From: a bacterium
GTDB taxonomy: Bacteria > Hinthialibacterota > Hinthialibacteria > Hinthialibacterales > Hinthialibacteraceae
Length of the DNA: 64,000 nucleotides
Direction of reading: 5' to 3'
Assembly: GCA_016125385.1 (NCBI GenBank)
Contig: WGLV01000051.1
Span: 56,570-120,569, forward strand
The notes under the pieces were generated by a model that was not told the DNA's origin, did not search any database, and worked only from the letters and a program-made list of their open reading frames with translations. Positions 1-64,000 of the stretch are shown piece after piece. A program made the position numbers and the translations under genes. Position 1 is the first letter of the stretch, and every line of letters starts with the position of its first letter.

Positions 1-1994
1 CCAGTGGAGCCATTCGAGGGCTTCTGGCGGTCGAAGAAGTTGACGCTGTGGCTGAATTGCTTACAGATGAGATCGGGGGGGATTTCTTTAATAAAGCGCG
101 AGGGGGTTCGTTTTTTGCGGCGGCCGAACTGCATGCGTTCTTCGACGAGGCTGAGGGTAAGGTGTTTCTGAGCGCGGGTGATGCCGACATAACACAGGCG
201 GCGCTCTTCATCGACCTCGGAACCGTCGCGCACCGAACGCGCGTGCGGCAACAGGTCTTCTTCCATGCCGCATAAAAACACGTAGGGAAATTCGAGCCCC
301 TTGGCGCTGTGCAGCGTGACCAGCATGACCGCGTTTTCGATGTTTTTCTTCTTGCCCTTATCGTTGTAGGCGTCGTCGTCGAGCGCGATGGAATCGAGAA
401 AGCCGGAGAGCGTGGCGCCGGATGACTGTTCCTGATACGCGGCGGCGGCGGAAGCCAGTTCTTCAACGGTTTCGGTCTTCATCTGGAGGGTCATGGCGTC
501 GTCAATGGTGCGTTGCAGCTCCTCGCGGTAACCGCTGCGCTCGATCGCGGCGCGGACGACGTCGGCGGGAGGGTGGGTCCGGCTGAAATCGCGCAACTCG
601 TCGATCAGCGAGACGAACTGGGCGATGCCGTCGCGCGATGATTTGGTCAGGTTGTCATTGCCGAGATTACCGCGCAGGGCGTCGAAAACGCTCTCGCCCA
701 GCTGATGCGCTTCATCGGTGATGCGTACGATGGTCTGATCGCCGACGCCCCGGCGAGGGTAATTGATGATTCGAAGCAGGTTGAGATCATCGCCGGGGTT
801 TACCACCGCGCGCAGATAGGCGACGAGGTCTTTGACTTCCTTGCGCTCGAAATATTCGTACCCCCCCACCAGATTATAGGGAATCTTCGCGATGCGCAGC
901 GCGCTCTCGATGGCGCGCGACTGTACGTTGCTGCGGTAGAGCACGGCGAAGGCGCGCCACGGCGCCTTGGTGCGTTCCTGAATGGTTTGAAGCCGCCAGG
1001 CGATGGTTTTGGCCTCGTCGGCTTCATCTTTGGCGAGAAACGCGTCGATAAGGCGGCCCTTGCCGCGTTCGGTCCAGAGGCGCTTGGGCTGACGTTTGGC
1101 GTTGTTTTTGATGACGTGATAGGCCGCGTCGAGAATCGTCTGGGTGGAGCGGTAATTCTGTTCGAGTTTCACCACCGTGGCGCCGTGGAAATCGCGCTCG
1201 AACTGGAGGATGTTACGCACCTCGGCGCCGCGCCATCCGTAGATGCTCTGGTCGTCGTCGCCCACCACGCAGAGGCGTTTTCCATCGCCCGCCAGCAATT
1301 TGAGCATGCGGTATTGTGACGCGTTGGTGTCCTGATATTCATCGACCAGCAGGTGACGGAAGCGATGGCGGTATTCTTTGAGAATCTCTTTATTTTGAGC
1401 GAGCAAATGAATGGGCAAAACGATCAGGTCGTCAAAATCGACCGCCTGACAGGCCCGCAGCTGACGTTGATATTGCTCGTACAGATCGCCGAAGACGAGG
1501 TCGTACTTGTCGCCGAACAGGGGCAACTCGCCGCCGGCGGCGGCCTGCTGGCATTTGGCGCGGCTGATGTGAGACAGAATGATGCCCGCGTCGAATTTCT
1601 CGCGCTTCTGCGGATGTTCGCGCAGCAGGGTGCGCAACAACGACATCTGGTCGCCTTCGTTATAGATGGTGAAGTCAGGGCGCAGCCCCGCCTCGCGGGC
1701 GTGAGCGCGCAGAATACGCAGCCCCAGCGAGTGGAACGTGCTGAGGGTGACGCTCTTCGCCTGAGCGCCGATCAGCGCGGCGGCGCGCTCGCGCATCTCG
1801 TTGGCGGCTTTGTTGGTAAAGGTCACGGCGAGAATCTGCTCGGGCCGCGCCTCGTGGGTGTGGATCAAATGAGCGATGCGATAGGTGATGACGCGAGTCT
1901 TGCCGCTGCCGGCGCCCGCCAGAATGAGCAACGGCCCGCCGGTATGAGTCACGGCGGCCCGCTGTTGCGGATTTAACGTTTCAAGACCTTTCAT
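1..1994 (-). CDS. UvrD/Rep/PcrA-type superfamily 1 DNA helicase, 3' end truncated by window start
   Basis: Reverse-strand translation from 1994 gives MKGLETLNPQQRAAVTHTGGPLLILAGAGSGKTRVITYRIAHL (Walker A), later LLVDEYQDTN, VVGDDDQSIYGWRGA and QNYRST. Open to the window edge, so not listed in the ORF track. Confidence 0.93.
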   Translation of the reverse strand, partial: MKGLETLNPQQRAAVTHTGGPLLILAGAGSGKTRVITYRIAHLIHTHEARPEQILAVTFTNKAANEMRERAAALIGAQAKSVTLSTFHSLGLRILRAHAREAGLRPDFTIYNEGDQMSLLRTLLREHPQKREKFDAGIILSHISRAKCQQAAAGGELPLFGDKYDLVFGDLYEQYQRQLRACQAVDFDDLIVLPIHLLAQNKEILKEYRHRFRHLLVDEYQDTNASQYRMLKLLAGDGKRLCVVGDDDQSIYGWRGAEVRNILQFERDFHGATVVKLEQNYRSTQTILDAAYHVIKNNAKRQPKRLWTERGKGRLIDAFLAKDEADEAKTIAWRLQTIQERTKAPWRAFAVLYRSNVQSRAIESALRIAKIPYNLVGGYEYFERKEVKDLVAYLRAVVNPGDDLNLLRIINYPRRGVGDQTIVRITDEAHQLGESVFDALRGNLGNDNLTKSSRDGIAQFVSLIDELRDFSRTHPPADVVRAAIERSGYREELQRTIDDAMTLQMKTETVEELASAAAAYQEQSSGATLSGFLDSIALDDDAYNDKGKKKNIENAVMLVTLHSAKGLEFPYVFLCGMEEDLLPHARSVRDGSEVDEERRLCYVGITRAQKHLTLSLVEERMQFGRRKKRTPSRFIKEIPPDLICKQFSHSVNFFDRQKPSNGST

Positions 1995-2210
1995 ATTCCC
2001 TCAACCCGGATCCGGGGATGACGCGTATTGAATCACACGATAGAAGCGATTGATTCGGCGGTGAATTTTCGCGAGCGCTCAAACAACAAGCCGACGGCCA
2101 ACGATCATATCGCAGGCGGAGACTGGGGCAAGTCTTGGGGGTTGTACGATCCGTTCGCACTCGTTGGCCGCTGAAGTTGGAGGGAATGAGACAATTTCAC
2201 CTTTTTTCGT

Positions 2211-2636
2211 CTGAATCAGGATGCACAGGAATAAAAGGATGAACGAGATAAAAAACAGCCGATGTGAAAATAGTGACGAATTGAATAACGAAAACACGAA
2301 ATAAAAAATGACACGAAGATCGGCGAATCTCCGACTTGAAAGGCTGAGCTATAAGCATCCGCCCCTGAGGGGCGAACGGCGGAGCCTGAGGTGAGTTGCA
2401 TCCGCCTGAATCAAGATGCACCGGATGAAAAGGATGAACGAGATAAAAAACAGCCGATGTGAAAATAGTGACGAATTGAATCACGAAAACACGAAATAAA
2501 AAATGACACGAAGAACGGCGAATCTCCGACTTGAAAGGCTGAGCTATAAGCATCCGCCCCTGAGGGGCGAACGGCGGAGCCTGAGGTGAGTTGCATCCGC
2601 CTGAATCAAGATCGACAGGATAAAAAGGATGAACCA
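2211..2636. repeat. Tandem repeat, period 195 bp, two full units (2211-2405, 2406-2600) plus a partial third
   Basis: ctgaatca(g/a)gatgcac...gaacgagataaaaaacagccgatgtgaaaatagtgacgaattgaat recurs at exactly 195 bp; third start at 2601 then decays. Confidence 0.95.
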
Positions 2637-2751
2637 GATTTGGACAGGAAAGGCTTTCGCACGTTCGCGAGGGTATTCATATTGCGATGGCTTGACGGCG
2701 GAGGCGGGTTATGAGACATCTTTGGGAAATCCGCGTTGAGGACACGGCATC

Positions 2752-4065
2752 ATGAGCAATCAACCAGGTGAGCCCTCCCATCCGCCGCGCGAATCGCTCG
2801 GCGTATTCGATGTACTCTGCATCATTCTCGGAATCATCATCGGCAGCGCGATCTACAAGACGCCGCAACAGATCGCCGCGTTCACCGGCTCGGCGAGTCT
2901 GATTCTGCTGGTCTGGGCGCTGGGCGGCGTGATCTCGCTGGTGGGCGCCTTGTGTTACGCGGAACTCGCCTCCACCTACCCGCGAGAGCGAGGCGAATAT
3001 TTTTACCTGAGGCACGCCTACGGCCCGTGGGCGGGTTTTCTGTTCGCCTGGGCGCGTCTGGCGGTGATCCATACCGGTAATATCGCCATCATGTCGTCGA
3101 TCGCGGCGGAATACGCGGCGCAATTCATACGATTCGCGGGATGCGAAACCATGTACGCGCTGGCGGCGGTGGCGGGGTTCACCGCGATCAACCTGCTGGG
3201 GCTTAAACAGAGCCGGCTGACGCAGAATCTGTTGACCACGCTGAAAGTGATCGGTCTGACGGCGATCGTTCTGGCCGCGTTCACGCTGCCGATGGCGCCA
3301 ATCGAACCCGCCGCGCCGCAACCGTTCAGTTGGGGCGGTTTTTACCTCGCGCTGATCTTCGTTCAGTTTTCATTCGGCGGCTGGAGCGACAGCGCCTTCA
3401 TCACGGCGGAAATGCGCGACCCGGGGCGCAACGTCATCCGCGCGCTAGCGGTTGGCGTCGCGCTGGTAACGGCGATTTACCTGGGCGTGAACGCAGCGCT
3501 GTTGTGGGGGCTGGGCGTGGACGGGATGGCGGGATCGGACGCGGTGGCCGCCGACCTGATGGGCCGCGCGTTCGGCGAGACGGGCCGCCGGGCGGTTAGC
3601 GCACTGGTGATCGTTTCAGCCCTGGGCGCGGTAAACGGTATGACGCTGACCGGCGGACGCCTGTTTCAGGCGCTGGGACGCGATCACCGCGTCTTCAGTG
3701 CGTTGAGGCATGAGTGGACAGACCGGAGCACACCCTACGCGGCGCTGATCGCGCAAGGCGTCATCGCGGGGGCGCTCACGCTGAGCGGACGCTTTGAGGA
3801 CCTGGTGAGTTATACCATGGCGGCGTTCTGGGTGTTTATGATTCTGGTGGGAATCAGCCTGTTCATTTCACGGGCGAAAGACCCGGACCGGCCACGGCCC
3901 TACCGAACGCACGGGTATCCGTTTACGCCGATCGCGTTTATCGCGTCATCATGCCTTTTCCTGTACAGCTCGCTGACGTACGCGGGTTTGTACTCAGGCG
4001 TCGGCTTCGGCATCGTGCTGTCTGGTCTGGCGTTATATGCGGCTGAAAAAAGCATGCGGAGCTGA
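2752..4065 (+). CDS. APC-family amino acid permease
   Basis: ORF of 437 aa, multi-TM, N-terminal FDVLCIILGIIIGSAIYKTPQQIAAFTGS typical of APC/LAT transporters. Confidence 0.85.
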   Translation: MSNQPGEPSHPPRESLGVFDVLCIILGIIIGSAIYKTPQQIAAFTGSASLILLVWALGGVISLVGALCYAELASTYPRERGEYFYLRHAYGPWAGFLFAWARLAVIHTGNIAIMSSIAAEYAAQFIRFAGCETMYALAAVAGFTAINLLGLKQSRLTQNLLTTLKVIGLTAIVLAAFTLPMAPIEPAAPQPFSWGGFYLALIFVQFSFGGWSDSAFITAEMRDPGRNVIRALAVGVALVTAIYLGVNAALLWGLGVDGMAGSDAVAADLMGRAFGETGRRAVSALVIVSALGAVNGMTLTGGRLFQALGRDHRVFSALRHEWTDRSTPYAALIAQGVIAGALTLSGRFEDLVSYTMAAFWVFMILVGISLFISRAKDPDRPRPYRTHGYPFTPIAFIASSCLFLYSSLTYAGLYSGVGFGIVLSGLALYAAEKSMRS

Positions 4066-4092
4066 AGCATCCATGCGGATAATGCGAATTCA

Positions 4093-5079
4093 TCACGCTT
4101 TCTTGCCAAAGACCAGCATGGAGTTTCCACATACCGGGGTTTCTGAATCGAACGCCAGCCCCGCCGCTTCGAACCATGCTACGATCTCGCCGCACGTATA
4201 GCAGTCGCCGCCCTGAGTGTTGACCAGCATATTGATCGTAAACAGGGCAGAACGCAGCGGCGCGGTGCGGCTTTCGTCAATAGCAAAATCTTTCACGCAG
4301 ACGCGTCCGCCTATATTCAACGCTCGCGCGCAGCGGGCGATGATGGCGGCGTTCTGTTCGGCGGAAAACATATGGACGAAGTTGGAAAGGAAGATGAGAT
4401 CGTAGCCAGAGCCGAACTCGTCGTTGAGCGCATCGCCCGGCTGAGTAGACACACGGTCTTCCAACCCCGCCGCCGCGATATTGCGGCGCGCGACCTCCAG
4501 CGTACCCGGCGAATCGAACACCACCGCGTGCAGCGAAGGCTCACGGCGGGCGAAGGCGATGGCGTACACACCGGGGCCGCCGCCCACGTCGATCATGCGG
4601 CGAACGCCGGCGAGGCCGATCTTTTCGGCGACTTCTTCGGCGCTCATCCGGCCGATGTCGGCCATCGCTTTGGCGAAGGCTTCTTCGTCGCGGTTGGCGC
4701 CCGAGCCCGGTTCGCCGTCAAGAACAGAGCCGCCGCGCACCGCCGCGTCCGCCAGGCTGGCCCAGCGATCGTACAGCATGGCGCCGTGCATCACGAGAGC
4801 GAGCCGGCTGTCAGGCGCGTCTTCCAGCAACGTCCGCAGAGCGATATCACTATTGCGATACGAGCCGCCGTCTTTTTCGAGCAGATCCAGCGCGGTCAGC
4901 GCATCGCACAGCGCACGGATTCCACGCGGGCTGGCGTTCAATCGTTTCGCCAGTTCATCGCTGGAAAGCGTTTCACCGCCAAGGGCCTGAAACACGCCCA
5001 GCCGGGCGCCCGCAAAGAGCGGGGCCGACATCTGGAAACCCATCGAGAGTTCATCAATTCGTTGCAGAGCCTGGTTCAT
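4093..5079 (-). CDS. SAM-dependent O-methyltransferase (acetylserotonin O-methyltransferase-like)
   Basis: N-terminal winged-helix dimerisation-like region plus MIDVGGGPGVYAIAFARREPSLHAVVFDSPGTLEVA SAM motif. Confidence 0.8.
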   Translation of the reverse strand: MNQALQRIDELSMGFQMSAPLFAGARLGVFQALGGETLSSDELAKRLNASPRGIRALCDALTALDLLEKDGGSYRNSDIALRTLLEDAPDSRLALVMHGAMLYDRWASLADAAVRGGSVLDGEPGSGANRDEEAFAKAMADIGRMSAEEVAEKIGLAGVRRMIDVGGGPGVYAIAFARREPSLHAVVFDSPGTLEVARRNIAAAGLEDRVSTQPGDALNDEFGSGYDLIFLSNFVHMFSAEQNAAIIARCARALNIGGRVCVKDFAIDESRTAPLRSALFTINMLVNTQGGDCYTCGEIVAWFEAAGLAFDSETPVCGNSMLVFGKKA

Positions 5080-5596
5080 CGTTCACCTTATCCATCATGA
5101 CTTTGCCCGCGTCGACGGCGGCGCCCACGCCTTCTTTCGTCTTTTCGACGCTGCTCTGGGCGCGCTGGTAAATCTCGTTCATGCGGCGCGCCAGATCGGG
5201 CGCGTCGAGTACATTCAGGTTTTTAACCGCATCGCTGAAACTGTCTTTCATCTTGCTCAGGACTTCGCCGGACGAGTGAAAGTAGTTGGTGGCGATTTCG
5301 TCGGAGGGGTGATTTTTCGCCGCTTCCATCATGCGGCGCTGGCGTTCTTCCGGCGTAAAATCGGGAGAGTCGTCGAGCGCGTAGAAGCGGGTCCGGATAT
5401 CGGCGGCGAGTTTGGCGGCGTCTTCATTGAGCCCCGGCTGATTGGCGTCGACGCGCTGTTGCAGTTCGAGCAGCGGCGCGAGAATCTCCTCGACCAGCAC
5501 GGGTTGATCGGGGTTCTGCTTTTTCTGAAAATAGACGCCCGTCCCAAAAAGTCCGACGATCAGTAATATCAATAACAATTGCAGTTTTCGTTTCAT
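5054..5596 (-). CDS. hypothetical protein with N-terminal membrane anchor
   Basis: 180 aa ORF, MKRKLQLLLILLIVGLFGTGVYF anchor; 3' end overlaps the start of the downstream methyltransferase gene. Confidence 0.6.
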   Translation of the reverse strand: MKRKLQLLLILLIVGLFGTGVYFQKKQNPDQPVLVEEILAPLLELQQRVDANQPGLNEDAAKLAADIRTRFYALDDSPDFTPEERQRRMMEAAKNHPSDEIATNYFHSSGEVLSKMKDSFSDAVKNLNVLDAPDLARRMNEIYQRAQSSVEKTKEGVGAAVDAGKVMMDKVNDEPGSATN

Positions 5597-5770
5597 ACCG
5601 GTTTCTGTTTCAATCCATTATTATTCGAGTTATTTTTGACGATCCGTTCGGAAACCTATCAAGAATACAGATCGCTTTTTCAGCACGAATTCATCATTTT
5701 ACCCGCATTCGGCAATTCTTCTGGAAGCCGCGATCCGATTCCATCCATCGGGACAGGATATCACAATCCA

Positions 5771-6811
5771 TCAACAAATACGGGGAAGCTGTTCGCCGGA
5801 GAGGCGGTCGAGCACGCGCTCGACGCCCAGAACACCCCGCAGAACCACCGGCGCGGCGGCGGACATCTCCACCCGGCCCACTCGCGCCGCGCCTCGCGCC
5901 TGTTCACACGCCCGCAAAACATCCAGCGCACGATCGGCGTCTTTTTCCGCGATGAAGGCGGCGAAGCGCCCTTCGTTGGCCATATACAACGGATCGAAGC
6001 CCATCAGCTCGCAAGCGCCCATGACTTCATCGCGAACCGGGATGCAATCTTCATCAAGCCGCACTGTGACGCGCGCGTCCTCGGCGATCTCATTCATCGC
6101 GGATACCAACCCGCCGCGAGTCAGATCGCGCAGGCAGTGTACCTCGACGCCCGCCTCGAACAGCGCCGCGACCGCTTCGTGAACCGGGGCCGAATCGCTC
6201 TCGATCGGGGTTGAAAATTCAAGCCCCTCTCGCACGGAGAGAATCGCGGCGCCGTGACGCCCCAGATCTCCGTTGACGATCACCGCGTCGCCGGGGCGCA
6301 CCTCGCCGGGCGCGATCGTGAGGCCGTGTTCGATGACTCCGAGCCCCGCGGTGTTGATGAAGACGCCGTCGCCCTTGCCCTTGTCGACCACTTTGGTGTC
6401 GCCCGTTACGATCGAGACGCCGCAGCGGCGAGCCGCCTCGCTCATCGACTCAACCACGCGGCGCAGGACGCTCATCTCAAGACCTTCTTCGAGAATGTAC
6501 CCCGCGCTGAGCGCAAACGGACGCGCGCCGCTCATGGCGAGATCGTTCACCGTGCCATGCACCGCCATTGAGCCGATGTCGCCTCCGGGAAAAAACAACG
6601 GCCGCACCACATAGGAATCGGTCGTAAACGCGATGCGCGTAGCGGGCAGATTGAACACCGCGCTGTCGTGACGCTGGTTAAGCGTGGGGTTATCGAAGGC
6701 GGGCCGAAAGATCGAATCAATCAGGCGCGCCATCAGCGTTCCACCGCCGCCGTGCGCCAGCACCACGCGGTCATATTCATTTTTCGGGATGGGACAGGAG
6801 AAATCATTCAT
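5771..6811 (-). CDS. hypE: hydrogenase expression/formation protein HypE
   Basis: Start reassigned to [31 protein letters not shown]; PurM-like fold and C-terminal LPRIC characteristic of HypE. Confidence 0.92.
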
Positions 6812-6816
6812 GGTCG

Positions 6817-7920
6817 TCACCGTCCGGCATGTTCCAGGCGTCGATAGCGATAATAGGCCGCGCAGGCGCCCTCGGACGAAACCATCGGCGCGCCCAGCGG
6901 ATGTTCGGGCGTGCAGCTTTTCGCGAACGCGGAGCATTGATGCGGCTCGCGCGCGCCCTGCAGAATCAGGCCGCTGATGCACTCGTCGGGTTCGGCGGAT
7001 GACGCGTGATCGACCGCGCCGAACTTCGTCTCGGCATTATATTCGGCGTATTCGTCACGCAAGCGGAATCCACTCGCGGGAATCAGACCCAATCCACGCC
7101 AAAATTGATCGGACGGCTCAAACACGTCGGAGAGAATGCGCAGGGCGGCGGGGTTTCCTCCACGGCGGACGACCCGCGCGTAGGCGTTTTCGACTTCGGC
7201 GCGGCCTTCTTCCAACTGTTTGACGCACTGGTAAACGCCCTGCAGTACATCGACCGGCTCGAAACCCGTAACCACGATGGGGACATGGAATCGATCCGCG
7301 ATGGGCGGGTATTCCTCAGTCCCCATCACCGCACAGACATGCCCCGCCGCCAGAAAGCCCTGCACGCGGCAATCGGGCGAAGCGAGCAGCGCCTCCATCG
7401 CGGGCGGTACGCGCATGTGCGAAACCAGCATGGAAAAATTTGGCAGTTTTTCACGCCGCGCCTGATACGCCGCCATCGCGTTGGCGGGCGCGGTGGTTTC
7501 AAAACCGATGGCGAAAAAGATCACCTCGCGAGAAGGATTTTCGCGCGCGATCTTTACCGCGTCGAGCGGAGAGTAGACCACGCGCACATCGCCGCCGTTC
7601 GCTTTTACGGAAAACAGGTCGGTATGGGTTCCCGGCACGCGCAACATGTCGCCGAAGGAACAGAAAATCACCTCGGGACGGGCGGCGATTTCATGCGCCT
7701 TGTCGAGAACGGACGCGGGGGTAACGCACACCGGACACCCCGGCCCGTGGATCAGCGTAATCTCATCGGGCAGCAGCCGGTCGAGACCGTATTTAAGGAT
7801 TGCGTGGGTCTGGCCGCCGCAGATCTCCATGACGGCGTGAGGCCGAGTGACTATGCGGCGGATGGCGGCGAGCAGGGTTTGGGCCGCGTCCGGATCGCGG
7901 AATTGTTTGAGGTGATTCAT
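6817..7920 (-). CDS. hypD: hydrogenase formation protein HypD
   Basis: [21 protein letters not shown]...[13 protein letters not shown]...[13 protein letters not shown]. Confidence 0.95.
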
Positions 7921-7943
7921 CGGATGCCATCCAGAGAATCGTT

Positions 7944-8025
7944 AAGCGCCCTTGGGTAAAACTTTTTCCGCTCAAGAGACGCTCCGCCCAAAGTCTCATT
8001 CGCTTGCACAAGTTTCACCCGGCGG
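7944..8025. repeat. 82-bp imperfect palindromic dispersed repeat, copy A (between hypC and hypD)
   Basis: aagcgcccttgggtaaaactttttccgctcaagagacgctccgcccaaagtctcattcgcttgcacaagtttcacccggcgg; near-identical copy at 43546-43627. Confidence 0.9.
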
Positions 8026-8062
8026 ACTTTTTCCATGACCGGTTTTCCAAGCAATCGCATCG

Positions 8063-8314
8063 TCATACGCCATTGGCGGCGTCTTCGAGTTCGCCGAGCG
8101 CTTTCAGGTCTTCGAAAACCTGGCGGGCTTCGTCCTCATCAATGACATTGAGGGCGAAGCCGGCGTGAACGATCACGTAATCGCCCATTTTCGCGTCAGG
8201 AACATACGCCAGTGAGATTTGCTTCACAGCGCCCTGAAAATCGACCTCGCCGGTGCGATACACCGGGTCGGCGTTTTGAATCGATACGATCTTACCGGGG
8301 ATGCCGAGACACAT
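8063..8314 (-). CDS. hypC: hydrogenase assembly chaperone HypC
   Basis: Start reassigned to MCLGIPGKIVSI, the diagnostic HypC N-terminus. Confidence 0.93.
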   Translation of the reverse strand: MCLGIPGKIVSIQNADPVYRTGEVDFQGAVKQISLAYVPDAKMGDYVIVHAGFALNVIDEDEARQVFEDLKALGELEDAANGV

Positions 8315-10637
8315 GCTGAATACTCCCGCGCGCGGCGAGGGCCAATTGGCCATACGCCACGCCTCCGTCGTTGGATGGCGCGCGCCGCGCCAAGCGAGGG
8401 GTAAAGCCCTCATCACGCAGGCGACCGGCGCTGGTTTCACACAGATAAGCGTTTTGAAAACAACCGCCGGTCAACGCCACGTTGGCGATTCCGACCCGGC
8501 GCGCGGCGGCGGCGATCGCTTCACATAATGTATTATGGAAGCGCGCGGCGATTTGGGCTACCGACATGCCGCGCCGGACGTCGTCCATCAGCGCATCGAA
8601 CATCGGCGCCCAGTCGAGGGTCCACGCCTCGCGCATGGGCGAGCCGGAGATCGGCGAGCCATCGGTGAGGCGCTTCGGTTCAGCGCCGGCGGGACGGAAT
8701 TCGATGGGATAGTGTGACGAATCGGAGAGAGAACCGATCGACCATTCGAGTTCCATCGCGGCCTGCCCTTCAAACGAAAGGCGCTGGCGTAATCCGATCA
8801 GCGCTGCGGCGGCGTCGAAGAGGCGCCCCGCGCTGGAGGTCATCGGCGAATTGAGGCCGCGCGCCAGCATGGAGAGCAACGCCTTGCTCTCGCCGGGCGT
8901 AAAGGCGGAGCGCACGGCGGGGGTGGCGCGGTCAAAGGCGGATTCGCCCGCCATCTCGAACAGCAGGCCGAGCGCGGCGCGGCGCGGTTCGCGGACAGCG
9001 CGCTCGCCTCCCGGCAGGGGGAAAGGTCTCATCCACCCCACACGGGTAAATCCCTCCCAATCACAGATCAGAAATTCCCCTCCCCAGACGGTTCCATCCG
9101 GGCTGTAACCGCTGCCGTCCCAAGAAACCGCCAATACAGGCTCGTCGAGTTCATGTTCGGCCATACAGGCGGCGGCGTGAGCGTAATGGTGTTGAACGCG
9201 CATTAAGGTCAAACCAGCCGATTCGGCGTATCGCGCGCTCCAGTAATCCGGATGGAGATCACACACGGCGGCTTTGGGTTCGGCCTCGAGCATCGCGGGC
9301 AAGGCGCGGGCGATCTCCTGAAACGAGGCGCGGGCGGCGGGCGTTTCCAGGTCGCCGACATGTTGACTGAGAAAGGCGCCGTCGGACCGGCCAACCGCGA
9401 TGGTGTTTTTGAGATGCGCGCCGAACGCGATCACACTCGGCTCGCCGCCACTCAACGGCAATGGCAGCGGTGCGTATCCGCGCGCGCGGCGCAATACGCG
9501 GGGTTCGCCATCGATCACGCGCACGACCGAGTCGTCGACGTATCGCCGGATCGGGCGGTCATGCACGAGAAACACATCGGCGATTCCACGAAGGCGCTGA
9601 AGAGCCTCCCGTTCGCCGATACAGATGGGTTCATCCGTGAGGTTGCCGCTGGTGGCGACCAGCGGGGCGTTCAGTTCACGTAACAGGACATGGTGAAGCG
9701 GCGTGTAGGGCAACATCACGCCCAGCCGGGGATTGCGCGGCGCGATGGAAGGAGCGAGTTCGGAGCCATCCCGCTTGTGCAGCAGGACAATGGGCGACTC
9801 GGGAGAGAACAGCAACGATTCTTCAAGACTGGACGTCTCGCACCAACGCCGGACGGCGGCGAGGTCCGGCGCCATAACCGCCAGCGGTTTTTCTTCACGG
9901 CGTTTACGCAGGCGCAGAGTCATCACGGCGTCTTCATCGCGCGCGTCGACCAGCAGATGGAATCCGCCCAGCCCCTTCAATGCAACAATCCCGCCCGCGC
10001 GAAGACGTTCCACGGCCCGCAATACGGCTTCGTGACGTTCGGCGATTACGGCGCCGTCCGCGTTCCAGAGCGACGCATGCGGACCGCACTGAGGGCAGGC
10101 GTTGGGTTGAGCGTGAAAACGGCGGTCCGCGGGGGTGGCGTATTCAGCCGCGCAGGCCTCGCACATGGTGAAGCCACGCATGGCGGTGTTGACGCGATCA
10201 TACGGCAAGGCGTCGATAATGGTGAAACGCGGGCCGCAATGGGTGCAGTTAATGAATGGGTAGAGGTAGCGGCGGTTGGCGGGGTCAAACATCTCGCGCA
10301 GGCATTCGCCGCAGACCGCGATATCCGGCGAGATCAGAGCCGTCTTGCCGCCGCGCGTCTCGCTTGAAACGATGCGGAAGCCTTCGCCGCTTTGAGGCGG
10401 AATTTCTTCATGAATGAGTTCATCAATGCGGGAGAGCGGCGGGGCCTGCTCACGCAACCGGCGCAGGAACGTGTCGAGCCGGGCCGATTCGCCCTCCACC
10501 TCGATAGCAACTCCCTCGGGGCCGTTTTTTACCCAGCCGCTGAGGCCTTCACCGCAGGCAAGGCGGTAAACGTGCGGGCGAAAACCGATTCCCTGAACCA
10601 GACCTTTTACCAGGATGCGAAGCCGATGATGAGCCAT
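8292..10637 (-). CDS. hypF: carbamoyltransferase HypF
   Basis: Acylphosphatase domain (VKGLVQGIGFRPHVYRLA), two CxxC zinc finger pairs (CGECLREMF, CTHCGPRFT, CEACAAEY, CPQCGPH), YrdC-like and Kae1-like domains; overlaps hypC start. Confidence 0.94.
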   Translation of the reverse strand: MAHHRLRILVKGLVQGIGFRPHVYRLACGEGLSGWVKNGPEGVAIEVEGESARLDTFLRRLREQAPPLSRIDELIHEEIPPQSGEGFRIVSSETRGGKTALISPDIAVCGECLREMFDPANRRYLYPFINCTHCGPRFTIIDALPYDRVNTAMRGFTMCEACAAEYATPADRRFHAQPNACPQCGPHASLWNADGAVIAERHEAVLRAVERLRAGGIVALKGLGGFHLLVDARDEDAVMTLRLRKRREEKPLAVMAPDLAAVRRWCETSSLEESLLFSPESPIVLLHKRDGSELAPSIAPRNPRLGVMLPYTPLHHVLLRELNAPLVATSGNLTDEPICIGEREALQRLRGIADVFLVHDRPIRRYVDDSVVRVIDGEPRVLRRARGYAPLPLPLSGGEPSVIAFGAHLKNTIAVGRSDGAFLSQHVGDLETPAARASFQEIARALPAMLEAEPKAAVCDLHPDYWSARYAESAGLTLMRVQHHYAHAAACMAEHELDEPVLAVSWDGSGYSPDGTVWGGEFLICDWEGFTRVGWMRPFPLPGGERAVREPRRAALGLLFEMAGESAFDRATPAVRSAFTPGESKALLSMLARGLNSPMTSSAGRLFDAAAALIGLRQRLSFEGQAAMELEWSIGSLSDSSHYPIEFRPAGAEPKRLTDGSPISGSPMREAWTLDWAPMFDALMDDVRRGMSVAQIAARFHNTLCEAIAAAARRVGIANVALTGGCFQNAYLCETSAGRLRDEGFTPRLARRAPSNDGGVAYGQLALAARGSIQHVSRHPR

Positions 10638-10886
10638 ATTACGTATTGTCGCCGCCCTGATGCAGTTTGTACATAGGCGCCGGGGATTGAACAGTTGCTG
10701 TTTAAATAGCAGACATAATTAAATCAGAAAGCCTATTTTTCCACCTGATTGTATTATTTATAAAATCCACTCTCATTTATGATCAGGCCCTGATGGCGGA
10801 CTATTTTCTCTAATCATAAAATTCAAAGCATGTTACGTAATAATATGAAATAAAACCTGATGTGAGTGAACGGACTTTTTTCAACT

Positions 10887-10902
10887 TGGCGCCACGGTTG
10901 CA
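10887..10902 (+). promoter_or_regulatory. sigma54 (RpoN) -24/-12 promoter candidate 1
   Basis: TGGCGCC-ACGG-TTGCA; GG-to-GC spacing 12 nt as in TGGCAYR-N4-TTGCW. Confidence 0.6.
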
Positions 10903-10911
10903 GTTAGATAG

Positions 10912-10998
10912 AAATGTCACTTGCGTGACGCAACGCGAAGGCGACCTTCGCACTTTCCTCCCCAGCCCGGTGTCCCCATTCACATCGGGCCTTTTTTT
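10912..10998 (+). ncRNA. candidate sRNA 1: 5' hairpins, unpaired UUUCCUCCCCA, Rho-independent terminator
   Basis: Hairpin GCGAAGG-CGA-CCTTCGC, then ACTTTCCTCCCCA, then GCCCGGTGT-ccccattc-ACATCGGGC + T-tract; preceded by a sigma54-like site; paralogous to 11267-11356. Confidence 0.6.
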
Positions 10999-11240
10999 GT
11001 CTTCCCGCAAATTCAACCGAATCAATTAGATAAAAAACCAGTCCTCCATTTTGCTAGATGGAATTCGATAAAATCCGATTCATTGTGTCAATTTCAAACG
11101 CCTCTGTTGAATTTGGGACGGGAGGCTGTTTCGTCTTGAAACGCCGGGGGTGGAACCACCAATGACACCAGATTCGCAAATAATATGTAACCATAATAAA
11201 TAGAACAACTTTCGCTATCTAATATTATCCAAACACTAAT

Positions 11241-11256
11241 TGGCATGAAGCGTGCA
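11241..11256 (+). promoter_or_regulatory. sigma54 (RpoN) -24/-12 promoter candidate 2
   Basis: TGGCATG-AAGC-GTGCA; GG-to-GC spacing 12 nt. Confidence 0.55.
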
Positions 11257-11266
11257 TATAAAGAAA

Positions 11267-11356
11267 GACAAGAGTTAACCTAGACGCACAAACAGGCACT
11301 CTTCGTAATTCCTCCCCAAGCCCGATGTTTCCCCTTTTACATCGGGCCTTTTTTTT
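11267..11356 (+). ncRNA. candidate sRNA 2, paralogue of sRNA 1
   Basis: 5' stem AAGAGT...ACTCTT, unpaired AATTCCTCCCCAA, terminator GCCCGATGT-ttcccctttt-ACATCGGGC + T8. Confidence 0.6.
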
Positions 11357-11506
11357 GCCTGCCAGCCGACAGGGGGCGAGTATCCGGGTTGTACGAGTTC
11401 AGCGTTCCCCTTGGTCACTGATTACCTCTGATTTCGTTACCTGCTTCCTATCAACAAATCAAATCCGCATTCCGGTTAATGACACAATAGTCGCCGTACA
11501 GAAAAA

Positions 11507-11537
11507 CCGGGGCTGAGTTACCCCAGCCCCGGTTCAC
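11507..11537. terminator. strong inverted repeat, terminator for the minus-strand gene at 11562
   Basis: AACCGGGGCTG...CAGCCCCGGTT; on the minus strand followed by TTTTTC. Confidence 0.75.
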
Positions 11538-11561
11538 TTTGGACTATTACGAGAAAGCCGA

Positions 11562-12437
11562 TCACGCCATTCCGTCGAGGACTCCACGGATGTAACCGAT
11601 CGACTCGCTCATGCCGGGGAACGGCGCGTCGGCGTCCTTTTCGTACTCCAGCGCCACCAATCCCTGATAATTGATCTTTTTCAGCGTTTTCAACACGCCG
11701 GGAATGTCGATACATCCCCGCCCTACTTCGAGCGGAGATCCCTTCGCGGTCGGCTGAGTCTCATCCTTCAGATCGAGGTCGTAGAGACGATCCTGAACCT
11801 GTTCGAGGATCTCCGCCACATTTTCGCCGATGCGGACGGTGTGGCCGATGTCGACGCAGCACCCGATTCGTTCATCGAGCTGTTTCGCTAGTTTGTAGGC
11901 GTCGAGCGCGGAGGGATAGCGCTTGTCGTTGGGGCCATGATTGTGAATAGCGACCTTGATGTCGTATGCTTTCGCCATGCGGCTGAACGCTGGCAGCGCA
12001 TCCTCATCGGGCGCGGCGGTGATGACTTCCATCCCGGCGGCTTTAGCGTATTCAAACAGGTTTTTGATCTTGGTTTCGTCGTTGCCCATATAGACGACGC
12101 CACAGCCGGTCAGCGTCATTCCACGCTGGCGGATCAGTTCCGCCGCGCGGCTGACCTCATCCAGCGGAGTATCGAGCGGGAGGTGGAAATCTTGCTTGAA
12201 CTTGATGTACTTCAGCCCGAGCCGTTCGGTCATCTCCAGCGCCTCGCGGCGGGAGAACTTGCGCACGGTGTACGACGCCATACCGACTTTGAGGCCATGA
12301 AAATAATCGGCCGGCGCGGGAGTAGAAAGAAAACTCTCCGCCCTGACGCTGGGCGCCATTAATGTTCCGGCGCCCGCCGCCGCGGCGGCGAGAAATCGTC
12401 TGCGATCGATTACGGATGTTGCGGTCATTGGATGCAA
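11562..12437 (-). CDS. Tat-secreted sugar phosphate isomerase/epimerase (TIM barrel)
   Basis: RRRFLAAAAAGAG twin-arginine signal; CVDIGHTVRIGENVAEILEQVQDRLYDLDLKD typical of the AP-endonuclease-2 TIM barrel family. Confidence 0.85.
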   Translation of the reverse strand: MHPMTATSVIDRRRFLAAAAAGAGTLMAPSVRAESFLSTPAPADYFHGLKVGMASYTVRKFSRREALEMTERLGLKYIKFKQDFHLPLDTPLDEVSRAAELIRQRGMTLTGCGVVYMGNDETKIKNLFEYAKAAGMEVITAAPDEDALPAFSRMAKAYDIKVAIHNHGPNDKRYPSALDAYKLAKQLDERIGCCVDIGHTVRIGENVAEILEQVQDRLYDLDLKDETQPTAKGSPLEVGRGCIDIPGVLKTLKKINYQGLVALEYEKDADAPFPGMSESIGYIRGVLDGMA

Positions 12438-12457
12438 ACCTCCATGATTCAGTTACG

Positions 12458-13669
12458 TTAGGCTTCCAAGGTGACTTCGGTTGCGTCGGCGTTAAGATAG
12501 GCGCGGCGATGGTTGTGCCACGCCACGTTGGCGAGATGAGGGCCGCACACGGCGCGATGGCCCACTTCGACGGGCGCGTTCGGTTCTTTGCGCGTTTTGA
12601 GGCATTCAAGGAAATTCTGAACGTGCGGTTCGGTTGGAAGCGGCCCGCTGAATTCCCAATCGGGTTTACGGTAGGGCGGGGGCGGATTTTCGCCTCCCTT
12701 ATCGGCGTAAAAGCGGCTGCCGTTGCCGTCAAGCACCAGCGTGCCCTGATCGCCGAGGAAGGTGATCGTCCAGCCGTCCATGTAACGGTTAGTGTAACTG
12801 AGCGACCAGGTGGCGTTGAATTTTTCGTACTCGAACATGGCGGTGAAGACGTCAGGCGTCTCGGCACCGGTCATTTTGTAGACGCGGCCGAAACATTCCG
12901 CCGCGCGCGGCGTTCCCGAATCCATGAACCACTGGATAACGTCCATCAGGTGAGTTCCCTGATCGCAGCAGTGACCGCCTGAGTAATCCCAGAAGACGCG
13001 CCAGTACCGGAAGCGGTTGATATCGAACGGCACGACCGGAGACGGCGCGCAGAACGCGTCCCAATCGAGTTTTCCATCCAACGGCGGGAAATTCAGCGGG
13101 CTGGACACGTTCCAGTTCCACTTGGCTTTCACCAGCGTGACCTGGCCCAGTTTGGGCACGACCTTGAGCGCCTCGTGAACGGCGGGCGAGCTGCGGCGCT
13201 GCATGCCGATCTGAACGATGCGATCAGTGGCGCGTACTCCATTGACCATCTTGACGCCTTCTTCGATGGAGTGAGACATGGGTTTTTCGCAATAGGCGTC
13301 TTTACCCGCGTTGACCGTGGCGATCAGCTGGGTCCCATGCTGATGTTCGGGGGTGGCGATGACGACCGCGTCGATGTCTTTATTATCGAGCAGGGCGCGG
13401 TAGTCGCTGTACTCTTTGGCGCCGGCGCCGGCGATCTCTTTTCCACGCGCCAGGTTTTCGCTGTAGGCGTCGCAGACCGCGATGAACTGGCTGTTGTTGT
13501 TCAGAAAATCCCTCATCAAACCCCGGCCGCGTCCGCCAGGGCCGATGATGCCCAGATTGACGCGTTCGTTGGCGCCGAGAACCTTTGGCGGCGCGATCGT
13601 GGCCAGCGTGGATGCCACAGCGGCCCGATTCAGAAATGTACGGCGGTTCAGCTCTTTTTTTTCCTGCAT
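12458..13669 (-). CDS. Tat-secreted Gfo/Idh/MocA family oxidoreductase
   Basis: Start reassigned to MQEKKELNRRTFLNRAAVASTLA (Tat signal); NLGIIGPGGRGRGLMRDF, DAVVIATPEHQHGTQLIATVNAGKDAYCEKPMSHSIEEG. Confidence 0.9.
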   Translation of the reverse strand: MQEKKELNRRTFLNRAAVASTLATIAPPKVLGANERVNLGIIGPGGRGRGLMRDFLNNNSQFIAVCDAYSENLARGKEIAGAGAKEYSDYRALLDNKDIDAVVIATPEHQHGTQLIATVNAGKDAYCEKPMSHSIEEGVKMVNGVRATDRIVQIGMQRRSSPAVHEALKVVPKLGQVTLVKAKWNWNVSSPLNFPPLDGKLDWDAFCAPSPVVPFDINRFRYWRVFWDYSGGHCCDQGTHLMDVIQWFMDSGTPRAAECFGRVYKMTGAETPDVFTAMFEYEKFNATWSLSYTNRYMDGWTITFLGDQGTLVLDGNGSRFYADKGGENPPPPYRKPDWEFSGPLPTEPHVQNFLECLKTRKEPNAPVEVGHRAVCGPHLANVAWHNHRRAYLNADATEVTLEA

Positions 13670-13792
13670 GGTTATGGTCTCCCCTTGTTCCAGCGGCGTT
13701 TTACATCCCGGGGCGTCCAAGCGGATCAGCGCCTTTTTACGCCGCACGGTCAACACACTGTTATAAATGAAAAGCCCCCCGTTTGTCGAGCG

Positions 13793-13893
13793 CAGGCAGC
13801 GCCTGAGGCGAGGATTCGGGTTGTACGGATAAAACGGCCACGTTGAGCCCGACGCGAGCGAGATGGAGTATGGTTTCAGGAATTTTGGGGAAA
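13793..13893. repeat. 101-bp intergenic repeat, copy 1
   Basis: caggcagcgcctgaggcgaggattcgggttgtacggataaaacggcc...gatggagtatggtttcaggaattttggggaaa. Confidence 0.9.
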
Positions 13894-13964
13894 CGGAGTT
13901 TAAATGCAACTACGAAAGGCTGGGCGCCCCCCCACACACTGGCTAAATGGACAACCAACGGCCA

Positions 13965-14065
13965 CAGGCAGCGCCTGAGGCGAGTATTGGGATTATACGG
14001 ATAAAACGGCCTCGTTGGGCCTGACGCGAGCGAGATGGAGTATGGTTTCAGGAATTTTGGGGAAA
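13965..14065. repeat. 101-bp intergenic repeat, copy 2 (172 bp downstream of copy 1)
   Basis: Near-identical to 13793-13893. Confidence 0.9.
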
Positions 14066-14071
14066 TACAGC

Positions 14072-14122
14072 AAGCCGGGCGCAATCAATGAACGCGACAG
14101 CGATTACACCCGGCTTTTTTAT
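14072..14122. terminator. probable terminator/inverted repeat AAGCCGGG...CCCGGCTTTTTT
   Basis: 8-bp stem followed by T-tract on plus strand. Confidence 0.45.
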
Positions 14123-14182
14123 TCACAGCGATGAATCCATTGAAGACTCGCCAGCCCGTCATATCAGTGACGCAGCGCCGTA

Positions 14183-15697
14183 CTACAGCGAGACCTGATA
14201 CAGCCCCCCGAACTTGGATTTGAGATAGTTCAGATACGGTTCAGGTGAAAGCGGCTTGCCCGTAATGGACTGAATCAGTTCAGGAGCGGTCATGCGGCGG
14301 CCGACGCGATGAACGTGCTCGCGCAGCCAGTTCAACAGCGGGCTGAAATCGCCTCTCTCAACGCCGGTCCAGAGCAAGGGGACGTCTTTCTCGATCCGTT
14401 CGAACATCTGCGCGGCGTAGAGATTGCCCAGTGCATACGTGGGGAAATAGCCCATCGAGCCATGCGACCAGTGAATATCCTGCAGGCAGCCCATCGCGTC
14501 GCCGGGAACGTCGAGACCGAGATACTGTTTAACTTTGGCGTTCCAGGCCTCGGGGACATCTTTTACCGCAAGTCGGTTTTCAATGAGATCGATCTCGATC
14601 TCGAATCGCAAAACGATGTGAAGGTTGTACGTGCATTCATCCGCTTCGACGCGGATCAGCGACGGCTGAACGCGGTTCACGGCGCGGTATACGTCTTCGG
14701 GAGACACATCCTGCATCTGCAGCGGGAAGGCTTCGCGCAGTTTGGGGGTGTAGTGTTCCCAGAAAGCGCGGCCGCGGCCGATCATGTTTTCCCACATGCG
14801 CGATTGCGATTCGTGTACCCCGAGTGAAATCGCTTCGCCCAGCGTGGTGCGTTCATCTTCTTCGCGCAGGCCCTGTTCATACATGGCGTGGCCGGTTTCG
14901 TGCATGGCGCCGGTCAGACCCATGAATAATTCATCTTTCGAGAGGCGGGTGGTGATGCGCACGTCGCGAATTCCGAAGCCGGTGGAAAAGGGATGCACCG
15001 AGCGATCCATGCGGCCCGCTTCGAGATCGTACCCGAAATCGGCGGCGACCTGCAGCGCAAAATCCCACTGGGTTTGCTCATCCCATTCCTGATCGAGCCA
15101 GGCGGTCTCGGGCTGATGCGGCGAGTTGGTCACCGCGTCGACGATTCGGCTCTGTTCTTTCGCCAGCGTGGCGAATACCGGCTTCAGCGAATCGACGCGC
15201 ATGCCGCGCTCGTAATCTTCAAGCAGGGCGTTGTAGGGAGAACCTTCATAGCCCATGTAATCCGCGCGGCGGCGCAGCAGATCGACGATGGTTTGCAGAT
15301 GAGGCTGAAAGGCGGCGAAGTCGGAGTCTTTGCGCGCCTTGACCCAGGCCTCGAAAGCGCGGCTCTGGGCGAGGCTGAACTCGCGCACGAACTCGTCAGG
15401 CAATTTGACCGCGCGGCGGTAATCGTGAAGCGTCTCGCTTACCAGTTTGGCGTCGTCGCCCTTCAGACCGGCGGCGGCGAGGTCTTCAAGCAACGCCCCC
15501 AGTTCGGGATCGGTGGCGCGGGCGTGAGAGATTGATGAAAGGGTGGCGAGCTGAAGCGCCCGGCCCGACGCGCCCTTGGGCGGCATGTAGACTTCCTGAT
15601 CCCAATGCAGGACGGACAGAGCGTTGTTGATATCGCTGATCTCGCCCAGACGGGCGCGAAGGGTTTGTAACTGGTTCTGACGATCGGTTTGACTCAC
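14183..15697 (-). CDS. carboxypeptidase Taq-type metallopeptidase (M32)
   Basis: [38 protein letters not shown] and [11 protein letters not shown] (HExxH). Confidence 0.93.
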
Positions 15698-16049
15698 GCG
15701 ACTCCTCCATAAAACGAACCGGGTTTCTCTGACGTTCCATGCTTATCATGCTAGTACGAGCAGGCCATCCGCAAAGGGCGGCCAGCGCGGCCAGCCACCG
15801 GGACGGGTATTTGGGTTGCAGGCATCCAGCGGCCTCGTTGGGCCTGAGGCGTGAATGTTGGAAATTGGGTGAACATTATTTTATCTGCATCAGGCAGCGC
15901 CAGGGTATTGCGCAGTGCAGGAGGAAAGTATTGCGGCGTTACCACCACAGAATATTTACGTTAACTAAAAGACGTGGTACTATAGGCGCGATATTTAGTG
16001 AACGCCGGTTCAACCGTGAGATATTGCAAACGCTCATCCTGCTCCTGAT

Positions 16050-17246
16050 ATGAATAAACGACGACGAATGACTCCCAGGAAGATGATCGCCACGCTGGCG
16101 CTGTTGATGACGGTGGTCATCGGCAGTTCGGTGCTGGTCATGCTGGCCTCGGGCGACCGGTATAACGCACAAAAAAGCGGGCAGTCGTTTTTCGTGATGA
16201 AAAACGACGAAGAAACCATGCGCGCGATGGCGGAACGATACGACGCACTGTTCACCGAACCGGTAGATGCAATCGAAAGCAACGAAGACGAGCTCAAACC
16301 CGCCGAAGTCGATTTCGACGAATTCAGACAACGAATCGAAGCCAGCAACGAAGCCATCGATGGTTTTGAGATCGAGGCGATCATGCGGGTGACATACGAC
16401 CGGGATTCACAGCAGCATCGCGCCCGGCGTTTTCCGTTCGCATATCAGGAAATGCGGTTCGCATACGTGAAGCCGTATTACGTCGTCAGGCAAAAGGTCG
16501 AGTATGAAGGCATGACGGAACCGGCATGGCGCGTCACGCTGTATTTCGACCATAAACGGATTCTGATCTCACCCAACATCGTGATGGAAAACGCTCAGCC
16601 TCGCTATGTTCGGAACTATCACATTAATAACAGTACTTGGCAGATACAATTGAACGAGCCTGGCATTCTCATGTTTGGGCGCGGGATTGGGTTGTGGTGG
16701 CAAGAATTTGAAAAGAGGAATTCGAAATTTCAAAATCTGAAATTCATTTGGTCTCCTTCCTGCCGGTTCTACCGCGATGATGCACACCCAAATCTTACAA
16801 TTTACGATGACCTGAATTCAAACGGCGGCGTAATAACCGATTCTATAGACTCACCATTCTACGCAGAGCCTACCTCTCGTTACTGGCTTAATGCCGACAA
16901 AGGGTATACGTGGTCTCGCTTTTCAAAGACAATTCATTACCCTCAAGGCGTTTATTTTGGTCCTCGCGGCGAGACGCCCTCGACGCAGTTAATCCCTGGT
17001 GGAGAACCTAACGAACAATATCGCGCGGAGGCGTTCGATTACCGCGAAACCGATGGCGTCTGGCTGCCGTGGCGGCTGCGTATCACTCAACCGGCGGAAA
17101 CACAAGACTACGCCCTCACCGCCGCACGGCGCATCGGCGACGCGCAAGCGTATAAGCAGGAAATTGAAAACCTGTTGAAGCCCGGACCGGATGATACGGT
17201 CACCGACATGACACTGATTCAGCCAGGCGCGAGAATCGCCCAATAA
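16050..17246 (+). CDS. hypothetical exported protein, paralogue 1 of a tandem pair
   Basis: N-terminal TM/signal; shares ALFTEP, SNEAIDGFE and EAFDYRETDGVWLPWRLRITQ with the next gene. Confidence 0.75.
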   Translation: MNKRRRMTPRKMIATLALLMTVVIGSSVLVMLASGDRYNAQKSGQSFFVMKNDEETMRAMAERYDALFTEPVDAIESNEDELKPAEVDFDEFRQRIEASNEAIDGFEIEAIMRVTYDRDSQQHRARRFPFAYQEMRFAYVKPYYVVRQKVEYEGMTEPAWRVTLYFDHKRILISPNIVMENAQPRYVRNYHINNSTWQIQLNEPGILMFGRGIGLWWQEFEKRNSKFQNLKFIWSPSCRFYRDDAHPNLTIYDDLNSNGGVITDSIDSPFYAEPTSRYWLNADKGYTWSRFSKTIHYPQGVYFGPRGETPSTQLIPGGEPNEQYRAEAFDYRETDGVWLPWRLRITQPAETQDYALTAARRIGDAQAYKQEIENLLKPGPDDTVTDMTLIQPGARIAQ

Positions 17247-17279
17247 ACCCGCTCACGAGGATCAAGAGAGACAATCAAC

Positions 17280-18569
17280 ATGAGAATGAAAAACAGCCGG
17301 CTGCTGACTCCGATCCTGACGTTTCCGTTTCTGGTTATGGCGATTTACGCCGGCGCGTCGATCGCCAATTATTATCTGGCGGACGGCGCAAACTCGCGCG
17401 GTCAGAACGCCGCTCAAGTTTTCGTCGTCAAGAACAGCGTGGATGACATGTTTGAGAGAGCGCGGCGGCTCGATCCGCTGTTCACCGAACCGCCGGCGTG
17501 GGAAATACGCGACGACGAACTGGAAGATTCCAATATCGGGCAGCCGGAAGTCAGTGAGGCGTTGGATTTGTGCAACGAAGCCATCGATGGTTTTGAAGCG
17601 GACGTCGTCATGAGAAAGACATACCCGCAACGCCGTGAGCTCCCCTTTTCGTACAGCGAATACACCGTGGCCGCCGCGTCACCCTATACCGTGATTAAAA
17701 AGAAAATCGAGTTTTCAGGTCTTCCGGAGGAATACACTCGAACAACGATTACTCGAGATGACAGCCGGATAACCATCATGCCGCGGATCAAGATGGTAAA
17801 TGGCGAGGCACGAGCGATTTTCAATTACATACGAGACGACAATGCAGGGAACTACATCACGCCTGAATGCTCCTTGTTCGGATTCGGCCGAGGTTTCAGG
17901 CTGAGTTGGTTCTCTCGTTCCGTCCCCTATTTCCAAAATGGCCCTGCTCCCGGTTCACTGTTACCGATTCATTTCAAGACGGTGAAATCCAATCCAAATC
18001 TGCTGGTCGTCGAGGGGCATCAAAGCGGCTGGGATTTCGCCATCCATCTTGCCCCGCTTATTTCATTCCATTCTTATGATGTCACATGGATGGACTCACG
18101 CATCTGGATCGACCGGAGCAAAGGAAACGTCTGGGTGAGACAGACGAAAAACTCTCAAGAGCTTCATCATTATTCACCGCCTCCAAACGTGGCAACGCCA
18201 TCGGCGACCGATTCGGCGGAAATCCATTTGCAGTATGCGCGAGCGTTGAGTAATTGGATCAAATCGGGATCAGCGGAAAAAATAATCGATCAAACCGCCG
18301 ACGAGATTTACATGGCGGAAGCGTTCGACTGGCGTCAGACCGGCGGCGTGTGGTTCCCCTGGCGCGTGCGCATCACGCAATTTGGTGAGATGTGCGACTA
18401 CGCCATTACCGCCGTACGCCGCATCAGCGACGTGAAAGCATACAGGAACGAACTTCGCGCGAGCATGACGCCGCGCCCTGAAGACACGCTGATCGTCAAG
18501 CCCACATGGAAACGAATAGACCTTGCAACCATACCGACCGCGCCGCCGCGAGCGGAGACGCCTTATTGA
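17280..18569 (+). CDS. hypothetical exported protein, paralogue 2 of a tandem pair
   Basis: PLFTEP, CNEAIDGFE, EAFDWRQTGGVWFPWRVRITQ aligned with the previous gene. Confidence 0.75.
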   Translation: MRMKNSRLLTPILTFPFLVMAIYAGASIANYYLADGANSRGQNAAQVFVVKNSVDDMFERARRLDPLFTEPPAWEIRDDELEDSNIGQPEVSEALDLCNEAIDGFEADVVMRKTYPQRRELPFSYSEYTVAAASPYTVIKKKIEFSGLPEEYTRTTITRDDSRITIMPRIKMVNGEARAIFNYIRDDNAGNYITPECSLFGFGRGFRLSWFSRSVPYFQNGPAPGSLLPIHFKTVKSNPNLLVVEGHQSGWDFAIHLAPLISFHSYDVTWMDSRIWIDRSKGNVWVRQTKNSQELHHYSPPPNVATPSATDSAEIHLQYARALSNWIKSGSAEKIIDQTADEIYMAEAFDWRQTGGVWFPWRVRITQFGEMCDYAITAVRRISDVKAYRNELRASMTPRPEDTLIVKPTWKRIDLATIPTAPPRAETPY

Positions 18570-18818
18570 GACACGACGGAATTCCTTTACCCCCGCGCGG
18601 GGGTTCGTTAAAATAGCAATCTCCCATAACCCGAGTGCGTTCTGGTTCGGCGCGTCATCTATCTTATGGGGAATGGAATTTTTTTATTTCGTTGATTCGC
18701 CCGCCGGCGAACTGTTTTTCACACTCGCATCGCATGACGCGGCATCGAGCCGCACATCGCTTATCCATTGGCGACGGCGCGCCCAGCGCCGATTTATCGA
18801 ATTGAGGAGAGGAAAATC

Positions 18819-20057
18819 ATGTCAGTGAACGTGGAAAAACTTTGCCGCGAAGCGCTGGACAAAAACCAGGGCGTGCTGCGTCTGGCGCCCTGCTGGGTTC
18901 CGCGCTCGTTTCTGCATCCCGGCCGCCGCATCAAGCTGCATCCCAACGACCTGTACGCCTTCGGCGCGCATCGCGGGGGCATCGACGAACGCTGGTTCGC
19001 CTCGACCACTGAAGCGGCCAACGACGGGCGCGTGTGGGACGAAGGTCTGAGCTACGTGGTGTACAACGACGAGAAGTTTCTGCTGCGAGACGCAGTGGGC
19101 GAACTGGGCGCCGACCTGATCGGCGCGGATATCTGGAACAAGTACGAACGCTGGCCGGTGTATTCAAAATTTTTCGACAATATGGGGCCGATTCCTCACC
19201 ACATGCACCAGCGCGACGACCAGGTGAAAGACCTCGGCCTGCAGGGCAAGCCCGAAGCGTATTATTTTCCCCCGCAGAACAACTACGTCGGCAACAACTT
19301 TCCTTACACCTTCATGGGTCTCGAACCCGGCACCACCAAGTCGGACGTGCGCCGCTGTCTGGAGCGCTGGAACGAAGGCGACAACGGCATCCTCAACCAT
19401 TCGAAAGCCTATCGCCTTCAGCCCGGCACCGGCTGGCTGATCGATCCGACGATTCTGCACGCGCCGGGCTCGCTCTGCACCTATGAACCGCAGTGGGGCA
19501 GCGATGTGTTCGGCATGTACCAATCGATCGTCGAAGGCCGCTACGTGCCGTGGGACCTGCTGGTGAAAGACATGCCCAAAGAGAAGCATCAGGACCTCGA
19601 CTTCATCGTCGATCAGCTCGATTGGGACAAGAACACCGATCCGCACTTCCGCGAGAATCACTATCTGGAGCCTATCCCCGTGGCCGATACCGCCAGCGAG
19701 GGCTATATGGACCGCTGGATCGTCTACGGCCGCGTCGATGGCGAACAGCGTTTTTCAGCGAAAGAACTGACAGTCGAGCCGGGCGCGAAATGCACCATCA
19801 AAGACAAGGGCGCCTACGGGTTGATTCTCACGCAGGGCTTTGGCCGTATCAATGGCCTGCCGCTCGATTGTCCGGCGCTGATCCGCTTTGGCCAGTTGAC
19901 CGAAGACGAAGTGTTCGTCAGCGAGACGGCGGCGAAAGCGGGTGTGACGTTTGAAAACCTGTCGGACAAGGATCCGCTGGTGGCGTTGCGGTATTTCGGG
20001 CCGGAAGTGAACCCCGATGCGCCCAAGGTGGGCGACTATCGCAAGTATCAGAACTAA
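18819..20057 (+). CDS. cupin-fold protein (sugar isomerase-like)
   Basis: Start reassigned to MSVNVEKLCREALDKNQG with SD gaggagagg; GPIPHHMHQRDDQ and cupin-like C-terminus. Confidence 0.7.
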   Translation: MSVNVEKLCREALDKNQGVLRLAPCWVPRSFLHPGRRIKLHPNDLYAFGAHRGGIDERWFASTTEAANDGRVWDEGLSYVVYNDEKFLLRDAVGELGADLIGADIWNKYERWPVYSKFFDNMGPIPHHMHQRDDQVKDLGLQGKPEAYYFPPQNNYVGNNFPYTFMGLEPGTTKSDVRRCLERWNEGDNGILNHSKAYRLQPGTGWLIDPTILHAPGSLCTYEPQWGSDVFGMYQSIVEGRYVPWDLLVKDMPKEKHQDLDFIVDQLDWDKNTDPHFRENHYLEPIPVADTASEGYMDRWIVYGRVDGEQRFSAKELTVEPGAKCTIKDKGAYGLILTQGFGRINGLPLDCPALIRFGQLTEDEVFVSETAAKAGVTFENLSDKDPLVALRYFGPEVNPDAPKVGDYRKYQN

Positions 20058-20088
20058 GCATTCAATCCGAATCTTTCGATACAACGAA

Positions 20089-20117
20089 AGCGGGGGCGTC
20101 ACGTCCCCGCTTTTTTT
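20089..20117 (+). terminator. Rho-independent terminator
   Basis: AAGCGGGGGCGTCACGTCCCCGCTTTTTTT. Confidence 0.85.
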
Positions 20118-20299
20118 GATTCCATCAAAGTATTCAACTATATATGTCAGAGTTGACCAGATAAATAATATTTATAAAAAAACCTCTTCCATCCAAAGCG
20201 CACCTCATGTATAATAATATCGATCAAGCAATTGAATTTTATTCAACGGCACGAGCAAATCGTGACGAAATTGGTAAACCTTTGTGGGAGGATGTTATC

Positions 20300-22489
20300 A
20301 TGTGGAAACCAGTATTCACACTGGGGATAGCAGTATTGTTTTCCGTCGCCGCCGCCGCGCAGGAACCGGTAGGAGAATACACGAACCATATTGACATCGG
20401 AGAGCCTAATATCCCGGGTACAGCTTCTTTTGCGGACGGCAAATACACGATTGAAGGCGGAGGCGCCACAATCGGCCGACAGAGTTTCGTCGACCAGTTC
20501 CATTTTGTTTACAAAGAGCTTTCGGGCAGTTTTTCCATCGTCACCGATCCTGTTTTCATCGAGTTGAATGGCGAAGGTGGTCCGATGATACGTCAGGACC
20601 TCGATCCGGATTCGGCCCACGTTTCCTGGTTACGAACCGGCCCCACCTTGCCCAGCGGCGGCAACACCAACGCAGCCGATGGTTCGGTGTTTCCTCATTT
20701 CCGTTCACTGAAGGGCGGCGGAACCATCGTTGACGGCGACCCGGAACCAGGTGGATTCACTGATAACAACGTAGGTCCGATCCGTCTCGACCGCATCGGC
20801 AACTCGTTTTACTTTTACACGATGAACACCGCCGGCGGCTGGGTGCTGGTTCAGGACGAAATTGTGCCCATGGCGGAAAAGGTTTTCGCGGGGATCGCCC
20901 TGACCGCCAACAACGCCGATGGTTTGGCATTGGTCGAATTTGAGAGCAACGAAATTAATCTGTTACCGCTGTGGGTAGGGCGCTCGATTCCTGTGGATGG
21001 CTGGCAGAGCGGCGCCACATTCACCGTCACCGTAACGGCAAAGGCGCGCAGTTCAGTCAATGCGAGCGTAACCGAAAAAGCGCCTCGTCTTGCAACGATT
21101 TCCAACGTAAAAGTCAGCACTGGAACCGTGAGTTCCAATCCCTCAAAGGGTACGATCAACTGGTCGCTGCCCAATTTCTCCAGTGAAGCCACATTGACCT
21201 ATGACATCACGCTGCCCAACCGAAAATCTGGTTCATGGCAGGGTGTATTCAATGACGGCGTAAACCCTCAAAGTTGGATCGGGGGAGACGCGGTTTTGCC
21301 GAAAAAGCCGGTATTTAAAACTGATCCTGCTCCGGTTCAAATCAGTTCGAACAAGCCGACGATTATCCAGATTGAAGATATGATGCATCGGCCTGACAAT
21401 CCAAACAATCGTCCGGGCCTCGCCCTGATGTTGAATCCGGAAGTGGAAAGCGGAATCGTCGCGGTCAACGTCACGGGTTCGGTGGGCGACTGGATTCAGA
21501 TTCCGGTTGTAATTCCTGCCGGCTACGGCGAGACGTACATGTTCGGCCGGGTGCGCGGCGAAGACGGCAACAGCGACTCGTTCTTCATCGACCTGGGTTA
21601 TGAACCGATCAGCGACAACCTGACGATCTGGGATTCCGGCGGCGGGAAATCATTCCATTACGATTGGGTTCTGAACCGCATTCCTGAAGATCCTCGTCCA
21701 TTCTCTCCGGATGCCGGAGAGCAATTGCTGTATATTTCTCCTCGCGAAGACAGCGCCAGCATCGACTGGATCGCCATCACCAACGACCCGAGCTTCCGTA
21801 CCGCCGCGCTGGATGAACTGACTGGTGAAATCATCGATCCATTCGCGGGTATCGTAGACAATCTCGGCATCTTCGACGCACGCGGCGACGTCGCGGAAGC
21901 GGGGAACGCCAACCTGGGCGCGGCAGGCAAGTCGGGCTATGACCCCAGCACGGGTGTATACAAACTGGTGGGCAGCGGCAACGACATCTGGAACGCGGCC
22001 GATAACTTCCACTTCATGTACAAGGAAGTGAGCGGCGACGTGAGCATTGAAGCGACGGTTTATCTCGATCCATTCAGCGGCGACGGTACCTGGTCAAAAG
22101 CGGGCGTGATGGTCCGTAACGACCTGACGCCAGGGTCAACCAACGCGTTAGGGCTGATCCGTACACAGGGCCGCGACTTTGGACGGCAATGGCGCCCTGT
22201 GGCTGATGGCTCCAGTTCATCCGTATCGACGTTGGTTTCAGGCTCGCTGGCCAGCCGGATCGGCCTGCAACGAGTGGGGAACAAAGTCACTTATTACTAC
22301 TATGACAACTTTACCGGTCAACGCGTTGACGATTATGTACAGGATGGGATCGAGTTTACCGATCCGGTCTACGTCGGCCTCGCGGTCACGGCGCACCAAG
22401 TCAATCAGTTGGCGATCGGTGAGTTCAGCGACGTGAAGATTACTGTCAACGGCGCGCCGGTCGGCGTCGGCGACTGGCAGTTGTATTGA
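20300..22489 (+). CDS. large secreted beta-sandwich protein (DUF1349/laminin-G-like C-terminal module), tandem paralogue 1
   Basis: Start reassigned to MWKPVFTLGIAVLFSVAAAAQ with SD gggagga; FHFMYKEVSGDVSIEATVYLDPFSGDGTWSKAGVMVRNDLTPGS. Confidence 0.75.
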   Translation: MWKPVFTLGIAVLFSVAAAAQEPVGEYTNHIDIGEPNIPGTASFADGKYTIEGGGATIGRQSFVDQFHFVYKELSGSFSIVTDPVFIELNGEGGPMIRQDLDPDSAHVSWLRTGPTLPSGGNTNAADGSVFPHFRSLKGGGTIVDGDPEPGGFTDNNVGPIRLDRIGNSFYFYTMNTAGGWVLVQDEIVPMAEKVFAGIALTANNADGLALVEFESNEINLLPLWVGRSIPVDGWQSGATFTVTVTAKARSSVNASVTEKAPRLATISNVKVSTGTVSSNPSKGTINWSLPNFSSEATLTYDITLPNRKSGSWQGVFNDGVNPQSWIGGDAVLPKKPVFKTDPAPVQISSNKPTIIQIEDMMHRPDNPNNRPGLALMLNPEVESGIVAVNVTGSVGDWIQIPVVIPAGYGETYMFGRVRGEDGNSDSFFIDLGYEPISDNLTIWDSGGGKSFHYDWVLNRIPEDPRPFSPDAGEQLLYISPREDSASIDWIAITNDPSFRTAALDELTGEIIDPFAGIVDNLGIFDARGDVAEAGNANLGAAGKSGYDPSTGVYKLVGSGNDIWNAADNFHFMYKEVSGDVSIEATVYLDPFSGDGTWSKAGVMVRNDLTPGSTNALGLIRTQGRDFGRQWRPVADGSSSSVSTLVSGSLASRIGLQRVGNKVTYYYYDNFTGQRVDDYVQDGIEFTDPVYVGLAVTAHQVNQLAIGEFSDVKITVNGAPVGVGDWQLY

Positions 22490-22514
22490 GTTACGCGTCA
22501 TACACATGGAACAC

Positions 22515-22548
22515 GGGGCGAGCGGAGCGATCCGCTCGCCCTTTCTTT
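22515..22548 (+). terminator. Rho-independent terminator
   Basis: GGGGCGAGCGGAgcgaTCCGCTCGCCC followed by TTTCTTT; duplicated at 24911. Confidence 0.8.
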
Positions 22549-22704
22549 AATAACAGTAAAAAAACAAGATTAATATACTTATAAAAAACCCTCTTCCCTT
22601 CTCGATTCAATTCGTGTAACAATATCGCACTTTCATGAGGTTCTACTATCCGCACCGGGAAATTCCGGGCGGATCATTTTTTACCTTTGATGGGAGGATT
22701 TATC

Positions 22705-24885
22705 ATGTGGAAACCAGTTTTAACACTGGGTATGGTTGTATTGTTATCCGTCGCCGTCACCGCACAGGAACCCGTAGGTGACTTCACCGATCACATCGAC
22801 ATCGGAGAACCCTCGGTCCCCGGTTCCGCGGATTACGCCGACGGGACCTACACGCTTGAAGGCGGCGGAGCCACGATCGGACGCCGGAGTTTCGTCGATC
22901 AGTTTCATTACGCCTACAAGCAGATCTCCGGCAGTTTCTCGATCGTCACCGACCCCGTGTTCATCGACGTGAACGGCGAGGCCGGCCCGATGATTCGAGA
23001 GGACCTGGACCCGGATTCGGTTCACGTATCATGGCTGCGCATGGGTCCGACCGTACTCGGCAGCAACACCAACGCGGCCGATGGATCGATGTTCCCGCAT
23101 TTCCGTTCGGTCAAAGGCAGCGTGACCATCGTGGACGGCGACCCCGAGCCGGGTGGATTCACCGATAACAACGTGGGTCCGGTCCGTCTCGACCGCATCG
23201 GCAACTCGTTTTATTTCTACACCATGAACAACGCCGGAGACTGGGTGCTGGTTCAGGATGAAATCGTGCCCATGCCTGAAAACGTCTACGTCGGTCTGGC
23301 GCTGACCGCGAACTCGGCGAACGCGCTGGGCTGGGTCGAGTTTGAAAGCAACGAACTGAACCTGCTGCCGCTGTGGGTGGGCCGTTCGGTTCCGATCGAC
23401 GATTGGCAGAGCGGCGCGACCATCACCGTCACCGTGACGGCCAAGGCGCGCAGCGCGGTGAATGGAACCGTGACGGAAAAGGTTCCGCGTCTGTCGACCC
23501 TGGCGAACGTGAAGGTGAGCGCGGGAACGGTTAAATCGGACGCCGCCAAGGGCACGATCAACTGGACGCTGCCCGCGAACTTCTCCAGCGAAGCCACCCT
23601 GACTTATGACATCACGCTGCCCAACCGCAAATCGGGCTCGTGGCAGGGCTTCTTCAATGATGGTGTGAATCGGCAGAGCTGGATCGGCGGCGACTCGGTG
23701 TTGCCCAAGCATCCGGCGTTTCCCACCAGCGCGCCCACGGTTCAACTCGATTCGAGCAAGCCGGTCATCGTTCAGATTGAAGACATGGTTCCGCGCGCCG
23801 ATAACCCGCCCGGATTCGGCGTGATGGCGTATCCCGAAGTGGAAAGCGGAATCGTAGTGGGTACTCACACCGGAACCGTCGGTCAATGGCTCGAGATTCC
23901 CGTCAACGTACCCGCCGGATACGGCACGGTGTACATGTTCGGCCGAGTGCGCGGCGAAGACGGAAACAGCGACTCGTTCCATCTCGATTTTGGCGTGGAG
24001 CCCGCGGGTGACAATACTTCGTATTGGGCATCGGGCGGCGGTAAATCGATGCACTACGACTGGGTAAGAAACAATGTTCCCGAAGACCCGCGTCCATTCG
24101 CGGTCGAGGCGGGAGTACACACGCTCTACATCGGGCCGCGTGAAGACGGCGCCAGCATCGACTGGGTCGCCTTCACCAACGACCCGGCGTTCAAGACCGC
24201 CGCGCTGGACGAGCTGACCGGCGAGGTCATAAATCCCTTCGCGGGCATCACCAGCAATCTCGGCATCTTCGACGGCCGCCTCGACGTCGCCGAAGAAGGC
24301 GGAGCCAACCTGGGCGCGGCCGGCGATTCAGGCTATAACCCCGATACGGGCGTGTACAAGGTGGTGGGCAGCGGAAACGACATCTGGAACGCGGCCGATA
24401 ACTTCCACTTCATGTACAAGGAACTGAGCGGCGATGTCTCGATTGAAGTCACCGTCGACCTCGACCCGTTCAGCGGCGACGGGACATGGTCGAAAGCCGG
24501 TCCGATGATCCGCAACGACCTGACGCCGGGCTCCGCCAACGCGTTCGGCTTGATCCGTACGCAGGGCCGCGACTTCGGGCGGCAGTGGCGCACCTCCGCC
24601 GACGTGGCGAGCGAATCGGATCCGAATCCGCTTCCTGGTTCTCTGACCAACCGAATCGGCCTGCAGCGCGCGGGAGGCACGGTGACGTATTATTATTACG
24701 ACAGCAACACCGGCCAGCGCGTTGACGACATCGTTCGGGAAGGCATCGAATACACCGATCCGGTATACGTCGGTCTCGCGGTGACGGCTCACACGGTCAA
24801 CCAGCTGGCGATCGGCCAGTTCAGCGACGTGACGATCCTTGTCAACGGCGCGCCGGTCGGCGTCGGCGACTGGCAGTTGTATTGA
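22705..24885 (+). CDS. large secreted beta-sandwich protein, tandem paralogue 2
   Basis: Start MWKPVLTLGMVVLLSVAVTAQ with SD gggagga; about the same length and sequence as 20300-22489. Confidence 0.75.
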   Translation: MWKPVLTLGMVVLLSVAVTAQEPVGDFTDHIDIGEPSVPGSADYADGTYTLEGGGATIGRRSFVDQFHYAYKQISGSFSIVTDPVFIDVNGEAGPMIREDLDPDSVHVSWLRMGPTVLGSNTNAADGSMFPHFRSVKGSVTIVDGDPEPGGFTDNNVGPVRLDRIGNSFYFYTMNNAGDWVLVQDEIVPMPENVYVGLALTANSANALGWVEFESNELNLLPLWVGRSVPIDDWQSGATITVTVTAKARSAVNGTVTEKVPRLSTLANVKVSAGTVKSDAAKGTINWTLPANFSSEATLTYDITLPNRKSGSWQGFFNDGVNRQSWIGGDSVLPKHPAFPTSAPTVQLDSSKPVIVQIEDMVPRADNPPGFGVMAYPEVESGIVVGTHTGTVGQWLEIPVNVPAGYGTVYMFGRVRGEDGNSDSFHLDFGVEPAGDNTSYWASGGGKSMHYDWVRNNVPEDPRPFAVEAGVHTLYIGPREDGASIDWVAFTNDPAFKTAALDELTGEVINPFAGITSNLGIFDGRLDVAEEGGANLGAAGDSGYNPDTGVYKVVGSGNDIWNAADNFHFMYKELSGDVSIEVTVDLDPFSGDGTWSKAGPMIRNDLTPGSANAFGLIRTQGRDFGRQWRTSADVASESDPNPLPGSLTNRIGLQRAGGTVTYYYYDSNTGQRVDDIVREGIEYTDPVYVGLAVTAHTVNQLAIGQFSDVTILVNGAPVGVGDWQLY

Positions 24886-24910
24886 GTTACGCGTCATACC
24901 CATGAAAAAC

Positions 24911-24944
24911 GGGGCGAGCGGAGCGATCCGCCCGCCCTTTTTCA
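24911..24944 (+). terminator. Rho-independent terminator (paralogous copy)
   Basis: GGGGCGAGCGGAgcgaTCCGCCCGCCCTTTTT. Confidence 0.8.
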
Positions 24945-25056
24945 TGTCCGGCTGAAAATCACGCCTGCTTCCGTTTCATTCCGGCGCGGTTACAATAAAA
25001 ACTCTTCAACCTGCCATGCCTGCTTGTGACGTAGATTTCCGGAACGGAGAAATTCG

Positions 25057-26118
25057 ATGTCCGACGTACTGCACCCCCCGTTGACGCAAGACCTTCACGT
25101 GGTCAACGTGACGCCGCTCGATTCGCCCGCGTCGCTGAAAAAAGAGCTTCCACTTGAAGCCGTGAACGCGGAATTCGTGGATGAATCGCGCAAGACGCTG
25201 AAAAAAATACTACTGAAAAAAGATCCGCGCATGATGTTGATCGTGGGCCCCTGCTCGATCCACGACGAAGAAGGCGCGCTCGACTACGCGAAACGGCTGA
25301 AGGCGTTAAGCGATGAAGTGAGCGACAAGTTCGTGATTCTGATGCGCGTGTATTTTGAAAAACCCCGCACCACCACCGGCTGGAAGGGTCTCATCAGCGA
25401 TCCGCACATGAACGGAACCTCCGACCTGGCGTTCGGGCTGAAAAAAGCGCGCGAAATTCTGACCCGCGTAACGGAACTGGGGTTGCCGGCCGCCACTGAA
25501 TTTCTCGATCCGATCATTCCTCAATACATCTCGGACCTGATCGCGTGGGCCGCGATCGGGGCGCGTACCACCGAATCGCAAACGCACCGCGAAATGGCGA
25601 GCGGTCTTTCGATGCCGGTTGGCTATAAAAACAATACCGACGGCAACCTCGAAGTCGCCTTTAACGCGATGAAATCAGCGCGCGCTCCGCACAGTTTCGT
25701 CGGCATCGATCAGGAAGGGCGCACCGCCATCATCAATACCAGCGGCAACGTGTGGGGTCATATCATCCTGCGCGGCGGCGGCGGGCGAGGCAACTACGAT
25801 CCGGAAAGCGTCAAACAGGCGCTGGACGGATTGCGCGCGGCCAAACTGCCCGAGCTGATCATGGTCGATTGCAGCCACGCCAATTCAGGTAAAAAAATAG
25901 AAAATCAGGAAGTCGTCTGGAAGGACGGCATCCGCCAGCGGCGGGAAGGAAACGACGCCATCGTCGGGCTGATGCTGGAGAGCAACATCCATGAAGGCAA
26001 CCAGCCGATTCCAGACGATCTCTCACAATTAAAGTACGGCGTTTCAGTAACCGACGCCTGCATTAACTGGCAAACCACGGAGGAGCTGATCCGCTGGGCG
26101 CATCAGCAGTTCTCGTAA
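25057..26118 (+). CDS. 3-deoxy-7-phosphoheptulonate synthase (class I DAHP synthase)
   Basis: MLIVGPCSIHDEEGALDYAKRL, RVYFEKPRTTTGWKGLISDPHMNGT, GARTTESQTHREMASGLSMPVGYKNNTDG. Confidence 0.96.
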   Translation: MSDVLHPPLTQDLHVVNVTPLDSPASLKKELPLEAVNAEFVDESRKTLKKILLKKDPRMMLIVGPCSIHDEEGALDYAKRLKALSDEVSDKFVILMRVYFEKPRTTTGWKGLISDPHMNGTSDLAFGLKKAREILTRVTELGLPAATEFLDPIIPQYISDLIAWAAIGARTTESQTHREMASGLSMPVGYKNNTDGNLEVAFNAMKSARAPHSFVGIDQEGRTAIINTSGNVWGHIILRGGGGRGNYDPESVKQALDGLRAAKLPELIMVDCSHANSGKKIENQEVVWKDGIRQRREGNDAIVGLMLESNIHEGNQPIPDDLSQLKYGVSVTDACINWQTTEELIRWAHQQFS

Positions 26119-26149
26119 CCGGTCTCGAGTCCAGATCAATTTCGTCATT

Positions 26150-26176
26150 AAAAAAGCCCCTTTGACAGGGGCTTTT
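26150..26176. terminator. bidirectional terminator between convergent DAHP synthase and mnmA
   Basis: AAAAAAGCCCCtttgacaGGGGCTTTTGTTTT. Confidence 0.85.
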
Positions 26177-26200
26177 GTTTTACAGGGAAGAACGCGTCTG

Positions 26201-27271
26201 TCACGAAACGCGGCGGGGCGGAAGGATCATGCCGCCTCCGAGAATTTCATCACCACGAGAAACCACCAGCGCCTGACCGGGCGCGACTCCGAACTGCGGT
26301 TCGTCGAATTCCAGCGTGAAAAGAGAGCCGTCCACGTTCGTCACCACCGCTTCGGCGGGAACGTGACGCGAGCGGATTTGACCCAGCACGCGATCGCCCG
26401 CCACCGGGGGATGAATCCATCGCGCGGATGTCGCGGTAACGGAGCGCTCGCCCAGTTCTTCCTTCGTACCGACCACGACGGCATTGTTGCGGGCGTCGAG
26501 CTCAAGCACGTACCACGGCCCGCCCGACAGTCCCAGCCCGCGGCGCTGGCCCACCGTGTATCCAGTCAATCCCTGATGAACGCCGAGTTCATTGCCCCGC
26601 CGGTCGACGATGGGCCCGGGGCGGCTCTCGACGCGGCCCGCAAGAAACTCGGTATACGAACGGCCGAGCGTAAAACAGATTTCCTGGCTCTCCTCTTTGT
26701 CGGCCGTGGCGAGTCCCACGGTCCGCGCCTGCTCACGCACTTCGGGCTTGGTGAGCCCGCCTAACGGGAACAGGATGTTTTTAAGCAGGTCTTTGCGGAC
26801 GCCGTAAAGGTAGTAACTCTGATCCTTCTCGCGATACGCAGCGCGCATGAGATGAGGCTCGCCGTCTTCATCCACAAAAACGCGGGCGTAATGACCGGTG
26901 GCGACGCGATCGCATCCCCACTGGCGGGCGAGTTCAAAGGCCTCTTCAAAGCGGACGAAGCTGTTGCAGCGTACGCAGGGGTTGGGCGTCAGCCCTGCTT
27001 CGTAACTCCGGATGAATGGAACGATGACCTTCTGGTTGAACTCGGGCGCGGTGTTGACCGTGTAATGTTCAACACCCAGCGAAGCCGCGATGCGCCGGGC
27101 GTCGCGCACGTCGCCGAACGAACAACACCCCCCGCTCATCTCGCGGGTCGGCTCGGCGTCGAGCTGTTTCATGGTGGCGCCAACCACCTGAAAACCCTGC
27201 TCGATCAGCATGGCGCCGGCGACGCTGCTGTCGACGCCGCCGCTCATTAACAGTAAGACGTTCTCTGACAT
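26201..27271 (-). CDS. mnmA: tRNA-specific 2-thiouridylase MnmA
   Basis: Start reassigned to MSENVLLLMSGGVDSSVAGAMLIEQG; TPNPCVRCNSFVRFE, GHYARV, LTGYTVGQRRGLGLSG. Confidence 0.94.
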   Translation of the reverse strand: MSENVLLLMSGGVDSSVAGAMLIEQGFQVVGATMKQLDAEPTREMSGGCCSFGDVRDARRIAASLGVEHYTVNTAPEFNQKVIVPFIRSYEAGLTPNPCVRCNSFVRFEEAFELARQWGCDRVATGHYARVFVDEDGEPHLMRAAYREKDQSYYLYGVRKDLLKNILFPLGGLTKPEVREQARTVGLATADKEESQEICFTLGRSYTEFLAGRVESRPGPIVDRRGNELGVHQGLTGYTVGQRRGLGLSGGPWYVLELDARNNAVVVGTKEELGERSVTATSARWIHPPVAGDRVLGQIRSRHVPAEAVVTNVDGSLFTLEFDEPQFGVAPGQALVVSRGDEILGGGMILPPRRVS

Positions 27272-27420
27272 CGTTTGTCTTATTTCCCATCGATTGAATG
27301 AAACGCCATTCATTATACCCGACGATCGGCGAGAGGCGGCTAGGGTCAGCCGAAAAAGCATGATATCGTTGACAAGACGCGGAAACCGCGTACTCATTCC
27401 ATAATCTGGAGGAGGATGAG

Positions 27421-28131
27421 ATGAAGATTTCATTGAGAACCGCCGCGTTGGCGGGATTCGCCCTGATGATGACCAGCGCCAGTTTCATCCAGTTCGCTCA
27501 CGCCGCCGATTCGGATATGCCCATCGTCTATCAGGAAGATTTCGAAGATGGCTCCGCCGACGGCTGGGAACCGACCGACCCCGCCGCGTGGAAAGTGATC
27601 GACGAAAACGGCAACAAAGTCTACAGCCAGTTCCAGGCCAGCAAGTATGAACCGCCGGTGCGGTCGCCGTTTAACATTTCGTGGATTAAAGACCTGTGGG
27701 TATCGGATTGCGTAATCGACGTGTGGATGAAATCGACCGCCCGCGAATACGGCCATCGCGACATGTGCGTCTTCTTTAACGCGCAAGACGCAACGCACTT
27801 TTATTACACCCACATCGCCCCCGCTCCGCCCGACGATCAGCACGCCAATAAAATCATGATCGTCAACGGCGAACCACGCCTGAACATCTGCACGAAAACC
27901 AACCCCGGCATCCATTGGGAAGACGATACGTATTATCACGTGCGCGTGGTGAGAGACACCAAATCGGGGACGATCAAAGTCTATTGGAACGACATGGACA
28001 ACACCATTCAGGAAGCCAAAGATACGACCTTCACCTTCGGACGCATCGGCTTCGGGACTTTCGACGATACCGGCTGCATCGACAACATTACGATTCGCGG
28101 GATCAAGGAAAATCCTTCCAGCACAAAATAA
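27421..28131 (+). CDS. secreted LamG/DUF1080-like protein
   Basis: Signal peptide (MKISLRTAALAGFALMMTSASFIQFAHAADS); beta-sandwich-like QEDFEDGSADGWEP...TFGRIGFGTFDDTGCIDNITIRG; SD ggaggagg. Confidence 0.7.
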   Translation: MKISLRTAALAGFALMMTSASFIQFAHAADSDMPIVYQEDFEDGSADGWEPTDPAAWKVIDENGNKVYSQFQASKYEPPVRSPFNISWIKDLWVSDCVIDVWMKSTAREYGHRDMCVFFNAQDATHFYYTHIAPAPPDDQHANKIMIVNGEPRLNICTKTNPGIHWEDDTYYHVRVVRDTKSGTIKVYWNDMDNTIQEAKDTTFTFGRIGFGTFDDTGCIDNITIRGIKENPSSTK

Positions 28132-28344
28132 CGCGAGCCGGCGCGAGCCGTCTCCCCAAATCACAAAAACAGCATTACCATGATGAAAAAAGGCGGGCTT
28201 CGGCCCGCCTCGTTCATGTATTGGCGATCAGGCCGCCGTTTGAATCGTTGGAGATGAACAACGCTTCTTTTCCATGATTTTCACGGATTGAATCCTGGTT
28301 CAGAATTATCCTATTTTTGATACCCGCTTTAACAGGAAGATTGA

Positions 28345-29055
28345 ATGACGGACAACGAAATCCAGAACCCGCAGACCGAACCGGAAGCAACGCCCGCCGA
28401 AGAAGCGGAGGCTACGAACGCCATTGCGGCGGAAGCGGTTGAGACGCCATCCGACAGCGGCGGCGAACCGGGCGAACCTCGGAAGAAGCGCCGCCGATGG
28501 ATGGCCTACCGTTTTGATGAAGCAAAGCCGCCGATGGCGAAATTCGATCTGGAACCGGTAACCGATATTCCGATCCGGCTGGCGGTGGAAGAAGGCGCGA
28601 TCCGCAACAAGCGCGACCTCACCGTGTATAAAACCACTGAGGACTGGCAGGAATTCGCCAAGGGTACGGTCATCATCGCGCAGGAAGAAATCGAAACCGG
28701 GCAACCGTTCGCGGTGTTCATCGGAGACGGGCGAAAAATCGCCGCGCTGGAGCGCAAACGCGCCGCGCAGGAAACCGAATCCACACAGGAAACGGCGTCC
28801 ACCGACCCCGCTCAAACCCCAAAAGCGGTAGAGGCCGCCGTGCACAAGGAACGTGGGATTCGTTCTACTCCCGCATCGACTATGCGGGAACTGCGCAAAC
28901 GCCGTTTACGCGCGAAACGGCGAGCGTTGGGAATCGACCGGGAAAAGCAGAATCAGCCGATGTCGCGCAAACGTCTTGAGTCGATTCATCGCCTTCAGCG
29001 CGAGGCCGAGCGGCAACATGCACGAGCGCGGAACAGGAAAAAGAAACGCGGTTAG
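28345..29055 (+). CDS. hypothetical charge-segregated protein (acidic N-terminus, Arg/Lys-rich C-terminus)
   Basis: N-terminal run EATPAEEAEATN; C-terminal RELRKRRLRAKRRALG...RHARARNRKKKRG-type tail. Confidence 0.6.
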   Translation: MTDNEIQNPQTEPEATPAEEAEATNAIAAEAVETPSDSGGEPGEPRKKRRRWMAYRFDEAKPPMAKFDLEPVTDIPIRLAVEEGAIRNKRDLTVYKTTEDWQEFAKGTVIIAQEEIETGQPFAVFIGDGRKIAALERKRAAQETESTQETASTDPAQTPKAVEAAVHKERGIRSTPASTMRELRKRRLRAKRRALGIDREKQNQPMSRKRLESIHRLQREAERQHARARNRKKKRG

Positions 29056-29078
29056 CGGACGGTTCGAACCGCCGCGAG

Positions 29079-29942
29079 TCAGTGGATCAGAACCAGATCG
29101 AGCAGGGTAAAACAGAAAAGGCCGATACTGATGGCGCCGTTCACGTTGAAGAAGGCGATGTTGATTCGGCCCACGTCATCCGGCCTGACGTAAAAGTGTT
29201 CAAACACAATCAGGGCGGCGAAACACGCAGCCCCGGCGTTATATACCCATCCCAATCCAGCGCTCGCGCCAAAGGCGAAAATAAACGCGATGCTGCCCGC
29301 GTGCAATAAAAACGCCGCACGCAGGGCGCCAAGCCTTCCCAACGCCACCACCAGCGAATGAAGACCCATCTTGCGGTCGAACTCTTCATCCAACAGCGCG
29401 TAGATCACGTCGAAGCCCGCCACCCATAACAGCACGCCCGCCGCCAGAATGAGCGGCGGCGCGTCGAAACGCCCGCGAACCGCGATCCAGGCGCCGATCG
29501 GCGCCACGCCCAGCGCCAGGCCGAGCACAAGATGACACAAGGCGCTGAACCGCTTGAAAAACGAGTATCCACAAACGATCAATAACGCGGCCGGCGCCAG
29601 CGCGAACGCGAGCGGATTGAGACGCCACGCGCCATAGAAAAACGCGGCCACGCTGACGAGAAAAAGCCCCATCGCTTCCATCCTCGATACTTTCCCAGCG
29701 GGAATGTGGCGATCACGGGTGCGGGGGTTTTGCGCATCAATGCGTGCGTCGACAAGGCGGTTAAAGGTCATCGCGCTGGTACGGGCGCCCACCATGCAGA
29801 GAAGAATCCATCCCGCCACGTCAAGCGGCAAGGCGCCGCCCGCCGCGGTGAATGCGCTCATGAAGGCGAAGGGCAAAGCGAAAACGGTGTGAGAAAACCG
29901 GACCAGCCCCAGATAATTTTTCAGCCGTTCGAAAGCGGACAT
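29079..29942 (-). CDS. ubiA: UbiA-family prenyltransferase
   Basis: TSAMTFNRLVDARIDAQNPRTRDRHIPAG (NxxxDxxxD) and DVIYALLDEEFDRKMGLHSL. Confidence 0.9.
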   Translation of the reverse strand: MSAFERLKNYLGLVRFSHTVFALPFAFMSAFTAAGGALPLDVAGWILLCMVGARTSAMTFNRLVDARIDAQNPRTRDRHIPAGKVSRMEAMGLFLVSVAAFFYGAWRLNPLAFALAPAALLIVCGYSFFKRFSALCHLVLGLALGVAPIGAWIAVRGRFDAPPLILAAGVLLWVAGFDVIYALLDEEFDRKMGLHSLVVALGRLGALRAAFLLHAGSIAFIFAFGASAGLGWVYNAGAACFAALIVFEHFYVRPDDVGRINIAFFNVNGAISIGLFCFTLLDLVLIH

Positions 29943-29948
29943 GGGGGG

Positions 29949-30584
29949 TCAGGACATCCGTTTCTGAGCCGCGACGGGCGTCAACTCGCCCCAGCCGCCG
30001 CCGATCAGGGTTTTGGCTTCAACGCCGACGTGTTGCAATACGCGCTGAACGATGAAATCGACCATATCGCTTACGCTTTGGGGACGGTGATAGAACCCCG
30101 GGCTGGCGGGCAGGATGATCGCTCCCACCTGCGACAGGGTCAGCATGTTCTGCAACTGGATCGTGCTGTAGGGGGTCTCTCTCGGAACCAGAATCAGCGG
30201 ACGGCGCTCTTTCAGCGCCACGTCGCCCATGCGGCCGATCAGATTTTCGGAGGTCCCCGACGCGAGGCGGCCCATCGTACCCATGCTGCATGGTGCGATA
30301 ATGACGGCGCGCAGATCGTATGAGCCGGAAGCGGGGGCGGCGCCGACATGGCTGAAGTGGTGATAGACGATCCACTCATATCGATTTTCGCCGAGGCCTT
30401 CGATCCGGCCGCTTTCGATGTCGATTTCGACGCCCTGTTCAAGCCGGGCGACCTGTACGGCGTTCGGCGAGATCGTCAGGTGAACGGTTATTTGACGCGC
30501 GGTCAGTTCTTCGAGCACGCGCAGGCCGATGATCACCCCACTGGCGCCGGTAATGGCAAGCCCGATTTTATCAGTCTGATTCAT
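29949..30584 (-). CDS. ubiX: flavin prenyltransferase UbiX
   Basis: GLAITGASGVIIGLRVLEEL, APCSMGTMGRLASGTSENLIGRMGDVALKERRPLILVPRETPYS. Confidence 0.93.
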   Translation of the reverse strand: MNQTDKIGLAITGASGVIIGLRVLEELTARQITVHLTISPNAVQVARLEQGVEIDIESGRIEGLGENRYEWIVYHHFSHVGAAPASGSYDLRAVIIAPCSMGTMGRLASGTSENLIGRMGDVALKERRPLILVPRETPYSTIQLQNMLTLSQVGAIILPASPGFYHRPQSVSDMVDFIVQRVLQHVGVEAKTLIGGGWGELTPVAAQKRMS

Positions 30585-30795
30585 CGTTTTCTCAAATCGT
30601 CATCGAAATCGTTGATGATGAGATCGCAAACATCAGGAAGTATTCCATCCCGGGCGATCCGTGTGGACTTATTTTATCCCGTTCAAAGAATTTTTCTCTT
30701 GCCGGAACCTGTATTCAAGCTAAAAAATCATCCGCAATGAGAGACAATTGCACGTGAAAGACTGATTTTTCACATGATCGGCCATTCTGCTTGAT

Positions 30796-30963
30796 ATGAG
30801 ATATAAAGATTGTATTTTTTACTCCGATAATGAAACAGGGTACGCATACCTCTCGATCAGGAGAGGACAGGCGTATGTTTTTATTATGGATGGCGGCCCT
30901 GAAGTAACACCTGGTGATGAAATCGGAGCCGCAATGAGGTTGGGAATCCGAAAAACGCCTTGA
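30796..30963 (+). CDS. small ORF, 55 aa, unknown
   Basis: MRYKDCIFYSDNETGYAYLSIRRGQAYVFIMDGGPEVTPGDEIGAAMRLGIRKTP; below the length cutoff of the ORF track. Confidence 0.35.
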   Translation: MRYKDCIFYSDNETGYAYLSIRRGQAYVFIMDGGPEVTPGDEIGAAMRLGIRKTP

Positions 30964-31062
30964 AAACGCATGGATTCCCCGGCGAGTTGGGTTTACAATA
31001 ATTTATGAGAATCCATGTGATCTGATTGCAGTTACGCAATATTCGATCTAGAGAAGGCGTTT

Positions 31063-31587
31063 ATGAGCGAGTTTGAAGAAGGGGAACGTCAGTTCTATTT
31101 GTTTTGCGTTCAGGCGGCGGCGCTGATCAGCCTGTTTATCGCCGCGATGAGCGTTCTCGACGCTCTCATCGGCCTGATGTCGTTCTGGGCGTTCGTCGCG
31201 GATCGGCTGGATCCGGCGAAAAACCCGGAATGGCATGAAGCGCTGGCACGGCGGAATGAATCGCCCGCATTCTTCATTCTGTTGAACGTGTACAACGTCA
31301 TTCTCTGGAATCTGGTGATCGTATGCGCGATATGGCTGATGAGGGGCTACGGCTGGACATTACGCTGGCTGAGACGCCTTTTGGAAATCGACATGATGGT
31401 CACGATGATTAACCTGTTAGGCCCCTGGGCGCTCTATCTGACGTTCGGCTCCCAGAAGCCTCTTCCGATCTTCGAGCCGGGCTGGTACATCACGTTTAAC
31501 GCGTTGCAGATCGGAGCCATTATCATCTTGTCTTATCCGGCGATTAACAAAGCCGTGAATGAACCCGCCTGTCACGAAGCGGGATAA
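31063..31587 (+). CDS. hypothetical multi-TM membrane protein
   Basis: 174 aa, about four hydrophobic segments. Confidence 0.6.
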   Translation: MSEFEEGERQFYLFCVQAAALISLFIAAMSVLDALIGLMSFWAFVADRLDPAKNPEWHEALARRNESPAFFILLNVYNVILWNLVIVCAIWLMRGYGWTLRWLRRLLEIDMMVTMINLLGPWALYLTFGSQKPLPIFEPGWYITFNALQIGAIIILSYPAINKAVNEPACHEAG

Positions 31588-31671
31588 CCCGGAGAACTTC
31601 GGCGAAACGAGGCCTGACCTCGGCGGATTGAGGGACGTGAAATACCGGCAGAACCACTTCGAGGTGAAATC

Positions 31672-34131
31672 ATGCAGACGGCCGTACTGCAATTCGTACT
31701 GAACCATTGCTTCACGCCCGAGTCGCTTCGCGCGTTGATGTCATCGGCCGAGCCGGATGATACCATTTACGCCGCCGCCGCGGACTGCGTCCTGAACGAG
31801 GATGAAGACGGCCTCGCCATCGTCGACGCGCTGGATCGCCAGTCGCTGAAACAGAGGCGCAAGGTCCGCTCGATGCCGGCGAAAGAGCTGCGCGGAGGCG
31901 TCGCGTTCGAGTTTCTCGAACCGGGAAAGACGCTTGGCTTGATCGTGTGGGCGCTGATGCGCGACGACCGTCTTGTCGCTCACAGTCTGGCCACGGATAT
32001 CGCCAAACAATTCGCCGATGATACGCCCGCCGAGTCACCTAAAGCCTCCACGAAAAAACGAGAGCCTGAAATCGAAGACGATTCGGGGATTGATGACATT
32101 CTTTCCGACGTAACCCCAATTGAAATTGAAGATCATTCCCATGAATCCGAAGCGGCTCCTTCACGGCCGGCGAAGCAATCGCGATCCGAGCAGGACGTGA
32201 TCTCCGAAGAAGAGATCAGCCGTGAAGTCGACTCGCTGATCGAGTCGCTGAGGGATGGGGTCGAGTTAGATGACGATTTTATCGACAATTCAAGCGGCGG
32301 TATGTTGAGTGATGAAATCGACGAGACCGGCGTGCTGGGCGACGACGTCGTCTTCGACTACGACGATGAAGATGAGATCGCCGAAGAGGATTATTCATCG
32401 GATGACGATGAACAAGCCGAGCCCGGTTTCATGGATATTCCCTTCCCTGAAGACGATGAGGAAGACGCCACCGTTAAAACGCTGGAAGACGTCGATTCGC
32501 TGATCGCCTCGTTCGATCAGTATGGAGTGGAAGAGGAAGAAGAACCGGACGAAGCGCGCGAGTGGGAATCGAAGACGACGCCCGCCGCACCGGCTCAAGC
32601 CTCCGCGGCGCCAGCGCCCGACCGCGTCACGCTGGGCGGCGTGCCGATCCCCATGGCCGCTCTGCAAAAAGCCTGCGAGCGCGTGTTTAACGAACCGGTC
32701 GAATTAATCGTGGACGACGCCCTGACCCGCGACGATAAAATCGTTGTGGTGGGCCGGGCCTGCGGCGTACGCGTTCTCTATGGCCCGAGCTGCGCGATTC
32801 AGCCGCCTGACGATTCATACGTACCCAGCGACGCGCCGATCGTGGTATCGCCCGGCAGCGTCAAGAAAGCTCTTTCGGCGATCTATGGCGAGCCGGTCGA
32901 GATCGTGCCGGAGGCCTCGTTGCTGTCCAACGGCGTCATCGTATTCGCCGGGCAGAACACCGGCATCGCGATCTACGAACACCCACGGCTGACCGTTCCG
33001 CTTGACGATGCGCCGGGCGGCCCGGCTCCGGTGGCGACGCGCGACGCGAAGGCCTTAAGCGATCGCATTTCTCAGTTGGAGGAACGAATCGCCGCGATGG
33101 AAGCCTCGGGGGCCGCGTTCGCCGCCGCCGAGCCGGAAGTGGAAGAAGAAATCGAAGATATGATCTCCCCTGAACCCGAGCCGGAGCCTGAACCCGAGCC
33201 CGAACCGGAAGAAGAGGCGATCTATGAAGTGGTAGAAGAAGAACCCGGGGAAGACGTTGAAGAAACCATCGCCGAAGAACCGATCTCGATGGATGACATC
33301 GAACCGGAAGAACTGTCTCCCGTCGCGGATGACATCAACGAAGAAGAACTGTTAGCCGCGATCTCGGACCAGGAAGAAGAAGGCGAGGTCGATCTGGAAC
33401 TGCCCGACTTCGACGAGGAAGAATCGGATGACGGCGGGTCAGCCGCGATTGAAGAGGAAGTGACCGAGGAAGAATCCGGAGACGACGCGCTCGATCTGGA
33501 CGAACTGCAAGGCCTTCTCGATACCGTCCCCGAAACGACCGAAGACGAAGAACCCCTGGGTTTGACCGAAGAAGAAACAATCGAAGAAGCAGCGGTTGAA
33601 GACGAAAGCGGTGAAGAAGAGCTCGATCTGGGAGACCTCGACCTAGGCGAGCTCGACCTCGGTGAATTCGACCTGGGCGAGGATGAAGGCGGGCTCGATC
33701 TGGAACTCGGCGAAGAGGAAGAGGACGACGGCGGCGATATTGGAGACGCACTCGATCTCGACGTGTTGAGCGAACTCGACGGCGGCGAAGAAGAAGACGC
33801 GGGAACGAAGATTCTCAACGGCGAGCGCATCTTGCTGCTGGGCGGCGAGGCGTCGCATGAGTCCGCCTATCAGAATCTGGTGCAGGGGCTTGGCGGCGAT
33901 CCGGAATGGCATCAGACGCTCAATGGCATGAGCGAAGAAGAGATCGCCGACCTGGTCGAGCAATCGGACCTGATATTAACGCTGACCGCCGACGCGCTGT
34001 CGGACCCCGGTATTTTGCAGGCTTCCAACTACGCCAAAGAAAACAACAAGCGTGTTTTCGAGCACCACTCGGCCAACCCCAACAGCGTGAAGAAAAAACT
34101 CGAGAAGCTGGTCAACGAAGGCAAAATCTGA
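31672..34131 (+). CDS. highly acidic modular protein with DUF2325-like C-terminal domain
   Basis: C-terminus GERILLLGGEASHESAYQNLVQGLGGDPEWH...SDLILTLTADALSDP...NNKRVFEHHSANPNSVKKKLEKL; central EPEPEPEPEPEPEEE and LDLGDLDLGELDLGEFDLGED low complexity. Confidence 0.7.
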   Translation: MQTAVLQFVLNHCFTPESLRALMSSAEPDDTIYAAAADCVLNEDEDGLAIVDALDRQSLKQRRKVRSMPAKELRGGVAFEFLEPGKTLGLIVWALMRDDRLVAHSLATDIAKQFADDTPAESPKASTKKREPEIEDDSGIDDILSDVTPIEIEDHSHESEAAPSRPAKQSRSEQDVISEEEISREVDSLIESLRDGVELDDDFIDNSSGGMLSDEIDETGVLGDDVVFDYDDEDEIAEEDYSSDDDEQAEPGFMDIPFPEDDEEDATVKTLEDVDSLIASFDQYGVEEEEEPDEAREWESKTTPAAPAQASAAPAPDRVTLGGVPIPMAALQKACERVFNEPVELIVDDALTRDDKIVVVGRACGVRVLYGPSCAIQPPDDSYVPSDAPIVVSPGSVKKALSAIYGEPVEIVPEASLLSNGVIVFAGQNTGIAIYEHPRLTVPLDDAPGGPAPVATRDAKALSDRISQLEERIAAMEASGAAFAAAEPEVEEEIEDMISPEPEPEPEPEPEPEEEAIYEVVEEEPGEDVEETIAEEPISMDDIEPEELSPVADDINEEELLAAISDQEEEGEVDLELPDFDEEESDDGGSAAIEEEVTEEESGDDALDLDELQGLLDTVPETTEDEEPLGLTEEETIEEAAVEDESGEEELDLGDLDLGELDLGEFDLGEDEGGLDLELGEEEEDDGGDIGDALDLDVLSELDGGEEEDAGTKILNGERILLLGGEASHESAYQNLVQGLGGDPEWHQTLNGMSEEEIADLVEQSDLILTLTADALSDPGILQASNYAKENNKRVFEHHSANPNSVKKKLEKLVNEGKI

Positions 34132-34160
34132 TTGCGTGGAATCCCCCAAAACACAACTCG

Positions 34161-34195
34161 GCGGGGAGCGGAGGAATCCGTTCCCCTTTTTTATT
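34161..34195 (+). terminator. Rho-independent terminator
   Basis: GGGGAGCGGAggaaTCCGTTCCCCTTTTTT. Confidence 0.8.
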
Positions 34196-34249
34196 TTTGT
34201 TTTTTTTAATTCCGATTACAATTGTTTCTATTCCAAATGGAGATCAATC

Positions 34250-34495
34250 ATGACAATCATTCCAGCCAGAGAAGCACAAGAACAATTGCCCCGATGAATC
34301 GATGAGACCGTTTCCTCCCAGTTGCCTTTATTGATCGCAAGCGAAAACAACGAAGCAGTTCTTGTTTCCGAAGCCGATTGGCGGGCGATTCAGGAAACAC
34401 TGTATCTGCTCTCCGTCCCCGGCATGCGTGAGTCGATTCAGGAAGGGATGAAAACACCCGTGTCCGATTACAGCAATAAACTGGGCCGTCGCTGA
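34250..34495 (+). pseudogene. YefM/Phd-type antitoxin remnant with in-frame TGA at codon 16
   Basis: MTIIPAREAQEQLPR*IDETVSSQLPLLIASENNEAVLVSEADWRAIQETLYLLSVPGMRESIQEGMKTPVSDYSNKLGRR*; matches the YefM pattern (VLVSEADWxAIQETLYLLS). Absent from the ORF track because of the stop. Confidence 0.8.
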
Positions 34496-34611
34496 CAAAC
34501 CTTCATCCACCTCCCCACACGTTTCACGAATATATCTCCCGGCGGCGTATCCCGACAAAACGGCGTTCTCGTGCTACAACATGAAGAATCCCATCTTTGA
34601 AAGGGCCGCGC

Positions 34612-36282
34612 ATGTCACGATTCATCATTCCGTCCTGTTTGATTCTATCGCTCATTGTCTTCGCCACCACAACCAGCTTCGCCCAGCCGACCGTGCAATC
34701 GTTCGAAGGCGGCGCCGGCGATACGCCGTATGAGTTCACCCAGTACGGCGTGAATTTCGCCGACCCCGTAACCGATGGCGGTTTGCGCCTGCTGCAACGC
34801 ACCTCCGAACGAAACGTGGCGGCTTTTGAGCTGACCGCGCCCGGCCCGCACCGGCGCATTATCGCGGACTGGACGCTGGACGTGCGCGCCTCGCACGAAG
34901 GGCTGGCTTTCGCGCTGCTCTCGACGAGCGAATTCGGCGTCAGCGGCGCCGGCCCCGACGCGCAATGGGACGAACCGAATCTAACCGGCTCGCTGGCTTT
35001 CGGATTCGACTTTTACGACGAAAACGACATTTATAACAACAATCAGGCGGAGGTTTCGCTGCACTGGAACGGCGTGGAGCGCGATAACCGCAGGTCGGCC
35101 GTCGACTTTCGCAATGGCGCCCCACACCTCTTTCACGCCGAGATCGAGTTCGCGCCGAGCGGCGCCCTGATCGATCTGACGATCGACGGCGAGGCGGTGT
35201 ATGACCGGTTCTTTCTCGCTGGCGTCGAGGCTTACGAATGCCGCGCCGCGTTCGGCGGCGTGAGCCGCACCGGTTCCAGCAACAGCGCCGTGCTGGATGA
35301 CGTGCGCGTCGAATTTGAAAGCCCCGCGCAGCCCATCGCGCCCGACGCTACGGTCAACGTATTCGACCGGATGTACGTGTATGCATCCAATCGGAATCCT
35401 TCCGTCACGATGACGATGCCGGAAGATGAAACCGTATATGAGCGCGTCCTGATGAAGGTAACGCTCTCCGAACCCGACGACGGGTACGATTATTGGGATC
35501 GCTCGGCGGCGGTCTACCTCGCCAAAGGACGTGACAAATACGAAATCGCGCGATACATCACCCCCTACCGGGTCGGCGGCGCGTGGTGGTTCGACGTGAC
35601 CGACTTTCAATCGCTGATGCACGGCCGGGTGGTGTTCGGCCTGTTCATCGATACCTGGGTGGGGCCGGGGCATGCGCAGGGCTCGGGGTGGGACGTCAGC
35701 GTCGATCTGATGTTTTATCGCGGCGAGCCGGAATACGTCCCCTACCAGGTGGTGAACGTATGGAACGGTGAACCGCGCTACGGCGATCCATCCAACCCGA
35801 TCTCCAACTTCTTTACGCCAAAGGTCATCGACGCGGCAAGCGAAACGGCGAAAGCCAAGCTGCGCATCGTCACTACCGGACACGGGCAGTCGCCCAACGC
35901 GCAAAACGCGGCCGAGTTTATCATGAAGGGCCGTACCGTCAGCGTAAACGGAATCGAATACCGCAACATTCTGTGGCGCACCGACTGTTACATGAACCCG
36001 GTACGGCCGCAGTTCGGCACGTGGGTGTACAGCCGGGCGGGGTGGTGTCCCGGCGATCAGGTTGAACCGTGGGAGATCGACATCACGGACGATATCACGC
36101 CCGGAGACGCGTTTCTGCTGGAGTACGCCGCCGACCCTTACACCAACACCAGCATCGACCAGGGCAACCCGGCGCGTCACTGGGTGGCGTCGCAGGTGAT
36201 CTTTTACCGCAAGGCCCAAACATCCAGCGCGGCGCACTGGGAAGATCTTTCCGCGGCGGGCGGAGCCAGAGCCGATAGATAA
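34612..36282 (+). CDS. secreted peptide-N-glycosidase F-like protein
   Basis: EIARYITPYRVGGAWWFDVTDFQSLMHGRVVFGLFIDTWVG...TTGHGQ...AEFIMKGRTVSVNG...WRTDCYMNP...GTWVYSRAGWCPGDQVEPWEIDITDD, the PNGase F two-domain pattern. Confidence 0.75.
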   Translation: MSRFIIPSCLILSLIVFATTTSFAQPTVQSFEGGAGDTPYEFTQYGVNFADPVTDGGLRLLQRTSERNVAAFELTAPGPHRRIIADWTLDVRASHEGLAFALLSTSEFGVSGAGPDAQWDEPNLTGSLAFGFDFYDENDIYNNNQAEVSLHWNGVERDNRRSAVDFRNGAPHLFHAEIEFAPSGALIDLTIDGEAVYDRFFLAGVEAYECRAAFGGVSRTGSSNSAVLDDVRVEFESPAQPIAPDATVNVFDRMYVYASNRNPSVTMTMPEDETVYERVLMKVTLSEPDDGYDYWDRSAAVYLAKGRDKYEIARYITPYRVGGAWWFDVTDFQSLMHGRVVFGLFIDTWVGPGHAQGSGWDVSVDLMFYRGEPEYVPYQVVNVWNGEPRYGDPSNPISNFFTPKVIDAASETAKAKLRIVTTGHGQSPNAQNAAEFIMKGRTVSVNGIEYRNILWRTDCYMNPVRPQFGTWVYSRAGWCPGDQVEPWEIDITDDITPGDAFLLEYAADPYTNTSIDQGNPARHWVASQVIFYRKAQTSSAAHWEDLSAAGGARADR

Positions 36283-36335
36283 TGATACGATCAACCCGGC
36301 GTTCGTGAACGAATCAATCTCAGGGGGAGGCCGAT

Positions 36336-38012
36336 ATGAGGCGAGTTTTTGAATATATCCGCATTGGACTTCTGCTGGCGGCAAGCGGCGCGGCGGTTTT
36401 CGCGCAAGACGGCGAAGGGCCGCTTTACACGCGCTCGACTTACGAGTGCATCAGCGTGTACTGGAACGGCGCGCCTCAAAGCGATTGCCTCATTGAGTAT
36501 AAGGAAGCCGGCGTTGGAGACTGGAAAGAGGGCTTTCCACTGACCTATGATCCCCGCGACGGGCAGGCGCGCGGCAGCCTGGTGGGTCTGAAACCCGGCG
36601 CCGCGTACGACATTCGCGTTCGAGCCGGAGATGAAACGCACACCTTGCAAGCGCGCACGCGCAACGACCGGTTCCCCATCGGTGAAACGACGGAACTCAA
36701 AGCGGGCGTCTCGCATGAAGCGCTTCGTGTGACCCAATCGGGCCGCGAGGACGCCTATCAACTCATCCAGCCGCCCGAGGGCGCGAAATCGGTGATCGAC
36801 GCGGTCAACCAGTTCGATCACTGCATCGTCATCGACGCCGACTACGTGATCCTGCGCGGGCTGGAGGTCAAGAACGCGGCCACCCACGCCATCGTGATTG
36901 AAAAGGGACGGCACGACATCGTCATCGAAGACTGCCACGCGGTCTTCTGGGGACGCATCGGGGGTTCTCCCTCGTACGGCGCGGAGGGCTGCATCGACAG
37001 CGCGGTCTACGCCAAAAACGGCGCGGGACGCCTGACGATTCAGCGGAATCTGTTTGAAAATCCGCGCGGGGGGTCCAACGACTGGGATACGGGACATCCC
37101 AACGGACCGCAGGCGGTCAGCCTGATCGATTCGAGCGGCGGCAATGTGATCCGCTATAACGAGATTCGATCCAGCGAAGATCATGGCTTCAACGACGGCA
37201 TCGGCGGGGCGTCGAACTTCAGCACGGAAGGCAGCCCCAACCGCGATTCGGACATCTACGGCAATATCATCGCCAACGTATGGGACGACGCCATCGAAAG
37301 CGAAGGCGCCAACATGAACGTGCGCATCTGGGGCAACTACATCGAGAAGACCTTTCAACACGTCGCCACCGCCTGTACGTCGAAAGGCCCGCTCTATATT
37401 TTCCGCAACGTGTTCGGCGAGAGCCGCCATACCCATCGCGACTCGCTGGGCGGCGCGATGATCAAGGTGGGCGAGCGCGGCGAATTCGGCGGCGGGCGCA
37501 AGTACATTTTTCATAACACCGCGCTGCAACCGGGCGGCGCGTACACCGTATTCAGCGGGCACACCAACCCCAACACGGTGACGCGTAACAACATCTTCGA
37601 CTGCCCGGGGCGGTTCGTCTCCAGCGAAGAGCCCGATCCGCCGAGCGATTACGATTACGATCTCTTCACCGGATCGGAGCGCGGCGCGGCGAGAGAACCC
37701 CACGGCGTGCGCGCCGAACCGGCTTTTCTGCATTCTTACGCGCTGGAGTTTTATCCCTCGCCGGTGACCACGAAAATCGTGTGGGGCCGTCAAACCCTCG
37801 ACGTGAACGGCAAAACGCTGTATTTCACCGACCCGGTGACGGAAGTCAGAAACCCCGTTATCGACGCGGGGGTCAGGCTCGCGAACTTCAACGACGATTA
37901 CGCCGGCGCGGCGCCCGACCTGGGAGCGTTTGAGAGCGATCGCCCGCCGCTGCGTTTTGGGCGGCGCGCTCAACCGGACGCGCCCCGGGCGCCGTGGGAA
38001 CGGTATCCATAA
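36336..38012 (+). CDS. secreted right-handed beta-helix protein with N-terminal FN3-like module
   Basis: Signal peptide; NGAPQSDCLIEYKEAGVGDWK...GLKPGAAYDIRVRAGD; repeated VILRGLEVKNAATHAIVIEKGRHDIVIEDCHAVFWG, NVIRYNEIRSSEDHG, SDIYGNIIANVWDDAIESEG. Confidence 0.75.
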   Translation: MRRVFEYIRIGLLLAASGAAVFAQDGEGPLYTRSTYECISVYWNGAPQSDCLIEYKEAGVGDWKEGFPLTYDPRDGQARGSLVGLKPGAAYDIRVRAGDETHTLQARTRNDRFPIGETTELKAGVSHEALRVTQSGREDAYQLIQPPEGAKSVIDAVNQFDHCIVIDADYVILRGLEVKNAATHAIVIEKGRHDIVIEDCHAVFWGRIGGSPSYGAEGCIDSAVYAKNGAGRLTIQRNLFENPRGGSNDWDTGHPNGPQAVSLIDSSGGNVIRYNEIRSSEDHGFNDGIGGASNFSTEGSPNRDSDIYGNIIANVWDDAIESEGANMNVRIWGNYIEKTFQHVATACTSKGPLYIFRNVFGESRHTHRDSLGGAMIKVGERGEFGGGRKYIFHNTALQPGGAYTVFSGHTNPNTVTRNNIFDCPGRFVSSEEPDPPSDYDYDLFTGSERGAAREPHGVRAEPAFLHSYALEFYPSPVTTKIVWGRQTLDVNGKTLYFTDPVTEVRNPVIDAGVRLANFNDDYAGAAPDLGAFESDRPPLRFGRRAQPDAPRAPWERYP

Positions 38013-38024
38013 CGGGAGGATTCG

Positions 38025-39089
38025 ATGAAAAAGCTGAGCCTGTTCGCAATCGTACTGATCGGACTCGCCGCGCGGGTGGAGTGCGCGGCGGTGGAATTTA
38101 ACGGCGTGTTTCTCTCGCCCGAACACGTCGAAGCGCTGCGGGGCAAGGTCGAACACAAAACCGAACCCACCTGGTCGGCGTATCAGCAATTGCTGCGCGA
38201 TGCCGACCAGGCGCTGGAGCACGAGCCGCACACGCCGAAGCACTGGTACGTGCCCGGCTATTACCGCGACGCGGAGGGGCACCGGCGCGCCAAGCAATCG
38301 CTGCAGGACGACGCCAACGACGCCTGCAAGATGGCGCTGGTTTTTCGCATGACCGGCGACGAACGCTACGGGCGCGGCGCGGCGAAAATGGCGCGGGCGT
38401 GGGCGACGGGCGTTGAAGACGTCAGCCTGAAAGACGACTCGACGCTGTCGTTCAGTTATCACTTCCCCGCCCTGATCTTCGCGGCGGACCTGATCCGCGA
38501 TTCATCCGCCTGGAGCGATGAAGACGAGAAAGCGTTTCGTCAATTTCTGACCGGGACGGCGATGCGGCTCAACACCATGGATCGCGCCAACAACTGGGGC
38601 AACTGGGGGCTCGTACTCGTCATGGCCATCGCGGCGTACACGCATGACGAGGCGCTGTTCGAGACCGGCGTGGCGCGCTGGAAAGAACTGATCGAGACGC
38701 AGATCGCGGAAAACGGCGACCTGCCGCACGAGATCCACCGCAACAAGGGGACTTCGGGAATCTGGTACACCCACTTTGCGCTGTTTCCGCAGACCATCGC
38801 GGCGGAGATCGCCAAAGTGAACGGCGTCGATCTGTACGACTACGCCGCGCCCAACGGACGCACGCTGCGCATGGCGTTTGAGCGCGTGGTTCCGTGGGTG
38901 GAGAATCCCGCGGCGTTTCCCTATCTTGAAGACAAAAGCCAATCGCTGCACGGGGTGGAGTACGTGAGTTATTTCGAGATATTGAACGCGCACTGGCCCA
39001 ACCCCGCCGCGACGGCCATCCTGAAGCGCCTGCGTCCGCTCGACGCCACCCACAGCGCCCCGGCGATGACGTTCACGCATGGGGAGTGA
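38025..39089 (+). CDS. secreted alginate-lyase-family protein
   Basis: Signal peptide; CKMALVFRMTGDERYGRGAAKMARAWA, NNWGNWGLVLVMAIAAYTHD, GDLPHEIHRNKGTSGIWYTHFALFPQTIAAEIA. Confidence 0.75.
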   Translation: MKKLSLFAIVLIGLAARVECAAVEFNGVFLSPEHVEALRGKVEHKTEPTWSAYQQLLRDADQALEHEPHTPKHWYVPGYYRDAEGHRRAKQSLQDDANDACKMALVFRMTGDERYGRGAAKMARAWATGVEDVSLKDDSTLSFSYHFPALIFAADLIRDSSAWSDEDEKAFRQFLTGTAMRLNTMDRANNWGNWGLVLVMAIAAYTHDEALFETGVARWKELIETQIAENGDLPHEIHRNKGTSGIWYTHFALFPQTIAAEIAKVNGVDLYDYAAPNGRTLRMAFERVVPWVENPAAFPYLEDKSQSLHGVEYVSYFEILNAHWPNPAATAILKRLRPLDATHSAPAMTFTHGE

Positions 39090-39238
39090 GGGATCAACTT
39101 TCGAATCCATCTCGCGGGATCAATTAGAATTCAGTGAATCCTTCGGCCTCATGATGCGTTCTTGAGAGAAATGGTTTAGACTCAGGGAGGTCATTCATCG
39201 CTGAAATCACTCAACATCACCATACCGGGAGAAAAACG

Positions 39239-41761
39239 ATGAAACGATATCTGATTGCGATCGTTTTCGGTTCGCTCATTTTCGCCGCGCCGCTGGCGCA
39301 GGCCGCGCCGGAGGCGTTCGAAGTCGCGCCCGATCAGGCCGACCTGCTGCCGGGCGGCAAGGAAGCCGACGGCATCATCGGCGATTTTATTCTGCGTAAC
39401 GACATGGTCGAGGCGGTGATCTCGTGCAACGCCGTGCTGCGCAAGGCCAACATGGGCACCAACTGGACGGCGGTCACGCCGGGCTGCCTCTACGACCTCA
39501 CCTACCGCGGCGAGAACAACGATCAGCTGACGCACTTCGCGCCGCTCGGCCAGCAGGGCCCGGTGTCGTACGTGCGCATCGTCAGCGACGGTTCAGACGG
39601 CGCGGCGGCGGTGGAGGCGGTGGTCTCGGCGGCGCTGAACGGCGGCGTCTCGACACGGCACGTCTACCTGATCAAAGAAGGCTGGCGGGGCCTCTCGATC
39701 GCCACCACGCTGAAAAACGAAAGCAACGGAACCAAAACGATCAAAACCGCCGACCGCATCAGCCGGTTCACCGATGTGAAAACCTACGGAAACATCACCG
39801 TCGCCGACGCCATCGATCCCGCCGACAAATGCGGCTACGCCTACGGCTGGTTATCGGCCAACGGCGCGACGGTTCCGGGCGGCGAGATCACGCTGAAGCC
39901 GGGCGAAGAAGCCTACCTTCTGCGCTATTTCACGGTGGGTCATTCACCCGCCGAGGCCTACGGCATGGGCGTGATGCTGACCGCTGAAGACGGCGCGGGC
40001 ACGCTCAACGGCGCGTTGACCGGCGAGAACGGCGACCCCGTCGTCAGCGGCAAGATCACCATTCAGTTGAAAGACGGCGCGATCAACGCCTACCCCGGCG
40101 CGGATGGGCGCTGGTCGACGATGCTGGCGCCGGGCGAGTACAAGGTGACGTTCTCCGACATCGGCCGCGAGAGCGAGAGCGTCACGGTGAATGTGCAGGC
40201 GGGCGAGACCACGACCGTGAATCATAAAATGGCGGCGCCGTCGGCCATCGCGTTCGACATCCGCGGCGAGAAGGGCGAGAGCCTGCCCTGCAAGGCGCAT
40301 TTCGAAGGGCTGGAGGGGACGCCTCAGCCCAACCTGGGGCCGGATAACCGCGCGCACGGCTGCGCCGATCAGTATCATTCAGAGACAGGCAAGTTCGAGG
40401 TTCAGCTGGCGCCGGGACGCTACCGCGTCATCGTCACGCACGGCGTCGAGTTCAGCCACCTCGAACAGGAGATCGAGCTGAAGCCCGGCAAGACCGCCGC
40501 GTTCAAGGGCGTGTTGAAACGGCTGGTCGATACCTCGGGCTGGGTGAGCGCCGATTTTCATAACCACTCCACCCCCAGCGGCGACAACACCACCGGAACC
40601 GACGACCGAATCATCAACCTCGCCGCCGAACAGGTCGAGTTCGCCCCCACCACCGAGCACAACCGCCTCTACGACTGGACGCCGCATATCGAAAAACTGG
40701 GGCTGAGCTCGCAACTGAACACCATCCCCGGCGTCGAACTGACCGGCCCGGCGGAGCACTTCAACGCGTTCCCCTTCAAGCCGGTTCCGCGCACGCAGGA
40801 CGGCGGCGCGCCGGTATGGAACGACGACCCGCGCATCGCCGCCATCACGCTGCGCAATTTTCAGGGGCCGATCCCCGAGCGCTGGGTGCAGATCAATCAC
40901 CCCAACATGGTACACAGCTTCACCGACCGCGACGGCGACGGCATGCGCGACAACGGGTTCGAAGGACTGAAAGACCTGATCGACGCGGCCGAGACCTGGG
41001 GGCCGAACACCTACGACGACAACATCCTCACCCGGGCGCCGTATCGCATTATCACCGCCAACGAAAAAGAACGCGTCTACATGCAGCGCCAGTTCATCTG
41101 GCTGCAACTGCTGAACATGGGGCATCGCTACTGGAGCGTGGCGGTGTCGGACGCGCACTCGGTGTACGGCAACGGTGTGGGCGGCTGGCGCACGTACATC
41201 CCCAGTTCGACCGACGACCCCGCGAAGATCGACTGGAAAGAGATCATCGCCAACGCCAAGCGCGGTCGGATTCTCATCACCAACGGGCCGTTTCTGCAGG
41301 TCGAGACCGAAGACGGGCAGATCTCGGGCGGCTCGGCGCGCGCGGCGGGTTCGATCGGGCTGCACGTGAAGGTTCAGTGCACCGACTGGATCGACATCGA
41401 CCGCGTGCAGGTGCTGGTGAACGGGCGCCAGCGGAAGGACGTGAACTTCACGCGCGAGTCGCATCCCGACTGGTTCAGTGACGGCGTGGTGAAGTTCGAT
41501 CGCGATATCGACGTGGCGCTCAGCGAAGACAGCCAGCTGATCGTGGTGGCGTACGGAAAGAATTTCACTCTGAAGACCGGCTACGGGACCAGCTGGCAGT
41601 CGAGCATGAATCCCTGCGCGTACATCAATCCGATCTTCGTCGATGTGGACGGCGGCGGGTTCACGCCCAACGGCGACACGCTCGATTTTCCGCTGCCCAC
41701 GGCGGGCGTGAGCGTGGCGGAGGCGAAGGCGATGCTGAACCGGTTTGAAACGGAGAAATAA
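39239..41761 (+). CDS. secreted CehA/McbA-family (PHP-like) metallohydrolase with carboxypeptidase-regulatory-like repeats
   Basis: GWVSADFHNHSTPSGDNTTGTDDRIINLAAEQVEFAPTTEHNRLYDW and later SVAVSDAHSVYGNGVGGWRTYI. Confidence 0.85.
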   Translation: MKRYLIAIVFGSLIFAAPLAQAAPEAFEVAPDQADLLPGGKEADGIIGDFILRNDMVEAVISCNAVLRKANMGTNWTAVTPGCLYDLTYRGENNDQLTHFAPLGQQGPVSYVRIVSDGSDGAAAVEAVVSAALNGGVSTRHVYLIKEGWRGLSIATTLKNESNGTKTIKTADRISRFTDVKTYGNITVADAIDPADKCGYAYGWLSANGATVPGGEITLKPGEEAYLLRYFTVGHSPAEAYGMGVMLTAEDGAGTLNGALTGENGDPVVSGKITIQLKDGAINAYPGADGRWSTMLAPGEYKVTFSDIGRESESVTVNVQAGETTTVNHKMAAPSAIAFDIRGEKGESLPCKAHFEGLEGTPQPNLGPDNRAHGCADQYHSETGKFEVQLAPGRYRVIVTHGVEFSHLEQEIELKPGKTAAFKGVLKRLVDTSGWVSADFHNHSTPSGDNTTGTDDRIINLAAEQVEFAPTTEHNRLYDWTPHIEKLGLSSQLNTIPGVELTGPAEHFNAFPFKPVPRTQDGGAPVWNDDPRIAAITLRNFQGPIPERWVQINHPNMVHSFTDRDGDGMRDNGFEGLKDLIDAAETWGPNTYDDNILTRAPYRIITANEKERVYMQRQFIWLQLLNMGHRYWSVAVSDAHSVYGNGVGGWRTYIPSSTDDPAKIDWKEIIANAKRGRILITNGPFLQVETEDGQISGGSARAAGSIGLHVKVQCTDWIDIDRVQVLVNGRQRKDVNFTRESHPDWFSDGVVKFDRDIDVALSEDSQLIVVAYGKNFTLKTGYGTSWQSSMNPCAYINPIFVDVDGGGFTPNGDTLDFPLPTAGVSVAEAKAMLNRFETEK

Positions 41762-41766
41762 CCGGC
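41738..41766. repeat. 29-bp imperfect direct repeat, left copy (3' end of the CehA-like gene)
   Basis: aaccggtttgaaacggagaaataaccggc; 24/29 match to 43499-43527. Confidence 0.55.
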
Positions 41767-41884
41767 GCCGGCAGTGCCGGAGCCAGGTATCTGGCGGAGC
41801 GTGATTCAGCGCTCCCGTTGGTCGCTGGTGCAAACGGATCGAGATCATGTGATATCTTTTAGCTGGACCAGAATACCTGGTTTT

Positions 41885-41921
41885 GCAGGGTTGGCTCAAA
41901 GCGAAGCGTAACCCACCCTGC
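41885..41921. repeat. palindromic intergenic element, copy 1
   Basis: GCAGGGTTGGCTCAAAGCGAAGCGTAACCCACCCTGC. Confidence 0.8.
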
Positions 41922-42134
41922 TGTAGATAACAACACATTGGCTTGGGGGGCGACACGCTTCCCAAGTCAATTTGCGTTAAAAATACCTGCTTGCGATTTT
42001 ATCGGATTTTATTTACAATGTTCATTACGACACAGAAATAGTTGAGCCATGCTGACGCGGATAGAGGCGAAGGGATTTACGCCGCGAAGGAGCGGCCCAA
42101 AGGGGTTATCAAGAAACTACTGAATCATTGTTGG

Positions 42135-42743
42135 ATGGCTAACAAGATGGATCCCAAAATAAAAGAATCTTGGGAGAACTACCTTAACCCAGAAGTAACC
42201 CGAGGCTCTCTGCTTGCGGCCTCCATTTATATCGCTGGGTTTGAAACTCTTAAATATTCAATAATCGAACGTATCCACTATTTTTTCAATAACGGCTTTG
42301 ATGAGACTCGGTATAAGTTCAAATCCGAATATCAAACGGACGTGCTAGCTCTGAATAAGAGCCCCATGTACGCAAGCCTAGCTTGGCTAAAAAGAATGGA
42401 AGCCATTGATGATACGGATATCGCTGCATTTGACCGTGTGAAGGACTGCCGAAACAAGCTCGCGCATGACCTTCTTTCTATATTGGCTGCCAGTGGTTTG
42501 CCCGAAAACTACGAGGAGTGTTTTAACGACATGCTTGCACTCCTTCATAAAATCGAACTTTGGTGGATTACAGAAGTGGAAATCCCCACAGATCCGGATT
42601 TGGCTGACAAGGAAATTGACTACAAAGGAATTATTCCTGAATCAATCATGAATATGCAGCTGCTATGCGATCTTGCTCTTGGCAACAATGAGCAGAGCCA
42701 GTTTTATTTGAAGGAATTTCGAAAGAGAACAGGTGGTTGCTAA
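42135..42743 (+). CDS. hypothetical HEPN-like protein
   Basis: MANKMDPKIKESWENYL...; DRVKDCRNKLAHDLLSIL has the RNxxxH pattern of HEPN domains. Confidence 0.6.
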   Translation: MANKMDPKIKESWENYLNPEVTRGSLLAASIYIAGFETLKYSIIERIHYFFNNGFDETRYKFKSEYQTDVLALNKSPMYASLAWLKRMEAIDDTDIAAFDRVKDCRNKLAHDLLSILAASGLPENYEECFNDMLALLHKIELWWITEVEIPTDPDLADKEIDYKGIIPESIMNMQLLCDLALGNNEQSQFYLKEFRKRTGGC

Positions 42744-42817
42744 TTATTATTGGCTTGACCAGCCGGTGGCCTCGTTTTGTTGAACGGTTGCAACCGCCTC
42801 TGACTAGCCCCAGCTTT

Positions 42818-42853
42818 GTAGGGTGGGCTCAAAGCGAAGCGTAGCGCAGCCTA
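42818..42853. repeat. palindromic intergenic element, copy 2
   Basis: GTAGGGTGGGCTCAAAGCGAAGCGTAGCGCAGCCTAC. Confidence 0.75.
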
Positions 42854-42961
42854 CTTTACTTCATTACGATATAGCAATTGTTGAGTCATGCTGGCGCAGA
42901 TTCCCTCTGCGACTTTGACGCTCAGGCCACCGGTTACCTCAAAACGTTGGGCTCCTTGCAT

Positions 42962-43522
42962 ATGAAGCTTACTCTGAACAAGGTTGAGGTTGCCCGAAGC
43001 CAGCTACGGCAATCCATCTATATGCTCTTTTCGCACGCCGACCCGGTGGTCGTTCATACATTGGCGGCAGCAGCCAATCAGATTCTTTATGACTTGGTTA
43101 AGACCAATGGACACAACGGAATCGCCAGAAACCCACCTATCGTGCGTCCTGATAAGTTGGAGGAATGGAACAAATATCTGAAAGTTCCACAGAATTTTTT
43201 CAAGCATGCTGACCGGGATCCTACAGAGACACTGGAATTCGACCCGGAGATAACAGAGATCTTTATCCTAGACGCCGTCGTTTTCCTTCAATGCCTAGAA
43301 CTGCCGCTAAAACCAGCTGAGCGATTCTTTGCACATTGGTTCGCCTTGAAGCATCCAGACTTGTTGAATGAAGGTGTCTACAAAGATCTGATGCTTGGTT
43401 ACGCGAAGAAAATTGATGTAAAAGACTACGACACCATTTTGGATGCAATAAAGGTGATGGAGGAAATTGGCCCAACAAGTGGTTTCAGTGGATGTGCAAA
43501 TCGGTTTGACGGAGAGAAATAA
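42962..43522 (+). CDS. hypothetical HEPN-like/helical protein
   Basis: MKLTLNKVEVARSQLRQSIYMLFSHADPVVVHTLAAAANQILYDL...VPQNFFKHADRDP. Confidence 0.55.
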   Translation: MKLTLNKVEVARSQLRQSIYMLFSHADPVVVHTLAAAANQILYDLVKTNGHNGIARNPPIVRPDKLEEWNKYLKVPQNFFKHADRDPTETLEFDPEITEIFILDAVVFLQCLELPLKPAERFFAHWFALKHPDLLNEGVYKDLMLGYAKKIDVKDYDTILDAIKVMEEIGPTSGFSGCANRFDGEK

Positions 43523-43527
43523 CCGGC
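43499..43527. repeat. 29-bp imperfect direct repeat, right copy
   Basis: aatcggtttgacggagagaaataaccggc. Confidence 0.55.
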
Positions 43528-43545
43528 AGGATCACATTGATCGAC

Positions 43546-43627
43546 AAGCGCCCTTGGGTAAAACTTTTCCCGCTCAAGAGACGCTCCGCCCAAAGTCTCA
43601 TTCGCTTGCAAAAGTTTCACCCGGCGG
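43546..43627. repeat. 82-bp imperfect palindromic dispersed repeat, copy B
   Basis: aagcgcccttgggtaaaacttttcccgctcaagagacgctccgcccaaagtctcattcgcttgcaaaagtttcacccggcgg. Confidence 0.9.
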
Positions 43628-43669
43628 GCGCAGGCGGCGCCCGTGGCGAGTCTTGTTGAATAACGAAAT

Positions 43670-43715
43670 GAAAAAGGCTCTCTTTACCCGGATCGGTCGA
43701 GGGGAAGAGAGCCTT
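43670..43715 (-). terminator. Rho-independent terminator on minus strand
   Basis: Minus strand reads AAGGCTCTCTTcccctcgaccgatccgggtAAAGAGAGCCTTTTTC; 11-bp perfect stem. Confidence 0.8.
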
Positions 43716-43781
43716 GGTTTATCGTATGAGGAATCCACTCGCCGTGGTCAGCACTAGTGAGTGATACGGGCGCGGGGTGGG

Positions 43782-44015
43782 TCAGGCGGCGCAGTGGACG
43801 CGATGAGGGTGAAAGACGCGCTCGGCGATCAGGTCGATCAGGTCACGGTCGTATCCCGCGCAGACGGCGTGGGCTTTGAAGGAGTTCCGCGCCATGGAGA
43901 GCGACAGGTCGGCGCCGCCGAAGTGTTGAACGCAGCGGTCGCCCAGATAGGCTTCCTCAAGGGTTCGGGCGTCGCGAAAAAGCGCCCGGGTCTGCTGATA
44001 GCGTTTCATCGTCAT
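43782..44015 (-). CDS. small hypothetical protein, 77 aa
   Basis: MTMKRYQQTRALFRDARTLEEAYLGDRCVQHFGGADLSLSMARNSFKAHAVCAGYDRDLIDLIAERVFHPHRVHCAA; followed by the minus-strand terminator at 43670-43715. Confidence 0.5.
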   Translation of the reverse strand: MTMKRYQQTRALFRDARTLEEAYLGDRCVQHFGGADLSLSMARNSFKAHAVCAGYDRDLIDLIAERVFHPHRVHCAA

Positions 44016-44680
44016 GGCCTTTCCGAAATACTCACTGAATCCTTCCAGTATGCACGAAAAGCAAAAAGCAAGCCAATCATTCGCACAAAGATGAAACCAG
44101 ATCATTCATCCGCAATGGCATGAAATGTTGCACGGTTTGCTTCATTCGCTTCGATTCTCTCACATCGCCGCCGGGTCCGCAACCTCTTGATCTTTAAATG
44201 ATAATGGGCGTTTGGGCGGCGGGCCGCGCGGGGCGATTCTTTCGAATCATTACGTACTTAATCATATTTTATCGCATCCATCAACCGTTTTTCTAACTTT
44301 TTTTGTGAATCGCAGAAAATCCGGCAAATTTTGTAACAGGATTACCACAGGGGCTGAAACGCGCCATTCCGTCATACCCGAAGTATCGGATCAACGCGGG
44401 GCCGGGTTGAGGGGGGAGGCGCGGGACGGAATTTTTATCGATTATGCGACGGGCGAGTAAAAAAACGCGATTCGCCATTCTCAGAATGATCGCCGCGGCC
44501 TGACACGTGCATCGTATGGATATTGTTTCGGCGCGGCGGCGGGAAATCCTTGTTTTTTGGGGCGGGAGAACCTACGCTATGATGTTTTATTTTGTTGAGT
44601 TATGCCATACCGGGCGGGGCGGCGGGGGCGCGAACCCGCGCGACGCCCTCCCCAAAACCGAAAAGCACGGGTGATCCACC

Positions 44681-46243
44681 ATGAAACGACTGTTGGCGAC
44701 GTTAGGCTTATGCATCTTGCTATCAACGACGGCCGCGGCCTGGGCCGGCGGCGCTCCCGCGTCAACGGAGGGCGTTCTGATCGCACAGGCGGAATCGCAA
44801 GACGCCGGCGCGGCGGCCGAACCCGCCGCCGAAGCGCAGACGGCTGAACACGAAGCCGCCGCGGGCGAACACGCCGCCGAAGGCGGACACGGCGGCGAAC
44901 ACCTGGGCGAAAGCCTGCCGCTGTTCAGCGTGTTGCCCTTCGTGGGGATTCTCTTGTCGATCGCGCTGTTTCCGCTGTTCGCGCCTCACTTCTGGCATCA
45001 TCATTTCCCCAAGGTATCGGCGTTCTGGGCGCTGCTGCTGGCGCTTCCGTTTCTGGCGGCGTACGGCGGCGAGGCGGTTCACTCGATACTGCACATTTAT
45101 ATTCTCGACTATATTCCCTTCATCATTCTGTTGTGGTCGCTGTACACCATCTCGGGCGGCATTCTGTTGCGCGGCTCGATCGTGGGCACGCCGGTGGTCA
45201 ACACCGGCATGCTGTTCGTCGGCACCATGCTGGCCTCATGGATGGGAACCACCGGCGCGGCGATGTTGATGATCCGCCCGTTTCTGCGCGCCAACAAAGC
45301 GCGTAAAAACCGCACCTTCATGGTGTGTTTCTTCATCTTTCTGGTGGCCAACATCGGCGGTTCGCTGACGCCGCTGGGCGATCCGCCGCTGTTTCTGGGC
45401 TTTCTGCACGGCGTGCCGTTTTTCTGGACGCTGCACATCTTTCCTCACATGATGGCCTGCGTCGCGATTCTGCTGGTGGTCTACTTCATCATGGACAGTT
45501 ACTACTACAAGCAGGAAGACCTTTCGGCGCTGTTGAACGCGGAAAACAAGCAGCCGGTGCGGCTGGCGGGCGCATTTAACTTTCTGTTTCTGCTGGGCGT
45601 GATCGCCGCGATTCTGATGAGCGGCTATCTCAGCCTGGGCGAGATTTCGATTCTCGGCATTCCGGTTGGAATCGAGAGCCTGATGCGCGACGTCATCCTG
45701 GTCGCGATGGGCGGGCTGTCGCTGGCGCTGACGCCGCGCGACCTGCGCGAGGAGAACGAGTTCAGCTGGTTCCCGATTCAGGAAGTGGCGTACCTGTTCG
45801 CGGGCATCTTCATGACGATGATTCCCTGCCTCGCGATTCTGAAGGCGGGTACGGCGGGTCACGCCGCGCCGCTGATCAACGCGGTGCGCGAGCCGATCCA
45901 CTTTTTCTGGATCACCGGGGCGCTCTCCAGTTTTCTCGACAACGCGCCGACCTATCTGACCTTCTTCACCACCGCGCTGGGCCGTTTTTACCCCGGCCTG
46001 CCGGAGGCGGAGGCGGTGCCCAAGCTGATCGTCGACAACGTACTCTACCTCGAAGCGATTTCGGCGGGCGCGGTGTTTTTCGGCGCGATGACCTACATCG
46101 GCAACGCCCCCAACTTCATGGTGCGTTCGATCGCGGAAGAAGCGGGGACGCCGATGCCGAGCTTCTTCGGATATATGTTCCGCTATTCGCTGATCTTCCT
46201 GGCGCCGCTGTTCGTCGTGATTACTTTCATATTCTTCATGTGA
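44681..46243 (+). CDS. NhaD/ArsB-superfamily sodium:proton antiporter with His-rich exported N-terminus
   Basis: FLVANIGGSLTPLGDPPLFLGFLHGVPFFWT, GAVFFGAMTYIGNAPNFMVRSIAEEAG; N-terminal EHEAAAGEHAAEGGHGGEH. Confidence 0.85.
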   Translation: MKRLLATLGLCILLSTTAAAWAGGAPASTEGVLIAQAESQDAGAAAEPAAEAQTAEHEAAAGEHAAEGGHGGEHLGESLPLFSVLPFVGILLSIALFPLFAPHFWHHHFPKVSAFWALLLALPFLAAYGGEAVHSILHIYILDYIPFIILLWSLYTISGGILLRGSIVGTPVVNTGMLFVGTMLASWMGTTGAAMLMIRPFLRANKARKNRTFMVCFFIFLVANIGGSLTPLGDPPLFLGFLHGVPFFWTLHIFPHMMACVAILLVVYFIMDSYYYKQEDLSALLNAENKQPVRLAGAFNFLFLLGVIAAILMSGYLSLGEISILGIPVGIESLMRDVILVAMGGLSLALTPRDLREENEFSWFPIQEVAYLFAGIFMTMIPCLAILKAGTAGHAAPLINAVREPIHFFWITGALSSFLDNAPTYLTFFTTALGRFYPGLPEAEAVPKLIVDNVLYLEAISAGAVFFGAMTYIGNAPNFMVRSIAEEAGTPMPSFFGYMFRYSLIFLAPLFVVITFIFFM

Positions 46244-46270
46244 TTCATTGGAAATCAAAACGTACGGAAA

Positions 46271-46298
46271 GGGCGCGGCGATTGCCGCGCCCTTTTTT
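46271..46298 (+). terminator. Rho-independent terminator
   Basis: GGGCGCGGCgattGCCGCGCCCTTTTTT. Confidence 0.85.
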
Positions 46299-46388
46299 CG
46301 TTATCCGGCGCCGCGCGATAGCATGACCCGCGCACCGCCCGTATAATGAATATGAACAGAAAAATCATTTCATCTCAGGAGGTAAACC

Positions 46389-47063
46389 ATGACGCGCGTC
46401 GCGGTGATTTTATCAGGCTGTGGAGTGTTCGACGGATCGGAGATTCACGAGGCGGTGCTCACCCTGCTCTATCTCGACCGGGCCGGGGTGGAGACGCATT
46501 GTTACGCGCCCGACAAGAACCAGATGCACGTCGTCAACCACCTGACCCAGACGCCCGCCGAAGGCGAAACGCGCAACGTGCTGGTTGAATCGGCCCGCAT
46601 CGCGCGCGGCGAAATCAAAGCGCTGGCGAAACTGCGCGCCGATGAATACGACGCGGTGATTTTTCCCGGCGGCTTCGGCGCGGCCAAAAACCTGTGCGGC
46701 TACGCCGCCGAAGGCGACGCGTGCAGCGTCGATCTGGACGTGAATCGCGTCGTGTTGGACGCCCACGCGAAAGGCGTGGTCATCGGCGCGATCTGCATCT
46801 CGCCGGTGACGATCGCGCGGGCGTTGCAGGACAAGGGCGCGAACCCCGTACTCACCATCGGCTCCGACGCCGCCACGGCGGGCTCGTTGCGCGCGATGGG
46901 CGCGGTGAACGAGCCGCATTCAGTCAGCGAGATCGCGGTTGACGCCGCCAACCGGATCGTATCGACGCCCGCGTACATGCTGGGGCCGAGCATCGCTCAT
47001 GTGGCGAGCGGCATCGAAAAGCTGGTGAACGAAGTGCTCAAGATGGCCAAAGCGAAAGCCTGA
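46389..47063 (+). CDS. elbB: ElbB/YhbL-type glyoxalase (DJ-1/PfpI superfamily)
   Basis: VAVILSGCGVFDGSEIHEAVLTLLYLDRAGV...IFPGGFGAAKNL...GAICISPVTIARAL; hallmark ElbB sequence. Confidence 0.93.
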   Translation: MTRVAVILSGCGVFDGSEIHEAVLTLLYLDRAGVETHCYAPDKNQMHVVNHLTQTPAEGETRNVLVESARIARGEIKALAKLRADEYDAVIFPGGFGAAKNLCGYAAEGDACSVDLDVNRVVLDAHAKGVVIGAICISPVTIARALQDKGANPVLTIGSDAATAGSLRAMGAVNEPHSVSEIAVDAANRIVSTPAYMLGPSIAHVASGIEKLVNEVLKMAKAKA

Positions 47064-47071
47064 ATAAGCCA

Positions 47072-47593
47072 ATGGATTCCATCGGAACCGCTTTTATCGA
47101 ACATTCTCGCTGGAGGCTGTGCGAGGATTACGCGAAGCGGATGCGCGCCTGCCTGGAACGTCTTCCGGACGACGCCGTGTGGCGGCGCCCCAACGGCGCC
47201 AGCAACAGCGCGGGCAACCTCGTGCTGCACCTGTGCGGCAACGTCAGACAATGGGCGATTCACGGGCTGGGGGGCGCGGATGACGTGCGGCGGCGTTCAG
47301 ACGAATTCAACGAGACCGGCCCCATCGACAAAGCGGAACTGATCGAACGGCTGGAAACCACCCTGCGGGAGGCCGGCGAAGTCATCGCCGCGCTCGATCC
47401 GTCACGCCTCGAAGAGATGCGCTCCATTCAGGGATACGACGTGACCGTTCTACACGCGCTCTATCACGTGGTCGAACACTTTTCGTATCACCTCGGCCAG
47501 GTGTGTTACATCACCAAAGCCTTCACGGGAGAAGACCTGGCTTTCTTTCAGATCGGCGGCGACGGATACAAAACCGGCGGCCGCACCGCCTGA
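47072..47593 (+). CDS. DinB-like/DUF1572 family protein
   Basis: GASNSAGNLVLHLCGNVRQWAIHGLGG...VLHALYHVVEHFSYHLGQVCYITKAF. Confidence 0.75.
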   Translation: MDSIGTAFIEHSRWRLCEDYAKRMRACLERLPDDAVWRRPNGASNSAGNLVLHLCGNVRQWAIHGLGGADDVRRRSDEFNETGPIDKAELIERLETTLREAGEVIAALDPSRLEEMRSIQGYDVTVLHALYHVVEHFSYHLGQVCYITKAFTGEDLAFFQIGGDGYKTGGRTA

Positions 47594-47737
47594 CAGGCAG
47601 CGCCGGTGTGCAAGTATCTGGATCGTGCGAACCAAGCGCTCCCGCTGGCCGCTGGCATCATCAGATTGAGTTTGGCGGCGCGTGTTTTACCTGGATCGGG
47701 ATGGTCAGCATGAGGCGATTTTTTCAGAGAGGACGCG

Positions 47738-48130
47738 TTATTTGAGCCGGTCGCGGATTTCGGCGAGGATGCGTTCGGAGGCGTCACGGTCGCCGAACGC
47801 GCCGACGCGGATGCGAACCTGGGTGATGAATTTCTGAACGCCTTTCAGGTTGATAAAAATTTCCTTGCCATCCGCGCCCTTGGCGTGCAGGCGCGCCGAA
47901 ATGCCGTCTTTTTTCTGGTCGAGCACATTCAACTGAAGATCTTTCGCCGTATCGAGCGTCGCCTGCCATACTCGATCCAGCGCAAAATTCTCTTCCACGC
48001 TTAATTCGCCATTGATATAAGCCACCGTGCCCGCCGCCGCGCCGCCCGCCAGCAGCACGCCCGCGCAACCAGCGTTTAATAACAAGGCGCTGAGGCCTAA
48101 CGACAAAACGATCGATTTCAAACGGAACAT
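47738..48130 (-). CDS. DUF3568-like lipoprotein
   Basis: Lipobox LLLNAGCAGVLLAGGAAAGTVAYINGEL; ALDRVWQATLDTAKDLQLNVLDQKKDG...VRIRVGAFGDRDASERILAEI. Confidence 0.75.
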   Translation of the reverse strand: MFRLKSIVLSLGLSALLLNAGCAGVLLAGGAAAGTVAYINGELSVEENFALDRVWQATLDTAKDLQLNVLDQKKDGISARLHAKGADGKEIFINLKGVQKFITQVRIRVGAFGDRDASERILAEIRDRLK

Positions 48131-48213
48131 AGCGTCTCCATTTACGGTTAATTTAGCAGAATTCTGTTGCCAAGTGAGATACAGGCTATGAATTACACGC
48201 TCATACCGTAGCG

Positions 48214-49122
48214 TCATTTGAGATGCTTTTCAAAAAATGCAATGACGCGCTGGTTGATCTCTCGCTGCGTGGGGCGGGTGTCGCCGTTCCAGCCTCCATG
48301 CCCGCCGCCCTCCACCACGATCAGCTCCGACTCAACATTCGCCGCCTGCAACGCATCGTACAGTAACTGCGACTGATTGAACGGTACGGTCATGTCGCGA
48401 TCGCCATGCGCGATCAGAAACGGCGGATCGTCGGCGTTGATATAGGTGATCGGATCGGCGGACCGGACCGTCTCCTCCATATCGGCGACGCGTCCGCCCA
48501 CCAGACGCGATTCGGGCGAATCGGCGGAGGCGTGATCCATGGCGCTGGGCTGGTCCAGCATACGTTTAAAATTGGTGGGGCCGTAAAAGTCACAAACCGC
48601 CTGTACCCGGCTCGATTGATCCAACCAGCCGCCATCGCCCTCCAATTCAGACACGCCGCCCGAGGTTCCCAGCATCGCGGCCAGGTGGCCGCCCGCCGAC
48701 GAACCCCACACGCCGATTCGTTTGGAGTCGATGCGGTATTGCTCGGCGTGAGCCCGCAGGAATCGGATCGCCGCCTTGCAGTCATGAATCTGCGCGGGCC
48801 AGATCGCCTGTTGAGTCAGCCGGTAGTTGATGCTGGCGGCCGCGAATCCATGAGAGACCAGCATCGCGGCGGGATTGCCCGACTTATCGCCCGCGAGCCA
48901 CGCGCCGCCGTGAATCCAGACGACGAGAGGGTGAAGGGACGCATCGGCGTTCGCGGGGTATATCACATCAAGAGCCAGATCGATTCCGTCCACGGTGGAA
49001 TACACCACGTCACGTTCAGTCGTGACGCCCTCCGGCAGACGGGAGGCGCCGGGTTGAGCCTGAGTGAGAAGCGCAAAGGGAATCAGGAAAAGAGCGGCTA
49101 TGGGGAAGACGCGGCGAATCAT
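48214..49122 (-). CDS. secreted alpha/beta hydrolase (esterase)
   Basis: HPLVVWIHGGAWLAGDK, GVWGSSAGGHLAAMLG (GxSxG), HGDRDMTVPFNQSQLLYDAL. Confidence 0.88.
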   Translation of the reverse strand: MIRRVFPIAALFLIPFALLTQAQPGASRLPEGVTTERDVVYSTVDGIDLALDVIYPANADASLHPLVVWIHGGAWLAGDKSGNPAAMLVSHGFAAASINYRLTQQAIWPAQIHDCKAAIRFLRAHAEQYRIDSKRIGVWGSSAGGHLAAMLGTSGGVSELEGDGGWLDQSSRVQAVCDFYGPTNFKRMLDQPSAMDHASADSPESRLVGGRVADMEETVRSADPITYINADDPPFLIAHGDRDMTVPFNQSQLLYDALQAANVESELIVVEGGGHGGWNGDTRPTQREINQRVIAFFEKHLK

Positions 49123-49156
49123 CGTGGTTTCTCCATACAATATCGGGCAGGCGTGT

Positions 49157-50155
49157 TCAGTTCGGGGTGGAATCAAGCTGAACGTCGCGATTTTCCATAT
49201 TGATGGTTTCGGCGATGGAGTACGTCTTGCGGTGAGAACTCTCGTGATAGACGCGGATCAACAGTTCGGCGAGCAGGCCCATCATGAGGAATTGCACACC
49301 CACCAGCGCGAAAAACACGCCCATCAGCAACAACGGGTTGCGATGCGCTTTGGCGAGAGGGTCGGTCAGTTTTTCCGCCGCCACCAGCGCGGCGCAGACC
49401 GCGCCGCCCGCCATCGACAGCAGTCCCGCGGCGCCAAAAAGATGCATGGGCCGGGTAAGGTAACTGCCCAGCAGGATCAGAACCGGCAGATCGAGCAACA
49501 CTTTGAAGGTTTTCGCCATCGAATATTTCGAACGGCCGCTGACGCGGGGATGATGGCTGACTTCAACCTCGGTGGTTCGAGCGCCAATCCATTGTCCATA
49601 GATCGAGATGAAGCGGTGCATCTCTCCATACAGCGCCAGCTGGCTGATGATCTCGCGGCGATACGCCTTCAGCGTGCAGCCGTGGTCGTGTAAATCCACG
49701 CCGGTCATCCAGGCGATGAGACGATTGGCGATGCGCGAGGGAAGCACCTTGGTGAAGAACGGATCGCGGCGGCGTCTGCGCCAGCCGCTGACCACGTCGT
49801 AGCCTTCATCGAGTTTGGCGAGCAGGGCTGGAATGTCGGCGGGGTCGTTCTGGCCATCGGCGTCCATCAACACGACGATCTCTCCCCGGGCGCAATCGAC
49901 GCCAGCCGATATGGCGGCGGTTTGACCGAAGTTCCGGCGCAGGAAAACCGCGCGCACGGCGGAATCGGCGGCGGCCAGCTCGCGGATCGCCTCACGCGAA
50001 CCATCGCGGCTGCCATCGTCGCAGAATACGATCTCATACCGGCGTCCGAGCGATTCAAGAACGGGTTTAAGGCGCTGGTACAACGGCGCCAGAGCGCCGG
50101 CTTCGTTAAAAACCGGCAAGACGACCGAGAGTTGAGGGAGTTGGGCATCGTTCAT
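49157..50155 (-). CDS. family 2 glycosyltransferase with two C-terminal TM helices (DPM/ArnC-like)
   Basis: LSVVLPVFNEAGALAPLYQRL, EIVVLMDADGQNDPADIPALL, HDHGCTLKAYRREI. Confidence 0.9.
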   Translation of the reverse strand: MNDAQLPQLSVVLPVFNEAGALAPLYQRLKPVLESLGRRYEIVFCDDGSRDGSREAIRELAAADSAVRAVFLRRNFGQTAAISAGVDCARGEIVVLMDADGQNDPADIPALLAKLDEGYDVVSGWRRRRRDPFFTKVLPSRIANRLIAWMTGVDLHDHGCTLKAYRREIISQLALYGEMHRFISIYGQWIGARTTEVEVSHHPRVSGRSKYSMAKTFKVLLDLPVLILLGSYLTRPMHLFGAAGLLSMAGGAVCAALVAAEKLTDPLAKAHRNPLLLMGVFFALVGVQFLMMGLLAELLIRVYHESSHRKTYSIAETINMENRDVQLDSTPN

Positions 50156-50337
50156 AAGTTCATGGCTCCACGCCGGGTTACTCTACGGCCTCAGCGCCGG
50201 GGGGTCAATCCGCCAGCCGTTCGCGGCTTGAATTTCAGGCGGGCGCCGATAGGATATACGACTCGACCGATTGAATGTCATTTATTGTCAACGCAATCGG
50301 GCTGAAAAAGCCAGTTTACACGAAATGAGGCCAGGTT

Positions 50338-50787
50338 ATGACGAACGAAGAAAAGGTCGACTTGTACGAATTTGAAATCGGCCGCTTTCAAGACCTGTTG
50401 AAAGAGAATCCCGAGTACGCCTACCAGCGTTACGGGCTTTCGGTGTTTTACAGCCTGCCGCCCGAACAGACCTTCACTCTGCGCAAAGGCATGGGGTGGA
50501 AGAGCAAGGACGCACTCGATTTTTATAACGAAGGCGCGGTTGAAGCGCTTGAAGGCCGCCTGAAAGAAGCGATGAAAATGTTTGAAAAGGCGGAATCGAT
50601 GGGCTGCGAACAACCCGAACTGTTCTATAACATCGCCGCGGTCCATCAGGAAGAAGGCCGCGCCAAAGAAGCGAAAGCCTATCTTCAGAAATACATCGAC
50701 GCCGTCGAGAAACTCGACTTCATCCCCAAATCACTACAGGATGAACTCGACGAAGCCCGCGAGGAACTGGAAGAACTTTCCGCTTAG
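50338..50787 (+). CDS. TPR-like protein
   Basis: EGAVEALEGRLKEAMKMFEKAESMGCEQPELFYNIAAVHQEEGRAKEAKAYLQKYIDA. Confidence 0.6.
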   Translation: MTNEEKVDLYEFEIGRFQDLLKENPEYAYQRYGLSVFYSLPPEQTFTLRKGMGWKSKDALDFYNEGAVEALEGRLKEAMKMFEKAESMGCEQPELFYNIAAVHQEEGRAKEAKAYLQKYIDAVEKLDFIPKSLQDELDEAREELEELSA

Positions 50788-50813
50788 CGTCAGATCCACT
50801 CATCAAGCGATCA

Positions 50814-50840
50814 AAAGCCGGCGAATGCCGGCTTTTTTTA
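50814..50840 (+). terminator. Rho-independent terminator
   Basis: AAAAGCCGGCgaatGCCGGCTTTTTTT. Confidence 0.85.
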
Positions 50841-51264
50841 TTGATGCCAAACGCTTCATATCTCCCGATCTCTTCCTCAATCCATGCTGATTCAAACAGG
50901 CGGCCATCACGTAGCGCCAATTCTATCGAAATATTTTAATTAAACCGTCACGCTTTAGGGGACGATATATAAGGTAGAGTATTAATCAATCTTCCGTAAC
51001 CACTTTTAATAAAGCATTTTCTATTGCACGGAGATACGATTCATGCTACGCTGAGTCACGTTTTTCGCCAGCATAATAATATACTGGAGGAGAAGAGGGG
51101 TTTTATTTCCCTGTTTATATCCAGTTGTATTCAGCGCCAGGGAGTTACACTGATTTGGCGTAAGATGGCGTTTCTGCTGGTGAAGTCTCGTAAATTCCAT
51201 TAGGGATAATTGCAGTTAACTATAAAACAGGCGATAGCCAGGACCCTGATCTGGAGGCAAGAGA

Positions 51265-53211
51265 GTGAGTTCAGCCGTATTCTCTCCCCCGCGTCTCGGG
51301 CGCGTACGCATGCTGATGCTGATGATGTTCTGCGTACTAGCCACGGCGTCTTTCCGTTCGAACGCTCAAGAGCTGGATGGCGTCTGGTCAGCCGACATGA
51401 TGAATTACACCCAACTGCAACTTGCGTTTTCAAATGACGGGTGGAAATGCCAGGTAATTCCTCAACAGGCGGGCGCGTCGTTTCTGGTGGTTAAAATCCG
51501 AAACGCCAACGTTTCGATGCTGGGCCGTGAATACGGTCTCGACAGCGTTTACTGTCCGAAGATCAGCGTCGCCGGCGTGGAAAGCGGCTGGACGCAACTG
51601 GTGATTCCCGTCAATCAGGACGTCGACCTGAACGGCGTTAAATGGCGTATCTGGGATACCCTGCTCACCATCAGCCTCCCCCTGAAAAAGCCCAATCCGC
51701 TGTACCCCAGCATGGAACAGATTACGGCGTTCAAACGCACGGGGGGCAAAGTAGTCGTGATCGATCCCGGTCACGGCGGATTCGATCCGGGCGGCGTGGG
51801 CGGCATCTATACCGGCCCCCTCTCCCAGCGGCAGCGTGAAAAAGACCTCACTCTCGACCTCGCCACGCGTTTAAAGAAGCAGCTCGAGTCGGATCCGCAG
51901 TTCATGCCGATTCTGACGCGGTACGGCGATTACCTGCCCGCGCCATTTGATTATAAAACCGAAGGCAACTCACGCAAAAGTTATAAATCCGAAGTCCTTT
52001 TGAACCGGGTCAAAATGGCCAAGGATTTTCGCGGCGATATCTATGTATCGCTCCATCTGAACTCGGCGGTTGGTTCCGCCCAGAAGCGGGCGGAAGGTTT
52101 TGAGATTTATTACTTCGGTGAAGATCACGCTCAGTCTTTATACGACAATCCGAACCGTGATATCGAGGAACTCGAAACACTGGGTATCGACCGCAGTTCG
52201 GAAGAGAACGCGCTGGTCGCGGCGCTGAAGCGCGACTGGATTCCCGTCCGCAGCAAGGAACTGGCGGCTTCGATCAGCAACGAGATGCGTGGGCTGGTAA
52301 CGTTCCGCAGCCCCTATCTGAAATCGAACCGGTACAAGGTGATTTCGCAATTGAACATGCCGTCGGTGCTGGTCGAATACATGTTCATCTGCAACCCGCG
52401 TGAGCATGAGTATCTAAAAACGTCAAAAAACCGCGACCGGCTGGCGGCGGCAACGTATAAAGGCATCCGCAACTATTTCTTCGTCCCGGGCGAACAGCCC
52501 GACGCGCCGCTCGATTACGACAAACTGGTACAGGCCGCTATCAACGCCAGCGGCGACGCCCAACCTTCAGCGGCTGGCGATACGACGCTGACCTCAATCA
52601 AACCCGAACCTCAGGTAACCGCCGTCGAACCGGTTCAGATCGTTAAGGAACACGTGGTGCGAACCGGCGAAAGCCTGACCAGCATTGCGCAAAAGTATGG
52701 AATTACGGTGGATCAATTACGCGAGGTCAATCGAGAGACGCTGGGCCCGCGCGACCGGATCTTCGCGGGAAAAACCAAACTCGCGATTCCCGCCACGTCC
52801 AGCGGCGTTCCGGCGGTTGAAGAGCAGCCGCCAGCCAGGCCCAGCGCTCCAGCGGGTCTGGTGACGTACCGCGTGCGCAGCGGCGATACGCTGGAAAAAA
52901 TCGCCATGCGCCATAACACCAGCATAGACGCGATTCGCAATCTGAACCGCATTAACGGTTCGAGAATCTTCCCCGGCCAGAGCCTGAAGATTACGCCGGG
53001 CGTGCGCGACTCACGCGTCGCTTCCGCTCTGGCGGCGCCAACGGTGGCGCAGGCGAAAAAGGTCGATCCGATCCGGTACAAAGTCCGCCGGGGCGACACG
53101 TTGTCTGAAATCGCCGAGAAGTACGGCGCGTCGACCCGAACCATCCGCCGGTATAACGGAATGAAAAGCAGCCGCATTCGCGCCGGGCAGGTCATCACGA
53201 TTCCCCGCTGA
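51265..53211 (+). CDS. N-acetylmuramoyl-L-alanine amidase with three LysM domains
   Basis: VVVIDPGHGGFDPGGVGG, DIYVSLHLNSAVG, and three LysM copies beginning HVVRTGESLTSIAQKYGI, TYRVRSGDTLEKIAMRHN, RYKVRRGDTLSEIAEKYG. Confidence 0.93.
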   Translation: MSSAVFSPPRLGRVRMLMLMMFCVLATASFRSNAQELDGVWSADMMNYTQLQLAFSNDGWKCQVIPQQAGASFLVVKIRNANVSMLGREYGLDSVYCPKISVAGVESGWTQLVIPVNQDVDLNGVKWRIWDTLLTISLPLKKPNPLYPSMEQITAFKRTGGKVVVIDPGHGGFDPGGVGGIYTGPLSQRQREKDLTLDLATRLKKQLESDPQFMPILTRYGDYLPAPFDYKTEGNSRKSYKSEVLLNRVKMAKDFRGDIYVSLHLNSAVGSAQKRAEGFEIYYFGEDHAQSLYDNPNRDIEELETLGIDRSSEENALVAALKRDWIPVRSKELAASISNEMRGLVTFRSPYLKSNRYKVISQLNMPSVLVEYMFICNPREHEYLKTSKNRDRLAAATYKGIRNYFFVPGEQPDAPLDYDKLVQAAINASGDAQPSAAGDTTLTSIKPEPQVTAVEPVQIVKEHVVRTGESLTSIAQKYGITVDQLREVNRETLGPRDRIFAGKTKLAIPATSSGVPAVEEQPPARPSAPAGLVTYRVRSGDTLEKIAMRHNTSIDAIRNLNRINGSRIFPGQSLKITPGVRDSRVASALAAPTVAQAKKVDPIRYKVRRGDTLSEIAEKYGASTRTIRRYNGMKSSRIRAGQVITIPR

Positions 53212-53416
53212 GGGCGCCCGGACATTCATTCCAGTCAAACGATCCCACGTCAGCAAACGACCGCGCCGCTCCGTACCCGGCGCGGTTCGTGCTATATTCC
53301 GGGCTATGCAAGACGCGCGCGCTTTGCCGTTCAATTCACATTTCTCCGTGGAACGATCTTCACCCTAAGGCCGGAGCTCCATGCAGCGCGCCGCGCGAAA
53401 AAACCAGACGATCGGA

Positions 53417-54497
53417 CATGATGACCAGTAAACCCCGGTTGAAATACCTGCTGTTTTACGTCACCTCGCGATGTAACCTGCGATGCAAGCACTGCTTTTA
53501 TCTCGACGAGCTGAACAAGCACGAAGAGATGTCGCTGGAAGAAATCGAACGGGTCGCGCGTGGGCTGAATCCGTTGTCTTTCGTGCGCATGACCGGAGGC
53601 GAACCGTTTCTGAGAAAAGACCTGCCCGAAGTCATCCACGCGTTCTATCAGCACGCCGGCGTCCGGCGCATGGGGCTGATCAGCAACGGAACGCGTCCGG
53701 AATGGGCCGAGCGCGCTATTCGAGGGGCGTTTGAGCGCTCGCCCGGCTTGACTCTGGACGCGGGGATATCGGTGGACGGGCTGGAAGCCGCGCATGACGA
53801 GATCCGTGGTTTGAAGGGATCATTCGAAGCCGCGAAAAAAACGGCGCAGGCGCTGGTTGGATTAAAGAACGAGTTCCCCGGATTGCTGACGTCGCTGGTA
53901 TTAACCGTCACTTCGAAAAACGAAGGCCAACTCGACGAGTTTTATGAGGAAGTTTCATCGTGGGGCGTCGACCGCCTTTCAGTCAACCACGTACGTGGCA
54001 AGGTACACGATTCGTCGCTGCTGGAAGTGTCGTTCGAACGCTATCAGGCGTTCGCGCGGCGCTGCGAAGAGTACCACCTTCAGCGCGACGGCGGCTGGAA
54101 AGCCGGGCTGCAACGCGCCAAAAACCGAATCGCGCGGCGTTCCATCGAAGAAGTGGTGAGCGGGAAACCTTCAGCGGTTCCGTGCCTGGCGGGCTCGGCG
54201 ATCGGCGTGCTGTATTCGGATGGCGAGGTAAGCCTGTGCGAGATGCTGGAAGGAGAATTGGAAGCAGTGGACGGCGTTCCCGCCAGCCGCCCCGCCCTTG
54301 GCAACATCCGCGACGCAGGCCATGACTTTTACCGTATCTGGCATTCGGATAACGCCGAAAACTGCCGCCGGTGGATTCAGGCCACCAATTGTTCATGCAG
54401 TCATGAGTGTTTTCTGACCGCCAGCATATTGTTCAACAAACGCAATTACCCCCGTCTCGCGGCGGAATGGATCAAACAAGCCGCGGGCGGCGGCTGA
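53417..54497 (+). CDS. radical SAM protein with Cys-containing (SPASM-like) C-terminus
   Basis: YVTSRCNLRCKHCFYLDEL (CxxxCxxC), RMTGGEPFLRKDL; C-terminal CLAGSAIGVLYSDGEVSLCEML...CSCSHECF. Confidence 0.9.
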
Positions 54498-54772
54498 AGC
54501 TGGTGTGAGATTCATCGCATCCTTCCTGCCTGGGATGTGATGGATTAAAGCAATTTTCCCCCCACGTAGTTCTTCCCCGCCCAGATTCCCTCGAATCCTC
54601 ACTTGGCGTTTGCTATAAAAAAGATCAAAAAAAGTCATTCCACATATTGCCTTTCCTCCAATCCGTTACTACCATTCATACATAAAAAACAATAGTTATG
54701 CAAACAAAACAATTTGAGTGATTGGCGACATTCACCAACGGAAATCAGTCATCCTTGAAAGGCGATCGCATC

Positions 54773-55993
54773 ATGAAGCATTCACTCCTCCCTCTGTTGT
54801 GGCTTGTTTTCTGCCTCCCCCTTCACGCACAGGAATCGGATTTCTGGCGCGAACTCGTCCGCCGCGATGCGCTCGTCGGCGAAAGTTCCCTTTTCAACAA
54901 CATGAAAACCTCGCTCGAAGATCACGGTCTTTACTATGAATTGCTTTATACCGGCGAAGTGTTTTATAACGCGTCCGGCGGCATTCAGGACGGCCGGGGC
55001 CGGTACCGAGGCGACATCAGTCTCTTTCTGGAACTGAACACGGAGGAAGCCGGCTGGTGGGACGGCGGAACGTTTTTTCTGCAACTCCAACATCAGCACG
55101 GTCAGGGAATCACCGAAGACTTCGTGGGCGATTTCGAGGTTCTTTCCAACATCGACGCCGATAATTTCACCCAGCTTTCTGAATTCTGGTACCGCCACGA
55201 TTTCATGGACGGCCGGTTGTGGATGCTGTTCGGCAAAATGGAAGCCAACGCCTACTTCGCCTATACCGACTTCGGCGGCGAGTTTCTGCATTCATCGCCC
55301 GGCTTCAGCCCAACCATCCCGCTGACCACCTATCCCGATCAGGATTGGGGTTTCGTATTGGGAATCGAACCCACGAAAGCGTTCTCGATAAATGTGGGCG
55401 TATATCAAGCGCCGCCGGACGGCGGACGTTCAATCGGCAACCTGCTTGACGAACTCGGCGGACCTATGTTGATGGCTGAGCCGGCCTATCACTACTCACT
55501 GAACGGCAATCCAGGACACCTGCGGTTAGGCGCATGGTGGAATGGCGTGGATTTCGACCGGCTCGACGCCTCCCCGGCGCGGTCCGCCCCCTATGACGAC
55601 AGTTACGGCTTTTACGCTACCTGGGATCAGACCCTCTGGCGCGAGAACCCGGAAGACGATAACGACGAACAAGGCGTGGGCGTATTCGCCCAATACGGCT
55701 GGGCGCCCCCGACTCGGAGTGAAGCCCGTCAATATTACGGCTTCGGCGTGCAGTGGACCGGCGCCATCCCGGATCGTGACGACGACATTCTGGGCGCGGG
55801 CGTATTTCACGTTGATTTCAGCGATTATGCGGGTTTCGCCGTAAGCAGCGAAACTCCTATTGAAGTATTTTATAAATTCCAGTGGCTGGGCTGGATGAGC
55901 CTCAAGCCCGATCTGCAATACATCATGAATCCAGGCGGCGCGGGCGCCCCGGACGCGCTGGTTTTCGGTCTGCGCTGGGAGCTGTCATTCTAA
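54773..55993 (+). CDS. OprB-family carbohydrate-selective porin
   Basis: Signal peptide; LFLELNTEEAGWWDGGTFFLQLQHQHGQGI, FWYRHDFMDGRLWMLFGKMEANAYFAYTDFGGEFLHSS; C-terminal aromatic ELSF. Confidence 0.88.
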   Translation: MKHSLLPLLWLVFCLPLHAQESDFWRELVRRDALVGESSLFNNMKTSLEDHGLYYELLYTGEVFYNASGGIQDGRGRYRGDISLFLELNTEEAGWWDGGTFFLQLQHQHGQGITEDFVGDFEVLSNIDADNFTQLSEFWYRHDFMDGRLWMLFGKMEANAYFAYTDFGGEFLHSSPGFSPTIPLTTYPDQDWGFVLGIEPTKAFSINVGVYQAPPDGGRSIGNLLDELGGPMLMAEPAYHYSLNGNPGHLRLGAWWNGVDFDRLDASPARSAPYDDSYGFYATWDQTLWRENPEDDNDEQGVGVFAQYGWAPPTRSEARQYYGFGVQWTGAIPDRDDDILGAGVFHVDFSDYAGFAVSSETPIEVFYKFQWLGWMSLKPDLQYIMNPGGAGAPDALVFGLRWELSF

Positions 55994-56229
55994 CCAAACG
56001 CGGCTAGCCGCCGGAGCACGGGCAGCGGCTGGGTGGGTATGTATTCGTCCGAATCCTGATAACTGGGCCAGCCGTGATATTCAGGATTCAGTCATGGGAA
56101 TAAACAGGGAAAAACTCGAAGACGCCGTAAGCCTCGACCAAGATGGAGACGCACGGAACGAAGATTGCGATTCAAGCATATGAAGGTTGTGATTCCGATT
56201 GCGTTTTCATGAGGGTAAGTTCTGAGGTT

Positions 56230-56311
56230 GTCTCACCTTACGTGTGGGAGACGAGGGGAAGTGCGCCCAAAGGAGGGCAAACTTTTCCCAAACCACTCAC
56301 TGGAGGTGAGC
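56230..56311 (+). promoter_or_regulatory. structured 5' leader, three consecutive hairpins, last one over the SD
   Basis: GTCTCAC..GTGGGAGAC; GGGGAAGT..GCCC-aaagga-GGGC..ACTTTTCCC; CTCAC-tggag-GTGAG. Confidence 0.4.
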
Positions 56312-56317
56312 AGATTA

Positions 56318-56532
56318 TGCCGCGATCGCTTCAACGAAAAAAACTGCAACGCATGGCCGAACAGTTTCAAGCCGCTTTTACCCTGGATGGTCTCGCGGAA
56401 ACGTCGTTTATCAGCACCGCTCGTTTCAAAGGATTTTCGCTTGACCTGATTTACCAGGTGGCGTCTTCGTACTGGCCCAGCGGATACGCCGCCGGGATGC
56501 AGCAACAGGAGCTGAATCTGGCCCACGGATAA
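56318..56532 (+). CDS. small hypothetical protein, 71 aa
   Basis: MPRSLQRKKLQRMAEQFQAAFTLDGLAETSFISTARFKGFSLDLIYQVASSYWPSGYAAGMQQQELNLAHG; SD ggagg. Confidence 0.5.
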
Positions 56533-56793
56533 TCACGCGGGCGCCCCATCCGATTCAGGGGTGGGGCGCCACCGCCCGCGCTCACGGCGAACACCTCCGA
56601 CCCGCCACGAAACGGTCTGTCTTCAGGCGGACCGTTTGCGTTAGATCCAGCCATCAGGGCGGATATTGCAGCGTATTCATACGAAGGCGCCCGGCGCCGG
56701 AACAGAGTGATGCTACACTATCGCCAATCTCCCGCATCACGGAGGTACTCAATGTTACCCCGAACCCCTTTTAGAAACGGTCTTATAGTGATT

Positions 56794-57603
56794 ATGAAAT
56801 TTTTCACGTTCAGTTTTATCTTCAGCGCGGCGCTGTTTATTGGAACGGACGCCGTTTTCGCTCAAAACATGACGCCTAAAATTGAATCGTTCGGCGTCAC
56901 GGTGGTGGCGACGCCCAAACGCAAACCGACGCCAATCCGCAATCTGAGCATCCCGGTAAAAAAGATGGTCGATGCCCGGCTGGAAGCGATCGCGGGCAAC
57001 CGGGTGGTCTTTTCAGATAACACCGGATACACGGGCAACCGGCGTCTCTATTACTGGGAACCCGGCGCCACCCGGTTATACGACACGGAGGAAGACGGAA
57101 TCCCCGGTTCGGTCATCGCCCCTGACGACGGCAAGTACATCATCTTTCTGCATAATGAATTGACGTCTGAAGGCGGACGCGACATCGACGGAGACGGCGT
57201 GCGGCAGATCATTTTGCGCCTGTATCACTTCGACACGCGGCAAGTGATCAACCTGGGCGCTCCCGCGCGCAGCGCGACTCCGCTGCCCGGCGAAAGCCAG
57301 TCGACCTTTCAATACAGTCTCAAGAACGGCGTGCTCTCTTTTTCCGTTTCAACGAAAAACATCAATAACAGCCGGGAAGAAGACGCGCCGTGGTACGTCA
57401 TCGACATGAAAAACGTCACGCAGGCGATTGAAGGAACGCCGACGCCAACGCCCGTTCCAAACGCCACTCCAACGCCCACGCCGAAGCCCAACGCGCCGAC
57501 TCCCACACCGCCGCCCACGGGCCAGAGCGACATCAACGGCGACGGCCGGGTCGATGTTCTCGATCTGTTGTTTTTGCATCGCGATTGGCATCAAAACAAG
57601 TAG
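56794..57603 (+). CDS. secreted protein with PT-rich linker and C-terminal half-dockerin-like calcium motif
   Basis: TPTPTPVPNATPTPTPKPNAPTPTPPPTGQSDINGDGRVDVLDLLFLHRDWHQNK. Confidence 0.75.
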   Translation: MKFFTFSFIFSAALFIGTDAVFAQNMTPKIESFGVTVVATPKRKPTPIRNLSIPVKKMVDARLEAIAGNRVVFSDNTGYTGNRRLYYWEPGATRLYDTEEDGIPGSVIAPDDGKYIIFLHNELTSEGGRDIDGDGVRQIILRLYHFDTRQVINLGAPARSATPLPGESQSTFQYSLKNGVLSFSVSTKNINNSREEDAPWYVIDMKNVTQAIEGTPTPTPVPNATPTPTPKPNAPTPTPPPTGQSDINGDGRVDVLDLLFLHRDWHQNK

Positions 57604-57825
57604 AATAAATGATACGGCCAGACTTCGCGGGAGATTTCACCGGGGAGACAGGGTCCGCGATCCAGATATCAGACGAGAAACGCCATGTGCAATCGCCATT
57701 CCGATGAGACGAACCGGCATCATCACGATATTGTGATGACGACGCATGAAATCGAACGCAACGCCGAATGCGGCCAGACGCCGGCGGAAGGCGGAGTTCG
57801 AATCACGGATGGGAGCGGCGGACAC

Positions 57826-59016
57826 ATGGCGATCCCGAGGCGAAACGTATTCGTCCAACTGCTGGGCGCGGCGCTGGGGCTGAGCGCGGCGAGACGCGCC
57901 GCCGCCGCTTCTCCCGTATGCGATTTCTGTCATGAGGAAATCGACGGGCGTTATTTCATTTATAAATCGAATCGGACGCGCGTCACCATCTGCGCCTCAT
58001 GCGATCAGAAATACCCCAAGTGCGAGGCGTGCCGACTGCCCCAACAACCCGGCGACATCATTCTTCAGCGCGGCGAACGGCTATGCCGCGAGTGCGCCGC
58101 TTCGGCGAAATATTGCTCTATCTGCCAGAAACGCATTGAGGGCCGCTATTACCAGTTCACGGAAAAAGACGGCAAAGGCCAGCCGAGCCTGTATTGCGCC
58201 ACGTGTTACGCACACGCGCCCAAATGCGTGGTATGTAACCGCCCGACGCCGCGCGAGCGACTCGACGCCGCCTCGGGCGCGTGTCTCGATTGCCTGAAAG
58301 ACCTGCCGGTGTGCAAGGCGTGCGGAGTGGCCATCGTGGGGCGGTATTACGAGTTTGAACATACCGACGGGAAATATTGCGAAAACTGCAAACGCAACCG
58401 TCCCGCGTGTTATACCTGCGGCGTTCCAGTCGGAAAGAACTACTGGAAATTCGACGATGGGCGCTCGATTTGTGAAGACTGCCACGCGCGAGCCATTTTC
58501 GACAAAGACCAGATCGTCAAAATCATGGATGAAGTCGAGCAGCTCTTGCAGCGGCGATACAACATGGTCCTCAAGACGCGTTTTCAACTCAGCGTTCAAC
58601 CGTTGAATTCGACCTCGCTGACTCAGGCGCGCAAGGCGAAGGAAGGGCTTTCAGACGCCAGCCCGCTGGTGGGAGCCGAACTCGGGCTTTATCGCAACGT
58701 CAACGGGCAGGCGGAAATATTTCTGCTGTACGGTCTGCCTCGTGAGATGATTTATGAAACCGCCGCTCATGAATACGCTCATGCGTGGCATTACGAGCAG
58801 GACTGCCCCTTCGATCAATCTCTCGACATCAAGGAAGGCTTCGCGCAATGGGCCGCGGCGAAGATTCTGGAGATCAAAGGGTTCAAACAGGCGCTGGAAA
58901 AACTGGAAGACCGCCGCGACCGGTATTATGGAACCGGCTATCAGCGCTTCAAGGCGGTTGAAAAAAAACTCGGCGTGCGCGGCGTGTTCGACTACCTCAC
59001 CAAACAGAAACGCTAA
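57826..59016 (+). CDS. exported LIM-like zinc-finger/DA1-like metallopeptidase
   Basis: Signal-like MAIPRRNVFVQLLGAALGLSAARRAAAA; 12 CxxC motifs; C-terminal YETAAHEYAHAWHYEQDCPFDQSLDIKEGFAQWAA (HExxH + downstream EGFAQW). Confidence 0.8.
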   Translation: MAIPRRNVFVQLLGAALGLSAARRAAAASPVCDFCHEEIDGRYFIYKSNRTRVTICASCDQKYPKCEACRLPQQPGDIILQRGERLCRECAASAKYCSICQKRIEGRYYQFTEKDGKGQPSLYCATCYAHAPKCVVCNRPTPRERLDAASGACLDCLKDLPVCKACGVAIVGRYYEFEHTDGKYCENCKRNRPACYTCGVPVGKNYWKFDDGRSICEDCHARAIFDKDQIVKIMDEVEQLLQRRYNMVLKTRFQLSVQPLNSTSLTQARKAKEGLSDASPLVGAELGLYRNVNGQAEIFLLYGLPREMIYETAAHEYAHAWHYEQDCPFDQSLDIKEGFAQWAAAKILEIKGFKQALEKLEDRRDRYYGTGYQRFKAVEKKLGVRGVFDYLTKQKR

Positions 59017-59130
59017 GCCGCCACGCGGCAGCGGCGCGCCATGCTTCGATTTCGTCCTCCATACTGCTAGAGTCATCCATACCCTCAGATGAGGGCGTCA
59101 ATTCATTTCATAATCAATCATTGAGTCAGC

Positions 59131-60459
59131 ATGACCAAACCCAATTCACTGGAACAAGGCGTTTGCATCGTCCGCCGATCGGGCGGTCTCACGGGCCGGA
59201 TTCGAGTCCCCGGCGATAAATCGATCTCGCATCGCGCGGTGATGATGTCGTCGCTCGCGGACGGCGTTTCGGCCATATCCGGCTTTCTGGAAAGCGAAGA
59301 CTGCATCGCCACCCTGCGCGCCTTCGAAGCGATGGGCGTGCGTTCGGAACAGCGAGAGGACGCACTGGTGATTCACGGCCGGGGCGGCGCGCTCTCGGAG
59401 CCGGACGACGTGCTCGACATGGGCAACTCGGGGACCGGATCGCGCCTGTTGCTGGGTGTATTGGCCGGGCAGGATTTCTGCGCGGCGCTGACCGGCGACG
59501 CATCGTTGCGTGGACGGCCGATGGCGCGCGTCACGGAACCGTTAAGCCGCATGGGCGCGCGCTTTATGGGCCGCGACGGCGGGCGCAAACTGCCGCTGAT
59601 GACGCAAGGCGGCGGACTGAAAGGCATCGAATACGCCTCCCCCGTGGCAAGCGCACAGATTAAATCGGCCATTCTGCTGGCGGGGCTTTTCGCCGAGGGT
59701 AAAACCACCATCGTTGAGCCAGGCCCCTCGCGCGACCATACCGAGCGGATGCTGCGGTCTTACGGCGTTGAAGTACAAAGCGAAAACGGGCGCGTTTCGC
59801 TTCGCGGCGGGCAGACGCTTCGAACGCGGGATCTCGACGTGCCGGGAGATCCTTCATCGGCTGCGTTTTTTACCATCGGCGCGCTGATCACGCCGGAGTC
59901 GGACCTCATTCTGGAAAACGTGGGGATCAATCCGACCCGCACCGGTCTGTACGACGTGCTGCTCGACATGGGCGCGGATATCGCTTTCGAAAACGAACGG
60001 TTATGCGGCGATGAACCGGTCGCCGATCTGCATGTCAGGCACTCGCCGTTGCGCGGCGTGCGCGTCGGCGGCGACACGGTGGTTCGCATGATCGACGAAT
60101 TCCCGATTTTTTCGGTGGCGGCGGCCTTCGCGGAAGGCGAATCGACGGTGGAAGGCGCGGAAGAACTGAGAGTGAAGGAATCGGACCGCATTGCGGTGAT
60201 GGTCGGCCTGCTGGGACGCATGGGCGCCCGCATTGAAGAACGCCCCGATGGGTTTACGGTCAGCGGCGGCGCCCCGCTGAGCGGAGCGCAAACCGATTCG
60301 AAGGGAGATCACCGCGTGGCGATGTCGGCGGCGATCGCCGCGTTGAATGCATCCGGCGACACCCTCATTCGCGGCATCGCCCCCATCGCGACCTCGTTTC
60401 CGGGATTTTTCGACCTGCTGAACCAGACGGCGCCGGGGTGCGCGGAGGTATTGGAATGA
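59131..60459 (+). CDS. aroA: 3-phosphoshikimate 1-carboxyvinyltransferase
   Basis: RIRVPGDKSISHRAVMMSSLADG, LDMGNSGTGSRLLLGVLAGQ, LRVKESDRIAVM. Confidence 0.96.
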   Translation: MTKPNSLEQGVCIVRRSGGLTGRIRVPGDKSISHRAVMMSSLADGVSAISGFLESEDCIATLRAFEAMGVRSEQREDALVIHGRGGALSEPDDVLDMGNSGTGSRLLLGVLAGQDFCAALTGDASLRGRPMARVTEPLSRMGARFMGRDGGRKLPLMTQGGGLKGIEYASPVASAQIKSAILLAGLFAEGKTTIVEPGPSRDHTERMLRSYGVEVQSENGRVSLRGGQTLRTRDLDVPGDPSSAAFFTIGALITPESDLILENVGINPTRTGLYDVLLDMGADIAFENERLCGDEPVADLHVRHSPLRGVRVGGDTVVRMIDEFPIFSVAAAFAEGESTVEGAEELRVKESDRIAVMVGLLGRMGARIEERPDGFTVSGGAPLSGAQTDSKGDHRVAMSAAIAALNASGDTLIRGIAPIATSFPGFFDLLNQTAPGCAEVLE

Positions 60460-61152
60460 GCGCGCGCAAACCAATCATCGCGATCGACGGCCCCGTGGGC
60501 GTGGGCAAAAGCAGCGTGGCCGCGTCGCTCGCCGAGCGGCTGGGGCTGGTTTATATCGACACCGGCGCGATGTACCGCTGCGTCACGCTGATGGCGCAAC
60601 GCGCGGGCCTTTCGCTTGACGACGCCGAAGCCGTCGCGGAACTGGCGCAACGAATCGGCATCCACTTTGAACGGCGCGACGGCGGCTTGCGCGTGATCTG
60701 CGAAGGAGAAGACGTCTCGGAGGCGATCCGCGCGCCCGAGGTCAGTCGGGGGACATCGCCGGTGGCCGACAACCCCGCCGTGCGCGAACGCATGGTGGCG
60801 CTGCAACAGGAAATGGGGCGCGCCGGGGGCGTTGTAATGGAAGGCCGCGACATCGGGACGGTGGTGTTTCCGAACGCGGAGATCAAAATTTATCTCGACG
60901 CCGACCCGAAAATCCGGGCGGAACGGCGGCATCGCCAGTTGATCGCCAACGGGAAGCCATCCGACTTTGAGAAAACCTATAACGATCTGATGGAGCGCGA
61001 CCGGCGCGACGCCGTGCGCCCCGTAGGCGCGCTTCGCGTGGCCGATGGCGCCATCGTGGTCGATTCATCCCACTTGAGCGAGAGCGAGGTCATCGAACAA
61101 CTCTACCACCTCGCGACGAATCACCCCTCATGGACCCCGTCGGTGTGCTAGA
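60456..61152 (+). CDS. cmk: cytidylate kinase
   Basis: Start reassigned to MSARKPIIAIDGPVGVGKSSVAASLAERLG (ATGA overlap with aroA stop); YIDTGAMYRCVTL, MEGRDIGTVVFPNAEIKIYLDA. Confidence 0.95.
61104..61145. repeat. 42-bp direct repeat, left copy (3' end of cmk)
   Basis: taccacctcgcgacgaatcacccctcatggaccccgtcggtg. Confidence 0.95.
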
Positions 61153-61236
61153 ATAAGGCGCGCATCAATTGATTCTCACATACCCTTTCATTCTTACTGT
61201 ACTGCCATGAAAAACCGCCATGAAAGGACAACGAGC

Positions 61237-61434
61237 ATGGCCACGATCACAATCACTCTTTCCCAGGACCAACACACAAAACTGAAAGAGTTGGCCGAGC
61301 GTTTTCAGATCAGCCCTGAAGACATGGCGCGAGCCAGCCTTGAAGAATTGCTCTCTGATCCGGACGAGGTCTTTCAAAACGCGGCGAATCATGTCCTCCA
61401 CAAAAACGCGGAACTCTATCAACGGTTGGCCTGA
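61237..61434 (+). CDS. antitoxin partner of Doc-like toxin
   Basis: MATITITLSQDQHTKLKELAERFQISPEDMARASLEELLSDPDEVFQNAANHVLHKNAELYQRLA; TGATG overlap with toxin. Confidence 0.8.
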   Translation: MATITITLSQDQHTKLKELAERFQISPEDMARASLEELLSDPDEVFQNAANHVLHKNAELYQRLA

Positions 61435-61820
61435 TGCGCTATCTGACGCTTGGAGAGACGCTGGCGCTCCATCACATGGTCATGCGGCAATCCGGCGGAT
61501 GCGAGGGGTTGCGCGACATCAACGCGCTGGAGTCAGCAATCTCCCAACCCAGAATGACATTCGGGGGTGAAGCGTTATATCAAACGATGATCGAAAAAGC
61601 CTCCGCTCTCGGTTTCTCGATCATCATGAACCACCCTTTTATCGATGGGAACAAGCGAACCGGTCACGCGGCGATGGAAGTATTTCTGATTTTGAATGGT
61701 TTTGAAATTAACGCCTCCGTTGAACAGCAAGAAAAAGTCATTTTGGCGTTGGCATCCGGGAACTTGCAGCGTGATGAGTTCACCGAATGGCTTCGGCTTC
61801 ACCTTGTGGAAAAGACATGA
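61434..61820 (+). CDS. Doc-family (Fic fold) toxin
   Basis: MRYLTLGETLALHHMVMRQSGGCEGLRDINALESAISQPRMTFGG...MNHPFIDGNKRTGHAAMEVFL (HPFxxGNKRT). Confidence 0.93.
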   Translation: MRYLTLGETLALHHMVMRQSGGCEGLRDINALESAISQPRMTFGGEALYQTMIEKASALGFSIIMNHPFIDGNKRTGHAAMEVFLILNGFEINASVEQQEKVILALASGNLQRDEFTEWLRLHLVEKT

Positions 61821-61865
61821 GGATTAATCAGCTCGACTTTATTCGGGTGCGTTAATTATTGTATT

Positions 61866-61907
61866 TACCACCTCGCGGCGAATCACCCCTCATGGACCCC
61901 GTCGGTG
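61866..61907. repeat. 42-bp direct repeat, right copy
   Basis: taccacctcgcggcgaatcacccctcatggaccccgtcggtg; 41/42 identical to 61104-61145. Confidence 0.95.
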
Positions 61908-62004
61908 AGTTGATGCAAAATTCCATTCTCCGGTTTCCTGTTGTAAGAATGGCCGGGATGATATGTTCCGTTCATCTCATATCGATGAAGAAAGGAACTG
62001 AAAA

Positions 62005-62607
62005 ATGACCACATCTTTCATACAATATCAGATTCTTGTCACTTTGAATGAATCAGACCCTCCTATCTGGCGGCGGCTGATTGTTCCCTCGACTCTGTCG
62101 TTGGGAGATATGCAGAACGTGCTTCAGTTCGCGATGGGTTGGCATAATTCACATTTGCATAAGTTCGTCACAATGCAGGGGGAATATGGACCAGTCGGAT
62201 TCGGACTGGGTTTGCGTAACGAGCAATCGATCCTCCTCTCTGACGTATTGATTTCAGAAGAAACAGCCATCGTATATCAATATGACTTCGGAGACTGTTG
62301 GGAGCATCTGATTATTTTGGAAAAAATCATGGAGGATTCCGCAGGCAAGCCCGCAATTCGTTGCATCGCTGGTGAAAGGGCTTGTCCGCCTGAAGACTGC
62401 GGTGGAATCATCGGCTATACGGAATTACTCGATATCATCGGGGACGACTCCCATCCCGAACACGCGAGCATACTCGAATGGCTCGGAGGTCCGTTTGATC
62501 CGGATCATTTCGACCTCGCCGCGGTGAATCGGAAATTAGCGAAGATCAAGCCTGCCAGCCAGGCGAAACGAACAAAGCGGAAGAGCCGCAAGCAGCCTGA
62601 CTCCTGA
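62005..62607 (+). CDS. plasmid pRiA4b ORF-3-like protein
   Basis: YQILVTLNESDPPIWRRLIVPSTLSLGDMQNVLQFAMGWHNSHLHKF...YQYDFGDCWEHLIILEKI...CPPEDCGGIIGYTELLDI. Confidence 0.9.
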   Translation: MTTSFIQYQILVTLNESDPPIWRRLIVPSTLSLGDMQNVLQFAMGWHNSHLHKFVTMQGEYGPVGFGLGLRNEQSILLSDVLISEETAIVYQYDFGDCWEHLIILEKIMEDSAGKPAIRCIAGERACPPEDCGGIIGYTELLDIIGDDSHPEHASILEWLGGPFDPDHFDLAAVNRKLAKIKPASQAKRTKRKSRKQPDS

Positions 62608-62721
62608 GGAGACGTTGCTCATATCGGAATGCGCCGCCGGAGCAGTATCGGCATGTTTTCACAAATTACATGGTAACCGTAACGTGCGTATATTTTCTAC
62701 GCCGATGAATCGGATTCTTAC

Positions 62722-63672
62722 TTAAATCTCATCAAATCGTGTAATACAGTTACGCCCGTTTTCTTTCGAGTAATATAGCGCCGCATCGGCTTCATGGATC
62801 AGATCGGTGTGTGATTTGATCTTTTCGTGGAACTCAGATACGCCCACGCTGATTGTGACGGGAATTTTTTTATCTTCAAATGAAATGAGAGTTTTTTCAA
62901 CATTCTTACGAAACCGCTCCAGCGCGCAGATCGATTCATTCAGTTTCGTGCCTGGCAATACAACGGCGAATTCTTCTCCCCCATACCTCCCCACGATATC
63001 GGATATCCGCATCGTATTGAGCGCCTGCAAGGCGATATGACGCAACACCTCATCTCCAGCCAAATGGCCGTACGTATCGTTGACCTTTTTAAAATGATCC
63101 AGATCAAACATCGCGAATGTTAACGGGAGTTTATATCGGCTTGCGCGGCTGATTTCCACGATAATCTGTTTTTCCAGTTGTCTCCGATTGATTAAACCGG
63201 TTAATCCATCCTGATTGCTTAACTTTTCCATTGAAACCAATGTCGTCTGCAATTTCCGCTGATAAATCGCCGTATCGGTTGCATCAGCAAGCGAGACACA
63301 TACATACGCAACCTGATTTTTTTCATTTTTGATGGGAATAAAGGTACAATCCTGGAACATATACTCCACATCGCCGGTGATAGGGCGGTGATGTTCAAAA
63401 TGGAAAAGATATGGGCGGTGTTCCCAAGAGGTAAATGAATAATTATTTAAAATAAAGACGCTTTGAAGTTTACGCTTCAACCATGCCTTGGGCAATTCGG
63501 GAAACACGGAAAACAGATTTTCACCAATTACGCTTGACGCACTCTTTCCGCTGTGCGTCTCCATGTAATGATTCCATTCTACAATGGTGTAATCTATAGT
63601 CACAACAAAAATACCAGTATTAATTCGTTCAATGATATTTTTATAAAACAAATCGGGCAAAGATGCAGGCAT
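62722..63672 (-). CDS. PAS-GGDEF diguanylate cyclase
   Basis: Start reassigned to MPASLPDLFYKNIIERINTGIFVVTIDYTIVEWNHYMETHSGKSASSVIG (PAS); DGLTGLINRRQLEKQI, DLDHFKKVNDTYGHLAGDEVL, RYGGEEFAVVLPG. Confidence 0.93.
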   Translation of the reverse strand: MPASLPDLFYKNIIERINTGIFVVTIDYTIVEWNHYMETHSGKSASSVIGENLFSVFPELPKAWLKRKLQSVFILNNYSFTSWEHRPYLFHFEHHRPITGDVEYMFQDCTFIPIKNEKNQVAYVCVSLADATDTAIYQRKLQTTLVSMEKLSNQDGLTGLINRRQLEKQIIVEISRASRYKLPLTFAMFDLDHFKKVNDTYGHLAGDEVLRHIALQALNTMRISDIVGRYGGEEFAVVLPGTKLNESICALERFRKNVEKTLISFEDKKIPVTISVGVSEFHEKIKSHTDLIHEADAALYYSKENGRNCITRFDEI

Positions 63673-63864
63673 TACAATACCTCTAACCATTTTTCCAGGG
63701 ATTTGGCGATTTTTTCGAGAGATCGTTCAGAAAGAAAAATCAGAATATGGCTCGTAAAACATCCTTCTTCCAAACTGAAGGCGACTTTAAACAACAAAGA
63801 ATAATTCCATGGAAACTCATGTTTTTCAAAAAAGGTTTTCAAAAAAGTTTTTTCTTCAAAAATT
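63672..63864 (-). pseudogene. 3' remnant of a gene (CheC/CheX-like end) interrupted by an IS-like end, overlapping the GGDEF start (TAATG)
   Basis: Open minus frame from the putative IS boundary: PIFEEKTFLKTFFEKHEFPWNYSLLFKVAFSLEEGCFTSHILIFLSERSLEKIAKSLEKWLEVL*; stop TAA overlaps ATG of the GGDEF gene. Confidence 0.5.
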
Positions 63865-64000
63865 GGTTCGTTCTAAGAATCTGTGCGTTGGGTAGACATG
63901 GAAACACGCGCTAACTCGTGTAATCTCAGTTTGCTGAGAACATAAGAAGCACGAGGGGAAGCGCGTGTTATTAAAGAGTATCATCAAAAAGACCTTAGGG
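63865..64000 (+). mobile_element. putative left end of an insertion sequence (ISL3-like), truncated by window end
   Basis: ggttcgttctaagaatctgtgcgttgggta end-like sequence, nested hairpin 63903-63969 covering SD (gagggg) and a GTG start, then frame VLLKSIIKKTLG. Confidence 0.45.

Follow-up and report, generated by a model that had tools for sequence, protein, structure and literature searches.

The question raised by this locus is whether two promoter-like elements in a gene-free interval drive small RNA genes and, if so, in response to which signal and against which targets. The window is a stretch of 64,000 nucleotides from a bacterium of the Hinthialibacteraceae (contig WGLV01000051.1). 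A preliminary description had read the interval as two paralogous sigma54-driven sRNA candidates carrying an anti-Shine-Dalgarno (anti-SD) motif. That account is supported, and is extended here by a third paralog, an NtrC-class operon, a shared enhancer motif and a link to amtB-glnK.

Two predicted RNA genes beside hypF

The gene-free interval (10638-11561) is bounded on one side by hypF, a minus-strand gene with its 5' end at 10637, and on the other by a second minus-strand gene, whose 3' end is at 11562. Both -24/-12 units described earlier lie within it, each matching TGGC-N8-TGCA, with CCTCCCC at 10957 and 11311. The 57 nt from the -12 GC to CCTCCCC are the same in sRNA1 and sRNA2 as first reported, but they are no family rule, the spacing to the C-rich motifs among relatives being about 43-99 nt. 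As also claimed, the two terminators are nearly the same (90% identity across 29 nt) and the C-rich motif is predicted to be unpaired (probability 1.00 in sRNA1, 0.97 in sRNA2). The predicted folds beat dinucleotide shuffles with z scores of -3.6 and -4.1. The features are as follows.

10699-10715, unstranded: candidate enhancer (EBP site) of sRNA1, TGTTTAAATAGCAGACA, from the palindromic motif common to 12 promoters
10887-10902, plus: sRNA1 sigma54 promoter TGGCGCCACGGTTGCA, from sequence; TGGC invariant in 12 family promoters
10913-10998, plus: sRNA1 (type 1), predicted RNA of ~86 nt with +1 set 12 nt past the -12 C, from predicted fold and relatives in other genera
10935-10951, plus: sRNA1 hairpin GCGAAGG-CGA-CCTTCGC 5' of the motif, from compensatory changes among type 1 members
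10955-10964, plus: sRNA1 anti-SD-like motif TTCCTCCCCA, predicted unpaired; conserved
10965-10998, plus: sRNA1 Rho-independent terminator, from predicted fold and compensatory-pair count
11084-11100, unstranded: candidate enhancer of sRNA2, TGTGTCAATTTCAAACG, from motif search
11104-11120 and 11127-11142, unstranded: two more enhancer-motif copies near sRNA2, from motif search
11241-11256, plus: sRNA2 sigma54 promoter TGGCATGAAGCGTGCA, from sequence; conserved in family
11267-11356, plus: sRNA2 (type 2), predicted RNA of ~90 nt, from predicted fold and a close relative in G001
11309-11318, plus: sRNA2 anti-SD-like motif TTCCTCCCCA, predicted unpaired
11320-11356, plus: sRNA2 Rho-independent terminator, from likeness to the sRNA1 terminator, predicted fold and compensatory-pair count

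The promoter alone is not significant, since TGGC-N8-TGCA occurs three times in the window where about two matches are expected by chance. Across the whole genome (G000) the consensus TGGCAYG-N5-TGC is not enriched, with 16 matches against 30 in the reversed control, and a lone promoter match thus proves little. This chance frequency of the sigma54 consensus speaks for reading the sites as ordinary terminators or leader/attenuator elements next to accidental promoter-like strings. Yet no same-strand gene comes after the sites ahead of a convergent gene, either in the window or at the third paralog in G000 and G003. Promoter, CCTCCC and T-run in combination are matched three times in the 5.5-Mb genome and never in the reversed control, a frequency far beyond chance, and all three matches are members of one family found in six genera. 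The third (sRNA3, type 3) lies at G000:C38:13975-14074 on the minus strand and contains a 23-nt core that is invariant in its type. Conservation across genera largely refutes the terminator or leader reading, which we consider extremely improbable.

Exact TTCCTCCCCA occurs at 10 sites in G000, two of them in the window and one in the third paralog; three others (L004, L007 and L008) were found to be without the sRNA architecture. Coding on the opposite strand was also considered; GGGGAGG is present there but no conserved ORF was seen by eye. A search of the window against Rfam at the gathering threshold gave no match. Adjoining the sRNAs, window positions 5771-10637 hold hypE, hypD, hypC and hypF (hydrogenase maturation, read by eye). 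Elsewhere in the genome, a promoter-like TGGCACGGCTGATGCA (G000:C2:347257, L200) stands 5' of an Hsp20-like gene and lacks the enhancer motif.

Three predicted sRNA types in six genera

Members in other genera were found by a strict pattern search of 98 genomes and a relaxed version applied to 14 genomes of the class. Outside the family, strict matches were about as frequent as in the reversed control and are not evidence; four records with the type 3 pattern, from a cyanobacterium, a Clostridia, a Gracilibacteria and Methylumidiphilus, were regarded as chance matches. When the tail without the promoter was searched with a covariance model, built from five of the seven sequences found, type 1/2 RNAs were recovered from each of the six family genera (E values of 1e-13 to 4e-9), the G002 and G004 sequences being new. 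Elsewhere in the class the model found nothing convincing (best E 0.07).

The window copies belong to one family, as their description as paralogs implied, but they are two subtypes with their own relatives in other genera and not a recent duplicate. Type 1 is encoded in G000, G002, G003, G004 and G005, and has a GCGAAG-CTTCGC hairpin (GCGAAA-TTTCGC in G005) followed by ACTTTCCTCCCCA, with CTTTTCC in G003; the G005 RNA carries two C-rich motifs. Type 2 is found in G000 and G001. Type 3, present in G000 through G004, has the invariant core ACATCCCATTCTCCCCATTTCGC and a terminator whose loop carries CCTCCCC. Seen directly in these sequences, the promoter, the C-rich motif and the terminator are kept among the six genera while the filler has diverged, which bears out the preliminary view of selected RNA genes with conserved motif and terminator. 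The motif is predicted to be unpaired in all members (probability 0.86-1.00).

The 12 family promoters all have TGGC, followed by A in 11, and 10 have GG-N10-GC. In G002 and G004 the type 1 promoters have TGGCAYG upstream and a -12 element TTGTT, with GT replacing GC, which we count against the model set out below. The stems show compensatory base-pair replacements: G-C by A-U and C-G by U-A in the hairpin of type 1, A-U by G-C in the type 1/2 terminator, and U-A by C-G or A-U in that of type 3. They were counted in a hand alignment in which the G002 entry at type 1/2 terminator pair 9 was left out; type 3 pairs were counted by hand because MAFFT/RNAalifold slid the terminator stem. Both window sites are almost certainly sRNA genes with sigma54 promoters.

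As to other neighbors of the family loci, hypF and the type 1 sRNA are ~5.7 kb apart in G003, and ~4.4 kb separate rpoN from the type 2 sRNA in G001. One lone look-alike belongs to another phylum (G058:C27:76315-76426, L044). It has a TGGCATG..TTTGC promoter, a hairpin, TTCCTCCTCCCC and a long terminator, and is divergent from an enhancer-binding protein (EBP) gene whose product scores 517 bits, just under the 528.85 bits of the NifA cut-off. The likeness may be accidental, or the locus may be an independent case. The strict pattern had no matches in that phylum, a result that is uninformative as its gap limits excluded the G058 look-alike too.

An NtrC-class operon, a shared enhancer motif and amtB-glnK

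The preliminary description tied its sigma54 promoters to the presence of rpoN and of an EBP gene. G000 encodes RpoN, and an EBP with a Sigma54_activat domain is encoded beside the third paralog. In five genera the type 3 sRNA is divergent from an operon coding for a PAS-HisKA-HATPase kinase, this NtrC-class sigma54 activator and a single-domain receiver, a linkage visible in the sequences themselves. Relative to G000, the EBP is 71-85% identical and the kinase 53-65%. An OmpA/Pal-like gene (named by eye) lies between sRNA and operon in G003 and G004. G005 retains the kinase and EBP without an adjoining sRNA, its type 1 RNA being located elsewhere, and this too counts against the model.

A palindrome of about TGTTTCAAA-TTTGAAACA is common to the 250 bp upstream of the 12 family promoters. 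Palindromic EM searches scored 43.5-49.9 against shuffle means of 29.9-35.9, with none of 25 shuffles as high at any width; the widths and the 250-bp limit were picked after viewing the sequences. With one genome left out at a time, Fisher p was 6e-6 at width 17 and 2e-4 at width 18. The shared enhancer motif is therefore statistically supported. From type 3 to type 1/2 promoters, or the reverse, the motif carried over only marginally at width 18 (p ~0.04) and not at all at width 17, a further point against the model, and the sRNA1 enhancer taken alone, with its own genome out of the training set, was weak (p 0.17 at width 17).

Among the 16 strict promoter matches in G000, only three have a strong enhancer score. 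Two, sRNA2 and sRNA3, were part of the training set; the third, an ammonium-transporter gene, was not. This gene is the first of an amtB-glnK-amtB-glnK operon and has a sigma54 promoter. In 2.07 Mb of G000 the best four combined promoter and enhancer sites are those of the three sRNAs and this operon. The glnA gene was not found within the same 2.07 Mb.

In the model that we favor, with a probability of roughly 0.6, an NtrC-class response regulator would bind the palindromic enhancers upstream of the sRNA promoters under nitrogen limitation, and the sRNAs would act in trans through their anti-SD motifs. The best candidate for the activator is the EBP of the PAS-kinase/activator/receiver operon divergent from the third paralog. 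It would drive transcription by sigma54-RNA polymerase of the three sRNA paralogs and the amtB-glnK-amtB-glnK operon. As that operon would be transcribed together with the sRNAs, the signal is probably nitrogen limitation, a part of the model that we hold less firmly than the sRNA genes themselves. Two points count against it. The EBP scores under the NCBIfam cut-offs for both AtoC, the nearest, and NtrC, the next. The amtB link comes from one genome, where 26 of 2000 shuffles matched the enhancer score (p ~0.01).

An alternative is that the sigma54/EBP-driven anti-SD sRNAs answer another signal, such as carbon, energy or surface state sensed through AtoC- or CbrB-type activators, the enhancer likeness at amtB then being chance or cross-talk. 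In its favor, the kinase and EBP together have AtoS/AtoC as their best NCBIfam match, ahead of NtrC, the amtB link comes from a single genome, and weaker promoter and enhancer combinations are almost equally frequent downstream and upstream; over all candidates strong enhancer scores number 10 upstream and 5 downstream, a twofold difference only. Against this stands the place of amtB-glnK among the only three strong scores at strict promoters, and we consider a signal other than nitrogen unlikely, if the most serious of the alternatives.

Proposed anti-SD pairing, related systems and candidate targets

In the nitrogen model the sRNAs would be trans-acting RNAs of 75-130 nt, each exposing a C-rich motif (UUCCUCCCCA, UUCUCCCCA) once or twice and ending in a U-rich tail that appears suited to Hfq; an Hfq gene is present in five of the six family genomes (G000, G001, G003, G004 and G005) and was not found in G002. 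The exposed motifs would pair with G-rich Shine-Dalgarno (SD) sequences of the UGGGGAGGA type and occlude ribosome binding, lowering translation of a set of mRNAs. We consider such pairing likely.

The closest known systems are MmgR and NrsZ, MmgR being the nearest in design. MmgR of Sinorhizobium meliloti is a 77-nt, Hfq-dependent RNA that carries an anti-SD motif; NtrC induces it when nitrogen is limiting, and it is listed with RpoD and RpoN promoters (PMC7143759). The MmgR/suhB alignment (alpha-r8, Rfam RF00519) has a similar layout of a short 5' hairpin, UUUCCUCCC and a G+C-rich terminator, and a CCUCCC-type anti-SD motif, predicted to be unpaired, occurs here as well. The three paralogs score 17.8, 15.8 and 16.4 bits with RF00519, among the best sub-threshold matches. 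These scores are under the gathering score of 41, which places the RNAs in a new family of a known kind, outside the MmgR family. Unlike MmgR, they come from a distant phylum, where the paralogs are several, probably co-regulated, and in one case next to an NtrC-class operon. NrsZ of Pseudomonas aeruginosa shares control by NtrB/C and RpoN and a locus adjoining ntrC, but is ~226 nt, processed, and activates rhlA translation, with no C-rich anti-SD motif in its description (PMC8395346).

The other parallels are partial. CrcZ (CbrA/B) and Qrr (LuxO) are likewise regulatory RNAs driven by an EBP with sigma54; crcZ adjoins cbrB, Qrr and Crc RNAs come as paralogs, and qrr1 has palindromic EBP sites. 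However, CrcZ, at 407 nt, is a decoy for Hfq that bears A-rich motifs, Qrr has a quorum-sensing role, and neither has the anti-SD form seen here. CJnc230 (FlmE) of Campylobacter jejuni is 98 nt and RpoN-dependent, with two stem-loops around a 12-nt single-stranded anti-SD, but is mostly processed from flgE mRNA, has a flagellar role and carries CCUU (PMC11187230). NfeR1 (alpha-r14) of S. meliloti silences mRNAs, ntrBC included, through unpaired CCUCCUCCC anti-SD motifs (PMC10746234). It differs in its 123 nt and three hairpins, is Hfq-independent, and is activated by LsrB and repressed by NtrC. Its three-hairpin CCUCCUCCC layout is absent here, where one or two motifs, CCUCCCC or UCUCCCC, stand at other positions. 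The likeness to CcsR and RsaE drawn in the preliminary description is looser than that to MmgR, NrsZ and NfeR1. A full-text literature search for Omnitrophota and small RNA returned nothing relevant, and no publication on regulatory sRNAs from this uncultured lineage was found. The loci are conserved RNA genes whose promoters are predicted to be of the sigma54 type and whose motif resembles an anti-SD; they form a new family of a kind already known. An MmgR/NrsZ circuit design in a distant phylum would imply an old circuit or repeated invention, and concrete tests can start from the conserved core, the enhancer and the linkage to the operon.

The C-rich motifs are very short, repeated and invariant, with little other conserved pairing sequence, as might be expected of real sigma54-driven RNAs whose motif binds a protein or sequesters Hfq, for which the A-rich motifs of CrcZ are a precedent. 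We know of no decoy target that binds C-rich motifs. The motif is, moreover, complementary to SDs in use in these genomes, and NfeR1 is a precedent for such motifs acting on SDs; a role away from SDs seems quite improbable. About 75 G-rich SD sites of the form TGGGGAGGA-N2-11-ATG occur in the six genomes, UGGGGAGGA ahead of AUG being counted 76 times, whereas the reversed pattern occurs 5 times; these counts show only that such SDs exist.

Prepilins of three genera were among the genes behind 30 G-rich SD sites that we inspected. Prepilin SDs are richer in GGGGAG/GGGAGG (13/39 vs 65/1085, p 6e-7), in a comparison where the start codons of the other genes were guessed and prepilins generally have strong SDs. 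The enrichment is mostly due to that strength; once SD strength is controlled for, only a weak excess is left (p 0.02 for GGAG preceded by G and 0.12 for GGAGG preceded by G, uncorrected for the several contrasts tried). Prepilin mRNAs are a weak lead as targets. It is doubtful, though conceivable, that one NtrC-class two-component system serves the whole lineage, using sigma54 mainly for redundant anti-SD sRNAs and ammonium uptake, with the sRNAs shutting down G-rich-SD mRNAs, many of the ~95 prepilin genes included, at nitrogen shortage. The G000 prepilin set is unusually large, with 96 matches to the type IV prepilin N-terminus.

Two further terminators resemble the family tail. One, at G000:C26:10129-10178 (L193), has CACCTCCCCATG and the loop TCTCCTCCCCAA after the end of a sigma-factor-like gene (by eye) and may be a 3'UTR-derived RNA that shares the motif (covariance model E 0.23). 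The other, at G005:C39:69307-69355 (L182), lies just 3' of a gene, is preceded by TTCTTCTCCCCAA and may be an element of the 3'UTR type (model E 0.006).
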